Below, piece after piece: positions 1 to 41,145 of a stretch of DNA of 41,145 nucleotides. The stretch lies in the IMG/VR virus record IMGVR_UViG_3300046001_004308, positions 1 through 41,145 of that record, one strand, 5' to 3'. Both the position numbers and the translations under genes were made by a program. The stretch's first letter is position 1; each line of letters starts with the position of its first letter. This DNA comes from a virus. Under the pieces are notes generated by a model. That model saw nothing but the letters and a program-made list of their open reading frames with translations, was not told the DNA's origin and made no database searches.

Positions 1-194
1 ATATAGGAAGACTGAACGACTCGGACGATACAAAGATCGGAAGCATCGAGGATTTCCTTTCATCCACCTTTGAGGCGTCGATAATCGACGGGGCCATAAC
101 CGCCATGTGGATCGAGGTATTTATAGCTATGGAGCTTCCGGAGGAACTAAAAAAAAAGCTGTCGCCGGATTCTGCGCCGACCGTCGCGGAATAA
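1..194 (+). CDS. Tail assembly chaperone, short form (gpG-like), 5' truncated by window edge
   Basis: This is the 3' part of a small alpha-helical protein that ends in MELPEELKKKLSPDSAPTVAE. It lies directly before the tape measure gene, and its 5' part is the gene at 40798-41145 on the other end of the window, right after the tail tube gene. The order tube, chaperone with frameshift, tape measure is the lambda G-GT-H arrangement. By analogy the protein would bind the tape measure protein during tail assembly and be absent from the virion. Function is assigned from position, size and the frameshift signal; the family itself is too variable to recognise by sequence. Confidence 0.75.
   Translation, partial: IGRLNDSDDTKIGSIEDFLSSTFEASIIDGAITAMWIEVFIAMELPEELKKKLSPDSAPTVAE
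12..137 (+). repeat. Near-duplicate of the window's last 126 bases (41020-41145)
   Basis: Bases 12-137 match 41020-41145 without gaps, with nine substitutions. All nine fall at third codon positions of the chaperone gene, and only one changes the amino acid (Met to Ile). This is the pattern of two natural alleles under purifying selection, not of sequencing error. It most likely marks the closure of a circular or terminally redundant genome assembled from a mixed population. Confidence 0.8.
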
Positions 195-481
195 AAGGCG
201 ATTGCCCATGGATCATCATCGAGACGATACCAGGAATCACCGATTGTGATATACTGGTAACGAACGGTGAGGGCGAGGATGATGGGAGCGAGTGGCATCT
301 GAGCGACTTTGGGCGGGATGGGGATTATTCGGCTATGTGGGCGATATACCGGAGGCTGGCCATGGATGGAAAGTATGCGTACTCTGGTGGGTGGGCAGAA
401 CAGCTTGCCGTGCATATCGAGATAATCGACCTGTTCCGGGCGCTTGACGCCAGCGTCGAGTATCCGAAGGCGAAGGAATAA
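107..481 (+). CDS. -1 frameshift extension of the tail assembly chaperone (gpGT-like)
   Basis: This frame is open from 107 but has no ribosome binding site of its own. It lies exactly in the -1 frame relative to the upstream chaperone and overlaps its end. Ribosomes slipping at A AAA AAG (152-158) would enter it around base 155 and add about 108 residues, beginning AVAGFCADRR and ending YPKAKE. It stops four bases before the tape measure start. In lambda-like phages such a T domain recruits the tail tube protein to the tape measure complex. Independent initiation at GTG 107 is the alternative and seems unlikely. Confidence 0.75.
   Translation: MDRGIYSYGASGGTKKKAVAGFCADRRGIKGDCPWIIIETIPGITDCDILVTNGEGEDDGSEWHLSDFGRDGDYSAMWAIYRRLAMDGKYAYSGGWAEQLAVHIEIIDLFRALDASVEYPKAKE
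152..158 (+). promoter_or_regulatory. Programmed -1 ribosomal frameshift site, A AAA AAG
   Basis: A run of nine A residues (149-157) followed by G gives the heptamer A AAA AAG in the correct phase for the upstream reading frame (codons AAA at 153, AAG at 156). This is one of the most efficient bacterial slippery sequences. The zero frame terminates at 192-194, 34 bases downstream, and the -1 frame continues to 481. A weak stem (GTCG 161-164 with CGAC 178-181) could act as stimulator, but I cannot support it strongly. Confidence 0.75.
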
Positions 482-484
482 ACC

Positions 485-2752
485 ATGAGCACAGTCGAGG
501 AAATAAAGATTGTAGTCCGCGCCGAAGTGGATGAAGCCATCCGCAAGATGAATCAGCTTGAAACATCAGCGAGCAAGAACAATTCAACATTTGCAAAGAT
601 GCGCGATGTCATGCAGGGGCCGGTCGCCGTCTTCAATCAGGTAATCGCTGTTATCGGGAAAGTGAAGCAGGTATCGGACGCGATGGAGGCTTCATGGGGC
701 GCACAGGCTGAGGCCGCCGCCCTTCTGGCAAACGCTGTAAAGACTACAGGCGCGAGCGCGTGGACAAGCACCGGACAGCTCGAGGCAATGGCCGGTAAAC
801 TGCAGCAGATGACCAAGTACGGGGATGAGACCGTAGAGACCATGCAGACTGTATTGCTTGGCTTCCGAAACATCACCGGAAAAGAGTTTGACCAGGCTAC
901 AACCGCCGTCCTGGACATGGCAACGGTGATGAAGATGGACCTAACATCAGCCGCTCAGGCTGTAGGAAAGGCGCTTGATGATCCGATAAGGGGAGTTGAC
1001 TCACTAAGCCGCCAGGGGTTCAAGTTCACAGCCCAGGAAAAAGAGATGATGAAGGCCATGGTAGAGGCCGGAAACATCGCTGGTGCGCAAAAGATAATCC
1101 TTGACGAACTCGAAAAGACCTATGGAGGCGCGGCCGAGGAATCAGGCAAGCTTGCGTCAAACCTGAAGGTCCGTCTTGCCAATTCCATCGGCGAAGTAAG
1201 CGAGGAGATAGGACGCCAGATTTCAAACAACCTTGCACCATGGCGACTGCGATGGATAGCCATGGCTGATGCAATAGCCGTTGCAATGAAGGCGCAGAAT
1301 GATTTCAAGGATGCCATGGACAAGGCGTCGAAGGGGACGGCCACAACAGACGATAGAATAACCATAGCAACAAAACAGCTCAGAGAACTTGAAGCAACGG
1401 CAAAAGAGGCTAAAGCAAGCCAGCAACAGGCAATCATGGCGTTTGGCGAAGGGATGGGCGGAGATACTGCGTATATCGATGACCAAGTAGAGGCCCAAAA
1501 ACAAGTAATAGCATCCCTCAAAGAACAGGAACGGCTTGAAAAGCTTTATGCAGGCGCAAATGCAGCAAGGAACCAGTCAGATATCGACAAAGCCAAAAAG
1601 GCAGCAGATGATGCCGCGTGGCAGACCGCGCTTGATGAAAAGAGATTGGGAATCGCCAAGCAATACTCTGACAGCATGCGCACAATAACCCTTCTTGGAA
1701 TGACCGGCAAAGAGGCAGAGGAAGCAAGGCTTGCCGCTGTTACCGCACAATCCGAGTCATACGCAAATCTCATTGTATCAATGAATCTTGTCAAAGGAGC
1801 GACTACCGATGCCCTTGACGCTTCGCTTCAGCTTCAAGGCATTTTGGAGCGAGGCGGGTTTGATATAAGAATGGAAGGTGCCCAAGATGCAATGGATGCC
1901 ATCGATGATGTGATGGGAGGCATCGACGCGCTTACGGAAGATCAGAAAAAAAATGTGGCGTCAACCGGAATATTCAAGCCGTCCATGGAAGGCGCTCAGG
2001 AATACATGGATGCCATCGATGATGTGATGGGAGGCATCGACGCGCTTACGGAAGCTCAGAAAAAAAATGTGGCGTCAACAGGAATATTCAAGCCTTCCAT
2101 GGAAGGTGCCCAAGATGCAATGGATGCCGTTGACGAATTGAACAAAGGGATGAACGACAGCAAGAACGCGATAAAGATGATGATGATGGCATACGACACT
2201 ACCATGACCGCGAACGTCGATAGCACCAAGAAGCTGACAGAAGCCCAGCGTGAAATGGAATCGGCTCTAAAATCAGGATTTTCCAGCATGTCAGAGGCAT
2301 TCGGGGCCGCGATGGTGCTTGGTGAAGATGGATGGAAGGCTTTCGGTCGTGCAGGACTAAACGCGGTTGCCGCAGTGCTGGAAGCCCTAGCCGCCGCCAA
2401 GGTGGCAGAGGGAATTGCCGCCGGATTCTCGGTTATCGGCGCTCCGCTTGCTCCAGGATATTTTCTGGCAGGTGCCGCGCTATATGCCGCCGCAGGAGCT
2501 ACAAGGGCTATCCCCATGGCCGAAGGTGGAAGCGGCACAGTGACCAAGCCCACCCTCTTCCTTGCCGGTGAGGCCGGGCCGGAATCGTTCGCGTTTGGCG
2601 GGGCCAATAACAAGCTGATGGGTGGAAAAAGCTACAGCACCACCACGGTAAACAACACCGTGATCCAGAATATAGGCGGATCGGTGATAGCCGAGCGTCA
2701 GGTCAAGTCGCTTGCCATGAGCGGACTGGCCCAGGCTTCAAGGGGGTATTAG
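485..2752 (+). CDS. Tape measure protein
   Basis: This 755-residue, mostly helical protein is the longest gene in the window, as expected for the ruler that sets tail length and is ejected with DNA. The first half is amphipathic helix rich in Ala, Lys and Glu. Residues about 620-675 form a small-residue hydrophobic stretch that could insert in membrane. The C-terminal motif PTLFLAGEAGPE near residue 690 is typical of tape measure proteins. It follows the frameshifted chaperone by three bases. Between residues about 463 and 548 lie two and a fraction copies of a 38-residue repeat, a common way for these proteins to change tail length. Confidence 0.93.
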   Translation: MSTVEEIKIVVRAEVDEAIRKMNQLETSASKNNSTFAKMRDVMQGPVAVFNQVIAVIGKVKQVSDAMEASWGAQAEAAALLANAVKTTGASAWTSTGQLEAMAGKLQQMTKYGDETVETMQTVLLGFRNITGKEFDQATTAVLDMATVMKMDLTSAAQAVGKALDDPIRGVDSLSRQGFKFTAQEKEMMKAMVEAGNIAGAQKIILDELEKTYGGAAEESGKLASNLKVRLANSIGEVSEEIGRQISNNLAPWRLRWIAMADAIAVAMKAQNDFKDAMDKASKGTATTDDRITIATKQLRELEATAKEAKASQQQAIMAFGEGMGGDTAYIDDQVEAQKQVIASLKEQERLEKLYAGANAARNQSDIDKAKKAADDAAWQTALDEKRLGIAKQYSDSMRTITLLGMTGKEAEEARLAAVTAQSESYANLIVSMNLVKGATTDALDASLQLQGILERGGFDIRMEGAQDAMDAIDDVMGGIDALTEDQKKNVASTGIFKPSMEGAQEYMDAIDDVMGGIDALTEAQKKNVASTGIFKPSMEGAQDAMDAVDELNKGMNDSKNAIKMMMMAYDTTMTANVDSTKKLTEAQREMESALKSGFSSMSEAFGAAMVLGEDGWKAFGRAGLNAVAAVLEALAAAKVAEGIAAGFSVIGAPLAPGYFLAGAALYAAAGATRAIPMAEGGSGTVTKPTLFLAGEAGPESFAFGGANNKLMGGKSYSTTTVNNTVIQNIGGSVIAERQVKSLAMSGLAQASRGY
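1871..2128 (+). repeat. 114-bp in-frame tandem repeat inside the tape measure gene
   Basis: Units start at ATG 1871, 1985 and 2099, exactly 114 bp apart, and the third is partial (30 bp). Units 1 and 2 encode nearly the same 38 residues (MEGAQDAMDAIDDV and onward). The first 30 bases of unit 3 are identical to unit 1, not unit 2, which suggests unequal crossing over or gene conversion rather than simple serial duplication. Because the length is a multiple of three, copy number could vary without breaking the gene. Confidence 0.9.
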
Positions 2753-3148
2753 ATGGCAGATATAACTTTTGCGAAACCTACTTTCACGGACGGGGTATCG
2801 CAGGTTTCGGCGGCGACGTTCCAGCCGATTGCTGACGCGCTGGATGCAGTTGTCAAGAGGGCTTGGATATCGACTACGGCAACAGGTGGAGAGGACGGCA
2901 ACGGCGGGCAACCACCATCAGCCAAACCAAACAGGACAATAGGATCACCTCCCGGGTATTTCGGAGTTGTCTTGCACTCAGATGGCAATGCCGTGTCCGT
3001 TCCAGCTTTGGGTGGGCAAGTTAAATGGTACAGCATGACTGGAGTCAACATAGGCACTACTGGCACCACACAAGGGATTAGTGCATCAGGAGCGGCGCTT
3101 GGAAACCAGACCGGATCAGCGGTTGTCATGTACGAAAGGATATCGTGA
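2753..3148 (+). CDS. Hypothetical tail-region protein
   Basis: This 131-residue protein starts on the base after the tape measure stop codon. It has an N-terminal stretch (FTDGVSQVSAATFQPIADAL) that looks like a short helical attachment segment, followed by a Gly/Thr/Ser-rich, beta-prone region with no Cys or membrane segment. The position between tape measure and tail-tip genes fits a small tail-tip or fibre-associated structural protein. I do not recognise the family. Confidence 0.55.
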   Translation: MADITFAKPTFTDGVSQVSAATFQPIADALDAVVKRAWISTTATGGEDGNGGQPPSAKPNRTIGSPPGYFGVVLHSDGNAVSVPALGGQVKWYSMTGVNIGTTGTTQGISASGAALGNQTGSAVVMYERIS

Positions 3149-3483
3149 TGAAAATAAAACAGGCGCACAGAAGGTTAGACGGAACATACGTAGTTGATAA
3201 TTACCACGTATGCCCAAAAGAAAAAGACCCTTACGGAAAGTACGACATTGCCGAAGTCGAAGCCTATATCCTCGACCACCCCGAAGCCCTGATCCCCGAG
3301 CCGGTCCCGCCAGAGCCGACGGCGGAGGAGCTGGCCGCGCGGCGCAGGGCTGAGATCAAGGCGCAGATCGCCGAGCTTGACCGACAGAGCATAAGGCCGA
3401 TACGGGCCAAAGAGCAGGACAGGCTTGACGAGATCGAGGCAAGGGTAGTGGAGCTGAGGGCTGAACTGAAGGCGCTGGAATAA
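3148..3483 (+). CDS. Small coiled-coil protein, possible fibre-assembly type
   Basis: ATG 3148 overlaps the upstream stop codon (TGATG), so I prefer it to the GTG three bases earlier. The protein has 111 residues. The N-terminal 50 residues form a compact domain ending in a proline run (EPVPPEPTAEEL). The rest is a charged helix, ELAARRRAEIKAQIAELDRQ followed by SIRPIRA, a pattern common at the C-termini of phage tail-fibre assembly and tail-region proteins. The role is inferred only from this and from its neighbours. Confidence 0.55.
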   Translation: MKIKQAHRRLDGTYVVDNYHVCPKEKDPYGKYDIAEVEAYILDHPEALIPEPVPPEPTAEELAARRRAEIKAQIAELDRQSIRPIRAKEQDRLDEIEARVVELRAELKALE

Positions 3484-3495
3484 AGGCGGTTTGAC

Positions 3496-5739
3496 ATGGC
3501 GCTGAAATATATCGACCAGGCATGGAAGAATGATCAGCGCGTCAACTTCGCGCACCGGTTCAACTTCTACATCAACCCACGGGGAAGGGTGCTTCCGGCG
3601 CTCACATCCGCCGGGGTGTCATATGTCAAGAATACGTCAGTAAACGGCGACAATATGCGCGGGACGTACCGGATGCAGACGGGTGCGACAACCAGCATTA
3701 CCTACCTCTACACCATGCCGCAACGCTTCATCGTCGAGGGATGGATCAAGCCGGGATTCGCCTACAACGTCGCCGGAAACCAGACGCTTTTCCAGTGCGG
3801 GGACGCGGCTGAATTCTCGATCATCTACAACGCCACCACCGACAAGATCGACATGATCCAGAGCCCCGGCACAACCCTTTCGACAAGCGCCTTCACATCC
3901 GACGTGGATCTGCAACAGTGGCTACGTATACGCGCGTGGTACGACAACACGAGCAAACTTGCAGGATTATACGTCACACGCTCTGGCGTCGCCCTATGCG
4001 ATTCCCAGAACGTTCCAGGGGCCGGTGATTTCATCCCGCTGAATACCATCTCCTTCCTTCCCGGGGTGACGGCGCAATCATCCTATTGGGCTATCCATGA
4101 ACTTGACGAAACCCTTGCAACTGGGGAATACAAGACGTACCGGGCAGACCGGCAGATAATCTTTGACTTCAACGGCGCAACACTGGGACGCGAGCGCATC
4201 CGTATTCCCGTCGTGCACACGCCGACCGACACGCGCGGGGTCAAGTCTTTCAGCCTGTCAAAGTCGGTCGAAAACCCGATGACCGGAAGCGCCGGGGCGA
4301 ACACGGCAAGCATGACGCTCTACAATGTCAACGGGCAGTTTTCCGATGACCAATACGACGCATTCGATCCGTTTGAAGGCCGGTACAACGGAACGCAGAA
4401 ATACCTGCAAAACCGCGTCGGCGTCGAGATCGAAAGCGACTACCAGGTCAGCGCGGGCAGCATAGTCTACTTCGGAGCGTCAACGCTTTTCGGCGTGACC
4501 ATGTACGGTAACCTTGCGACCTCAAACGTCGAGCCTGTCTTCATGGGCCGCACAACCCCCGGCGCTTTCCGTCGCTCTTCGCCGAGCAAGTTTTACGGGG
4601 AGGTATCCATCGACATCGAGGACGGCATATCCGAGCTTGGTGAGACGAAACTGCGCCGGGCCTACGGGTTCGACACCTTCGACCTCTCAGATCCGGCAAG
4701 CGAGGCGACAAGCCTTTACCATTCGATAGCGCGGCTTGTCACGCAGAAAGAGATCCGCAACTATATCGGTAATTCATCGGTAGAAAACGCCAACGCCAAT
4801 TCCTGGACAAACACGGGCATGGCTACGTTCGATCGCTCGAACACCTACGCACAGTTCGGAACCTACTCGATGAAGTGCATTGCGGACACCATCGGCGACA
4901 AGGTTACGCAGAGAATCACTTTCGTGGGTGATGACAAGATCGACGTTGACGACGTGTTCAACTTCGCTTGCTTCATCCGTCAGGGCACCGCGTCAGCCGT
5001 GAAAATAATGATCGAGGAAACCGACTCAGGCGGCACGATAATTGGTTCGGCGAGCGAGACGGCCTGCGGCACGGACACGGCGTTCTTTACCCGCGCGAAC
5101 GTGTCGCGCACCATCCTTTCTTCATCATGCGTCGGTCTGCGTGTTACCATCTATGCCGTCGCCACTTCCACATTCTACGCGGACGGCTTCATGTTGACGC
5201 GCGGGATCGATCCTGTTGACTGGTTCATCGTCAACGCCAACGACGGGACATCCGGAGTGATCAGCGCCGATTCCTACACCGCCGGCCTTTACGACAGCGT
5301 TGCAATCGACGCCGACGCGGTTGACATCGCACACCCCTACGCGCTTGTGGAAAAAGGGAACACGGCATGGGACGCGCTCAAGAAGATCGGGGATGCTTCG
5401 ATAGCGGCTTACAACGGCATGAGCCCGGACGGGGTGCTGCAGTTCAGGGTAAGGTATAACTCCGATGATATGGAAAACCTGGGGGACATCGAGAGCTTCG
5501 GGGGCGTGGCGACAAGCCTCGACGTTGACGGAGCGAACTCGATCAAGGTGCATGGGGTAATAATCAATGGAAGTGCAGGAAGTGGATCGACACCTACAAA
5601 GAAGATATGGTCCGGTGAGGCTTCGGGGGTATTCCAGACCGACGACGGAGGGAAGATGCTCCATCCAATATCGGACGCGGCGTATATGTCGGTATCAGGC
5701 GCTACGGAAATTGAACTGAAATACAGCGAGGATCTATGA
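3496..5739 (+). CDS. Tail tip / hub protein with LamG-like and carbohydrate-binding-module-like domains
   Basis: This protein has 747 residues and starts 12 bases after the previous stop. Residues about 60-205 resemble a concanavalin/LamG-type jelly roll (FIVEGWIKPGF, AEFSIIYNATTDKID). Residues about 235-395 look like a tail hub beta domain. Residues about 425-570 (NSSVENANANSWTNTGMATF, TYSMKCIAD) resemble a family 4/9 carbohydrate-binding module. The C-terminal part (NTAWDALKKIGDASIAAYNG, GVLQFRVRY) is typical of gp27/tail-lysozyme-type hubs. It probably forms the tail tip and contacts surface glycans. It overlaps the next gene by four bases, and the hub fold seems to continue there. Confidence 0.72.
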   Translation: MALKYIDQAWKNDQRVNFAHRFNFYINPRGRVLPALTSAGVSYVKNTSVNGDNMRGTYRMQTGATTSITYLYTMPQRFIVEGWIKPGFAYNVAGNQTLFQCGDAAEFSIIYNATTDKIDMIQSPGTTLSTSAFTSDVDLQQWLRIRAWYDNTSKLAGLYVTRSGVALCDSQNVPGAGDFIPLNTISFLPGVTAQSSYWAIHELDETLATGEYKTYRADRQIIFDFNGATLGRERIRIPVVHTPTDTRGVKSFSLSKSVENPMTGSAGANTASMTLYNVNGQFSDDQYDAFDPFEGRYNGTQKYLQNRVGVEIESDYQVSAGSIVYFGASTLFGVTMYGNLATSNVEPVFMGRTTPGAFRRSSPSKFYGEVSIDIEDGISELGETKLRRAYGFDTFDLSDPASEATSLYHSIARLVTQKEIRNYIGNSSVENANANSWTNTGMATFDRSNTYAQFGTYSMKCIADTIGDKVTQRITFVGDDKIDVDDVFNFACFIRQGTASAVKIMIEETDSGGTIIGSASETACGTDTAFFTRANVSRTILSSSCVGLRVTIYAVATSTFYADGFMLTRGIDPVDWFIVNANDGTSGVISADSYTAGLYDSVAIDADAVDIAHPYALVEKGNTAWDALKKIGDASIAAYNGMSPDGVLQFRVRYNSDDMENLGDIESFGGVATSLDVDGANSIKVHGVIINGSAGSGSTPTKKIWSGEASGVFQTDDGGKMLHPISDAAYMSVSGATEIELKYSEDL

Positions 5740-7436
5740 GCAAAAGGCTCGACCTGACAAAGGTTTCAGAAAACTATTCTGAAAGCGACACTGGATGGCG
5801 AACATACAATCCAGCCATGGGCTTTGGAATCAAGCTTGACTCGAGCAGAAAATATACTCCAGAAAAGAAAACGATAAAAATACTTGGCGCAAACGACGTT
5901 GTTTTCCATGAGGTGACATACAATGCAGGCGACGGATCATCCAAGGCAATAGACGGACTGACAGAGACAATCGACAAGACGACCTACCCTGACCGCGCGA
6001 TACTGAAGCTTTACAACGGTCGCGGTTTCAACGTTTACCTACGATCAGCGACGCTTGACGGAAAACTAATCTATCAATACTCAGGCGAGGCGGGCGAGCT
6101 GATCCACGATTCCCTCAAGCGAGACGACGACATCCGGCGCAACGGCGAGACCGTCTTTGAAATAGGAAACGAGTACATCGTGGACGGGACCCAGTGCGCG
6201 AAGATCGCTGACTACTGGTACAAGGCCCTGGGAAAGAAAAAGCACATGTACGCCCTGTCAATACCCGGATCATGCCCGTGGTATTCCGTGGGCGACTGGT
6301 ATAATCTACAGGTTGGGGAGGCTGACACAAATGAATACATCGACGCGGCGGTTGAATGTTTCGCGGTTGACGTTGAGCGCAGTGCTGGCGGCATCGGCTC
6401 TACTAATCTTATCCTGCGAGACGTCGAGGATAATTGGGCAAAGACCACACTCTACGAAACCAGGCTCGCCACAGGAGGAAGCCCCAAGCGGAGAGTCAAC
6501 CGATCCAATATAGTGACCGTTGCAAGCTCAGAGTATGACGGGACATACGACTACAAGTGCGACGGGACAGATGATGACGTGCAGATCCAGGCGGCGATTG
6601 ACTATGTGAGCAACACGTGGGGCGGTGGGACGATACAGCTGACGAATGGCGCGTATATTCTAGGTTCAAGCGTATATCTAAAAACAAACATGCGGCTTAT
6701 TGGAGAAGGAGCGAACAGCATAATAGAACTATCTTCAAACAGTTATCAAATAGTTGTGGGAACATTATCAAATGTCTGCGAGAATGCAACTCTATCAAAC
6801 TTCAAGGTTCTATCGTCAACCCCAGCCATCCCGGGATTCTCAGGAACAGACATGATTACCGGGTCATACTTTAACAAGATATATGTTATGAATATAATGA
6901 TTGACGGCAATGACACTCGATCAGGAATTAATTTACAGTCAGCGTTAGGGTATGGTTTTGATTCTATAGTGTCAGAATGTATTTTTACAAAATGTTACAG
7001 TTCATCGATTGCTTTGGGTGGGCAAAGATTAAGAGTCTCAGACTGTGTGATAAGCAACAATAAGGATGGATCGGCTTTTTACATCTCAGGCGGAGATAAT
7101 ATTGTATCAGGCTGTAATTTTGTGAACATAAACGTAAATAGTGATGATGGATCTATAAGAAGTGGCATTGAACTACTTGGCAACAGAAATTCTATTAATG
7201 GTTGCCGCATTCAGACAGTGAATGTATCTGCGTCTTACTCATCTCGCGGTATATATGTTGTAGGTGATAATTGCACTGTCTCCAATAATATCGTTACAAC
7301 ATGTGGAACCGGCATTGTGATTGCGGCTAATGCTGACCGAACGGTATTGACCAATAACCGATCCACAAACAACACAACTGCAAATTTCTCAGATTCCGGC
7401 ACAAACACAACTGATGCTGGAAATGACTGGAATTAA
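5736..7436 (+). CDS. Tail spike: hub-like N-terminus plus right-handed beta-helix
   Basis: The 566-residue protein starts in an ATGA overlap with the tail-hub gene. Residues 1-250 look like a structural adaptor that complements the hub of the previous protein (AKIADYWYKALGKK, WYSVGDWYNLQVG). From residue about 258 the motif DGTDDDVQIQAAIDYV opens a pectate-lyase-like beta-helix with many regularly spaced short strands (RVSDCVISNN, IVSGCNFVN, NSINGCRI, CTVSNNIV). Such proteins bind or degrade capsular or O-antigen polysaccharide. The beta-helix part (about 6660-7436) is clearly more AT-rich than its surroundings, which suggests exchange of the receptor-binding part. Confidence 0.78.
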   Translation: MSKRLDLTKVSENYSESDTGWRTYNPAMGFGIKLDSSRKYTPEKKTIKILGANDVVFHEVTYNAGDGSSKAIDGLTETIDKTTYPDRAILKLYNGRGFNVYLRSATLDGKLIYQYSGEAGELIHDSLKRDDDIRRNGETVFEIGNEYIVDGTQCAKIADYWYKALGKKKHMYALSIPGSCPWYSVGDWYNLQVGEADTNEYIDAAVECFAVDVERSAGGIGSTNLILRDVEDNWAKTTLYETRLATGGSPKRRVNRSNIVTVASSEYDGTYDYKCDGTDDDVQIQAAIDYVSNTWGGGTIQLTNGAYILGSSVYLKTNMRLIGEGANSIIELSSNSYQIVVGTLSNVCENATLSNFKVLSSTPAIPGFSGTDMITGSYFNKIYVMNIMIDGNDTRSGINLQSALGYGFDSIVSECIFTKCYSSSIALGGQRLRVSDCVISNNKDGSAFYISGGDNIVSGCNFVNINVNSDDGSIRSGIELLGNRNSINGCRIQTVNVSASYSSRGIYVVGDNCTVSNNIVTTCGTGIVIAANADRTVLTNNRSTNNTTANFSDSGTNTTDAGNDWN

Positions 7437-7451
7437 CGGAGGTTTCAACTC

Positions 7452-7991
7452 ATGACGCGACTACAGATTTTCGACCGATGCACCAAAGGCCCGTGGACAA
7501 CTTCCGGGCTGGGCGTCCAATGGCGCTGGAAGGACGGCGTGCTTGCCTTCCAATGCACGCGCGACCGTCAGGACTGGCTTTTCAACCTGTTTGCCGGCCG
7601 GGCTGAAATCGACGGGGACCTTGCCCATGCCGGGTTCGCCTCATTGTGGGCGTCGGTTCTTCATGAGGTTGCGGAGGCCGTGGGAACGACGTCCGGCTTC
7701 CAGATCGAGGGCTACTCGCAGGGGGCGGCGCTGGCCACCCTTGCGTACCGTTATTTCGACAAGCGGGGACAGAGACCGCATGGTAACGTGTTCGGAAGCC
7801 CAAAGGTATTCGCGCAGAAAGTGACCTGCGAGGATCTTGAAAACATCCAGACCCACGGGGACCTCGTTTCCGCCCTTCCATTCTTCCCGTGGTTCAGGCA
7901 CACCGGGACCGTGATAAGATTTGGCAAGCAGCAGATGATACCGACGCCCATGAAACACACGCCGGAAGAATACCGAAAAGCATTATCATAA
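7452..7991 (+). CDS. Class 3 lipase-like alpha/beta hydrolase
   Basis: This is a 179-residue protein with the nucleophile elbow GYSQG (residues 87-91, Ser89) inside FQIEGYSQGAALATLA, the following VFGSPKV strand, and THGDLVSALP with a plausible catalytic Asp137. His150 (FRHTG) is the likely third member; His169 is an alternative. This order, including GFASLW before the elbow, matches class 3 (fungal-type) lipases. It has no signal peptide. It sits between the tail spike and the lysis genes, so it could be an esterase of the tail machinery that trims acyl groups from the receptor, or an aid to envelope disruption. A good ribosome binding site (GGAGG) precedes ATG 7452. Confidence 0.75.
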   Translation: MTRLQIFDRCTKGPWTTSGLGVQWRWKDGVLAFQCTRDRQDWLFNLFAGRAEIDGDLAHAGFASLWASVLHEVAEAVGTTSGFQIEGYSQGAALATLAYRYFDKRGQRPHGNVFGSPKVFAQKVTCEDLENIQTHGDLVSALPFFPWFRHTGTVIRFGKQQMIPTPMKHTPEEYRKALS

Positions 7992-8001
7992 AGGAGCCGG
8001 C

Positions 8002-8409
8002 ATGACCGAAGCGGAGCAGGGACGGATAAGCGAGAAAGTGGACACCGTGGCGAGGGACGTAAGCAAGCTCTGGACGGAGCACCGGGTTCTTTCGTCGGTT
8101 GTGCAGGGGCCGGACGGCTCGAACGGGCTGAAAAGCCGCGTTGTCACCCTGGAGGAATGGAAGGAGAAGCACATGGAGGCTTCAGGGGAACTCAGGAAAG
8201 AGCTTGCCCACTATTTCGACGTCAAGCGGGAAAGCACCTGCCACGGGATCAAGGCGCTTGACGAACATATAGCCCAGCACATCAAGCTTTCCGAGGCGTC
8301 GGCCATGAGCAAGGAAAGCAAGGTGAAAGCCTTCCTCCAGGGATGGGGGCAGGTGCTTCAATTTATCGGAATCATCATTGTCGCCCTCATTGCGGCGGCG
8401 AAGGTATGA
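8002..8409 (+). CDS. Coiled-coil protein with C-terminal membrane anchor, lysis cassette
   Basis: This protein has 135 residues. About 110 residues of charged helix (KVDTVARDVSKLWTEH, VVTLEEWKEKHMEA) are followed by one C-terminal transmembrane segment, VLQFIGIIIVALIAAAKV. The layout resembles XhlA-type haemolysin/holin accessory proteins, and it opens the lysis block. A GGAG site lies upstream of ATG 8002. It could be a holin, a holin partner or a membrane tether; the sequence alone does not decide. Confidence 0.6.
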   Translation: MTEAEQGRISEKVDTVARDVSKLWTEHRVLSSVVQGPDGSNGLKSRVVTLEEWKEKHMEASGELRKELAHYFDVKRESTCHGIKALDEHIAQHIKLSEASAMSKESKVKAFLQGWGQVLQFIGIIIVALIAAAKV

Positions 8410-8885
8410 CGGTCCCCTGGGTATGGCAGCGGGACGCCGGAATCCTGAAGGTTGACGGGACCGATTACGAGTGCCTGTCAAACGTCCGGAACGAATTGAA
8501 CGGGAAGCGCCGCCTTCACGACTCGAAAGAGGTTGTTCGCATGATCCCGACATCCCACCCATACATGCCGCGACCGTTCCCCCTGGGTAGATGGTCCATC
8601 CTGGGGGTGATACGCAGGCACCCCGGAGATCCACGGTACAACGTGCTTGGGCCGGTTTTCATCCGCACCGACGCAAGCCAGGTCCTGCCCGTCTGGGCGC
8701 TTGACAGCCTGGGAGGTTACGACCACGAGACAGACGAGCTGGTTATGGATACGGCATACGGCTTGCACGCTTCCCCTGACTCGCTGACAACTTGGGGGTG
8801 CGGGCGGCTTTCATCGGCGACCGTCGCCCGCGAGCTGGGGCGGCTGGTGGACATAAACGACAGGATAATTCTGGAGGTGGTTTAA
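8406..8885 (+). CDS. Putative cell-wall enzyme, L,D-transpeptidase (YkuD)-like
   Basis: ATG 8406 overlaps the previous stop (ATGA), which gives 159 residues. The C-terminal part reads YGLHASPDSLTTWGCGRLSS and then ends in NDRIILEVV. A His followed by a (S/T)xGCxRL-type motif near residues 120-135, then a short helix and a final strand, is the signature seen in YkuD-fold enzymes, where the Cys is catalytic. DUF5675-like phage lysis proteins have a related His...GC pattern and are the main alternative. Position between two membrane proteins of the lysis block supports a peptidoglycan role. Confidence 0.5.
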   Translation: MTVPWVWQRDAGILKVDGTDYECLSNVRNELNGKRRLHDSKEVVRMIPTSHPYMPRPFPLGRWSILGVIRRHPGDPRYNVLGPVFIRTDASQVLPVWALDSLGGYDHETDELVMDTAYGLHASPDSLTTWGCGRLSSATVARELGRLVDINDRIILEVV

Positions 8886-9313
8886 TGGGGTTCGGGTTAG
8901 ACCTTAAAGGCATTGGCGACATACTCACCGGAGCCGGGACACTCGCAAAGGATGTCCGCTCAGCAGTAACCGGCGAGATAAGCCCGGAAAAGAAGGCGGA
9001 ACTCGCTTTGAAGGCGCAGGAAATGGAGCTGGCACTTTCAACCGCCCAGACCCGCATAAACGAGATCGAGGCGGGATCAAGTAAGTGGTTTGTGGCATCC
9101 TGGCGGCCTGCCGTAGGATGGATATGCGCCATGGGTCTTTTCTACGGGACCATCGGCAAGCCCTTCATCGAGTTTATAGCCCGTGTTTTCGGGTACGCGG
9201 GTGAATTCCCGGCGATAGACTCCGACACCCTGAACACCACTCTTTTCGGGATGCTCGGCCTTGGCGTCATGCGTACCGCCGAAAAGATCAAGGGTGCCGC
9301 CGGTAATCACTAA
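8885..9313 (+). CDS. Holin of the three-TM GTA type
   Basis: ATG 8885 overlaps the upstream TAA, giving 142 residues. An amphipathic N-terminal half (SPEKKAELALKAQEMELAL) is followed by WRPAVGWICAMGLFYGTIG and a closing FGMLGLGVMRTAEKIKG. The WRP..GW start and LGLG..RT.EKIKG end are the hallmark of the 3-TM holin family described from gene transfer agents. It would form the membrane lesions that release wall enzymes. It is the last gene before a strong terminator. Confidence 0.85.
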   Translation: MGFGLDLKGIGDILTGAGTLAKDVRSAVTGEISPEKKAELALKAQEMELALSTAQTRINEIEAGSSKWFVASWRPAVGWICAMGLFYGTIGKPFIEFIARVFGYAGEFPAIDSDTLNTTLFGMLGLGVMRTAEKIKGAAGNH

Positions 9314-9398
9314 ATCAACGCCATAGCGCATCGCCAACGGCCCTTGGCTGGCCTCAGGTGGGCTTTTGCGGCGCTTTACTGCTGACACAACCCCTACA

Positions 9399-9430
9399 GC
9401 CCTGCCCTTCACCGGGCGGGGCTTTTTTTT
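9399..9430 (+). terminator. Strong rho-independent terminator after the tail/lysis operon
   Basis: GCCCTGCCC (9399-9407) pairs with GGGCGGGGC (9414-9422) across a six-base loop, with one G.U pair, and is followed by eight T residues. A weaker GCCC...GGGC hairpin with TTTT lies just upstream near 9340-9366. Together they close the late tail and lysis operon and insulate the early promoter that follows. Confidence 0.9.
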
Positions 9431-9465
9431 GTCGAAAAATAATTGAAAATAATTGAAATAATCGC

Positions 9466-9494
9466 TTGACAGGCTAACCGATTGGGTATATAGT
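9466..9494 (+). promoter_or_regulatory. Sigma70 promoter of the early operon
   Basis: TTGACA (9466-9471), a 17-bp spacer and TATAGT (9489-9494) give 11 of 12 consensus bases. The predicted start near 9501 leaves a short leader with AAGGGGG before ATG 9519. It lies between the lysis terminator and the run of small genes, so it is likely a major early promoter. Confidence 0.88.
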
Positions 9495-9518
9495 TATATC
9501 AAGGTTAAGGGGGACAAG

Positions 9519-9737
9519 ATGGTACAGATTACAAAGACTGATGGATCGGTAGTAGAGATGGCCGGGTCGATGAGTGACAAGCTTTTTGCCAGGCTTGCCA
9601 AGACCCAGGGATGGGCGTCATACAAAGAGACGATCATGACCAGAGAGCAGGCGCTGGCCAAGATGAGTGATAAGGACCGCGAGGCCAAAGCTTACTATGA
9701 CAGCAAGGCCAGGACCGAAAAGGCTCTTAATTTCTAG
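9519..9737 (+). CDS. Small hypothetical early protein
   Basis: This 72-residue acidic/basic mixed protein (starts MVQITKTDGSVVEMAG) is the first gene from the consensus promoter and has an excellent Shine-Dalgarno site. The C-terminal half is helical and charged. As the first-expressed gene it is a candidate host-takeover or counter-defence protein, but nothing in the sequence identifies a function. Confidence 0.65.
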   Translation: MVQITKTDGSVVEMAGSMSDKLFARLAKTQGWASYKETIMTREQALAKMSDKDREAKAYYDSKARTEKALNF

Positions 9738-9743
9738 GGGGGC

Positions 9744-10031
9744 ATGATGTATATATCAGGAGTACGGGATAGGCTAACCGGAGAGGTGGTTTATCAGGCA
9801 ACTGGCGAGACGTATTTTGATGCTCACAAAAAGTCAGAAAAATGGTGCAAGGCAAACCTTGGAGAGCGGGGTGCTATCATTGATGACCTGAAATCAGCCG
9901 CCTCCGCCCTCGGCAAGAAGGGCGGCGCGTCAAGGTCCGAGGCCAAGCGCCGGGCCGCGAAAGAGAACGGCAAGAAGGGCGGACGCCCCAAGAAGGTTGC
10001 ACCGCCCGAACCAGTCGAGGTGCAACCATGA
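9744..10031 (+). CDS. Small basic protein with GKKGG motifs
   Basis: The protein has 95 residues (or 94 from the second ATG at 9747). The N-terminal half looks like a small folded domain. The C-terminal half is basic, with two GKKGG motifs around RSEAKRRAAKENGKKGGRPK. This tail is widespread in small phage and plasmid proteins and resembles AT-hook/KGG nucleic-acid-binding segments. It ends in a proline-rich stretch that overlaps the next start by four bases. A DNA- or RNA-binding role is an inference. Confidence 0.6.
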   Translation: MMYISGVRDRLTGEVVYQATGETYFDAHKKSEKWCKANLGERGAIIDDLKSAASALGKKGGASRSEAKRRAAKENGKKGGRPKKVAPPEPVEVQP

Positions 10032-10240
10032 ACCAAGATCAATACGACCTGCTTTTCAAGCTCTTGATCGAGGGATCGACAAGCCTATACTTGAAAGGCG
10101 AAAAGATGATGACATCGGCCCCGGCCAGTATCTGCATAGCGTTGACGGAAACGCTCGGGCCGGAAGAGCGGGAGAAACTCAGGGCGACTATGAAAGCGGC
10201 AAGCGACGCCGCGCTATCAAAATACAGGGGTGAGGCATGA
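10028..10240 (+). CDS. Small hypothetical early protein
   Basis: A 70-residue, probably all-helical protein starts in an ATGA overlap and ends in another. No membrane segment, Cys pair or known motif is visible. Its only support is the unbroken translational coupling on both sides. Confidence 0.55.
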   Translation: MNQDQYDLLFKLLIEGSTSLYLKGEKMMTSAPASICIALTETLGPEEREKLRATMKAASDAALSKYRGEA

Positions 10241-10344
10241 AGATCAAGCGTGAGGATAGAATGTGGTACGTGTTTATCTGCGGTCGGTGGGTGCCCGTGG
10301 GGACGCTGAAAAACGCCATTGTAGCCATGGAGGTGCGGAAATGA
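10237..10344 (+). CDS. Very small hypothetical protein (35 aa)
   Basis: ATG 10237 overlaps the previous stop codon, and the TGA at 10342 overlaps the next start. The 35-residue product (starts MKIKREDRMWYVFICGRW) is basic and aromatic. It is supported by seamless coupling with its neighbours and by the lack of any other gene in this gap. Function is unknown. Confidence 0.5.
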   Translation: MKIKREDRMWYVFICGRWVPVGTLKNAIVAMEVRK

Positions 10345-10475
10345 TGGTGCTTTCGTACATCGTCGCAGGATTCGCCATCGCCTTCGTTGTTATTTTCGGG
10401 CTTGGATCTGTTTACCTTGCCCGGGAAAACTCGAAGCGCCGCCACTCCGAGACCATCAAGAGGTTGCCCCTGTGA
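10341..10475 (+). CDS. Small single-pass membrane protein (44 aa)
   Basis: It starts at ATG 10341 (or 10344) overlapping the previous stop. A single transmembrane helix, YIVAGFAIAFVVIFGLGSVY, is followed by a basic tail (RENSKRRH), which predicts an N-out, C-in orientation. Small early membrane proteins of this form are often superinfection-exclusion or host-modulating factors; here that is only an inference. Confidence 0.55.
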   Translation: MMVLSYIVAGFAIAFVVIFGLGSVYLARENSKRRHSETIKRLPL

Positions 10476-10768
10476 AATACGGCAAGGCAAAGCGCGGGCG
10501 GTCATACGCCGAGAATAAGGCCATGGCCGCCTACCGCCTTGAGCACCCGGTTTGCGAGGCTTGCGGACGGGAGCAGTCCCAGCACACGCACCACATAATC
10601 ACAAAGCGCGCCGGTGGACCGGGGGAGTCGTGGAACTTCCTGGCCCTTTGCGCCGTGTGTCACTCGACAATCCACGATGCGGGGTGGAAAAGTTCATGCG
10701 ACCGGTTCCCCCGGATAGCGGGGAAGATCGTGTCAGCCCGTGTCATGGATGGTAGAAGTCTTAAATAG
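10472..10768 (+). CDS. HNH endonuclease
   Basis: GTG 10472 overlaps the upstream TGA, giving 98 residues. The fold is read from CEACGREQSQHTHHIITKR, then ESWNFLALCAVCHSTIHDAG: a CxxC...CxxC zinc frame with the HH pair, the central Asn and the last His of the HNH metal site all present. Free-standing HNH proteins in phages can nick DNA in packaging, recombination or homing. This one is far from the terminase genes, so a recombination or host-DNA role is equally possible. Confidence 0.8.
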   Translation: MKYGKAKRGRSYAENKAMAAYRLEHPVCEACGREQSQHTHHIITKRAGGPGESWNFLALCAVCHSTIHDAGWKSSCDRFPRIAGKIVSARVMDGRSLK

Positions 10769-10775
10769 AATAAAC

Positions 10776-10856
10776 GAAGGGGCGGCTAAGTGCGTCATGG
10801 GACTCAGCCGGGAATGCGCATCCGGTGCCAGGCTGGTTCGACTCCAGCCCCCTTCA
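10776..10856 (+). tRNA. Degenerate tRNA or tRNA-like element, possibly Arg (GCG)
   Basis: A seven-pair acceptor stem, GAAGGGG (10776) with CCCCTTC (10849), and a perfect T arm, GCTGG-TTCGACT-CCAGC (10832-10848), are clear, with A at the discriminator position. The anticodon arm is poor: CGGGA-ATGCGCA-TCCGG has one mismatch and would read anticodon GCG. The D region is too long (GGCT...AGCC with 18 bases between). No CCA is encoded. It may be a decayed tRNA, an odd functional tRNA or a tRNA mimic. It lies seven bases after the HNH stop codon. Confidence 0.4.
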
Positions 10857-10882
10857 TACCCCGCACGGTGTTTCGGCCCGGC

Positions 10883-10977
10883 GGTCAATCTGTCCGCTCT
10901 TGACCCCGGAGACCATAGGGGTGGGTACTGGTGTAACAGCCCCGCGCCGCCGTTGGCGCAACACGGGGCGCATTTTT
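10883..10977 (+). terminator. Inverted repeats and terminator-like hairpin upstream of ssb
   Basis: GGTCAA (10883-10888) and TTGACC (10900-10905) form an inverted repeat. GCCCCG (10939-10944) pairs with CGGGGC (10964-10969), with an inner GCGCC/GGCGC stem, and is followed after three bases by TTTTT. This looks like a terminator or attenuator between the tRNA-like element and ssb. I see no convincing promoter in this gap (10769-10999) and no coding frame I trust. Confidence 0.45.
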
Positions 10978-10999
10978 ACAACGGAGGGGACAGGTGGAC

Positions 11000-11290
11000 A
11001 TGCTCAATTCGCTTTTAATCGAAGGCCGGATCTTTGGGGAGGTGGAGGCATTGCAGACCCCGAAAGGCATCCCGGTAGCGCTATTCAGCGTAGCGTCAGA
11101 TCGTTTCGAGAATCAGGAAAAGCACGCCATCGTTGTAGATGTCGAGGCCTATGGAAAACTTGCCGCGAACCTTGAAGGGCTGAAGGACGGTACGGCAATT
11201 CGCATTGCTGGCCGGCTCGCATATAAATGGGGGGATGCAGGCAAGCGCGTTGTCGTTATCGCCGAGCACGTGGAATTCAAGCCGATATAG
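11000..11290 (+). CDS. ssb: Single-stranded DNA-binding protein, short OB fold
   Basis: ATG 11000 lies ten bases after GGAGGGG; the GTG at 10994 is possible but too close to that site. The 96 residues begin LNSLLIEGRI and contain TPKGIPVALFSVASDRFE, IVVDVEAYGKLAANL, DGTAIRIAGRL and a final VVVIAEHVEF, the strand order of bacterial SSB OB folds. The acidic C-terminal tip of full-length SSB is missing, so it may not recruit partners by the usual route. It would coat single strands in replication and recombination. Confidence 0.85.
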   Translation: MLNSLLIEGRIFGEVEALQTPKGIPVALFSVASDRFENQEKHAIVVDVEAYGKLAANLEGLKDGTAIRIAGRLAYKWGDAGKRVVVIAEHVEFKPI

Positions 11291-11291
11291 C

Positions 11292-11750
11292 ATGTGTGCC
11301 ATAGCCTTCGCCGCTTTTGTCCTGGTGTCGTCAAGCCTGAGCGCAGACCAGATCGGAGCCGAGACGCTTTCCAGGGTGCTTGCCATCGGTGATGCCGAGG
11401 GGGTTCCCCGTTCCGTGGTGTTCGCGCTCATGGCAGAGGAGTCAGGCGGGGACGCGGAGGCGGTGAGCTGGATGACACGTGAGGGCTACCGGAGCGAGGG
11501 GCTATTCCAGCTCTACACCCGCCCGGATAACATCGGACACCTGCTGGACTGCCACTGGCGGGGAGACCGGAGGGCGTTCAGGATCATGGACCCGATAGAC
11601 AATTCACGGGTGGCGCTGGCCTACCTTGCCGACTTGCACCGGCGATTCGGCAACTGGTTCCAGGCACTACTTTTCTACAATTGCGGGCGTGTTGTAGACG
11701 CCCCGGAAAGCACGCGGGCTTATGCCAAAAGGATCATAAATGCGAGGTGA
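11292..11750 (+). CDS. Exported lytic transglycosylase (SLT fold)
   Basis: ATG 11292 follows the ssb stop by one base, giving 152 residues. The first about 18 residues (CAIAFAAFVLVSSSLSA) look like a signal peptide or signal-arrest-release segment, although no positive charge precedes it; an upstream ATG at 11235 would supply one. The catalytic core is VPRSVVFALMAEESGGDAEA, with Glu in ESGG, then GLFQLY, matching the goose-type/SLT pattern ES..GLMQ. It cleaves glycan strands in the periplasm. Its place in the early region, far from the holin, is unusual for an endolysin; a role in DNA entry is an alternative. Confidence 0.75.
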   Translation: MCAIAFAAFVLVSSSLSADQIGAETLSRVLAIGDAEGVPRSVVFALMAEESGGDAEAVSWMTREGYRSEGLFQLYTRPDNIGHLLDCHWRGDRRAFRIMDPIDNSRVALAYLADLHRRFGNWFQALLFYNCGRVVDAPESTRAYAKRIINAR

Positions 11751-11754
11751 CAGA

Positions 11755-12066
11755 ATGACGCTTGAAGAGATCGAACAGACGGCAAGCTATGCCCTGGACG
11801 TGTTCGGGGACGAATGCCAGATACTCAAATGCGCCCAGGAATGCGCCGAGGCTTCCGCCGCCCTGCTGAAATTCCACGAACGCGGGGACATCCGGGACCG
11901 GGACCATGCCGCAGAGGAACTTGCCGACGCGCTATTGTCCATAACATCGGCGCAACAGGTGATCGGAATTGACCTGGTGGCTGAATGGTTGCAGACGAAG
12001 GCCGTGAGACTCCAAGCCCGTGTCAACAGCGAGCTGGATTATATGGAGGATGAACCATGTCATTAA
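11755..12066 (+). CDS. MazG-like NTP pyrophosphohydrolase
   Basis: I chose ATG 11755 because GAGGTG lies seven bases before it; ATG 11740 is possible. The 103-residue protein is all-helical with KCAQECAEASAALLKF and, further on, AAEELADALLSITSAQQ. These supply the ExxxE and ExxD metal-binding acids of MazG/all-alpha NTP-PPases. Phage MazG-like enzymes clear non-canonical or signalling nucleotides. The C-terminus overlaps the next gene by ten bases. Confidence 0.7.
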   Translation: MTLEEIEQTASYALDVFGDECQILKCAQECAEASAALLKFHERGDIRDRDHAAEELADALLSITSAQQVIGIDLVAEWLQTKAVRLQARVNSELDYMEDEPCH

Positions 12067-12362
12067 AACCTATATGGGTTGTGATTGACAACAGGATTGT
12101 CAGGTTCGGGAAAATAGCCGATTGCATGAAGCTTCTGGGCATCAAGCAATCCACGGTCTACACCTACCGATTACGCGCCCGCCAGGAAGGCAAGCACGAG
12201 TTCGCCATAAACGGCATCCGCTTCTTTACCGCAGATCCCGGTAACATCCTGAACGAACCCGGCGACAAACTGCTGGACCTGTTCCGCAAGATGGGGCACA
12301 AGCGTTTGCTTTCCGGGCTATGCACGCGGCGTCAGGGTGTCTGCCGTGGGCAATGGGTCTGA
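12057..12362 (+). CDS. Hypothetical protein, possible helix-turn-helix DNA-binding
   Basis: This 101-residue protein has a strong GGAGG site upstream. KIADCMKLLGIKQSTVYTYR looks like a helix-turn-helix with the turn at LLGIKQS, followed by a basic segment and a short beta strand (HEFAINGIRFFT). It could be a small regulator. Its last 15 codons overlap the end of the ribbon-helix-helix gene on the other strand, so the two genes converge. Confidence 0.5.
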   Translation: MSLKPIWVVIDNRIVRFGKIADCMKLLGIKQSTVYTYRLRARQEGKHEFAINGIRFFTADPGNILNEPGDKLLDLFRKMGHKRLLSGLCTRRQGVCRGQWV

Positions 12363-12515
12363 GCGCCGGAACGTTTCCGGGTGCTTGTCCCTCGTGTGCA
12401 GTACTACGCACCGGCGGCAATACGAGGCAAGGTCAAGCCCTTCAATTCTCGCGGCATCCTTCACGGCCATGAGATCCGACTTTTCAAAACGTATACTGAC
12501 TGCTGGTTCTTTCAT
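12318..12515 (-). CDS. Ribbon-helix-helix repressor-like protein
   Basis: This is the only convincing minus-strand gene in the window (65 residues). The start, AVSIRFEKSDLMAVKDAARI, then LASYCRRCV, fits a ribbon-helix-helix (Arc/MetJ class): one basic beta strand followed by two helices. The residues of the strand (Ser, Arg, Glu) would read DNA as a dimer. It is transcribed from a promoter facing away from the promoter of the recombination operon, with the start codon at the predicted transcription start. That places it as the likely repressor of the switch. Its C-terminal 30 residues are basic and possibly disordered. Confidence 0.72.
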   Translation of the reverse strand: MKEPAVSIRFEKSDLMAVKDAARIEGLDLASYCRRCVVLHTRDKHPETFRRSDPLPTADTLTPRA

Positions 12516-12521
12516 AATCTA

Positions 12522-12550
12522 AGGATATGCACGCAGTCAAAAAATGTCAA
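12522..12550 (-). promoter_or_regulatory. Leftward promoter for the ribbon-helix-helix gene, predicted leaderless
   Basis: On the minus strand TTGACA (12550-12545) is followed by a 17-base spacer and TATCCT (12527-12522). Only six bases (TAGATT) separate the -10 box from ATG 12515, so transcription should start at or next to the start codon. No Shine-Dalgarno sequence is visible. This is the arrangement of lambda cI transcribed from PRM. Confidence 0.7.
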
Positions 12551-12568
12551 TAGTACCATTATAGGCTC

Positions 12569-12598
12569 TTGACAGATTGCCATAGCATACATTATACT
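12569..12598 (+). promoter_or_regulatory. Rightward promoter for the recombination operon
   Basis: TTGACA (12569-12574), an 18-base spacer and TATACT (12593-12598) precede a short leader with AAGGAGGG and ATG 12624. Its -35 box lies back to back with the leftward -35 box, 18 bases apart (12551-12568), so a dimer bound between them could control both. The first 14 bases, TTGACAGATTGCCA, recur exactly in the promoter at 21106. Confidence 0.82.
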
Positions 12599-12623
12599 AT
12601 CATTAGATATTAAGGAGGGCTAC

Positions 12624-13490
12624 ATGATCGACACGCAGGACTTGACTTTAGTGGTGCGGGAACAGCTTCCCGGCTCGCTTATCACCAACGCTTTGGAGAT
12701 CAAGGCATACGTGACCGAGCGGGTGAAGGACTACATCCCCGAGAATTACTACGACAATTTAGACGCGGCGAAGAAGGACCGCGCCGAACTGAACACCGCC
12801 GCAAAGACCCTGAACGCAAAAAGGCTGGAACTGGAAAAGGCTTTCAATAAGCCCTTTGAAGAGTTCAAGGCCATCATAAACGACACGGTTAAGGCCATCA
12901 CCTTTGCCAGCTCGAAACTTGACGAAGTGGTAAAGGCAGTCGAGGAAACGGAAAAGGCCGAAAAGCGGATCGAGATAGATTCGATATGGAAAACGACCGG
13001 CTTCGACCTGTTTCCACTTGACCGCGTATTTGACCAAAAGTGGCTTAACAAAGGGTCAAAACTCAAGGACATCAAGGCCGAGATCCAGAGGATCATCGGG
13101 AAAACCTTCGAGGACCTGAAAACCATCGAGGCCATCGGGTCCGACGTTGACCAGGTAAAAGCCCTTTACATCGACACCCTGGACATCGGCCAGGCGTTGG
13201 CGAAAGGCCAGCAGTTGAAGGCCAACCGCGAACGGCTGGAGCGCGAGGCCGCCGCCCGTCCTGAACGGGAACACACCGAGCACATCGAAAACGCCCGCGT
13301 CGAGCTGGCGAAGGAAGCCGCAACTCTTGTCGTGCAGGACCAAGTGGCAAGCCTTGCCGCTGACGCAGACGAAGAGGAAGCGAAAGACCCGATCATAGAA
13401 TATACGCTTACTTTCCGTGGTACACGGTCGCAGCTGGTGGCAATGAAAGCGTACATGCTCGATCTTGGCATCGAGTACAGCAAGGTATAG
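12624..13490 (+). CDS. DUF1351-family protein, recombination module
   Basis: This 288-residue protein has a perfect AAGGAGGG site. A long helical hairpin (LNTAAKTLNAKRLELEKAF, FEEFKAIINDTVKAI) is followed by a compact domain (FDQKWLNKGSKLKDIKAEI) and an acidic tail region. This is the layout of DUF1351 proteins, which in phages usually sit beside single-strand annealing proteins of the RecT/Bet/Erf type. No annealing protein is obvious next door, although the gene at 13514 may take that place. Biochemical function is unknown. Confidence 0.65.
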   Translation: MIDTQDLTLVVREQLPGSLITNALEIKAYVTERVKDYIPENYYDNLDAAKKDRAELNTAAKTLNAKRLELEKAFNKPFEEFKAIINDTVKAITFASSKLDEVVKAVEETEKAEKRIEIDSIWKTTGFDLFPLDRVFDQKWLNKGSKLKDIKAEIQRIIGKTFEDLKTIEAIGSDVDQVKALYIDTLDIGQALAKGQQLKANRERLEREAAARPEREHTEHIENARVELAKEAATLVVQDQVASLAADADEEEAKDPIIEYTLTFRGTRSQLVAMKAYMLDLGIEYSKV

Positions 13491-13513
13491 CCGAAAGGCA
13501 AAGGAAGGACAGA

Positions 13514-14080
13514 ATGGGAGTAATAGCGACAGATACAGGCGGGGATTTCGAGCCTATCCCTTTAGGGCTTCACCGGGCAATCTGCCTTAATGTATTTGAC
13601 ATCGGATTCCAGCCCGGATACCAGGGCGCACCGCCAGCCCACAAGGTCGTGATCCTTTGGGAGATAGAGCCGAGGAACCGGCAGGGCAAGCGCTTCACCA
13701 TCACCAAGTTCTACACCCTGAGCCTGTTCGAGAAAGCCACACTTGGAGCCGACCTTATTTCCTGGAGGGGCAAGCCCTTCACCGACGCCGAGCGGAAAGG
13801 ATTCGACCTTGACGCGATCAAGGGCAAACCCTGCCAGCTCAACATCGTACCCAAGGGCGAGAAGGCCGCCATAGCTTCCGTCCTGCCGGCCCAGAGGGTA
13901 GCCAACCCCGCGACCGGGAAAAATGAGCCAACCATACATTGGCAACCGGAGACACCGGCATCCTTCGTGCCCAACTTCGTCGAGCGGATGATAGCCCAAC
14001 AGCTACCACCCCCAACCCCTACAACGGGAACCACCATGCGCGAGAGCGACGACGGGTTTGCAGATGAGATCCCTTTTTGA
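13514..14080 (+). CDS. Single-strand-binding-like protein with SSB-type acidic tip
   Basis: This 188-residue protein ends in DDGFADEIPF, which closely matches the DDDIPF tip used by bacterial SSB to recruit replication and repair proteins. The core is beta-rich (HKVVILWEIEP, KRFTITKFYTLSL, GKPCQLNIVP), as expected of an OB fold, and is followed by a Pro/Thr-rich linker (PPPTPTTGTT), again as in SSB. It is unrelated in sequence to the short SSB at 11000. I infer that it binds ssDNA and brings host partners to it. Confidence 0.6.
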   Translation: MGVIATDTGGDFEPIPLGLHRAICLNVFDIGFQPGYQGAPPAHKVVILWEIEPRNRQGKRFTITKFYTLSLFEKATLGADLISWRGKPFTDAERKGFDLDAIKGKPCQLNIVPKGEKAAIASVLPAQRVANPATGKNEPTIHWQPETPASFVPNFVERMIAQQLPPPTPTTGTTMRESDDGFADEIPF

Positions 14081-14092
14081 TCAGGCGATAAG

Positions 14093-14560
14093 ATGACCAT
14101 AACCATAACTTCACCCGGTGAGTACGTAGCCAAGACAAAGGATGTTCCCAAAGTCGGGCGAAGTTATGCGCTTGACGACCTCACCACTGGCACGGGGGCG
14201 CAGAACAGGGCGTTCCATTCCCTGCTCACCGAGTATTGGACATCCGGGGCGCACAGCTACAACGCCAAGACCTTCGACGAGTTCCGGGACAAGATCAAGC
14301 GTTCCCTGGGAGCTGGTGCCGAGCGGTACCTGTACGTCGAGCTGGTGGACGGTCTGCCGGTTATCCGCGACGTCAAGAAGCGCAAGGATATACCTGCAGG
14401 CACGCCTCCGGAGCTGTGCAGGCAACGGCTAAAGAGCTGGAGCAAGTACACAAAGACCGAGCGGACGGACACGATAGACCGGCTGATTGCCGAGATGCAC
14501 CAGGCCGGAGTGAACAGCGACAAGTTCCAACAGATTCTAGAGGGGATGGAGGCACGATGA
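14093..14560 (+). CDS. Conserved phage hypothetical protein of the recombination module
   Basis: This 155-residue protein has a central segment (GTGAQNRAFHSLLTEYWTSG) weakly like the start of NinB-type recombination proteins (pattern QNR..W.LL), followed by a helical C-terminus. Its neighbours are an SSB-like protein and DUF1351. I treat NinB-like as a hypothesis. It overlaps the next gene in an ATGA. Confidence 0.45.
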   Translation: MTITITSPGEYVAKTKDVPKVGRSYALDDLTTGTGAQNRAFHSLLTEYWTSGAHSYNAKTFDEFRDKIKRSLGAGAERYLYVELVDGLPVIRDVKKRKDIPAGTPPELCRQRLKSWSKYTKTERTDTIDRLIAEMHQAGVNSDKFQQILEGMEAR

Positions 14561-14709
14561 CGCACCGCGAGACTCTCGCATGGTTCCGCGACAACCCCGG
14601 CCCGGACAACGTGGCCATCTCAGCCCCACGGCGCACAGCCTGCGGGCTACCATCGACAACGGGAAGGGGACGGCCATACTACGAGCCTAAGAAGAGGGGG
14701 AAGAAGTGA
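14557..14709 (+). CDS. Small hypothetical basic protein (50 aa)
   Basis: ATG 14557 overlaps the previous stop and TGA 14707 overlaps the next GTG. The product begins MTHRETLAWFRDNPG and ends in a basic tail (YYEPKKRGKK). Tight coupling on both sides is the main support. Function is unknown. Confidence 0.5.
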   Translation: MTHRETLAWFRDNPGPDNVAISAPRRTACGLPSTTGRGRPYYEPKKRGKK

Positions 14710-15056
14710 ACATAGACCAGTTATTGGAAGCGGCCGACAAGGCATCTCCGGGTCCATGGCACGTATCTGGCGAAGGGATCTACCGTGAGAATGGACTATG
14801 CTCAATCGCCCGCATCGGCAACGCCATGTCTGCGGTTGCGGGAACTGAGGAAGCAAACGCCACCATCATAGCAGGAGCACCCCAGCTCGCCGCCGAGGTC
14901 AGGCGGTTGAGGGAGCGCGAGCGGGTGTTGGTTGAGGCGCTTGGATATGTGGTGTGTTGCGACGTGAATCAAATGACATCGAGTATATCGCCTATAACGA
15001 GACTCAGGCTTGCGGCAAACCGCGCACGTGCCGTCCTTGAAGCGGTGAAGGAGTAG
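14706..15056 (+). CDS. Hypothetical protein, Ea22-like pattern
   Basis: GTG 14706 overlaps the stop codon before it. The 116-residue protein begins with the pattern AADKASPGPWHVSG and then has ANATIIAGAPQLAAEVRRLR leading into a short coiled coil. This combination is common in phage early-region proteins of the Ea22/ead type, which are dispensable and of unknown function. Confidence 0.55.
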   Translation: MNIDQLLEAADKASPGPWHVSGEGIYRENGLCSIARIGNAMSAVAGTEEANATIIAGAPQLAAEVRRLRERERVLVEALGYVVCCDVNQMTSSISPITRLRLAANRARAVLEAVKE

Positions 15057-15065
15057 GAAGCAGGG

Positions 15066-15389
15066 ATGAAAATGGGGGTGATTATGGAGAAGCCTAAGCC
15101 CGAGCTGTTATCCACCGACCTGTTCGACGATGACGGCGGGAAGCTGTACTACAAGGCGTCCGAGATGGACGGATATATCGATGCCCTGAAGGCGTCGCTG
15201 GCAGATATGATAAAATACGTTGAGTGGCTCAAGGAAGTGAAGGTGTGGGTAATTCTTGAATATAACGACGAAGGCGTCTATATAATACATGACGTCTACG
15301 CGACCCACGAGCTTGCGCTAAAGGAGATGGCAACTATCGAACCTTCTGCTGGTGCGTATATTTCGGCGTTTGAGGTGGAGCAACCATGA
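15066..15389 (+). CDS. Small hypothetical protein
   Basis: This 107-residue acidic protein has two parts: a helical segment (EMDGYIDALKASLADMIKYV) and a beta-alpha segment (VWVILEYNDEGVYIIHDVYA). The latter looks like the small phage or host fold in which a residue strip reports on an external value (VYATHELAL). No catalytic motif is visible. Internal ATG 15087 is a possible alternative start. Confidence 0.5.
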   Translation: MKMGVIMEKPKPELLSTDLFDDDGGKLYYKASEMDGYIDALKASLADMIKYVEWLKEVKVWVILEYNDEGVYIIHDVYATHELALKEMATIEPSAGAYISAFEVEQP

Positions 15390-15469
15390 CCCTCGAACCC
15401 CGCATGATCCTCATACCCTTGATGCTGGCGCTCGTGGCGCTGGCGATAGCGAATTGTTTCAGGAGGTAG
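15386..15469 (+). CDS. Very small membrane peptide (27 aa)
   Basis: ATG 15386 overlaps the stop codon of the previous gene. The product is almost all one hydrophobic helix (MILIPLMLALVALAIANCF) with basic residues at the end. It ends in AGGAGG, which also serves as the ribosome binding site of the next gene. Tight packing between real genes supports it. Membrane insertion is an inference. Confidence 0.45.
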   Translation: MTLEPRMILIPLMLALVALAIANCFRR

Positions 15470-15472
15470 ACG

Positions 15473-15769
15473 GTGATTGAAAAGAAACCATTCACAATAA
15501 TGATACTGGGCAAGCCGTACAAGGTGGACTTCGCCGGGGAGTTTGATCTGCAAGGAACACTTGGAGCCGCGAACAGGGGGCTACAGGTTATACGTGTGTC
15601 GAATACCTTGGGAGACGAACAGGTGGAGGATACCCTACTCCATGAGGTTTTGCACATCATTGACAAGGAGCTTATCCTTGGGCTGGAGGAGGCTGACGTT
15701 GCACGCCTTGCCGTCGGCCTTCACAGCGCGGGGTACAGGTACGATGGACAGCACTATGACCGAAGCTGA
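15473..15769 (+). CDS. Putative zinc metalloprotease-like protein (HExxH)
   Basis: GTG 15473 follows AGGAGG, giving 98 residues. A short beta sheet (FTIMILGKPYKVDF, LQVIRVSN) leads into LLHEVLHIIDKEL. HEVLH is an HExxH zinc motif on a helix, and a Glu or Asp after it (LEEADVARLAVGL) could be the third ligand. Size and layout resemble minimal ImmA/IrrE- or SprT-type metallopeptidases. ImmA/IrrE proteins cleave phage repressors, so a link to the regulatory switch is possible but unproven. Confidence 0.6.
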   Translation: MIEKKPFTIMILGKPYKVDFAGEFDLQGTLGAANRGLQVIRVSNTLGDEQVEDTLLHEVLHIIDKELILGLEEADVARLAVGLHSAGYRYDGQHYDRS

Positions 15770-16046
15770 GCTGGACGCCCGGATATGCGAGACCCGCGCC
15801 CGCCTGGGCAAACCCATCCAGAACCTTGACGCCCTTTCCTGCCTTCAGAGCACCGACACCGACGGCACCCGCATACGCTCATGGCTGGGGGATGACGGTA
15901 TGCAGGTCGAGATAGCCCGTGGCGAGGAAACAACGCTCATGTTCGCCCTGTCCTACCGGGCTTTGGCCCACCTGAACGGGCATATCGACCAGCGGCTTGA
16001 CGGCATACGGGAAAAGCAGAAGGCCGCCGGTAAGCCTTTGGATTGA
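15744..16046 (+). CDS. Hypothetical protein (about 100 aa)
   Basis: Two in-frame starts are possible, ATG 15744 and ATG 15756; neither has a strong Shine-Dalgarno site. The protein overlaps the end of the HExxH gene. It has short helical ends and a beta-prone middle (GMQVEIARGEETTLMFALSY). Its stop codon (16044-16046) is part of the -35 box of the promoter that starts the RNA control element. Function is unknown. Confidence 0.5.
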   Translation: MDSTMTEAELDARICETRARLGKPIQNLDALSCLQSTDTDGTRIRSWLGDDGMQVEIARGEETTLMFALSYRALAHLNGHIDQRLDGIREKQKAAGKPLD

Positions 16047-16126
16047 CTGCATCCCGATTGCGTGATAGGATTGAAGCGTCAACCGAACGGCAGACGGTTG
16101 ACCATGCGCCATGACAGGGGCATAAT
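16043..16126 (+). promoter_or_regulatory. Tandem promoters of RNA control element A
   Basis: Promoter 1 is TTGACT (16043-16048), 17 bases, TAGGAT (16066-16071), with start predicted at about 16078. Promoter 2 is TTGACC (16098-16103), 17 bases, CATAAT (16121-16126), with start predicted at about 16133. The -35 box of promoter 2 forms the 3' arm of an 8-bp perfect inverted repeat, GTCAACCG (16078-16085) and CGGTTGAC (16095-16102), which could be an operator, an RNA hairpin or both. The same arrangement recurs at 19923-20004. Confidence 0.72.
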
Positions 16127-16203
16127 CTGAGAGCCGTTTATGAGTAGAGCGGGGCTGTCACCCTGCTAGCCCCTGCCGGGGATACTCATAAACGGCTTTT
16201 TGT
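16078..16203 (+). ncRNA. RNA control element A: leader hairpin plus C4-like three-way-junction terminator RNA
   Basis: The promoter 2 RNA (about 16132-16203) begins at the base of a perfect 15-bp stem, AGCCGTTTATGAGTA (16132) with its complement at 16183-16197, and ends in TTTTTG. Inside are hairpin 1 (AGCGGG/CCCTGCT, loop GCTGTCA 16154-16160) and hairpin 2 (CCCC/GGGG, loop TGCC 16174-16177). Loop 1 can pair with TGACAG (16112-16117), and loop 2 with GGCA (16089-16092) in the loop of the leader hairpin. It precedes a small gene and the replication initiator. Sequence and structure are seen directly; antisense control is inferred. Confidence 0.72.
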
Positions 16204-16215
16204 TTGGAGTTAAAT

Positions 16216-16392
16216 ATGGACGTAGCTACCTATCCACCAGAGCTTGCCATTCGATTCGCATACCTTGCCGTGGCAATGAACAAGGCCGGAACCAAGATTT
16301 ATCAGAGTGACAAGAATTTCCTGTTTCAGGCACTCCCTGCAAACGACTTTCCAGGAAAAACCGAGCTTGTCATAGCAATGAGGGAAATATAA
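16216..16392 (+). CDS. Small hypothetical protein (58 aa)
   Basis: It starts at ATG 16216, 13 bases after the terminator of RNA element A, with TGGAG as a modest ribosome binding site. The product (begins MDVATYPPELAIRFAY) is helical and AT-rich in its coding. It is the first gene after the RNA element and is coupled to the replication initiator two bases downstream. It could be a regulator of replication or simply a leader gene; nothing in its sequence decides. Confidence 0.55.
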   Translation: MDVATYPPELAIRFAYLAVAMNKAGTKIYQSDKNFLFQALPANDFPGKTELVIAMREI

Positions 16393-16394
16393 AC

Positions 16395-17198
16395 ATGCCT
16401 TCAACACCATACATGAAACTTTATATAGGCGATTATCTGGGCGATACGTCCCATTTAACGACTCTTCAACATGGTGCCTACCTGCTTTTAATCATGGCAT
16501 ATTGGCAAAAAGGTGGATGCATCCGCAATGCGGACGCAATGCTTCGGCAATGCACACGCACTACAGAGTTAGAATGGCAAGAATGCAGGGAAACAATATT
16601 GGAGTTTTTTGAAGATCGCGAAGGATTCCTATATCACCACAGGATTGACAAGGAACTACATAAAAGAGCGGACATTTCAAGCAAAAGTAAATTTGCTGCC
16701 GATGCAAGATGGTGCGGACGTAATGCGGACGCAATGCCGACGCATAGCGGACGCAATGCCACTCCCATAGTCCATATTCCAGATAATAATATTATTAATA
16801 ATCAAGAAAATGCGGACGCAATGCCGACGCATAAGCACAAATACGGGAAAGAAAAAAACGTAATTCTTACTGACGAACAATACAAAGGACTTGTTGACGA
16901 TCTTGGTGAATCAATGGCTATTGATTGCATTGAGGAACTGTCATCGGCAAAGGCAATGAAAGGGTACAAATACAAGCGAGACGATCTCGCAATCAGAAAA
17001 TGGGTGATTGACGCTGTAGCACGCAAACCCATCCATTCACCAACTCCCGTTATTCCAGTCAAGCCAAAGATCATACCGACCTGCAAAGCCTGCGGATCAA
17101 CAGACCTTGCGCCGTCATGGTGCCGGACATGCCACTGGGACTTCATCCAGGACCCGGAGCAATGGCTTATCGAAAATCCAATTGAGGCCAGGCCGTGA
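16395..17198 (+). CDS. Replication initiator, DUF1376 family, lambda O analogue
   Basis: This protein has 267 residues. The N-terminus (YMKLYIGDYLGDTSHLTTLQ, HGAYLLLIMAYWQ) is the DUF1376 winged-helix domain found in phage replication initiators. A low-complexity linker (residues about 107-150) carries repeated DNA motifs and an AT-rich tract, marked separately as the origin. The C-terminal part ends with a possible zinc ribbon, CKACGST...CRTC. The DnaB-type helicase gene follows with a GTGA overlap. By analogy with lambda O, it would bind iterons in its own gene and load the helicase. The gene is more AT-rich than most of the genome. Confidence 0.75.
   Translation: MPSTPYMKLYIGDYLGDTSHLTTLQHGAYLLLIMAYWQKGGCIRNADAMLRQCTRTTELEWQECRETILEFFEDREGFLYHHRIDKELHKRADISSKSKFAADARWCGRNADAMPTHSGRNATPIVHIPDNNIINNQENADAMPTHKHKYGKEKNVILTDEQYKGLVDDLGESMAIDCIEELSSAKAMKGYKYKRDDLAIRKWVIDAVARKPIHSPTPVIPVKPKIIPTCKACGSTDLAPSWCRTCHWDFIQDPEQWLIENPIEARP
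16713..16824 (+). other. Probable replication origin: iterons and AT-rich unwinding element
   Basis: Four copies of (T/A)GCGGACG(C/T)AATGC start at 16713, 16724, 16746 and 16811; a fifth lies at 16529. The spacings of 11 and 22 bases place sites on one helix face. Between the third and fourth copies is an AT-only-like tract (about 16780-16806, with ATAATAATATTATTAATAAT). The same DNA repeat is read in two different frames (CGRNA and NADAM), so it is conserved as DNA and not as protein. This matches the lambda ori inside O. Confidence 0.75.
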
Positions 17199-18517
17199 AC
17201 CACTACAACGAAGAGGCTGAGCGGATTCTGTGTTGCATGGTTATGATCGACCCTGCGTTGATCGAGCGTATCGCAACCGTGATCCAGGATGATGATTTGT
17301 ATTTCACTTTCCACCGCTCGATATTGCACACCGTCAAGGAGCTTCACCGCAAGGGGACTGAGGTTGACCTTCTTTCAGTTTGTGCCGCGTTCAAGGCGAA
17401 AGGTGAAACGGATATTATCCCGAAGGTTGCGGAAATAAACGGCGTTGTCTCTTCATCCGCGAACGCAGACTTCTACGTCAAGGCCATTAAGGATTCATCC
17501 TTGAAGCGAAAGACGGCAAGGGTAATCGAGAACGCCCGTATCCGGCTTGAGTCAATTAGCGAGGAGGCGGCGTCAATATCCGGCGACCTTGAACGCGATA
17601 TTTCAGCGGCGAACCTTGGAATGTGCGGGACCGACTACAAGCGGGCAGGGGAATACATGCTTGATACCGTCTCGGACATCGAACGCTTCATAAGGACGCA
17701 GGGCAAGGTGAAGGGGATTGAGGCACCTTTTGCCGGCTTGTCCGACATAACGGATTTCAGGGACGGGGAGTACATAATCATCGCCGCCCGTGCATCGATG
17801 GGTAAAACGGCGCTTGCCTTGAGTATGGTTGAGGAAATAGCCATCAGCCGCAAGATTCCAACCGGGATATTCTCAATAGAAATGACGGCGAAACAGCTCA
17901 ACCTGCGGATGGTTTCATCGGTAAGCGGACTGTCCGCGTGGATGATCTCGAAGGGGATGTACAAAGGCGAAGCGCAGATGCACCGGCTCATGTACGCCGC
18001 ACAGACCATAGCCGACAGCCCGATATTCGTTGACGAATCAAGCTCGATCAAGCTTTCCGAGCTGAAAACTAAACTGCGCCGGATGGTCAAGGTTGACGGA
18101 TGCCGGATCATTTTCATCGACTACATCGGACTGATTAACGCCGAGCTTCCGAAACTTCCGAGGCATGAACAGATTGCCGAGATTTCGCGCACGATCAAGG
18201 CCATGGCGAAAGAGCTTGACATCCCGATAGTCGTAATGTCCCAGCTTACCCGTGACTTCGAGGGGAAACGGCCGACGCTAAACAGCCTGGCAGAGACGCG
18301 GAGCCTAGAACAGGATTCGGACGTGGTGATATTTATCCACCGCCAACGGGTCGAGGATATGAGCGATGATGAGAAAACCAAGTATTCAGCACGCATCCCA
18401 AGTGAATTGATCGTGGCGAAGAACCGGAACGGACCCACGGGGGTAGCAAACATGCTCTACTTGCCAAACATCACGAAATTCGTTGATCAGGTGAACACAG
18501 GGGGAAACAATGACTAA
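17195..18517 (+). CDS. dnaB: Replicative DNA helicase, DnaB type
   Basis: GTG 17195 overlaps the initiator stop, giving 440 residues. The N-terminal domain begins EEAERILCCMVMIDPALIERI and the linker helix follows. The RecA-like domain has Walker A AARASMGKTALALS (residues about 197-210), IFSIEMTAKQL, Walker B IIFIDYIGLI, then VVMSQLTRDFEGKRPTLNSL and ETRSLEQDSDVVIFIHRQ, all DnaB signatures. It unwinds the fork as a hexamer. It is the partner of the adjacent initiator, and with it forms the minimal replication module; no polymerase or primase was seen, so the host supplies these. Confidence 0.93.
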   Translation: MNHYNEEAERILCCMVMIDPALIERIATVIQDDDLYFTFHRSILHTVKELHRKGTEVDLLSVCAAFKAKGETDIIPKVAEINGVVSSSANADFYVKAIKDSSLKRKTARVIENARIRLESISEEAASISGDLERDISAANLGMCGTDYKRAGEYMLDTVSDIERFIRTQGKVKGIEAPFAGLSDITDFRDGEYIIIAARASMGKTALALSMVEEIAISRKIPTGIFSIEMTAKQLNLRMVSSVSGLSAWMISKGMYKGEAQMHRLMYAAQTIADSPIFVDESSSIKLSELKTKLRRMVKVDGCRIIFIDYIGLINAELPKLPRHEQIAEISRTIKAMAKELDIPIVVMSQLTRDFEGKRPTLNSLAETRSLEQDSDVVIFIHRQRVEDMSDDEKTKYSARIPSELIVAKNRNGPTGVANMLYLPNITKFVDQVNTGGNND

Positions 18518-19709
18518 ACGCCTGTTGCTTCTGAAACTGCCCGAACCCGCCAGGCCCACCCAGAAGCCCACCTACATGCCGCCCTTCGGCCTATGGTCCA
18601 TCGAGCACAACGTCCGGACCAGGGGATGGGACGTGCAGACGCTTGACCTCCACCTTCACGGGATGGAAGCCCTTGACCAGGCCATGGGGATGGGATGGGA
18701 CACCGTGGGGATCTCGGCGCAGTTTTCCATCCAGCACGACCTATACGTCGAAGTGGCCAGGAAAGCCGCCGCGTCCGGGGCGCGTGTTATCGCCGGGGGC
18801 TTCCATGCCGCCGCTGTCCCGATGCCGGCCGGGGTTGACCAGGTATTCGGGGGTTGCGGGGAACAGGCGCTTGTCCCGGACCTTGGCTTCAGTGACATCG
18901 AGTACCCGCCGGTATCGGTCGAGCGGATGGAACCATACTGGGCCATGGGTGCACCGCATGACCTGCAATCACTGACCGGCAAGTGGATGCCCGTCGAGTT
19001 CTCGCGGGGGTGCAACCGGCACTGCGGATTCTGCGGGGTCAACGGCTACTGGGGCGGGGTCCGGTATTTCGATGTGGTGAGCAATCTCACCTACCTGAAC
19101 GACCTTGCGGACAACGGGATCAAGGAAATCTTTATCGAGGATGACAACGTAATCAGCAATCCGGGGTTGTTTTCGTGGATTCTTGACCGGCTGAGGGACA
19201 ACGGGATCTCATGGTCCACGCCCAACGGTATAAGCGCCCGTGATCTTGTCAAATTCGTGCCAAGGTTGCGTCAATCGGGGTGCTGGCGTGTTTCGCTACC
19301 TTTCGAGACGGGAAACGCGTCCACGGCACGCCTGATGCGTCTGGGGGCCAAATGGATGCCGTTCGACGGAGCCCTTTCACTTGTGGACGCCCTGAAAGCC
19401 GAAGGAATCAAGACCTGCGGTTTTTTTATCATCGGCTATCCGGGGGAAACCCTGGACGACATGAGGAAAACCCTTGACTATGCGAATACGCTTCCCCTGG
19501 ACCAAAGGAACATCTACATCGCCACGCCCTACCCTGGAACGCCGCTCTACGAGGACTGCAAGCGGGAAGGCTGGCTGGTGTCGGATGACTACAAAGACCT
19601 GCTCTACACCAAGGGGTTGATCCAGACGCCGGAATTCACCCCAGGCCAGGTGGAAGCGCTGAAGGCGAGGGACCGGGAAGCGGCGATAGCGAGAAGGGGG
19701 AAGAAATGA
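18510..19709 (+). CDS. B12-binding-domain radical SAM protein
   Basis: This 399-residue protein overlaps the helicase by eight bases. Residues 1-145 form a cobalamin-type Rossmann domain (PPFGLWSIEHNVRTRGW, DTVGISAQFSIQHDL, ARVIAGGFHAA). The iron-sulfur motif is CNRHCGFC (Cys168, Cys172, Cys175). It is followed by EIFIEDDNVISNP, GFFIIGYPGET and a final basic helix. All match B12-binding radical SAM enzymes of the BchE/Elp3-like architecture, which methylate or rearrange unreactive carbons. The gene has the composition of its neighbours and sits in the replication operon. The substrate is unknown; modified nucleotides or DNA, an RNA or a host metabolite are all possible. Confidence 0.88.
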   Translation: MTKRLLLLKLPEPARPTQKPTYMPPFGLWSIEHNVRTRGWDVQTLDLHLHGMEALDQAMGMGWDTVGISAQFSIQHDLYVEVARKAAASGARVIAGGFHAAAVPMPAGVDQVFGGCGEQALVPDLGFSDIEYPPVSVERMEPYWAMGAPHDLQSLTGKWMPVEFSRGCNRHCGFCGVNGYWGGVRYFDVVSNLTYLNDLADNGIKEIFIEDDNVISNPGLFSWILDRLRDNGISWSTPNGISARDLVKFVPRLRQSGCWRVSLPFETGNASTARLMRLGAKWMPFDGALSLVDALKAEGIKTCGFFIIGYPGETLDDMRKTLDYANTLPLDQRNIYIATPYPGTPLYEDCKREGWLVSDDYKDLLYTKGLIQTPEFTPGQVEALKARDREAAIARRGKK

Positions 19710-19903
19710 AGATCAAGCGTGTCATGGGATATACAGGCGTAACGATTCTTTATTTTATGTTGTTTTGGGCGTTGCCCATATTATTTGAAGGAATCAAAAA
19801 GGGCCTTTTAATAGGGTTGTTAGTCAATGGCGTGTTCGCCGTATTTATATTACTAGCTTGCTTTTTTGTATGGGCTTTCGATATGACCGATTTTAGCAAA
19901 TAA
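19706..19903 (+). CDS. Small two-TM membrane protein
   Basis: ATG 19706 overlaps the radical SAM stop codon, giving 65 residues. Two membrane helices are clear: VTILYFMLFWALPILF and LIGLLVNGVFAVFILLACFF. The coding is much more AT-rich than in the neighbouring genes, which suggests recent acquisition. Proteins of this size at the end of early operons often act in superinfection exclusion; here that is only inferred. Confidence 0.6.
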   Translation: MKIKRVMGYTGVTILYFMLFWALPILFEGIKKGLLIGLLVNGVFAVFILLACFFVWAFDMTDFSK

Positions 19904-19922
19904 AAGAGTAAGTGGGGAAAGA

Positions 19923-20004
19923 TTGACACCGGGGCAATGCCGTGCTATGCTTCAGGGGTCGACGGCGGACATCCGTTGACAATGCGCCTGTAGGGTGGCA
20001 TGAT
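19923..20004 (+). promoter_or_regulatory. Tandem promoters of RNA control element B
   Basis: Promoter 1 is TTGACA (19923-19928), 17 bases, TATGCT (19946-19951), with start at about 19958. Promoter 2 is TTGACA (19976-19981), 17 bases, CATGAT (19999-20004), with start at about 20011. The inverted repeat GTCGACGG (19958-19965) and CCGTTGAC (19973-19980) covers the promoter 2 -35 box. Both predicted starts coincide with the first base of a stem, exactly as in element A. Confidence 0.75.
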
Positions 20005-20082
20005 TCAAGAGCCGTTTGTGAGTCCAGGGTAGCCCTACACTACCCTAACCCCTGTCCGGGGGACTCACCGACGGCTTTTTTT
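19958..20082 (+). ncRNA. RNA control element B: leader hairpin plus C4-like three-way-junction terminator RNA, upstream of antirepressor
   Basis: The promoter 2 RNA (about 20010-20082) has an outer stem AGCCGTTTGTGAGTCC (20010) with 20061-20076, ending in seven T. Hairpin 1 is AGGGTAG/CTACCCT (20026-20046) with loop CCCTACA, and hairpin 2 has loop TGTCC (20053-20057). Loop 1 is fully complementary to TGTAGGG (19989-19995), and loop 2 to GGACA (19967-19971) in the loop of the leader hairpin. Element A has the same two pairings with different bases. Position just before an antirepressor gene and a length near 72 nt recall the C4 antisense RNA of P1/P7. Control of the antirepressor is inferred. 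Confidence 0.75.
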
Positions 20083-20094
20083 ATGGAGCGGGAC

Positions 20095-20817
20095 ATGAGC
20101 GACTTCCTGCCATTCGATGATCAGATCGAGAAAGTGTCGGTTCCAGGGGTCAAGACCATGGACAGCCGGGACATTGCGGAATTAACCGGAAAACAACACG
20201 CGCATGTATGCCGGGACATCCAGGATATGTTTGAAAGGCTTGGAATCAACCAATCCATATTTGGATCGGTCTATCTTGCCGGGAACGGGGAAAATCGCCG
20301 TTGTTTCAAGCTCCCTTACCGCGAGACCATGATACTTGTGTCCGGTTATTCCGTCGAGCTTAGGGCAAAAGTAATAGACCGCTGGATGGAGCTTGAACGC
20401 AAGGAATCAGCCCTGCCCGACTTCACCAACCCGGTAGCCGCCGCCCGTGCATGGGCAGACCAGACAGAGGCGAAGATCAAGGCCGAGACCGCCCTTGCCC
20501 TCGCCGCTCCCAAAGTGGAAATGGCCGAAGCGCTCATGCGGTGCGACCGCAACGTGTGCATAACCGAAGCCTGCAAGCACTTTGGCCTGCATCCCAAGAC
20601 GGAAGTTTTCCCGTACCTTCGGCATCATGGATACCTTACAACGCGGGACCTGCCCACGCAGGCCGCCATAGACGCCGGATACCTTGAGCTGAAGGAAACC
20701 GTATTGAGGGACGGAAGCACCATAGCGCAGGCCGTGGTTGCGGTCTGGCAACTTGAAAACTGGAGATCCCACGTCGTCCACCAGGTAAAACGATGGTGCG
20801 GGGAGATGGCCGTTTGA
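20095..20817 (+). CDS. Antirepressor: Rha-type N-terminus with KilAC C-terminus
   Basis: I chose ATG 20095 (GGAG seven bases before) over ATG 20083; this gives 240 residues. Residues about 20-105 (MDSRDIAELTGKQHAHVCRD, RCFKLPYRETMILVSGYS) form the Rha/phage regulatory domain. Residues about 140-235 (APKVEMAEALMRCDRNVCIT, EACKHFGL, YLRHHGYL) form the KilAC domain common to Ant-type antirepressors. Such proteins inactivate repressors and trigger lytic growth. The gene follows the terminator of RNA element B by 12 bases, so its expression should depend on read-through or on coupling from promoter 1. Confidence 0.85.
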   Translation: MSDFLPFDDQIEKVSVPGVKTMDSRDIAELTGKQHAHVCRDIQDMFERLGINQSIFGSVYLAGNGENRRCFKLPYRETMILVSGYSVELRAKVIDRWMELERKESALPDFTNPVAAARAWADQTEAKIKAETALALAAPKVEMAEALMRCDRNVCITEACKHFGLHPKTEVFPYLRHHGYLTTRDLPTQAAIDAGYLELKETVLRDGSTIAQAVVAVWQLENWRSHVVHQVKRWCGEMAV

Positions 20818-21089
20818 CACCGGTATACGCTACTTGTCCACATTGCGGAAGAATGGTTGATATATTGACCCATAGCCATGAGGGGAAAAATAAGGGCCAT
20901 GGTATGAAAAACATATTGATTGCAGTTAGCATTTCAGAGACAGCCGCTTTGTATGATCCTGCCAGACGATCTGTGATCATAGAGGTCAGAGAGCCTGACG
21001 ATGATTTTTTAATCGGATTGAGAGGCTTGATCGGAGAGAGCATAAGCATACGGCAAGCCCCGTTTGACGCGCAGGCCGATAAGCGCTAG
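20814..21089 (+). CDS. Small zinc-ribbon-like hypothetical protein
   Basis: TTG 20814 overlaps the antirepressor stop and would give 91 residues beginning with a CPHCG half zinc ribbon. ATG 20904 (52 to 61-residue product beginning MKNILIAVSISE) is an alternative and leaves the first part untranslated. The later part has a beta strand (SVIIEVREPDDDFLIGLRGL). The start and the function are uncertain. Confidence 0.4.
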   Translation: MTPVYATCPHCGRMVDILTHSHEGKNKGHGMKNILIAVSISETAALYDPARRSVIIEVREPDDDFLIGLRGLIGESISIRQAPFDAQADKR

Positions 21090-21105
21090 ACAGGGTGGTA
21101 AAATG

Positions 21106-21134
21106 TTGACAGATTGCCAATTGTGGCCTATAAT
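21106..21134 (+). promoter_or_regulatory. Perfect-consensus sigma70 promoter, predicted leaderless transcript
   Basis: TTGACA (21106-21111), 17 bases, TATAAT (21129-21134) match the consensus at 12 of 12 positions. Six bases (TGACCC) separate the -10 box from ATG 21141, so RNA should begin at the start codon. The first 14 bases, TTGACAGATTGCCA, are identical to the promoter at 12569 and extend beyond the -35 box, which suggests a shared operator. Confidence 0.9.
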
Positions 21135-21140
21135 TGACCC

Positions 21141-21683
21141 ATGCGTGTACTGACAATCGCCCAAAGTTACGCCTACGCCATTGTTTACGGTCTAAAAGGC
21201 GTTGAAAACCGGGCATGGACGACCCCATACCGGGGGACCATCGCCATCCATACCGGCAAGACGGACGACGGCAAGGCGTACGATAAAATAGACATCTTCG
21301 AGGATTTCAAGAAAACGCGCCGCGAAGACGGGACGGGGTACCCCATAACCGACGCCTGCGCGCTCTTGTGCAACGACCCTGACGGGCATCTTGCCTTGCG
21401 TCCCGGATGCGCCGGAGACATTGACAAGGCCCGCGCCCTTGCAATGCTTAGGTGGATCATAAACGCGACTGATGATGAGATCCAGCCTGGGGCGATTATC
21501 GGGCTAGTCGATATCACCGGCATCGTCAAAGACAGTCCAAGCCGGTGGGCCGAGCTTGGTTTTAATCACTGGACGCTTGCCAACCCGCGCCGGTTCGCCA
21601 AGCCGATCATAGGCGTTCGAGGTATGCCGGGATTTTGGCAATACCCTGACGATAAACTCTTATCACGGGAGGTAGTACCATGA
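21141..21683 (+). CDS. ASCH-domain protein
   Basis: This 180-residue protein begins VLTIAQSYAYAIVYGLKGVENR, then TTPYRGTIAIHTGK, and later AIIGLVDITGIV. This is the PUA-like ASCH fold: the N-terminal L.I..P(S)YA..I..G.K.VE.R motif and the basic GxK strand bind nucleic acid or modified bases. Some ASCH proteins are RNases or amidohydrolases. It is the first gene after a perfect promoter and appears to be translated from a leaderless mRNA. The next genes encode a PAPS-reductase-like and a ParB-like protein, so a role in recognising modified nucleic acid is possible. Confidence 0.82.
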   Translation: MRVLTIAQSYAYAIVYGLKGVENRAWTTPYRGTIAIHTGKTDDGKAYDKIDIFEDFKKTRREDGTGYPITDACALLCNDPDGHLALRPGCAGDIDKARALAMLRWIINATDDEIQPGAIIGLVDITGIVKDSPSRWAELGFNHWTLANPRRFAKPIIGVRGMPGFWQYPDDKLLSREVVP

Positions 21684-21763
21684 CCATTCACTGCGAAGGC
21701 GGCTCTTCGTCCAGCACCCAGTCCAACATCCAGGCTTTTCGTAATGCGGGGCGCGGAGGTTGA
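21680..21763 (+). CDS. Very small hypothetical protein (27 aa)
   Basis: ATG 21680 overlaps the ASCH stop, has the excellent site GGGAGG, and its TGA (21761-21763) overlaps the TTG start of the next gene. The product is Ser/Gly-rich (GGSSSSTQSN) with no hydrophobic core. It may be a real micropeptide or a device that couples translation of the TTG-started gene behind it. Confidence 0.5.
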   Translation: MTIHCEGGSSSSTQSNIQAFRNAGRGG

Positions 21764-22410
21764 AAGACCTCTTCAAGTCGGTAAAGGCAATGGCCGATAG
21801 TATCGATCATTGCCTTTTGTTTTTTTCAGGCGGACGCGACAGCATCGTGATGCTGGATCTGTTCGAGCGCTTCATGTCCGGCAGATACAAGGCCGTATTT
21901 CTGTACATGGTGAAAGGTCTTGAATTCCAGGAAAAAATACTAAGGCACTATGAAGCCAAGTTCGGCATCGAGATTCTGCGCGAAGTCCACTGTGACGTAT
22001 CGGCGTATTTGAAGCAAATGGGTAAGGCTACGAAGGCATTGAAAGCCGCCGACTGCGAAAAGTTTTTACGACATAAGCATGATGAGCCGTGGATAGCCCT
22101 GGGATACCGCAAGGATGAAAGCCTGCAAAGGCGCGGGCACTTGGGGAGTCTGTCAAAGACCGACTTCATCGATTGGAAATACCATAAACTGTTCCCGATT
22201 GCTGATTGGCTGGAAAGCGACATTAAGGCATATATCAAGGCACGCAAGCTTGTCTTGCCGGTTGAATACGCCAACGGATACCGAAACATTGACCAGTTCA
22301 AGGGTCGCGCCGCCCTTTATGTTAAGAATTCATACCCGGAGGACTGGGCAAGGATAACGGCTCAATTTCCGTTGATAGAGGCGGAAGCGTTCAGGATGGA
22401 AAACAGGTGA
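21760..22410 (+). CDS. PAPS-reductase-family ATP pyrophosphatase-like protein
   Basis: TTG 21760 with GGAGG just upstream gives 216 residues. The PP-loop is LLFFSGGRDSIVML (SGGRDS at residues 23-28), and the segments FLYMVKGLEFQEKIL and GYRKDESLQRRGH, KLFPIADWLESDIKAYI fit the PAPS reductase/DndC-type adenylation fold. The catalytic ECGLH-type C-terminus of true PAPS reductases is not seen, so it is more likely a nucleotide- or DNA-modifying ATP-PPase. Its pairing with a downstream ParB-like gene and the terminase recurs in many phages. Confidence 0.78.
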   Translation: MKDLFKSVKAMADSIDHCLLFFSGGRDSIVMLDLFERFMSGRYKAVFLYMVKGLEFQEKILRHYEAKFGIEILREVHCDVSAYLKQMGKATKALKAADCEKFLRHKHDEPWIALGYRKDESLQRRGHLGSLSKTDFIDWKYHKLFPIADWLESDIKAYIKARKLVLPVEYANGYRNIDQFKGRAALYVKNSYPEDWARITAQFPLIEAEAFRMENR

Positions 22411-23144
22411 AAAATAACACTGTAGAGCGATTCACATCCGAGAAAATACACAGGAGCCTCATTCACGGCGCTCCGTACAACCCGAGAAAGATTTCAGAGA
22501 CTGCCGCAAGGAAGCTTCGCAAGGAGATGAAGGCCCTTGGCCTCTTGTCGCCGGTAATTGTCAACCGGCGCACCATGAACATCGTCAGCGGGCATCAGCG
22601 TGTTGCGGCGATGGATTCAATCTTGCGTACAGAGGATTACATGCTTAGCGTGTCCATGGTGGACCTTGATGAGCAGGAAGAGATCAAGGCAAACGTCCTT
22701 CTGAACAACCAAGGCGTCATGGGCGAGTGGGACGTTGATAAACTTGCCGAGCTAAAGGAGCTGATACCCGGCGTCGATTTCCTTGACGACCTGGGATTCG
22801 ATCAGGCCGACATGGATGTCATGTTCGCCGGGATGGACAGCCTTTCGTCTTTCGATACACCGGAGGTCGAGAAGTCCGAGGTTGAGAAAATGGCCGCCGT
22901 TGACGCCTTCAAGGCCGCAAAGAAGTCCCAGCGCGACAAGATCCACGCTCAGGAAGCCGAATCCGGGGATACATGGGCAGTGGCGAAGGATGACAACTTG
23001 CTGACAATCGTATTCAACACCAACGCCGAGAAGCGTGATTTTATGAAACGGGCACGCCGGGCACCAGATGAGAAGTTCGTCAAACCGTCGGTATTGTGGG
23101 ACATCGCCGCAGGAAAGATCAACTTATCGGGGAAAGCAGAATGA
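22407..23144 (+). CDS. ParB/sulfiredoxin-like domain protein
   Basis: GTG 22407 overlaps the previous stop, giving 245 residues. The N-terminal domain has APYNPRKISETAARKL, GLLSPVIVNRRTMNIVSGHQ and RVAAMDSI, with the GHQR motif of ParB-like (CTP-binding or nuclease) domains. The rest is helical and acidic, with a late segment (NLLTIVFNTNAEKRDFMKRA). No methyltransferase domain is fused, unlike many phage relatives. It sits directly before terminase, so it may act in packaging, DNA modification or host-DNA cleavage. Without ParA, a partition role is weak. Confidence 0.75.
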   Translation: MKNNTVERFTSEKIHRSLIHGAPYNPRKISETAARKLRKEMKALGLLSPVIVNRRTMNIVSGHQRVAAMDSILRTEDYMLSVSMVDLDEQEEIKANVLLNNQGVMGEWDVDKLAELKELIPGVDFLDDLGFDQADMDVMFAGMDSLSSFDTPEVEKSEVEKMAAVDAFKAAKKSQRDKIHAQEAESGDTWAVAKDDNLLTIVFNTNAEKRDFMKRARRAPDEKFVKPSVLWDIAAGKINLSGKAE

Positions 23145-23548
23145 AAGCCAAAAAAAAGCCCGGACCGCCGAAAGGCACCGGGGGCCGACCGGCAAAGAAA
23201 ATCGATATGGAGCAAGTAGATAAGCTATTGGCCATACAATGCACCGAAGTGGAGATAGCGGCATGGTTTGATATGTCCATTGAACTTCTGAATCAAAAGA
23301 TAAAGCTATATGCCAACTGTACTTTCTTGGAGTATTCGACACAAAAGAAGGCTAAAGGGAAAATAAGTCTTAGAAGATCACAGATCAAGCTTGCTTTGGG
23401 AGATGAAACGCACCCGCCAAATCCTACCATGCTGATATGGCTGGGAAAGCAATACCTTGAACAGGCGGAAAAAAGCGAGTTTGCAGGACCCGGCGGCGGC
23501 CCCATAGGATTCAGGTTTGTTGACCCCCCTGCTCCAGATACCCAGTAA
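23141..23548 (+). CDS. Terminase small subunit
   Basis: ATG 23141 overlaps the ParB-like stop, giving 135 residues. A basic start (KKKPGPPKGTGGRPAKK) precedes a homeodomain-like helix-turn-helix (CTEVEIAAWFDMSIELLNQK), then GKISLRRSQIKLAL and TMLIWLGKQYLEQ, the usual pattern for PBSX-type small terminases. It binds the packaging site and regulates the large subunit. It overlaps the large-subunit gene by 32 bases. Confidence 0.82.
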   Translation: MKAKKKPGPPKGTGGRPAKKIDMEQVDKLLAIQCTEVEIAAWFDMSIELLNQKIKLYANCTFLEYSTQKKAKGKISLRRSQIKLALGDETHPPNPTMLIWLGKQYLEQAEKSEFAGPGGGPIGFRFVDPPAPDTQ

Positions 23549-24815
23549 GTACCGACCCTTCATAGAGTCGCCCCGGACGCACAACGTTTTCGAGGGCGGA
23601 CGCGGTGGAAGCAAGACACGGACCATATCGGGGTTGCTTGTCGAGGTCATGAACCAGGCCCCGGTCAAGATCATCTGCGGACGTGAGATCCAGAAAAGCC
23701 TGAAGGAATCGTCATACCTTTCGATCAAGCAGGAAATCTACCGTCTTGGCTACGGCGACCGCTTCAAGCTCAAGGAAAACGACGGCGTTATCGAGTCGCA
23801 TACGGGCGCGCGGGCAGTATTCATCGGGCTTCAACAGCACACGGTTGATTCGATCAAGTCTTACGAGTCTTTCAACTGGGCTTGGATTGAGGAAGCACAG
23901 AGCGTGTCGAAACAATCCCTTGAGACGCTTATACCCACGCTCAGGACGGACGGCGCTTTTTATATCAAGCTGGGCGAAAAGGATCATGCTTTCCCGCTGC
24001 GGATGTTCATGTACACCATGAACCCATATTCATGGGATGACCCGATCAACCTTGTCCTGCCGGAATCGCGCGGAGATGTCCGACGGATTCGCGTAAACTA
24101 CCCTGACAATCCGTGGTTTCCCGATGTCCTGGAAGACGAGCGGAAAGAAGCCGAGCGTATAATGTCCGCTGAGGAATACGCCCGTATATGGCGTGGGATA
24201 CCCTACGACAACGCCGAGCGGGCAATCATGCCACGGGCGGCGGTCATGGCGGCGATGAAGCGCAAGGTATCAACGGACGGCGGAATCGTGGTAGGGGCCG
24301 ACATTGCACGGTTCGGGGATGACGCGACGGTATTCGTAAAGCGTCAGGGATTGCAGGTTACAGCCATTGAAACGATGTACAAGCAGGACACGCAGGAAGT
24401 GGCCTCCAGGCTATTCACCTTCGCCGAGGGTGGAAAGATCAACGTGGATGACACTGGGGTTGGCGGGGGCGTGACCGACCGGCTCAGGCGCATGGGAGCG
24501 AACGTATGCCCGGTGAATTTCGGGGCGGCTCCTATCGACAAGAAGAAGTACCCGGACATCATATCGGAAATGTGGTTCAACCTTGCCGAGCTATTGCCGA
24601 CCATAGGGCTGAAAGAGGACAATGAGCTACTTGCCGAGCTTGCCAGCAGACAATTCAGGTACACGCCGGATGAGCGGCGCAAGGTGGAGAGCAAGGAAGA
24701 GTACAAGAAGCGCACGGGCAGGCATTCGCCAGACCGGGGTGATAGCGCGATTCTCTGTTTCTACCAGCCGCGAACGGTACGCGCAGGCCCTTCCGCTTCA
24801 AGGCTGGGCCTATAG
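23517..24815 (+). CDS. terL: Terminase large subunit, PBSX/Terminase_3 type
   Basis: TTG 23517 gives 432 residues. The ATPase has Walker A EGGRGGSKT (26-34) and Walker B WAWIEEAQ (121-128), with the coupling MYTMNP near 165-170. The RNase H-like nuclease has GADIARFGDDA (Asp262), VDDTGVGGG (Asp311/312) and a final DRGDSAILCF. It cuts and pumps DNA into the prohead through the portal. This family usually packages by headful from a pac site, which fits a circularly permuted genome and the fused-looking window ends. Confidence 0.93.
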   Translation: MLTPLLQIPSKYRPFIESPRTHNVFEGGRGGSKTRTISGLLVEVMNQAPVKIICGREIQKSLKESSYLSIKQEIYRLGYGDRFKLKENDGVIESHTGARAVFIGLQQHTVDSIKSYESFNWAWIEEAQSVSKQSLETLIPTLRTDGAFYIKLGEKDHAFPLRMFMYTMNPYSWDDPINLVLPESRGDVRRIRVNYPDNPWFPDVLEDERKEAERIMSAEEYARIWRGIPYDNAERAIMPRAAVMAAMKRKVSTDGGIVVGADIARFGDDATVFVKRQGLQVTAIETMYKQDTQEVASRLFTFAEGGKINVDDTGVGGGVTDRLRRMGANVCPVNFGAAPIDKKKYPDIISEMWFNLAELLPTIGLKEDNELLAELASRQFRYTPDERRKVESKEEYKKRTGRHSPDRGDSAILCFYQPRTVRAGPSASRLGL

Positions 24816-24866
24816 TTGCGCTCCGGGGCGTTTTGGGTGTAGAATTAGCACATGATGGGGGTCCAC

Positions 24867-26255
24867 ATGGACGCAAAGCAGATCACCAAGTTAATCTCCG
24901 CCGACTCCGCGCGGGTTGCCAGGATCGAGAACCAACGGAAGTACATGCAGGGGCGGAACGTAGCCATCCTGGGACGGACTGCCCACGAGGAACCCGACAA
25001 CCGGATCAGCATACCCATTGTCCGCAAGGCCGTCACCATCGTTTCGGGGTACATGGCCGGGCAGGACAGCATAGCCTATTCGACCAAGGATGAAGCCAAG
25101 CGCGGGATCAAGGGCGTGGTTGCGAAGGTCAAGGAAGCGATAACCGGGCCTTCCGACTACGTTGCCGACGTGCTGAAACCCGTTTTCGACTCGAACGACG
25201 AAGGGCTTACGACCCACGAAGAGTTCGAGACCGCCTGTGCGCATGGCCTGGCCTACGAATACCACTACACCGGGGACGGGGAAGCCCGTTTCGTGGAAGT
25301 ACCGCCGGAACAGTGCATAGCAATATGGGATGACCAATTGCCGCCCATGCTCAAGGGCATGATCCGCTACTACAGCACCAAGGACGGCGAGAAAGAGGTC
25401 AAGCACGCGACCGTCTACGACGCGACTGTGATCATCCAGTACGAGGGCGAGAGCTACGAAAAGCTTGATGAAACAGGATGGGAGGCGCACGCATACGGGG
25501 AGGTGCCGTGGGCGATAGGGAAAATCACCCGCCGGGGTGAGAACCTGTTCGACCACGTGCTTTCCATCATAGACTTCCGGGACCGGATAGTGTCCGAGGA
25601 CTACGCGAACGAGGCGCAACGGTTCAGCAATTCATACCTGTTGCTACGTGACCAGCTTTCAACCGAGCTTGACGAGCTTGGGCTGAACGAGGCCGACAAG
25701 CTCAGGGTAACGCGGACCTTCGAGGGGCTGGGGGATGACGTGACCAAGGCCGTCGCGTTCCTTGTCAAGAATATCCCGATAGACTTCATCAAGAACGCGG
25801 ACGAGCTTTTCGAGCGGCTTTCGTATGACATGATGATGCTTTTCGACAACAAGGACCTGGCCACCACCGGGGAAATATCCGGAATCGCCCTCGCCTACAA
25901 GCTCCTGCCCTTCGAGTACGCGTCTGCCACCTATGAAGCCTACTTTTCCCGCTTCCTGCAATGGCGGATACGCTTGATCCAGAATGTGACCGGAAACCTG
26001 AAGGCACGGCCGCAGGACCGCCCGCAGGTGTCGATCCAGTTCACGCGCAACCTTCCCTTCGATATGCAGTCCGCCGTCGAGATGTTCTCGAAGGTGGCCG
26101 GCGCGAGCCTACCGATAAGGGTAGCCCTGAAGCTGTTCCCGCCCAGTCTAATACCGGACATCGAGGAGACGGCGCAGGAAATAGAGCGGAACATGGCAAT
26201 ACCGGACATGGACACCGAAGAGCCAAAGGAAGAGCCGGACGACGTAAATGCCTGA
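24867..26255 (+). CDS. Portal protein, SPP1 gp6 type
   Basis: ATG 24867 has GGGGG five bases upstream and is preferred over ATG 24852. The protein has about 462 residues with typical SPP1-family segments: RIENQRKYMQGRN near the start, ISIPIVRKAVTIVSGYMAGQ, FDHVLSIIDFRDRIVSED and ELFERLSYDMMMLFDN, then GISGIAL-like EISGIALAYKL. It forms the dodecameric DNA channel at one head vertex. It overlaps the minor head gene by eight bases. Confidence 0.9.
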   Translation: MDAKQITKLISADSARVARIENQRKYMQGRNVAILGRTAHEEPDNRISIPIVRKAVTIVSGYMAGQDSIAYSTKDEAKRGIKGVVAKVKEAITGPSDYVADVLKPVFDSNDEGLTTHEEFETACAHGLAYEYHYTGDGEARFVEVPPEQCIAIWDDQLPPMLKGMIRYYSTKDGEKEVKHATVYDATVIIQYEGESYEKLDETGWEAHAYGEVPWAIGKITRRGENLFDHVLSIIDFRDRIVSEDYANEAQRFSNSYLLLRDQLSTELDELGLNEADKLRVTRTFEGLGDDVTKAVAFLVKNIPIDFIKNADELFERLSYDMMMLFDNKDLATTGEISGIALAYKLLPFEYASATYEAYFSRFLQWRIRLIQNVTGNLKARPQDRPQVSIQFTRNLPFDMQSAVEMFSKVAGASLPIRVALKLFPPSLIPDIEETAQEIERNMAIPDMDTEEPKEEPDDVNA

Positions 26256-27855
26256 ATTCCGCGACCTTGCCAAGCTCCAGGAATCTCAATTCATGGCTTG
26301 GGAAGAGCGCCAGAAGATCATCGACCGCGTGCTACTCGCAAACTACCGCGCCGCATACAAAGAGACCATGGCGCAGATTGCCAGCCTGTACGCCAAGGTA
26401 GGGCTTGACGATCCCGTCAAAGGCGTCTACATCCGCAAGGAAGATGCCATCCGGTACAACCAGCTGGGCAACCGCCTTGCAAACCTTGAGGATGAGCTGA
26501 AAGCCCTGGGGAAGAAGGGCGTCAGGCTGACCGAGGACAACAGCGCCCAGTCCATCCAGGACGGGTACTACCGCAACGCATGGGCGTACACGCAGACGGT
26601 CGGTATGGAGCTTGGTATCCCCGCCCTGCCCATCGACGCGATACGCGAAGCGGTCTACCCATCGTTACGTTTTGGACCAAAAAAAGAGACGGGCCTGAAT
26701 CTCGTGTCAACGTGGAACAAGAATTCAACCGACATGCTCTACAAGACGCAAAGCGCCCTCATGCGTGGCATAACCATGGGCCAGAGCTACACCAAGATGG
26801 CCGGGTCCATCAAGACCGAATTCGACAAGGGGCTATGGCAGGCCATGCGTGTCGTCAGGACGGAAGCCGGTCGGTGCTGGTCCGAAGGGGCGGAAAAGTC
26901 CCATGAGGCGGCGATTGAGGCCGGCCTTGACGTCAAGAAGCGGTGGAGCGCCGCGCTGGACAAGCGGACGCGGATTGAGCACGCCCGTCTTGACGGGACC
27001 TATGCTGACAAGGACGGGCTATTCTGGATCGGGGGTGAAGGACAGCCACAGCCGCGCCTTTTCAGCGACCCGGCGCAAAGTATAAATTGCCGTTGCGCCG
27101 TTTACGACGTGCTGGAAGGGCTGGAACCTACCATGCGCCGTATCCGTGACCTGGAAGGCGATGACGGGTATTCAAGCGAGAAGGCAAAATCGCGGATCGT
27201 GCCTTATCAGTCTTTCGAGACATGGGCGAAACCGCAAGGATGGACGGCTGACAAGGGCTGGCCGAGGATAACGACTACAGCCGCGCAGGCTGACAAGGCG
27301 GTAAAGGCAACGTCAACGGCAAAGACGGTTGCGGTAAAGCCGTGGGGTGGTGAATACAAAGCCAAGCTTGCGTATGTGGAAAGCACGATCAGGCCGATGA
27401 AAGTGGAACACGGTGTGGTTATATCCGGAAATGGCGAAGTGGTTTCACAGAAAATAGGATCGAAAAAGAAGATAAGCTACACCCAAGAAGAGCTTTCAAA
27501 ATGGTCCGGAAATACGTTCACGCATAACCATCCAGCCTCTAATCATTCTTTTTCGTGGCAAGATATATCCACCGGGTCAGGAGCCGGAGTTGTGGAAATG
27601 CGGGCAATTTCAACAAATTATGACCACAGTATGAAGCCTGGACCTGATGGATGGGGTCCAGGATGGTGGGAATCAAAAGGCAAGAGAGTTTTCAAGAGGA
27701 TGGAAAAATTAACCACCGTTGAGCTATTCGAGAAAGACAGGGCCAAAGAATTCAAGAGTGAAACCGAAAGGGGCGTATGGTTTTACCATGAATTATGGAA
27801 TAGGTTTGCGGATAAGACGGGTGTGGTTTACACAAGGACGGAGGCGACAAAGTGA
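26248..27855 (+). CDS. Minor head protein (SPP1 gp7 type) fused to a JAMM metalloprotease-like domain
   Basis: This 535-residue protein is far longer than typical gp7 (about 300). Residues about 165-295 form the head morphogenesis domain (MRVVRTEAGRCWSEGAEKSH, KKRWSAALDKRTRIEHARLD, SINCRCAVYD). After a linker, residues about 365-535 carry Glu387 (KVEHGVVI), His426-x-His428-Pro and Asp439 in THNHPASNHSFSWQDI: H-x-H, ten residues, D is the exact JAMM/MPN+ metal motif. The extension is more AT-rich than the rest. It may be a protease acting on head proteins or be ejected as an effector. Fusion of the two domains is read directly; activity is inferred. Confidence 0.82.
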   Translation: MPEFRDLAKLQESQFMAWEERQKIIDRVLLANYRAAYKETMAQIASLYAKVGLDDPVKGVYIRKEDAIRYNQLGNRLANLEDELKALGKKGVRLTEDNSAQSIQDGYYRNAWAYTQTVGMELGIPALPIDAIREAVYPSLRFGPKKETGLNLVSTWNKNSTDMLYKTQSALMRGITMGQSYTKMAGSIKTEFDKGLWQAMRVVRTEAGRCWSEGAEKSHEAAIEAGLDVKKRWSAALDKRTRIEHARLDGTYADKDGLFWIGGEGQPQPRLFSDPAQSINCRCAVYDVLEGLEPTMRRIRDLEGDDGYSSEKAKSRIVPYQSFETWAKPQGWTADKGWPRITTTAAQADKAVKATSTAKTVAVKPWGGEYKAKLAYVESTIRPMKVEHGVVISGNGEVVSQKIGSKKKISYTQEELSKWSGNTFTHNHPASNHSFSWQDISTGSGAGVVEMRAISTNYDHSMKPGPDGWGPGWWESKGKRVFKRMEKLTTVELFEKDRAKEFKSETERGVWFYHELWNRFADKTGVVYTRTEATK

Positions 27856-28040
27856 CAGGAATAGACGATACTTCCTTGAATATCATAAATACTATATGTA
27901 TTGGATGCAGGCACTACGAAGGTGCTTGCGAATGCGCCGCCTTCCCCAACGGGATACCGGAAGAGATAATCGACGGGACGGTCGAGCACCGGAAGCCGTA
28001 CCCTGGAGACAACGGCATCCAGTTCGAGGCTGAGGATTGA
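27852..28040 (+). CDS. Small Cys-rich protein, conserved in phages
   Basis: GTG 27852 overlaps the previous stop, giving 62 residues. CIGCRHYEGACECAAFPNGI, followed by HRKPYPGDNGIQFE, gives a CxxC...C.C pattern that may bind zinc. Small proteins of this pattern (CxxC, AFPxGIP, PYPGDxGIxFE) recur after head morphogenesis genes in phages. Function is unknown. Confidence 0.65.
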   Translation: MTGIDDTSLNIINTICIGCRHYEGACECAAFPNGIPEEIIDGTVEHRKPYPGDNGIQFEAED

Positions 28041-28074
28041 CAGGCTGGCCGAAAGCATCATTAAGGGGGACAAG

Positions 28075-28254
28075 ATGAAAGAACGGAACCGGGTAAAGCG
28101 GACGATATTCTATGCAAGGGTGCTTGCAGGATTGCAACGGATGATAGCGTCAGCCGATCAAAGACTAAGGAAAAAGATGCGGTTCGATACTTTCAACACG
28201 TTCTCGGCAATCGAACAGGCTAAACTCATGGCCGACGGGTGGAAGCTGGTCTAA
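28075..28254 (+). CDS. Small basic hypothetical protein (59 aa)
   Basis: ATG 28075 has an excellent AAGGGGGA site. The product is basic and helical (begins MKERNRVKRTIFYARVLAG), ending in MADGWKLV. It may bind nucleic acid. The site strength and the tight spacing to the next gene support it. Confidence 0.55.
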   Translation: MKERNRVKRTIFYARVLAGLQRMIASADQRLRKKMRFDTFNTFSAIEQAKLMADGWKLV

Positions 28255-28256
28255 CC

Positions 28257-28415
28257 GTGACCCTTGCCGACAAGCACGTGTGCGAAAGGATCGTTAAGAA
28301 GATCGAGGAGATGAAGGCGGCATCCGTCGAGGGGTGGATTGAGATCCACGTCTCGAAGGAAGGGAGGCCGGTGTCGATAGCGGTAAGGACCGTGGAGGCT
28401 ATCAAAAACGATTGA
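28257..28415 (+). CDS. Small hypothetical protein (52 aa)
   Basis: GTG 28257 follows the previous stop by two bases. The 52 residues form a helix (HVCERIVKKIEEMKAA) and two beta strands (GWIEIHVSKEGRPVSIAVRT). Its stop codon lies inside the -35 box of the promoter at 28412, so the promoter is embedded in the operon end. Function is unknown. Confidence 0.5.
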   Translation: MTLADKHVCERIVKKIEEMKAASVEGWIEIHVSKEGRPVSIAVRTVEAIKND

Positions 28416-28440
28416 CAGATCGGTCATCATGGTATAGAAT
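28412..28440 (+). promoter_or_regulatory. Sigma70 promoter of leader RNA C
   Basis: TTGACA (28412-28417), 17 bases and TAGAAT (28435-28440) match 11 of 12 consensus bases. The start is predicted at about 28447. It begins with TTGACAGAT, like the promoters at 12569 and 21106. Confidence 0.82.
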
Positions 28441-28446
28441 GGTTTT

Positions 28447-28530
28447 AGTTTCGGTCGGTTGGGGTGGATACCAAGCGGTCGAGTGTTACTGATTGCCCGC
28501 AACGCCGATCCACCGGCTGAGCGGGCTTTT
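28447..28530 (+). ncRNA. Leader RNA C with terminator and loop-complementary upstream segment
   Basis: A terminator is formed by GCCCGC (28495-28500) and GCGGGC (28520-28525) followed by TTTTTATTTT. Its inner hairpin GCCG/CGGC has the six-base loop ATCCAC (28508-28513). The upstream leader segment GTGGAT (28464-28469), extended to GGTGGAT, is fully complementary to it. The RNA could fold into a pseudoknot or switch between terminated and read-through forms. The gene at 28571 follows. Control is inferred. Confidence 0.6.
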
Positions 28531-28570
28531 TATTTTAGCGATCCTTCGGGACGCTACACAGGAGGCCATA

Positions 28571-29185
28571 ATGGCTAAAGTTACTGTAAAGGCAATCGAG
28601 ATGAAGCGTATCAACATCCAGCGGGCAACGATTGAGCTTGTAGGGGATTCCCCGCTCATTGTCCACGCATGGAGCGCAAAGGCGAAAAAGGAAATGCTGG
28701 ATAAGCAGATGAAAAAAGCGGCTACCGCAAAGGCGGCGAAAGACCCGGAGCGCGACTATGAGGATGCCTTCTATCGTCTTTCCGACGGGACACCCGCTTT
28801 TCCCGTTATCGCGTTCAAGGCGGCGGCGGTATCGGCCGGGGGGCGGTTCTCTGATGGTCTCAAGATGACTGAGCTACGCGGATCATTCCATATCGAGGGC
28901 GAGCTTATAGCCATCCAGGGCGAACCGAATATGCGGGAGGATATGGTGCGCGTAGGGATGGGAACGGCTGACATACGATACCGTCCAGAGTTCAAGGCGT
29001 GGCGCGTCTCGCTTCCGATCCGTTTCAACGCCGACGCTATCTCGATGGATCAGATTGTAAATATCTTCAACCTTGCAGGGTTCGGGGTGGGTGTCGGCGA
29101 ATGGAGGCCGGAGCGTGACGGACAGAATGGCATGTTCCACGTTGCGACGGAAGCGGATGATCAGGTCAAGAAGGGAAAGAAGTAA
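28571..29185 (+). CDS. Conserved phage protein of unknown function
   Basis: ATG 28571 has GGAGG seven bases upstream, giving 204 residues. The patterns ELVGDSPLIVHAWSAKAKKE, DGTPAFPVIAFKAAAVSAGG, and later REDMVRVGMGTADIRYRPEF and NLAGFGVGVGEWRPERDGQ are familiar from hypothetical proteins in many phages. The family has no function I can name. It is led by its own promoter and RNA leader and is separated from the head genes by repeat arrays, so it forms an independent accessory unit. Confidence 0.65.
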   Translation: MAKVTVKAIEMKRINIQRATIELVGDSPLIVHAWSAKAKKEMLDKQMKKAATAKAAKDPERDYEDAFYRLSDGTPAFPVIAFKAAAVSAGGRFSDGLKMTELRGSFHIEGELIAIQGEPNMREDMVRVGMGTADIRYRPEFKAWRVSLPIRFNADAISMDQIVNIFNLAGFGVGVGEWRPERDGQNGMFHVATEADDQVKKGKK

Positions 29186-29196
29186 TAGATCATAGG

Positions 29197-29345
29197 CATG
29201 GCTTGGCAAGGCAAGGCAAGGCATGGCGAGGCTAGGTTCGGCGCGGCAGGCAGGGCGGGGCACGGCGGGGCGTGGCTAGGTAAGGCAGGCAAGGCCGGGC
29301 GCGGCGCGGCGTGGCAAGGCCGGGCCGGGCGTGGCATGGCAGGCA
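29197..29345 (+). repeat. Pentanucleotide repeat array 1 (NNGGC)n
   Basis: About 30 consecutive units of the form NNGGC (ATGGC, AAGGC, GAGGC, GCGGC, CGGGC and others) fill this gap, with a few four-base AGGC units and a few GGT variants. The GGC is constant while the two leading bases vary freely, so it is not a simple microsatellite. No open frame with coding character and no stable hairpin explains it. A second array lies on the other side of the next gene. Confidence 0.92.
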
Positions 29346-29366
29346 TGGAAATAAGATGGAGGCTCT

Positions 29367-29870
29367 ATGGTTTACGAGTGGAAAGACGGATCAAGGGTCA
29401 AGGCTAAGGCTCAGGAAGTCGGCGAAGAGCTTGAAAGGATAGAGTACAAGGACGCCGAAAACGTGGTGGAGGCCGCCAGGAAATCCAATGGCGAGCTTCA
29501 CAAATGCTTTGAGTGGAACGATGCCAAGGCCGGGCAGGAATACCGGAAAGAACAGGCAAGGTACATCCTGCGCATGATTGTCACTGAGGTTGAAAGCAAG
29601 GAGAGCGGGGAGACAGTCATTGTCCGTGTCCGGGCCTTCGAGTCTGTGCGATTCGCCGTGTCCGAGGGTAGCGATGATGCCGAAAAGACCATGACGTACA
29701 TACCTATCCGCGAGGTGCTTGGGGACAAGGCCATGAGGGAGCAGGTTATCGGGAGGCTGATGACGACCATAGCGGAGGCCGAGCGGACGGCTGAAACGTA
29801 TTCACATGTCGCCCCTGAGCTGAAAAAGACGCGAAAGAAGCTTCACGAAGCGGGGGAAACCCTGCGCTGA
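29367..29870 (+). CDS. Hypothetical charged helical protein between repeat arrays
   Basis: ATG 29367 has GGAGG six bases upstream, giving 167 residues. The protein is acidic/basic and mostly helical with a central beta part (ETVIVRVRAFESVRFAVSEG). The C-terminus is a likely coiled coil (LKKTRKKLHEAGETL). No catalytic motif is visible. It is the only gene flanked by the two pentanucleotide arrays, which suggests a gene cassette or a protein that acts on these repeats. Confidence 0.6.
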   Translation: MVYEWKDGSRVKAKAQEVGEELERIEYKDAENVVEAARKSNGELHKCFEWNDAKAGQEYRKEQARYILRMIVTEVESKESGETVIVRVRAFESVRFAVSEGSDDAEKTMTYIPIREVLGDKAMREQVIGRLMTTIAEAERTAETYSHVAPELKKTRKKLHEAGETLR

Positions 29871-29878
29871 TGTCCCGG

Positions 29879-30056
29879 CGTGGCATGGCTAGGCAGGCAG
29901 GGCGAGTCGTGGCAGGGCGCGGCACGGCGCGGCAAGGCAAGGCAGGCATGGCGTGGTAGGGCGCGGCTAGGCGTGGCATGGCTAGGCATGGCAAGGCAGG
30001 CGAGGTAAGGCGAGGCGGGGCAGGGCACGTCCGGGCAGGGCACGGCATGGCAGGCT
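29879..30056 (+). repeat. Pentanucleotide repeat array 2 (NNGGC)n
   Basis: About 36 units of the same NNGGC form as at 29197-29345 occur here in the same orientation, again with occasional AGGC four-base units and single-base variants (GAGTC, ACGTC). The unit order differs from array 1, so the arrays are not a recent block duplication. The array ends 13 bases before the -35 box of the leader D promoter. Confidence 0.92.
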
Positions 30057-30069
30057 AATTATACAAAGC

Positions 30070-30098
30070 TTGCATTATTAATATCCATGTGCTAGTAT
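30070..30098 (+). promoter_or_regulatory. Promoter of leader RNA D (head operon)
   Basis: TTGCAT (30070-30075), 17 bases and TAGTAT (30093-30098) are a moderate sigma70 match in an AT-rich island after the repeat array. The start is predicted near 30105. It would drive scaffold, coat and downstream head genes. Confidence 0.6.
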
Positions 30099-30104
30099 TA
30101 TTCT

Positions 30105-30208
30105 GTCGATGGTCTAAAAATACGTAGGGGGAAACCCCGAACCGCTACACCCGAAAGGGAAGCGCTCACCATATTCCGGTAAATCGGGGTATGTGGAGCG
30201 CTTTTTTT
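30105..30208 (+). ncRNA. Leader RNA D with compact hairpins and terminator, upstream of scaffold/coat genes
   Basis: The leader holds GGGG-AAA-CCCC (about 30127-30138), a CCC-GAAA-GGG tetraloop hairpin, and a terminator stem AGCGCTC (30161-30167) with GAGCGCT (30196-30202) followed by seven T. The terminator loop CGGT-AAA-TCGGGG (30177-30189) is complementary to CCCCGAACCG (30135-30144), apart from the three A residues. That upstream segment is also part of the first hairpin, so two folds exclude each other. This suggests an attenuator before the main head operon. Confidence 0.62.
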
Positions 30209-30256
30209 ATATATTCACGCGTCGCCGGGGCAACGTGGCGGGGCAAAGGAAACCTC

Positions 30257-30901
30257 ATGAACCTGAAAGACATTATCGGGAAATTGCCGGAAGCCGAGCG
30301 GGCGGAGGCGGAAAAGACCATCCAGGACGCAATCACAGCCGCGAATCCGCTGGCCGGGGTTACTACCAAGGAGCAGGCCGCCGAGTTCATCAGCAGGAAC
30401 GCGCTTTTCAAGTCTGCCCATGACGCGGATATTTCCGTAAAAGTGGACGACCACGACAAGCGCTTCATGTCCGACAAATTGCCGAAGCTACTGGACGCCG
30501 AGATCAAGAAGCTGACCGGACCTGAGACCGACCCGATCAAGCTCGAGTTGGCGCAGATCAAGGCTGAGAGAGCCACCGAGAAGGCCGAGGCGATACGCGA
30601 CAAGCAGAAGGCAGTAGCCTTGAAGCTGGCCGCCGCCGAGGGAATCCCGGTAGATGATATTGACAGGTTTATAGGGGACGACGACACCAAGACGACCGAG
30701 ACAACCACGGCCTACGCCAAACGCCTGAAAGCGTGGCGGGACGAGGCGGTTGAATCGGCGCTGAAAGGGAAGCTGGGAAACAACGGCATCCCCAAGCGTG
30801 GTGATTCGTCAAAGGCAATGAACATAAAGGATTTCTCCGCCCTTTCACCAAAGGAACAGGCGGCGAAAATGCAGGAAGGAATAACCATAGTTGAGGAGTA
30901 A
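30257..30901 (+). CDS. Scaffolding protein
   Basis: ATG 30257 has AAAGGA upstream and gives 214 residues. The protein is highly charged and helical (LPEAERAEAEKTIQDAITAA, IKLELAQIKAERATEKAEAI) with a basic C-terminal end before SALSPKEQAAKMQEG. Size, composition and place immediately before the coat gene are typical of phage scaffolds that template the prohead and then leave. No protease domain is present. Confidence 0.78.
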   Translation: MNLKDIIGKLPEAERAEAEKTIQDAITAANPLAGVTTKEQAAEFISRNALFKSAHDADISVKVDDHDKRFMSDKLPKLLDAEIKKLTGPETDPIKLELAQIKAERATEKAEAIRDKQKAVALKLAAAEGIPVDDIDRFIGDDDTKTTETTTAYAKRLKAWRDEAVESALKGKLGNNGIPKRGDSSKAMNIKDFSALSPKEQAAKMQEGITIVEE

Positions 30902-30903
30902 TC

Positions 30904-32049
30904 ATGCCTAGTGTATTGACCGCGATCGCGCCCACGCTTTTCAGCGCCGCGCAGGAAGTCAGCGGAGAGCCTTTCGGGGTAGTCTCCGCAATCAATATGT
31001 CTTTCGATAACAAGGGCGTCGCCAAGGGCGATACCGTCAAGGTGCCGTACATGCCCGCCCAGAGCAATACGGCGTTTGCACCCGCCGCCGCGACCTCCGA
31101 GGGAACCAGCCTCACCGCCAACGCCATTTCCGTGACCATCGACAAGAGCCAGAAAAACAGCATGGTTCTCAACGGTGAGCAGATCCGTTCCCTGGAAAAC
31201 GGCGGGAACTACCAGGAATGGGTCAGGCAGTGGGCCGCCCAGGCCATGCGTGCCCTGCGCAACGAAGCCGAGGCCGACGCCGCCCTTGCGGTGAAATACG
31301 GCGCTTCCAGGGTCGTTGGAACCGCAGGAAGCACCCCGTTCTCTGCCAGCATGGATCTGATTGTTGACATACGCGCCCTGCTGAGGGCCAACGGATGCCC
31401 GATGAACGATCCGCAACTGGTCCTTTCCGCCGCTTCAATCGGCAACCTGCAGAAGCTCGGCGCGTTCAACCTCGCCTACGCCGCCGGGTCCGATGAAGAG
31501 CGCCGGTCCGGTATCGCCATGAAGCAGTATGGTTTCAAAATCCGTGACTCTGCCGGGATCGTGGCGCACACCGCCGGAACCGGTGCCAGCTACGTTATCG
31601 ACGCGACCTCGAACCTCACCAAGGGGAACACCATCCTCAAGACTTCCACCGCAGGCTCCGGTACCATCCTGGCGGGCGACGTTGTGGTGCTTCAGTCGGA
31701 CACCAGCAAGTATGTCGTGAACGAATCCTCTGTTGTCGCCGGAACCGCCGCCACCTTTACCATCGGACGCCCCGGACTCCTGGTTACCACCGTGGCCGCC
31801 AAGACCATCACGGTCGGGGCCGGGTATACCCCGAACCTCGCCTTCGAGCGGTCTGCGGTTGTCGGAATCATGCGCCCGCCCCTCATTCCTTCCAACCCCA
31901 CGATCAGGCAGATGATGATCAGCGACGGAAGCGGACTTACCTATCTAATGCTTGAGATAGACCAGTACGGCGAGCGGTCTTGGGAAATGCACCTGGCCTG
32001 GGGCTTCAAGGTTGTCCAGGGCGAGCACGTCGCGATGATCCTCGGATAA
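30904..32049 (+). CDS. Major capsid protein, P22 coat-like
   Basis: This 381-residue protein follows the scaffold by two bases. KNSMVLNGEQIRSLENGG, MRALRNEAEADAALAVKYGA, GTAGSTPFSASMDL and QLVLSAASIGNLQKLGAF fit the P22 coat family of HK97 folds, with an inserted beta domain near residues 225-310 (SNLTKGNTILKTSTAGSGTI). It forms the icosahedral shell. The use of an optimised, GC-rich codon set fits high expression. Confidence 0.88.
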   Translation: MPSVLTAIAPTLFSAAQEVSGEPFGVVSAINMSFDNKGVAKGDTVKVPYMPAQSNTAFAPAAATSEGTSLTANAISVTIDKSQKNSMVLNGEQIRSLENGGNYQEWVRQWAAQAMRALRNEAEADAALAVKYGASRVVGTAGSTPFSASMDLIVDIRALLRANGCPMNDPQLVLSAASIGNLQKLGAFNLAYAAGSDEERRSGIAMKQYGFKIRDSAGIVAHTAGTGASYVIDATSNLTKGNTILKTSTAGSGTILAGDVVVLQSDTSKYVVNESSVVAGTAATFTIGRPGLLVTTVAAKTITVGAGYTPNLAFERSAVVGIMRPPLIPSNPTIRQMMISDGSGLTYLMLEIDQYGERSWEMHLAWGFKVVQGEHVAMILG

Positions 32050-32059
32050 GGGGGAGCGG

Positions 32060-32458
32060 ATGCCTATACTAACAACTGATGCCGGGCTGAGGCTCGACAA
32101 GTCAAACCCGGAGTTCGAGCGGCAGGCAGCATGGCAGAATACCCCCGTGGTTATCTGCTATGACGTGACCGCAGACGCCGCCGGTGCGGCACTCCAGACC
32201 ATCCCCACCCCGTTCGGGTTCGAGATTCTTGACGTCATAGTGCAATGCCGGGCGGGTAGCGGTTCGGGAACACTGATCCTGAAGCACGTAACCACGGCAA
32301 TCACCGACGCCATAGCCTGCGTGACCGACAAGGCCGTAGCAAGGGCTGGAACCATCGATGACGCACAAAGCACCATAGCGGCCGGGGATGTCCTTACCGT
32401 GACTGCCAACGGGGCAAACGACCGTGGGCTGGTGACCATCATTGGAAAACGCCTCTAA
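32060..32458 (+). CDS. Hypothetical head-region protein, possible decoration protein
   Basis: ATG 32060 has an excellent AAGGGGGAG site, giving 132 residues. The protein is beta-rich (PFGFEILDVIVQCRAGSGSG, GDVLTVTANGANDRGLVTII). It lies right after the coat gene, where head decoration or fibre proteins usually are. The family is not recognised. Confidence 0.55.
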   Translation: MPILTTDAGLRLDKSNPEFERQAAWQNTPVVICYDVTADAAGAALQTIPTPFGFEILDVIVQCRAGSGSGTLILKHVTTAITDAIACVTDKAVARAGTIDDAQSTIAAGDVLTVTANGANDRGLVTIIGKRL

Positions 32459-32471
32459 GGCGGGAGGAAAT

Positions 32472-33122
32472 ATGGATAATCAGATCAATACCGGGCGGCG
32501 CGGTCCCTTCGCCGATGACATGGAACTCCCGCTTGCCGGGGACAACTGGGGCAACCAGTTGGTTTCCCAGGCGGGGCCTAAATATCTTGAGTGGTCCCGG
32601 CGCGGGTACATTTTCACCGCCCGCCTAACAGCCGCCACCGCCCTCGTGATCTTCTCGACTGCGACGAACGCGCCGACGCTCTGGAACCCTTCCGACTCCG
32701 GGAAGATCATCGTACCGCTTTTCATCAACCTGCACCCCGTTGCGGTAGCGTCTGCGGTCCATACCGGCGTGCTTCTGGGGCTGAAGTCGGCTTGCGGGAA
32801 CGTGGCGGCTACCGGTGCGCCATTCCCCACCTTCACCAACAAACTGCCCACCTGCAACACCCCTGCGGCCGGAAAGACCGCATCGGCGAAGTTCGCGGAC
32901 AACGTGGTGACATTCACGGCAATCCCGTCGGTGTTCATGGACCTGGGCTTGTACCAGGCCTCAGCCGGGCTCCCGAGCGAGCCTCACTACGCCTTTGACG
33001 GTGAGCTGATGCTGGGGCCGGGCGATGCCATGTCCATCATGGGTCAGGCCGCGTCTGTCAACACCTACTGGATATCCGTCGTGTTCGCCGAGCTTCCGCT
33101 GGCGGCTGGCGGTCTCGCGTAA
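32472..33122 (+). CDS. Hypothetical head-region structural protein
   Basis: ATG 32472 has GGGAGGAAA upstream, giving 216 residues. It is rich in Ala, Thr and Gly with no charged clusters, typical of an exposed structural protein (VIFSTATNAPTLWNPSDSGK, HPVAVASAVHTGVLLGL). A hairpin terminator follows. Decoration or minor head structural role is inferred from place only. Confidence 0.55.
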   Translation: MDNQINTGRRGPFADDMELPLAGDNWGNQLVSQAGPKYLEWSRRGYIFTARLTAATALVIFSTATNAPTLWNPSDSGKIIVPLFINLHPVAVASAVHTGVLLGLKSACGNVAATGAPFPTFTNKLPTCNTPAAGKTASAKFADNVVTFTAIPSVFMDLGLYQASAGLPSEPHYAFDGELMLGPGDAMSIMGQAASVNTYWISVVFAELPLAAGGLA

Positions 33123-33126
33123 TCAT

Positions 33127-33177
33127 GGCGGGTGGGTCTGGGGTTCCCTCCTTCCCCTGGTCTGCCCGCCTTCCTTT
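33127..33177 (+). terminator. Hairpin between head genes, probable partial terminator
   Basis: GGCGGG (33127-33132) pairs with CCCGCC (33165-33170), with an inner GGGG (33140-33143)/CCCC (33154-33157) stem, followed by TTCCTTT. The T tract is interrupted, so it probably only reduces read-through and sets the ratio of coat-region to downstream proteins. Confidence 0.6.
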
Positions 33178-33185
33178 GGGGGGCC

Positions 33186-33743
33186 ATGATGAGCGAGTTG
33201 GCAAGGCTTCTGAGCATAGCCGAGGATGAAAACGAATACCTCACCAAATTCAAGGCAACCATATCATCCGATCATGCCTATATCCATAAAGGTATAGGGT
33301 TCTCATTCCTGGGCACTACCGGGGCGCTGGCCGCCGCCGGGACGTATTCCATATCTTTCAAAACCCCTCCCAACAAGACGATCCATTTCAGGCCGGTAGG
33401 GTTCTACGCGACCGGAAACGCGATGGAACTGAGGATAGCAGAGAAATCAACGGTGGCCGACGGTACGCCAGGGACACCGATAAACAGAAGCCGGGTATCG
33501 AAACAGAATTCTTTTGTGGCCATCAAGACAGGCGTAACCCTGTCCGGGGAAGGTACAATCATCGATGCCTTCTACGCCGGTACGCAGGGACAAGGATCGA
33601 GCGGTACAGGTGGGCTAGGGGTGCCTGCGGATGAAGAGATGGTGCTACTGAGGGACGAAACCTACAGCATAAGGATTGCAAACATCGGCTCAACCACGGC
33701 ATCAACCGGATATTTCAGGCTTTTCTGGTATGAGGAAACCTAG
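33186..33743 (+). CDS. Hypothetical head-region structural protein
   Basis: It starts at ATG 33186 (or 33189) with GGGGGG before it, giving 185 residues. The first 30 residues are helical and charged; the rest is beta-rich (GTYSISFKTPPNKTIHFRPV, TYSIRIANIGSTTASTGYFR). It resembles a small receptor-like or decoration protein with an N-terminal anchor helix. I do not recognise it. Confidence 0.55.
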   Translation: MMSELARLLSIAEDENEYLTKFKATISSDHAYIHKGIGFSFLGTTGALAAAGTYSISFKTPPNKTIHFRPVGFYATGNAMELRIAEKSTVADGTPGTPINRSRVSKQNSFVAIKTGVTLSGEGTIIDAFYAGTQGQGSSGTGGLGVPADEEMVLLRDETYSIRIANIGSTTASTGYFRLFWYEET

Positions 33744-34070
33744 ATGACAGGCTACACCGTAGGGCGTTCCACCAGCTTTCCATGGGGCATCGAGACAGAG
33801 ATCCACATAACCACCGACGGCAAGCCCGTCGCCAGCGTCACGGTCATGAAGTGGCCCAAGGACGAAAAGGAGCAGGCCGCACGTGGAGCGCACCTTGTAG
33901 CCAACCATGAGGCCCAGCTGGCAGAAAAACCCGTGGTGGCCGTTGACCGCGAGTATGTGGAGAAGCTCCTGATCACGAAGGGCCTGCTGGTCGAGGGCCA
34001 GAAGCTTGAGGAAGTCAAGAGCATGACCGAACTCTCGGCTGAGGTGCCGACCTTGGAAGCGAGGAAGTAA
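33744..34070 (+). CDS. Small hypothetical protein
   Basis: ATG 33744 directly follows the previous stop, giving 108 residues. A beta hairpin (ETEIHITTDGKPVASVTVMK) is followed by charged helices (KDEKEQAARGAHLVANHEAQ, EYVEKLLITKGLLVEGQKL). Its stop overlaps the start of the beta-helix gene. It may be an adaptor for the large spike protein behind it. Confidence 0.5.
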   Translation: MTGYTVGRSTSFPWGIETEIHITTDGKPVASVTVMKWPKDEKEQAARGAHLVANHEAQLAEKPVVAVDREYVEKLLITKGLLVEGQKLEEVKSMTELSAEVPTLEARK

Positions 34071-35638
34071 TGGCTACATACTACTGCGATACCGGCCTTG
34101 CTTCCGGGGACAATGACGGCACGACGATGGATGACGCCTACCGGACTATCAAGGCGGCATTCGAGCGCAACGCCTACGGGGCCGGGGATATTCTGTGGGT
34201 ACGCAGGCGGTCAGCTCACACTAATGACGGGGCAGACATAACGCCAAATGCCGCCAGCGACGGAACGGCCATAGCGCCGATCCGTTTTGTCGGCTGGCCA
34301 CGAACGACCAAGGCCGTCACATCATCCGACTGGACGCAGGGATCGACAGCGGTAGTCATTGACGATGCCGACATGAGCCGGGGACATCTTGGCCGGTGGA
34401 TAACCGCGCCCGATGGGAAGCAGTATCTTATTACCCGTGTCGTTGACGCTTCCAATATCGTAATTGACCGCGAGTACGTAGGGTCAACCGTAACCAATCA
34501 ATCCGCCACCATAGCCGCCGATGAGGACTATACCGAGGCTCAGGCGATAGATGACAGCGCGTGGACGATCAAGAAAACAGCATGGAACGGGGACGCGCAT
34601 ACGTTACCGACAATTGACTTCGGGGCCAATGCGTATCAGTTGAATATAACCGGCACGAATGGCCCGTGGGTGCTTGCAAATCTAGATTTTCTTGATTCGA
34701 CAGACTCAGCAGGCGTGATAAGCGCCACAGGTTGCAGATTTATATTCTTTACCGGGTGCCTGTTTTATCAAAGCCAGAACTCCAGGATAATCACCACAAC
34801 ATCAATAATGGCATTTATAACAAGGTGTATCATAACGGGCGCTGGGTCGGGAAATGCTCAGAGACTTCTATACTTGACACAAAGCTTTGTGTACTTGAAA
34901 GATAGCGCGGTATATGCCGCCGGGGTCAACGCCATGTACGCAGAGACATCTACATCGGTAGAGCTTAATAATGTAAATATAGGTGTTGAGGCAAGCGATG
35001 CCGCATATGACATACGTAAGGTTGGGTTTGGAAGTTTCATTGGGCTAGATGTAAAATTAGGCGGAACAAACGGGTTGATAGAATTATCATCTGACACTTC
35101 ACGCGACAACACATCGATAAAGTTCGATAACTACGGAAAAATACTCGGTGCCCAAAGAAGGTTCACGGCCGCCACGCAGACCTCTGCACGCAAGGCGGTT
35201 GTCGCAGGATCGGGTGATCCGTATAAACGCTCAGGCGGGTCAGATGATGTCTTGGAGATATTCAGGAACTATTCCGGCGGAGCGCGTGCGCCGGGATGGG
35301 AGAATGAAGAGATAAGGTGGCGCTTCTGGGCCGACACAACCAGCAAGTCGTATCGCGTCTACTGCCAGCAGGTAGCCATGTCAACCCTCACCGCCGCGCA
35401 GGCTTTCCTTGAGGCCACCTACGTAGACGAGTACGCCGACGCGACAGCCTACCATACCGCACGGGTAGTTTCCGATGAGACGATAACCGTCCGCTCAGGG
35501 GCCGATGATTGGGATCAATACCTAGAAGTGACAGGCATACAGCCCGCAGTTGCCGGATGGGTAACGATCCGGCTGATGGTCCAATGGTATGATGTCGACG
35601 GGTACCTGTACGTCGATCCTCTGGTGGTAATTACATGA
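34070..35638 (+). CDS. Beta-helix spike-like protein in the head gene cluster
   Basis: This 522-residue protein begins YYCDTGLASGDNDGTTMDDA and YRTIKAAFERNAYGAGDILW, the entry motif of right-handed beta-helix proteins. Repeated short strands follow to residue about 360. The C-terminal domain (ENEEIRWRFWADTTSKSYRV, GWVTIRLMVQWYDVDGY) looks like a beta-sandwich cap. The middle (about 34670-35150) is AT-rich compared with both ends. Beta-helix proteins usually serve as tail spikes, so its place among head genes suggests a capsid-attached spike or fibre. Confidence 0.65.
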   Translation: MATYYCDTGLASGDNDGTTMDDAYRTIKAAFERNAYGAGDILWVRRRSAHTNDGADITPNAASDGTAIAPIRFVGWPRTTKAVTSSDWTQGSTAVVIDDADMSRGHLGRWITAPDGKQYLITRVVDASNIVIDREYVGSTVTNQSATIAADEDYTEAQAIDDSAWTIKKTAWNGDAHTLPTIDFGANAYQLNITGTNGPWVLANLDFLDSTDSAGVISATGCRFIFFTGCLFYQSQNSRIITTTSIMAFITRCIITGAGSGNAQRLLYLTQSFVYLKDSAVYAAGVNAMYAETSTSVELNNVNIGVEASDAAYDIRKVGFGSFIGLDVKLGGTNGLIELSSDTSRDNTSIKFDNYGKILGAQRRFTAATQTSARKAVVAGSGDPYKRSGGSDDVLEIFRNYSGGARAPGWENEEIRWRFWADTTSKSYRVYCQQVAMSTLTAAQAFLEATYVDEYADATAYHTARVVSDETITVRSGADDWDQYLEVTGIQPAVAGWVTIRLMVQWYDVDGYLYVDPLVVIT

Positions 35639-35814
35639 CGCAGGGCGACCCGGTTTGGTTTGACGGCACAGTACAGACGCTCCAGTCAACCGGGACGACG
35701 CCCGAGGTCAGGTGGGCTGATGGAACCGTGCTGGTGGTGCATGAGTATGTGGCGGCGGGTGGAATAAAGATACCTGTTGTCATGCACCATCTTGCCACTA
35801 TTAGGAGAAACTGA
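35635..35814 (+). CDS. Small hypothetical protein (59 aa)
   Basis: ATG 35635 overlaps the beta-helix stop, and its TGA is followed at once by the next ATG. The product (begins MTQGDPVWFDGTVQTLQSTG) is beta-rich and ends in a basic tail. Coupling on both sides supports it; function is unknown. Confidence 0.55.
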   Translation: MTQGDPVWFDGTVQTLQSTGTTPEVRWADGTVLVVHEYVAAGGIKIPVVMHHLATIRRN

Positions 35815-37062
35815 ATGAGCATGTATCTAAAGCAATCCACAGCGGTAGGCATCATGTTCGGTCCATTCGTTGACAAGGCCGATGGTGTGACACTAAAGAC
35901 AGACGCGACCACGATAACCGACATCGACCATGCCACTACCGGGATATTCCTTTCAAAGAACGGCGAGCCATCGGCGGTACGGCACCAGAACGTGACCGCC
36001 AGCGTTGCAGACGCCTACGGAATGATGCACGTCCACCTTGACACCACCGACACCAACACGGTCGGACCGATTGATGTACTTTTTGCCAAGGCTGCGACAT
36101 ACCTGCCCGTATCCAAGACCTTCATTGTACTTCCCGCCAACGTCTACAACAGCCTAATGGGTACTGACACGCTTGATGTCCAGGTTACTGGAATCGGGGC
36201 CGATGTGATAACCGCCGCATCTATTGCCGCCGGGGCCATTGATAATGCCACCTTCGCCGCCGACGTGGGTTCGACGGTTTATGCGACGAATATCATCGCG
36301 CTCGCGGCTGACAAGGCCATCGCCAATGCCGCCCTTGCCACAGCCGCAAACCTCGCCACCGTTGACACGGTAGTAGATGGGATAGAAGTCCACGTCCACC
36401 AAATCGATTCAAGGGTGCTTGGGACAATAGCCGCCGGTACGCATAACGCGCAGTCAGGCGATTCCTTCGCGATAGTGAATGGCGCTTCCGGGCTTGTGGC
36501 GATAAAGACAGAGACGGCGCTTATCCTGGCCGACACCGGAACCGACGGGGTGGTTATTCCGCAGGCGCAGGCAGACAAGGTATGGGGGACGGCATCCAGG
36601 GTACTTACCGCCGGTACAAACATAGCGCTTGCCAAGGGTTCGGGCGTGACAGGGTTCAACGATCTCTCGGTTACGGATGTCAGGACATCGGTGGGGCTTG
36701 CCAGCGCCAACCTTGATACGCAGATCGGCACGCTTGCGACCGGCACCAACCTTGCAACGGTGGACGGGATTGTCGATGCCGTCAAGCTCAAGACCGACCT
36801 TATCCCGGCAAGCCCGGCGGCTATTGGATCAGCCATGGCCCTTGAGGCTTCGGCAGTCGACGCGATCCACGATGAGGTTGTGGAGGGGTCCACGAGCCTT
36901 AGACAGGCGATCCGGCTCATGATGTCAGCACTTTTCGGGAAGGTATCGGGAGCGCCCACAGGCCCCATACTTTTCCGGGACATCGGGGACACCAAGGCCA
37001 GGATAACCGCAACCGTTGACCTGGACGGGAACAGGACCGCAGTCACGAAGGATGCCACCTGA
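35815..37062 (+). CDS. Structural protein of head/fibre type
   Basis: This 415-residue protein has an N-terminal beta domain (VGIMFGPFVDKADGVTLKTD). Then come repeated Ala/Thr/Asp-rich segments (ATAANLATVDTVVDGIE, GTLATGTNLATVDGIVD), which look like a fibrous shaft. The C-terminal domain is LRQAIRLMMSALFGKVSGAP, FRDIGDTKARITATVDLDGN. This last part is widely seen in phage proteins encoded between coat and connector genes. A head-fibre or upper-collar role is likely but not proven. Confidence 0.6.
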   Translation: MSMYLKQSTAVGIMFGPFVDKADGVTLKTDATTITDIDHATTGIFLSKNGEPSAVRHQNVTASVADAYGMMHVHLDTTDTNTVGPIDVLFAKAATYLPVSKTFIVLPANVYNSLMGTDTLDVQVTGIGADVITAASIAAGAIDNATFAADVGSTVYATNIIALAADKAIANAALATAANLATVDTVVDGIEVHVHQIDSRVLGTIAAGTHNAQSGDSFAIVNGASGLVAIKTETALILADTGTDGVVIPQAQADKVWGTASRVLTAGTNIALAKGSGVTGFNDLSVTDVRTSVGLASANLDTQIGTLATGTNLATVDGIVDAVKLKTDLIPASPAAIGSAMALEASAVDAIHDEVVEGSTSLRQAIRLMMSALFGKVSGAPTGPILFRDIGDTKARITATVDLDGNRTAVTKDAT

Positions 37063-37253
37063 TGCGGTTCTCGATAACGCCGCCTGCATGGTGGCCATTA
37101 AACTACTGGCCGCTCGGGTCAACCTCTACCCTTCCCGTGGGTGATTGCCATTGCAACGCAGTAGGCAAACAGGCGGCAATGACAGGTAAGGGCTACCAGG
37201 TCTCGATTACCGGGAAGGGATACCAGGCCACTATAGCGGGGGTTAACGGATGA
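37062..37253 (+). CDS. Small hypothetical protein with GKGYQ repeats
   Basis: ATG 37062 overlaps the previous stop, giving 63 residues. The C-terminal part repeats TGKGYQ (TGKGYQVSITGKGYQATI), while the start is rich in Trp and Pro (PPAWWPLNYWPLG). It may be a small structural peptide. It overlaps the next start in an ATGA. Confidence 0.5.
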   Translation: MRFSITPPAWWPLNYWPLGSTSTLPVGDCHCNAVGKQAAMTGKGYQVSITGKGYQATIAGVNG

Positions 37254-37585
37254 CAACACTTGACAGCGCCCCAGAGGGCAGTACCTACGAAGTGGTATTG
37301 AGCTACTTCGACAAGACCCTTGCCGCGATGACGCCGACATCGGCTTCCTGGAGCCTGTTCGACGAAGAGGGGAACGTCATCAATTCCCGTTCGGGCGTGG
37401 CGATAGCGGCAATTTCCACCACAAACATGATCGAGCTTGCAGGGAATGACCTTCCGTATATCCCAACCCAGAGCGCGGTATACCTTGTGGTGAAGATGAT
37501 CTATACATCGACATTCGGGGCCGGAAGGATAACATATTCATCCTTCAGGATCCCGATCGAAGCGGTGAAGGGGGCGACATGGTAA
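37250..37585 (+). CDS. Hypothetical beta-sandwich protein, connector region
   Basis: This 111-residue protein has an Ig-like pattern (STYEVVLSYFDKTLAAMTPT, SASWSLFDEEGNVI, MIELAGNDLPYIP, YLVVKMIYTS). Such small beta-sandwich proteins commonly sit next to head-tail connectors. It overlaps the connector gene by seven bases. Confidence 0.55.
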   Translation: MTTLDSAPEGSTYEVVLSYFDKTLAAMTPTSASWSLFDEEGNVINSRSGVAIAAISTTNMIELAGNDLPYIPTQSAVYLVVKMIYTSTFGAGRITYSSFRIPIEAVKGATW

Positions 37586-38232
37586 GCCTGTCAAACGTCA
37601 AGGCGTATCTCAGGATAAGCGATACCGACGCCACGCGGGACGCGCTCATCTCACTGCTGATCCCGGTTGTCTACGCGGACATAATCGCCGAGTGCAACAA
37701 TTTCTTCCGTATGCCCGACTCTGAGAAAATCTCAAACGCCATCTACTTCGACGTTACCGGGTCGGTATACAGGATCATGATTCCAAGCGGATTCTCTGCT
37801 ATGGGCTGGCCTACGGGCGGGACGCTTATCGTATCAAGCTCACGGCTGAATGACGGGCTATTCACGATAGCGGCTCAGGCGGATACCTACATAACCACCG
37901 TCGAGCCCATCGTTGACGAAGTACAGACTACCGCCGGATACACCGTCCGAGTGGACTTGTGCAACTTCCCAAGGCAGTTGGAGTCCATCGCATCCGACAT
38001 GATCGGATACAAACTGGCAACGGCTGGGAGCGATGGAATAACGTCAATGAGCCTAGGCAACTATTCAGAGTCCCGCGCGGTATCTGCAATCGGAAGAGGT
38101 GGATACCCAGACTCCATTTTAAGCAGAATGCCCAATAAATGTATGCGCACCGGGCGCGGTACCATCCAATGGCACATAAACGAGAACCGCACCTACTGGC
38201 CTCAAGGGCCGTCAAGCCATGAGGGCGCGTAG
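37579..38232 (+). CDS. Head-tail connector / adaptor protein
   Basis: This 217-residue protein begins VSLSNVKAYLRISDTDATRD and ALISLLIPVVYADIIAECNN, the helical head-tail adaptor pattern of the HK97 gp6/SPP1 gp15 class. A beta insertion near residues 55-120 (YFDVTGSVYRIMIPSGFSAM) makes it longer than the usual about 100 residues. The C-terminal helices (FPRQLESIASDMIGYKLA, YSESRAVS) complete the adaptor fold. It forms the ring below the portal. Confidence 0.72.
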   Translation: MVSLSNVKAYLRISDTDATRDALISLLIPVVYADIIAECNNFFRMPDSEKISNAIYFDVTGSVYRIMIPSGFSAMGWPTGGTLIVSSSRLNDGLFTIAAQADTYITTVEPIVDEVQTTAGYTVRVDLCNFPRQLESIASDMIGYKLATAGSDGITSMSLGNYSESRAVSAIGRGGYPDSILSRMPNKCMRTGRGTIQWHINENRTYWPQGPSSHEGA

Positions 38233-38571
38233 ATGGGCATCGAGCGCTTCTTCACCCAGTCGATAGCCGTCTACGCCTTCACCGCTTCCGGTACATGGCC
38301 ATTTGACAACACTTGGAACGCCATCACCGGATCTCCATTCAAGGGATCTTTCACCGAGCTTTCAGGGGACCGGGCTAAGGTGGGCGGTGCTACAGAGGCG
38401 CGGGCGGACGGGTTCTTTTGTCTGCCTTCAAGCGTCGCCGTGCTTTCAACCCACAAGATCAAGTGGAACAGCCGCACCTTTGAAATAGTCATGCCGCCCA
38501 AGACGTTCCCGGAGTTTCCAGGGCACCACCAAGAGGTCTACGTCAGGGAATCGCCGGAGGCCGTGATATGA
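38233..38571 (+). CDS. Head closure / stopper protein
   Basis: ATG 38233 directly follows the connector stop, giving 112 residues. The beta-barrel pattern (SIAVYAFTASGTWPFDNTWN, KIKWNSRTFEIVMPPKTFP, GHHQEVYVRE) and the place after the adaptor fit SPP1 gp16-type head completion proteins that block DNA leakage before tail joining. Sequence support is moderate; order support is good. Confidence 0.6.
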   Translation: MGIERFFTQSIAVYAFTASGTWPFDNTWNAITGSPFKGSFTELSGDRAKVGGATEARADGFFCLPSSVAVLSTHKIKWNSRTFEIVMPPKTFPEFPGHHQEVYVRESPEAVI

Positions 38572-38774
38572 GAATATACCCCGTAGAACCAGCGATTCAG
38601 GTGCCTATAATTGGAATTATTGACGTTACGACATTTGAGGATAGGTATACAAAAGGCATTGATCAGGAAGGCAATATGTATGAAGATAGGGGGCATGGCT
38701 GGGAGCCTAAGCCAAAGACCGATCTACAGTCTGCCACCGAAGAGCTTGACGCATATCTTGCGGTGAAACCATGA
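38568..38774 (+). CDS. Small hypothetical protein
   Basis: ATG 38568 overlaps the previous stop, giving 68 residues. The coding is AT-richer than in the neighbours. It is acidic (begins MRIYPVEPAIQVPIIGIIDV) with no motif I recognise. It is coupled to the next gene by an ATGA overlap. Confidence 0.5.
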   Translation: MRIYPVEPAIQVPIIGIIDVTTFEDRYTKGIDQEGNMYEDRGHGWEPKPKTDLQSATEELDAYLAVKP

Positions 38775-39214
38775 TCGGCATAACCATAACCCCGTCCCAT
38801 ATCGACTACTCGAAGATCATCGACGAAAAGACGGTTGAGAATATTATAATGGGAGAGTGCATTATTCTGCGATCATTCGCCGTCGAGCTTGCACCTATAA
38901 AGGATGGGGAGTTAAAAAACAGCATCATGTGGAAAACGTCCAAGGCAAAGGGCGGACTAAACCAAGCCGGAGCCAAGACGCCGCATACCAGCGAAATAAG
39001 CGATCCTGGGCAGGATGAAGGCTACGTCGGGTCAAACCTTGAATACGCCGGTCCAGTCGAGTACGGACGGAAGGACCAGCCGAACTACCCGCGCCAGCCC
39101 TACCTGCGGCCGGCCGTTGACTACAGCAAAAAGGCCCGCGAGACACGGCGCTCGGGGGTCATCAAGGCCGCAATCAAGGCCGCATACAACCCGAACCCGA
39201 AAGGCGGTGCATAA
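38771..39214 (+). CDS. Neck/tail joining protein, HK97 gp10-like
   Basis: This 147-residue protein has the gp10-like order: an N-terminal helix (RSFAVELAPIKDGELKNSIM), a central loop with GYVGSNLEYAGPVEYGRKDQ, and PRQPYLRPAVDYSKK. The P.PFLRPA motif and the Y..PVEYG motif are the family hallmarks. It would shape the interface between head completion and tail. Confidence 0.82.
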   Translation: MIGITITPSHIDYSKIIDEKTVENIIMGECIILRSFAVELAPIKDGELKNSIMWKTSKAKGGLNQAGAKTPHTSEISDPGQDEGYVGSNLEYAGPVEYGRKDQPNYPRQPYLRPAVDYSKKARETRRSGVIKAAIKAAYNPNPKGGA

Positions 39215-39609
39215 TGGCCAGCACGTCGATAGAACAGGCCATTGATGCCAAGCTACGCGCCCAGACGGCTTGGCTTGCCACCCTCACCGGGGGATTATGG
39301 CCTTACAGCGCCCCGGACGCGGCTATCGAGCCATACGGCTTCTACAACGTGATTTCCGACCCCACCGATGAAGAGGCCTTTGAGAATACCGACACGGGAA
39401 TAGCGCGGGTCCAGTTTGATTTTGTGGTGTCGAGCAAGGCGCACAAGTCCATACCACTCGCCGCCCGGAAGTACCTGAACCACATCGCGCCGTGGGTTGA
39501 CGGGGTCAGTGTTACGTCAATCGTCGCCGACGGGGTGCGGGATATTGAGCTTACCGGGAACGCGTGGCAGTTCCAGTTTGACGTCATGGTCGAATACACA
39601 AGGGTTTAG
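39214..39609 (+). CDS. Tail completion / terminator protein
   Basis: This 131-residue protein begins STSIEQAIDAKLRAQTAWLA and continues with YGFYNVISDPTDEEAFENTD, VQFDFVVSSKAHKSIPLAAR and ends with WQFQFDVMVEYTRV. This matches the small alpha/beta tail terminator (gpU/gp17-like, DUF3168-type) that caps the tube and joins it to the head. Order just before the tube region supports it. Confidence 0.7.
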   Translation: MASTSIEQAIDAKLRAQTAWLATLTGGLWPYSAPDAAIEPYGFYNVISDPTDEEAFENTDTGIARVQFDFVVSSKAHKSIPLAARKYLNHIAPWVDGVSVTSIVADGVRDIELTGNAWQFQFDVMVEYTRV

Positions 39610-39617
39610 GGGGAAGC

Positions 39618-40259
39618 GTGGAAAAGGCGAGGCGAATCGCGCTTGTAGGAAACGGGGCGACTACCCGGGATTCTGACAACTTCGACGGCGAGATATGGAC
39701 AACGGCGAGCGTGGCGAAAATACTGCCAAGGGTGGACCGGGTATTCGAGGTCCATTCCACCTATGACGCGCCAAGGCTGAACGGGTACGGCGTCCCGGTG
39801 ATGACCGACGGACGCAAGGCGGACCTGGTTAAATGCGAGCCGTTGCCGATTGACGATATGGTGAAAGAATACGGGGCCATGTTCCAGTTCAGCTTCGACT
39901 ACATGGCCGCCTTCATCCTTCGCGGGAAAAATAAGACATCCGAGGTTGTAACCTATGGAATTGATTTGACAACCGATACGGAATACAATCAATTCAGGCA
40001 GTCTTTCTACTATTGGATCGGGATGCTTCGCGGAAGTGGAATACCGGTGAGGATATCGCTAGGGTCGGCGATACTGAACCGGAAATGGGTCTATTGCCAC
40101 GAACGCGACGAGATAGACGAAGTATCGAAGAAGCTCCTTTCCATGGCCGAAAAAAAGGTCGAGGAATTCGAGCAGGAAACGGACGATGCCCGCATGAAAC
40201 TTGCGGCATCCCAAGGCTACAGACAATGCGCCCTTGATATAGGGCGTATGGGGGTATAA
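39618..40259 (+). CDS. Rossmann-like protein of unknown function in the tail operon
   Basis: GTG 39618 with GGGGGAAG upstream gives 213 residues. RRIALVGNGATTRDSDNFDG, EIWTTASVAKILPRVDRVFE and VHSTYDAPRLNG, followed by GMLRGSGIPVRISLGSAIL, match a phage family with a glycine-rich first loop and the pattern EIW...RVDR.FE.H. The fold looks nucleotide-binding, but no reaction is known. It interrupts the usual order of tail terminator and tube genes and is non-structural in look. Confidence 0.6.
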   Translation: MEKARRIALVGNGATTRDSDNFDGEIWTTASVAKILPRVDRVFEVHSTYDAPRLNGYGVPVMTDGRKADLVKCEPLPIDDMVKEYGAMFQFSFDYMAAFILRGKNKTSEVVTYGIDLTTDTEYNQFRQSFYYWIGMLRGSGIPVRISLGSAILNRKWVYCHERDEIDEVSKKLLSMAEKKVEEFEQETDDARMKLAASQGYRQCALDIGRMGV

Positions 40260-40748
40260 ATGAGCGCTACTACAAGGACGCTGGGACATAACTGGACTGT
40301 CAAGCTACTCACCGGGGGTACGTGCACCGCATGTTCAACCGACGCGGATGCCGTCAAGGTTACTGTCGGGTCGTGTACCGTGCTGGGAGGCATGGACAAC
40401 CTGGACATCGGCGGGACAAAAGACATGATCGACGTTACCGCCTTCGAGGATACGATAACGAAGAACGTTCCGGGGCGTATCTCACTCGACACTCTGAGTT
40501 TTTCCGGGTCATACGACGGCGTATGCTCCACGCAGAAAACCATCGTTGGGGACATCTTCCACGAGGGAAGTGTAGCCACAGCCAACACGGTCCGCGTGGT
40601 TGTCGCAACCGACACGGTGAACAAGCGGAGGCATACCATCATCGGGTACGTTAACAACGTCAAGGTGACGATCCCGGTCAAGGGCAAGGGTAACTTTTCC
40701 TTTAGCCTGCTTCCGACCAGGAAGATCCAGGTCTGCACCACGGCATAG
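40260..40748 (+). CDS. Major tail (tube) protein
   Basis: ATG 40260 directly follows the previous stop, giving 162 residues. The beta-rich sequence (NWTVKLLTGGTCTACSTDAD, MIDVTAFEDTITKNVPGRIS, LDTLSFSGSYDGV, FSFSLLPTRKIQV) with the DVT.F.D......G..... pattern is typical of tail tube subunits. A terminator follows, then the tail assembly chaperone, which is the standard order. Confidence 0.85.
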   Translation: MSATTRTLGHNWTVKLLTGGTCTACSTDADAVKVTVGSCTVLGGMDNLDIGGTKDMIDVTAFEDTITKNVPGRISLDTLSFSGSYDGVCSTQKTIVGDIFHEGSVATANTVRVVVATDTVNKRRHTIIGYVNNVKVTIPVKGKGNFSFSLLPTRKIQVCTTA

Positions 40749-40754
40749 CAATTG

Positions 40755-40783
40755 GCCGGGCCTATCGAATGGTCCGGCTTTTC
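40755..40783 (+). terminator. Terminator after the tail tube gene
   Basis: GCCGGGCC (40755-40762) pairs with GGTCCGGC (40771-40778) with one G.U pair and an eight-base loop, followed by TTTTCTTC. Partial termination here would keep the tube protein, needed in many copies, above the chaperone and tape measure proteins. Confidence 0.8.
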
Positions 40784-40797
40784 TTCAAGGGGGATAG

Positions 40798-41145
40798 ATG
40801 AAGGTCCAGTTGGTGAAGGGCGAGACAAAGGCAACTTTCGGGAAGGGTAGCGCGTTCGAGTTCGACTATTTCCACCGTCCGCTTACGGTCGAGGAAAAAT
40901 ACCGGGTGCGGACCCATATCGTATGGGGCAAGCCGACCAAGGCCAAGACCCGCGAGCCCGACTGGGGGAAATTCGACGCCCTGGAATTGATACGACTTGC
41001 CGTTACCAGGATCGAGCGGCTGAATGACTCGGACGATACCAAGATCGGAAGCATCGAGGATTTCCTTTCATCCACCTTCGAGGCGTCTATTATTGACGGG
41101 GCCATAACCGCCATCTGGATCGAGGTATTCATAGCGATGGAGCTT
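40798..41145 (+). CDS. Tail assembly chaperone, 3' truncated by window edge
   Basis: ATG 40798 has AAGGGGG upstream. The 116 visible residues begin MKVQLVKGETKATFGKGSAF and end at AMEL at the window edge. The last 42 codons match codons 12-137 at the left end with nearly identical protein sequence, and the left copy carries on into the frameshift site. Joined in a circle the full gpG-like protein would have about 136 residues. The order after the tube gene supports the assignment. Confidence 0.75.
   Translation, partial: MKVQLVKGETKATFGKGSAFEFDYFHRPLTVEEKYRVRTHIVWGKPTKAKTREPDWGKFDALELIRLAVTRIERLNDSDDTKIGSIEDFLSSTFEASIIDGAITAIWIEVFIAMEL
41020..41145 (+). repeat. Right-end copy of the diverged terminal overlap
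   Basis: It matches 12-137 over 126 bases with nine wobble-position differences. Upstream of 41020 the similarity fades quickly (five differences in the adjoining nine bases), as at the edge of an error-tolerant contig end. Confidence 0.8.

Follow-up and report, generated by a model that had tools for sequence, protein, structure and literature searches.

Two paralogous RNA elements, about 70% identical, occupy positions 16043–16203 (copy 1) and 19923–20082 (copy 2) of a virus record of 41,145 bases (the window). Both combine two promoters, leader hairpins and a terminator, and in both the predicted loops of the terminator are complementary to those of the leader of the same copy; the complementarity coevolves among related phage elements, and the two copies do not cross-match. 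On the strength of these comparative data we lean towards reading each element as an immunity switch that acts by transcription attenuation and carries its own RNA key, so that termination of promoter 1 transcripts would depend on a small RNA.

Architecture of the two elements

From 5' to 3' an element consists of promoter 1, leader hairpin b, promoter 2 with hairpin a in its spacer, and a three-way-junction terminator (Table 1). A plan of promoter 1, leader hairpin, promoter 2 and junction terminator had been proposed in a first-pass annotation of the window; sequence and folding bear it out in both copies, and its coordinates are off by a few bases at most. The 5' end of hairpin b is the expected start of promoter 1, its 3' arm is the −35 box of promoter 2, and the T-run of the terminator is followed at once by the Shine-Dalgarno sequence and start codon of the next gene (behind copy 2, those of the antirepressor). 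Both junction terminators are unconstrained minimum-energy structures, far below shuffled controls (z in Table 1).

Loop 1 of each putative small RNA matches target a exactly, as had been claimed (CTGTCA with TGACAG in copy 1, CCCTACA with TGTAGGG in copy 2), the longest Watson-Crick runs being 6 and 7 within copies versus 3 and 4 between them. Pairing of loop 2 with the loop of leader hairpin b is likewise real but longer than the 4–5 bp first described, with 6 bp in each copy (CTGCCG with CGGCAG, TGTCCG with CGGACA); here the longest runs are 6 and 6 within and 4 and 3 between copies, which agrees with the poor cross-pairing noted earlier. The compensatory C-G to G-C change reported for the leader stem is also present (alignment columns 42–56). 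Target a is presented in a second leader hairpin, which the first-pass annotation had missed; in the predicted fold of copy 2, 3 of its 7 bases are unpaired. Targets follow each other as b, a in the leader and their partners as a', b' in the small RNA, which makes two nested kissing-loop pairs, b-a-a'-b'.

It had further been stated that one copy precedes an antirepressor and the other a replication initiator. This is correct for the antirepressor behind copy 2 and for replication genes behind copy 1, but the first gene behind copy 1 is a 58-aa ORF that has no Pfam match.

Table 1. Coordinates of the two elements and the genes behind them
Feature	Position	Strand	Basis
Copy 1 promoter 1, TTGACT-17 nt-TAGGAT	16043–16071	+	Sequence; spacing conserved in the family
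Copy 1 leader hairpin b, GTCAACCG/CGGTTGAC; target b CGGCAG at 16088–16093	16078–16102	+	Fold, stem covariation, loop 2 complementarity
Copy 1 promoter 2, TTGACC-17 nt-CATAAT, putative small RNA start	16098–16126	+	Conserved −35 and −10
Copy 1 leader hairpin a; loop shows target a TGACAG at 16112–16117	16104–16123	+	Spacer fold; complementary to loop 1 CTGTCA
Copy 1 putative small RNA/three-way-junction intrinsic terminator; loop 1 CTGTCA at 16155–16160, loop 2 CTGCCG at 16173–16178	16130–16203	+	Fold z −6.2; R1 142 bits; covariation
58-aa ORF, first gene behind copy 1	16216–16392	+	47% identity with the ORF at the corresponding position in G011
DUF1376 replication-type protein	16395–17198	+	PF07120, 1.3e–20
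DnaB-type replicative helicase	17195–18517	+	PF03796, 1.2e–70
Copy 2 promoter 1, TTGACA-17 nt-TATGCT	19923–19951	+	Sequence and conservation
Copy 2 leader hairpin b; target b CGGACA at 19966–19971	19958–19980	+	Fold, loop 2 complementarity
Copy 2 promoter 2, TTGACA-17 nt-CATGAT	19976–20004	+	Conservation
Copy 2 leader hairpin a; target a TGTAGGG at 19989–19995	19982–20002	+	Spacer fold; loop 1 complementarity
Copy 2 putative small RNA/three-way-junction terminator; loop 1 CCCTACA at 20033–20039, loop 2 TGTCCG at 20053–20058	20008–20082	+	Fold z −6.3; R1 138 bits
Antirepressor gene, Rha N-terminal and ANT/KilAC domains	20095–20817	+	PF09669, PF03374

A family with coevolving loops and targets

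Four elements beyond the window (L005, L008, L012, L013) came from inspection of viral contigs encoding antirepressor relatives, and a covariance model, R1, was built from these and the two window copies. By sequence and stems R1 brought in ten more distinct elements (L008b, L011, L032, two in L037, L054, two in L084, L081 and L086; L054 is the element in the record of L007), and a final promoter-pattern scan added L303 (R1 85 bits), giving 17 distinct elements of uncultured phages. Near-duplicates come on top of these (L002/L016 of the window, L087 of L086, L091 of L037b, L249 of L012), and weak R1 matches below 35 bits, from loci picked by promoter pattern, were left out of the count. No match was found in the cultured phages searched with R1, and the matches from a pattern scan of bacterial contigs were all due to chance as judged by R1. 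The search of phages and plasmids with the L013 Ant protein was empty, as were the genome scan with the Ant alignment A2 and, under strict filters, ∼400 genomes sampled per phylum of Breznakiella, a Desulfobacteraceae MAG and a Clostridia MAG. L003/L020 and L023/L064 encode antirepressor relatives and have no element by R1. L015 does have a three-way-junction terminator before an antirepressor but was set aside: its R1 score is no more than 12.7 bits, and C4 does not match it.

In the 16-element alignment, which was fitted to R1, 97.1% of stem cells pair and 25 of the 31 pairs show double changes; covariation is 0.70 versus 0.20 in shuffled alignments and ∼0.1 in slid structures, and none of 500 shuffles is as high. 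A MAFFT alignment of six elements that was not fitted to the model gives a similar picture (95.1% paired, 16 pairs with double changes). Double changes occur in 13 of 15 pairs of the outer stem of the junction, and a two-hairpin three-way junction with a long outer stem is the unconstrained minimum-energy fold of every one of the 16 small RNA regions. In most elements the spacing of both promoters is conserved: for promoter 1 a 17-nt spacer and a −10 end 6 nt before the hairpin are found in 12 of 16, and promoter 2 has a conserved −35 box in the 3' arm of the hairpin with the −10 box at 16–19 nt across the family, being weak by consensus in L013, L081 and L084x.

The loops provide an independent test, because the covariance model cannot see loop-loop pairing. 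Runs between loop 1 and its own spacer measure 6, 7, 5, 6, 6, 6, 5, 6, 6, 6, 8, 6, 8, 6, 6 and 7 bp (5–8 bp in all 16 elements), versus a mean of 3.34 with the spacers of other elements, where none of the 240 non-self combinations reaches 6. The summed self complementarity of loop 1 is 100, and the maximum in 100,000 permutations is 78. For loop 2 and its own leader loop the sum is 91 versus a permutation maximum of 83; it should be noted that one scan pattern fixed TGCCGGG on the small RNA side of pair b, so that this side was pre-selected in L081, L084x and L086 and the leader side was free. Pair b is also less variable than pair a, CGGCA[TAG] being common. Control loop-target combinations stay at background, and comparison with dinucleotide shuffles gives combined p-values of 4e–11 and 1e–13. 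In L303, found after the hypothesis was set, pair a has 6 bp including one G-U and pair b 8 bp. The weakest pair a is that of L012, with 5 bp and a target mostly within a predicted stem, and the weakest pairs b are those of L008b and L037a (4 bp). In predicted folds target b is mostly unpaired in 16 of 16 elements and target a has at least 3 unpaired bases in 14 of 16; both targets lie 5' of the small RNA in all 17.

Nearly all of the 17 elements differ in the letters of the loop 1 target, and both complementarities are kept throughout, which upholds the earlier suggestion of two self-specific paralogous circuits explained at the RNA level. Among the 15 further elements examined, none keeps the stems and has lost the complementarity. 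Covariance-model searches of the kind proposed in the first-pass annotation yielded no match to the C4 model and, with the new model, relatives in which the loop pairings are retained.

These patterns also bear on the idea that the inverted repeats are phage repressor sites in the DNA and the loop matches mere side effects. The repeats are palindromic, and the leader hairpin overlaps the −35 box of promoter 2. However, the complementarity joins the loops and not the arms of separate hairpins, it coevolves in 17 elements with different letters, and the stems contain G-U pairs, so that we find this idea barely credible.

Four records hold two copies that do not cross-match, namely the window, G004 (L008), G011 (L037) and G018 (L084), and in such records pair a has 6–8 bp with itself versus 3–4 bp across copies. 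G011 offers a natural experiment. The operon that lies between the copies is common to it and the window (the 58-aa ORF, DnaB and a radical-SAM protein that is 78% identical), and its replication protein matches that of the window in the C-terminal domain. All four loop pairs are altered between the two records, loop 1 being CTGTCA versus CGAACA in copy 1 and CCCTACA versus CCGTGAA in copy 2, and complementarity is retained.

Across the family, antirepressors (ANT, Bro-N, AntA) and replication operons (DUF1376, DUF6291, Lin1244_N, DnaB) make up most of what lies downstream. An ANT gene stands behind L005, L008a, L012, L013, L032, L086 and L303, Bro-N behind L081, and DUF5131 followed by ANT behind L084x. 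Replication-type operons follow L008b (HTH_36 and Lin1244_N), L037a (DUF6291 and DnaB), L054 and L084y (both Lin1244_N); L011 is followed by two ORFs and then DnaB. Other downstream genes encode a T5orf172 protein (L037b) and a nucleotidyltransferase-like protein (L249).

Possible modes of action

In the switch that we favour, a small RNA of ∼70 nt would come from promoter 2; folded as a three-way junction that exposes two loops (a', b'), it would double as the intrinsic terminator. The mRNA of the downstream genes would start at promoter 1, and its leader opens with hairpins b and then a, whose loops are complementary to b' and a'. In trans, the nascent promoter 1 leader would be bound by the small RNA through a nested pair of loop-loop kisses and would then terminate just before the ribosome-binding site, keeping the antirepressor (copy 2) or the replication operon (copy 1) off while the small RNA is present. 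Specificity would be set by the loop letters, with no cross-talk between the copies of one phage or between phages. We infer that promoter 2 is active and that the effect is negative; a point for this switch is that antirepressors and replication operons are genes a lysogen must keep off.

Termination would be the natural control point, because the ribosome site adjoins the T-run, no target overlaps it and there is no 3' target. None of the pairings found reaches over the ribosome site, and within 100 nt downstream self complementarity to a second target equals non-self (4.19 versus 4.12 and 4.00 versus 3.86); nor was a second target found upstream in the family elements. We rejected a conventional attenuator, with the leader pairing to the outer terminator arm, as self pairing is no better than non-self (4.44 versus 4.37 and 4.25 versus 4.50 bp), and also control by a leader peptide, as the leaders have no conserved start codon with a Shine-Dalgarno sequence.

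The least certain step is read-through when the small RNA is absent, and one possibility is that the leader kisses the partly transcribed terminator in cis. Taken further, this would make the elements a new class of natural, loop-programmable attenuators: by kissing the unfinished terminator in cis the leader hairpins would keep it open, since threading through a closed loop is impossible as long as RNA polymerase encloses the 3' end. The promoter 2 RNA would be a decoy that draws off the leader loops and so restores termination, two orthogonal copies controlling exit from lysogeny and replication separately. We offer this only tentatively and think it unlikely.

The comparative data could fit pairing in cis within the promoter 1 transcript as well as pairing in trans. 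Leader and terminator loops might then pair solely in cis, as a compact pseudoknotted attenuator sensing a protein, a ligand or the rate of folding, with the promoter 2 RNA incidental. All partners are indeed present in one transcript in the nested order, and self-specificity follows equally from cis pairing. Yet promoter 2 is conserved in its −35, −10 and spacing though it would be unneeded, loop letters vary between phages and paralogues, as expected for trans specificity and not for a shared sensor, and no conserved ligand-like core is evident beyond the stems. A purely cis device is therefore, in our opinion, doubtful.

Relation to known phage RNAs

The elements would work like the C4 and CI immunity RNAs and by test are not members of the Rfam C4 family. 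The description 'C4-like' given to them earlier is thus apt for the proposed mode of action, as in P1 C4 and P4 CI, but not for family membership: the window has no match to C4 (RF01695) at the gathering threshold (45 bits) and none on 15900–20300 at E ≤ 10, with positive controls at 68.8 (P1), 74.9 (P4) and 78.8 bits (N15), and no match to c4-a1b1 (RF03163), again down to E ≤ 10 on 15900–20300, with P1 at 51 bits. Conversely, R1 does not match P1, P4 or N15. A match to SSRC10 in Rfam (E 0.045) was below its cut-off and was taken as chance.

Like the putative RNAs described here, C4 of P1 and P7 is a three-way-junction RNA of ∼75 nt that shares the strand of its target mRNA, with two short antisense segments and 5' targets, one in a leader hairpin loop; it controls an antirepressor, and heteroimmunity is defined by loop letters. 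One antisense segment of C4 is the hairpin 2 loop and the other a junction strand, hairpin 1 carrying a tetraloop, whereas here both segments are hairpin loops. Processing of the ant transcript yields C4, whereas here the small RNA has its own putative promoter and is itself an intrinsic terminator. The first-pass annotation had opposed 5' targets here to 3' targets in P1/P7, which is mistaken, since in the P1 annotation a1 and b1 are 5' of c4 (a2 and b2 are 3'), these 5' targets form the Rfam family c4-a1b1, and P4 CI RNA pairs with upstream seqA (PMC4825925). The real contrast is that C4 has the 3' targets a2/b2 at the ribosome site and our family has none. Both c4 antisense RNA and c4-a1b1 are listed in Weinberg et al. 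2010 (PMC2864571).

CI of P4 is a leader antisense RNA that pairs with seqA upstream and seqC downstream, causes premature termination and controls replication genes (PMC4825925), so that control of a replication gene by such an RNA is not the novelty it had been thought to be. CI differs in being processed from the leader, and P4 matches C4 and isrK but not R1, with one C4 match in place of the two paralogues of the window.

In pT181-type attenuators kissing loops between a small RNA and the leader decide termination. In those systems the opposite strand supplies the antisense RNA and complementarity is long, whereas here the putative small RNA is from the same strand and complementarity is confined to loops. 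Attenuators of this type are the subject of PMC4878617.

IsrK of Gifsy-1 suggests a small RNA of opposite sign, which would bind the promoter 1 leader and raise downstream expression, for instance by helping read-through. IsrK too is a terminated phage small RNA before an antirepressor that acts in trans on its own read-through transcript, increasing transcription ∼8-fold and translation ∼140-fold (PMC4825925). However, its effect on translation runs through a leader ORF (PMC4825925), whereas no conserved leader ORF exists here, and isrK (RF01394) has no match in the window, whereas P4 and N15 match it. We consider activation quite improbable.

Targets 5' of the RNA (P1 a1/b1, P4 seqA) and control of replication genes (P4 CI) are already known. 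What appears to be new is the family, the two-loop design, the dedicated small RNA promoter, the terminator as small RNA and the two orthogonal copies per phage; open-access literature searches found no description of this element family, which is not proof of absence. The family, absent from the copy of Rfam 15 searched, would join a short list of phage immunity RNAs. Antirepressor control as in P1 and replication control as in P4 would be joined in one genome through two copies that do not cross-match. The 17 natural sets of matched loop pairs may serve as a library, both for testing what determines specificity when superinfection immunity is RNA-based and as a source of orthogonal RNA regulators.

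Leader RNAs and terminators in other phages

Rfam matches to isrK lie directly upstream of matches to C4 in both phage P4 and phage N15, so the two families look like two parts of a single leader system in these phages. A three-way-junction terminator of a different type was seen in the viral sequence L015, 5' of a Rha/ANT-type (antirepressor-type) gene and behind a tRNA cluster. One junction strand, CCTGCAA, judged by eye, matches an upstream TTGCAGG, which resembles the C4-type layout; the Rfam C4 search of L015 gave no match. Separately, a type II hammerhead ribozyme match in L303 stands near threshold (36.8 bits versus a cut-off of 37).

Positions of the features discussed
Feature	Sequence	Positions	Strand
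isrK	L224 (P4)	8615-8692	minus
C4	L224 (P4)	8420-8507	minus
isrK	L225 (N15)	6415-6490	minus
C4	L225 (N15)	6302-6389	minus
Terminator	L015	803-989
Hammerhead match	L303	7949-8014	minus
Radical-SAM gene	Window	18510-19709
Promoter-like sequence	Window	21106-21142
Element	L249	6917-7075

Other features of the window

A gene lying after that for DnaB and ahead of copy 2 of the element codes for a radical-SAM protein that carries a B12-binding-like domain. Its counterpart in the related record G011 is 78% identical and has the same position; the protein is a member of the phage replication operon. A strong promoter-like sequence (TTGACA, then TATAAT), immediately 5' of the ORF at 21141, is matched weakly by R1, our covariance model of the element family, and the remainder of the element is absent there.

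Gene context of the element

The element of viral sequence L249 is nearly identical to that of L012, all loops included, and is followed by a nucleotidyltransferase-like gene in place of an antirepressor. This suggests movement of the element from one gene context to another.
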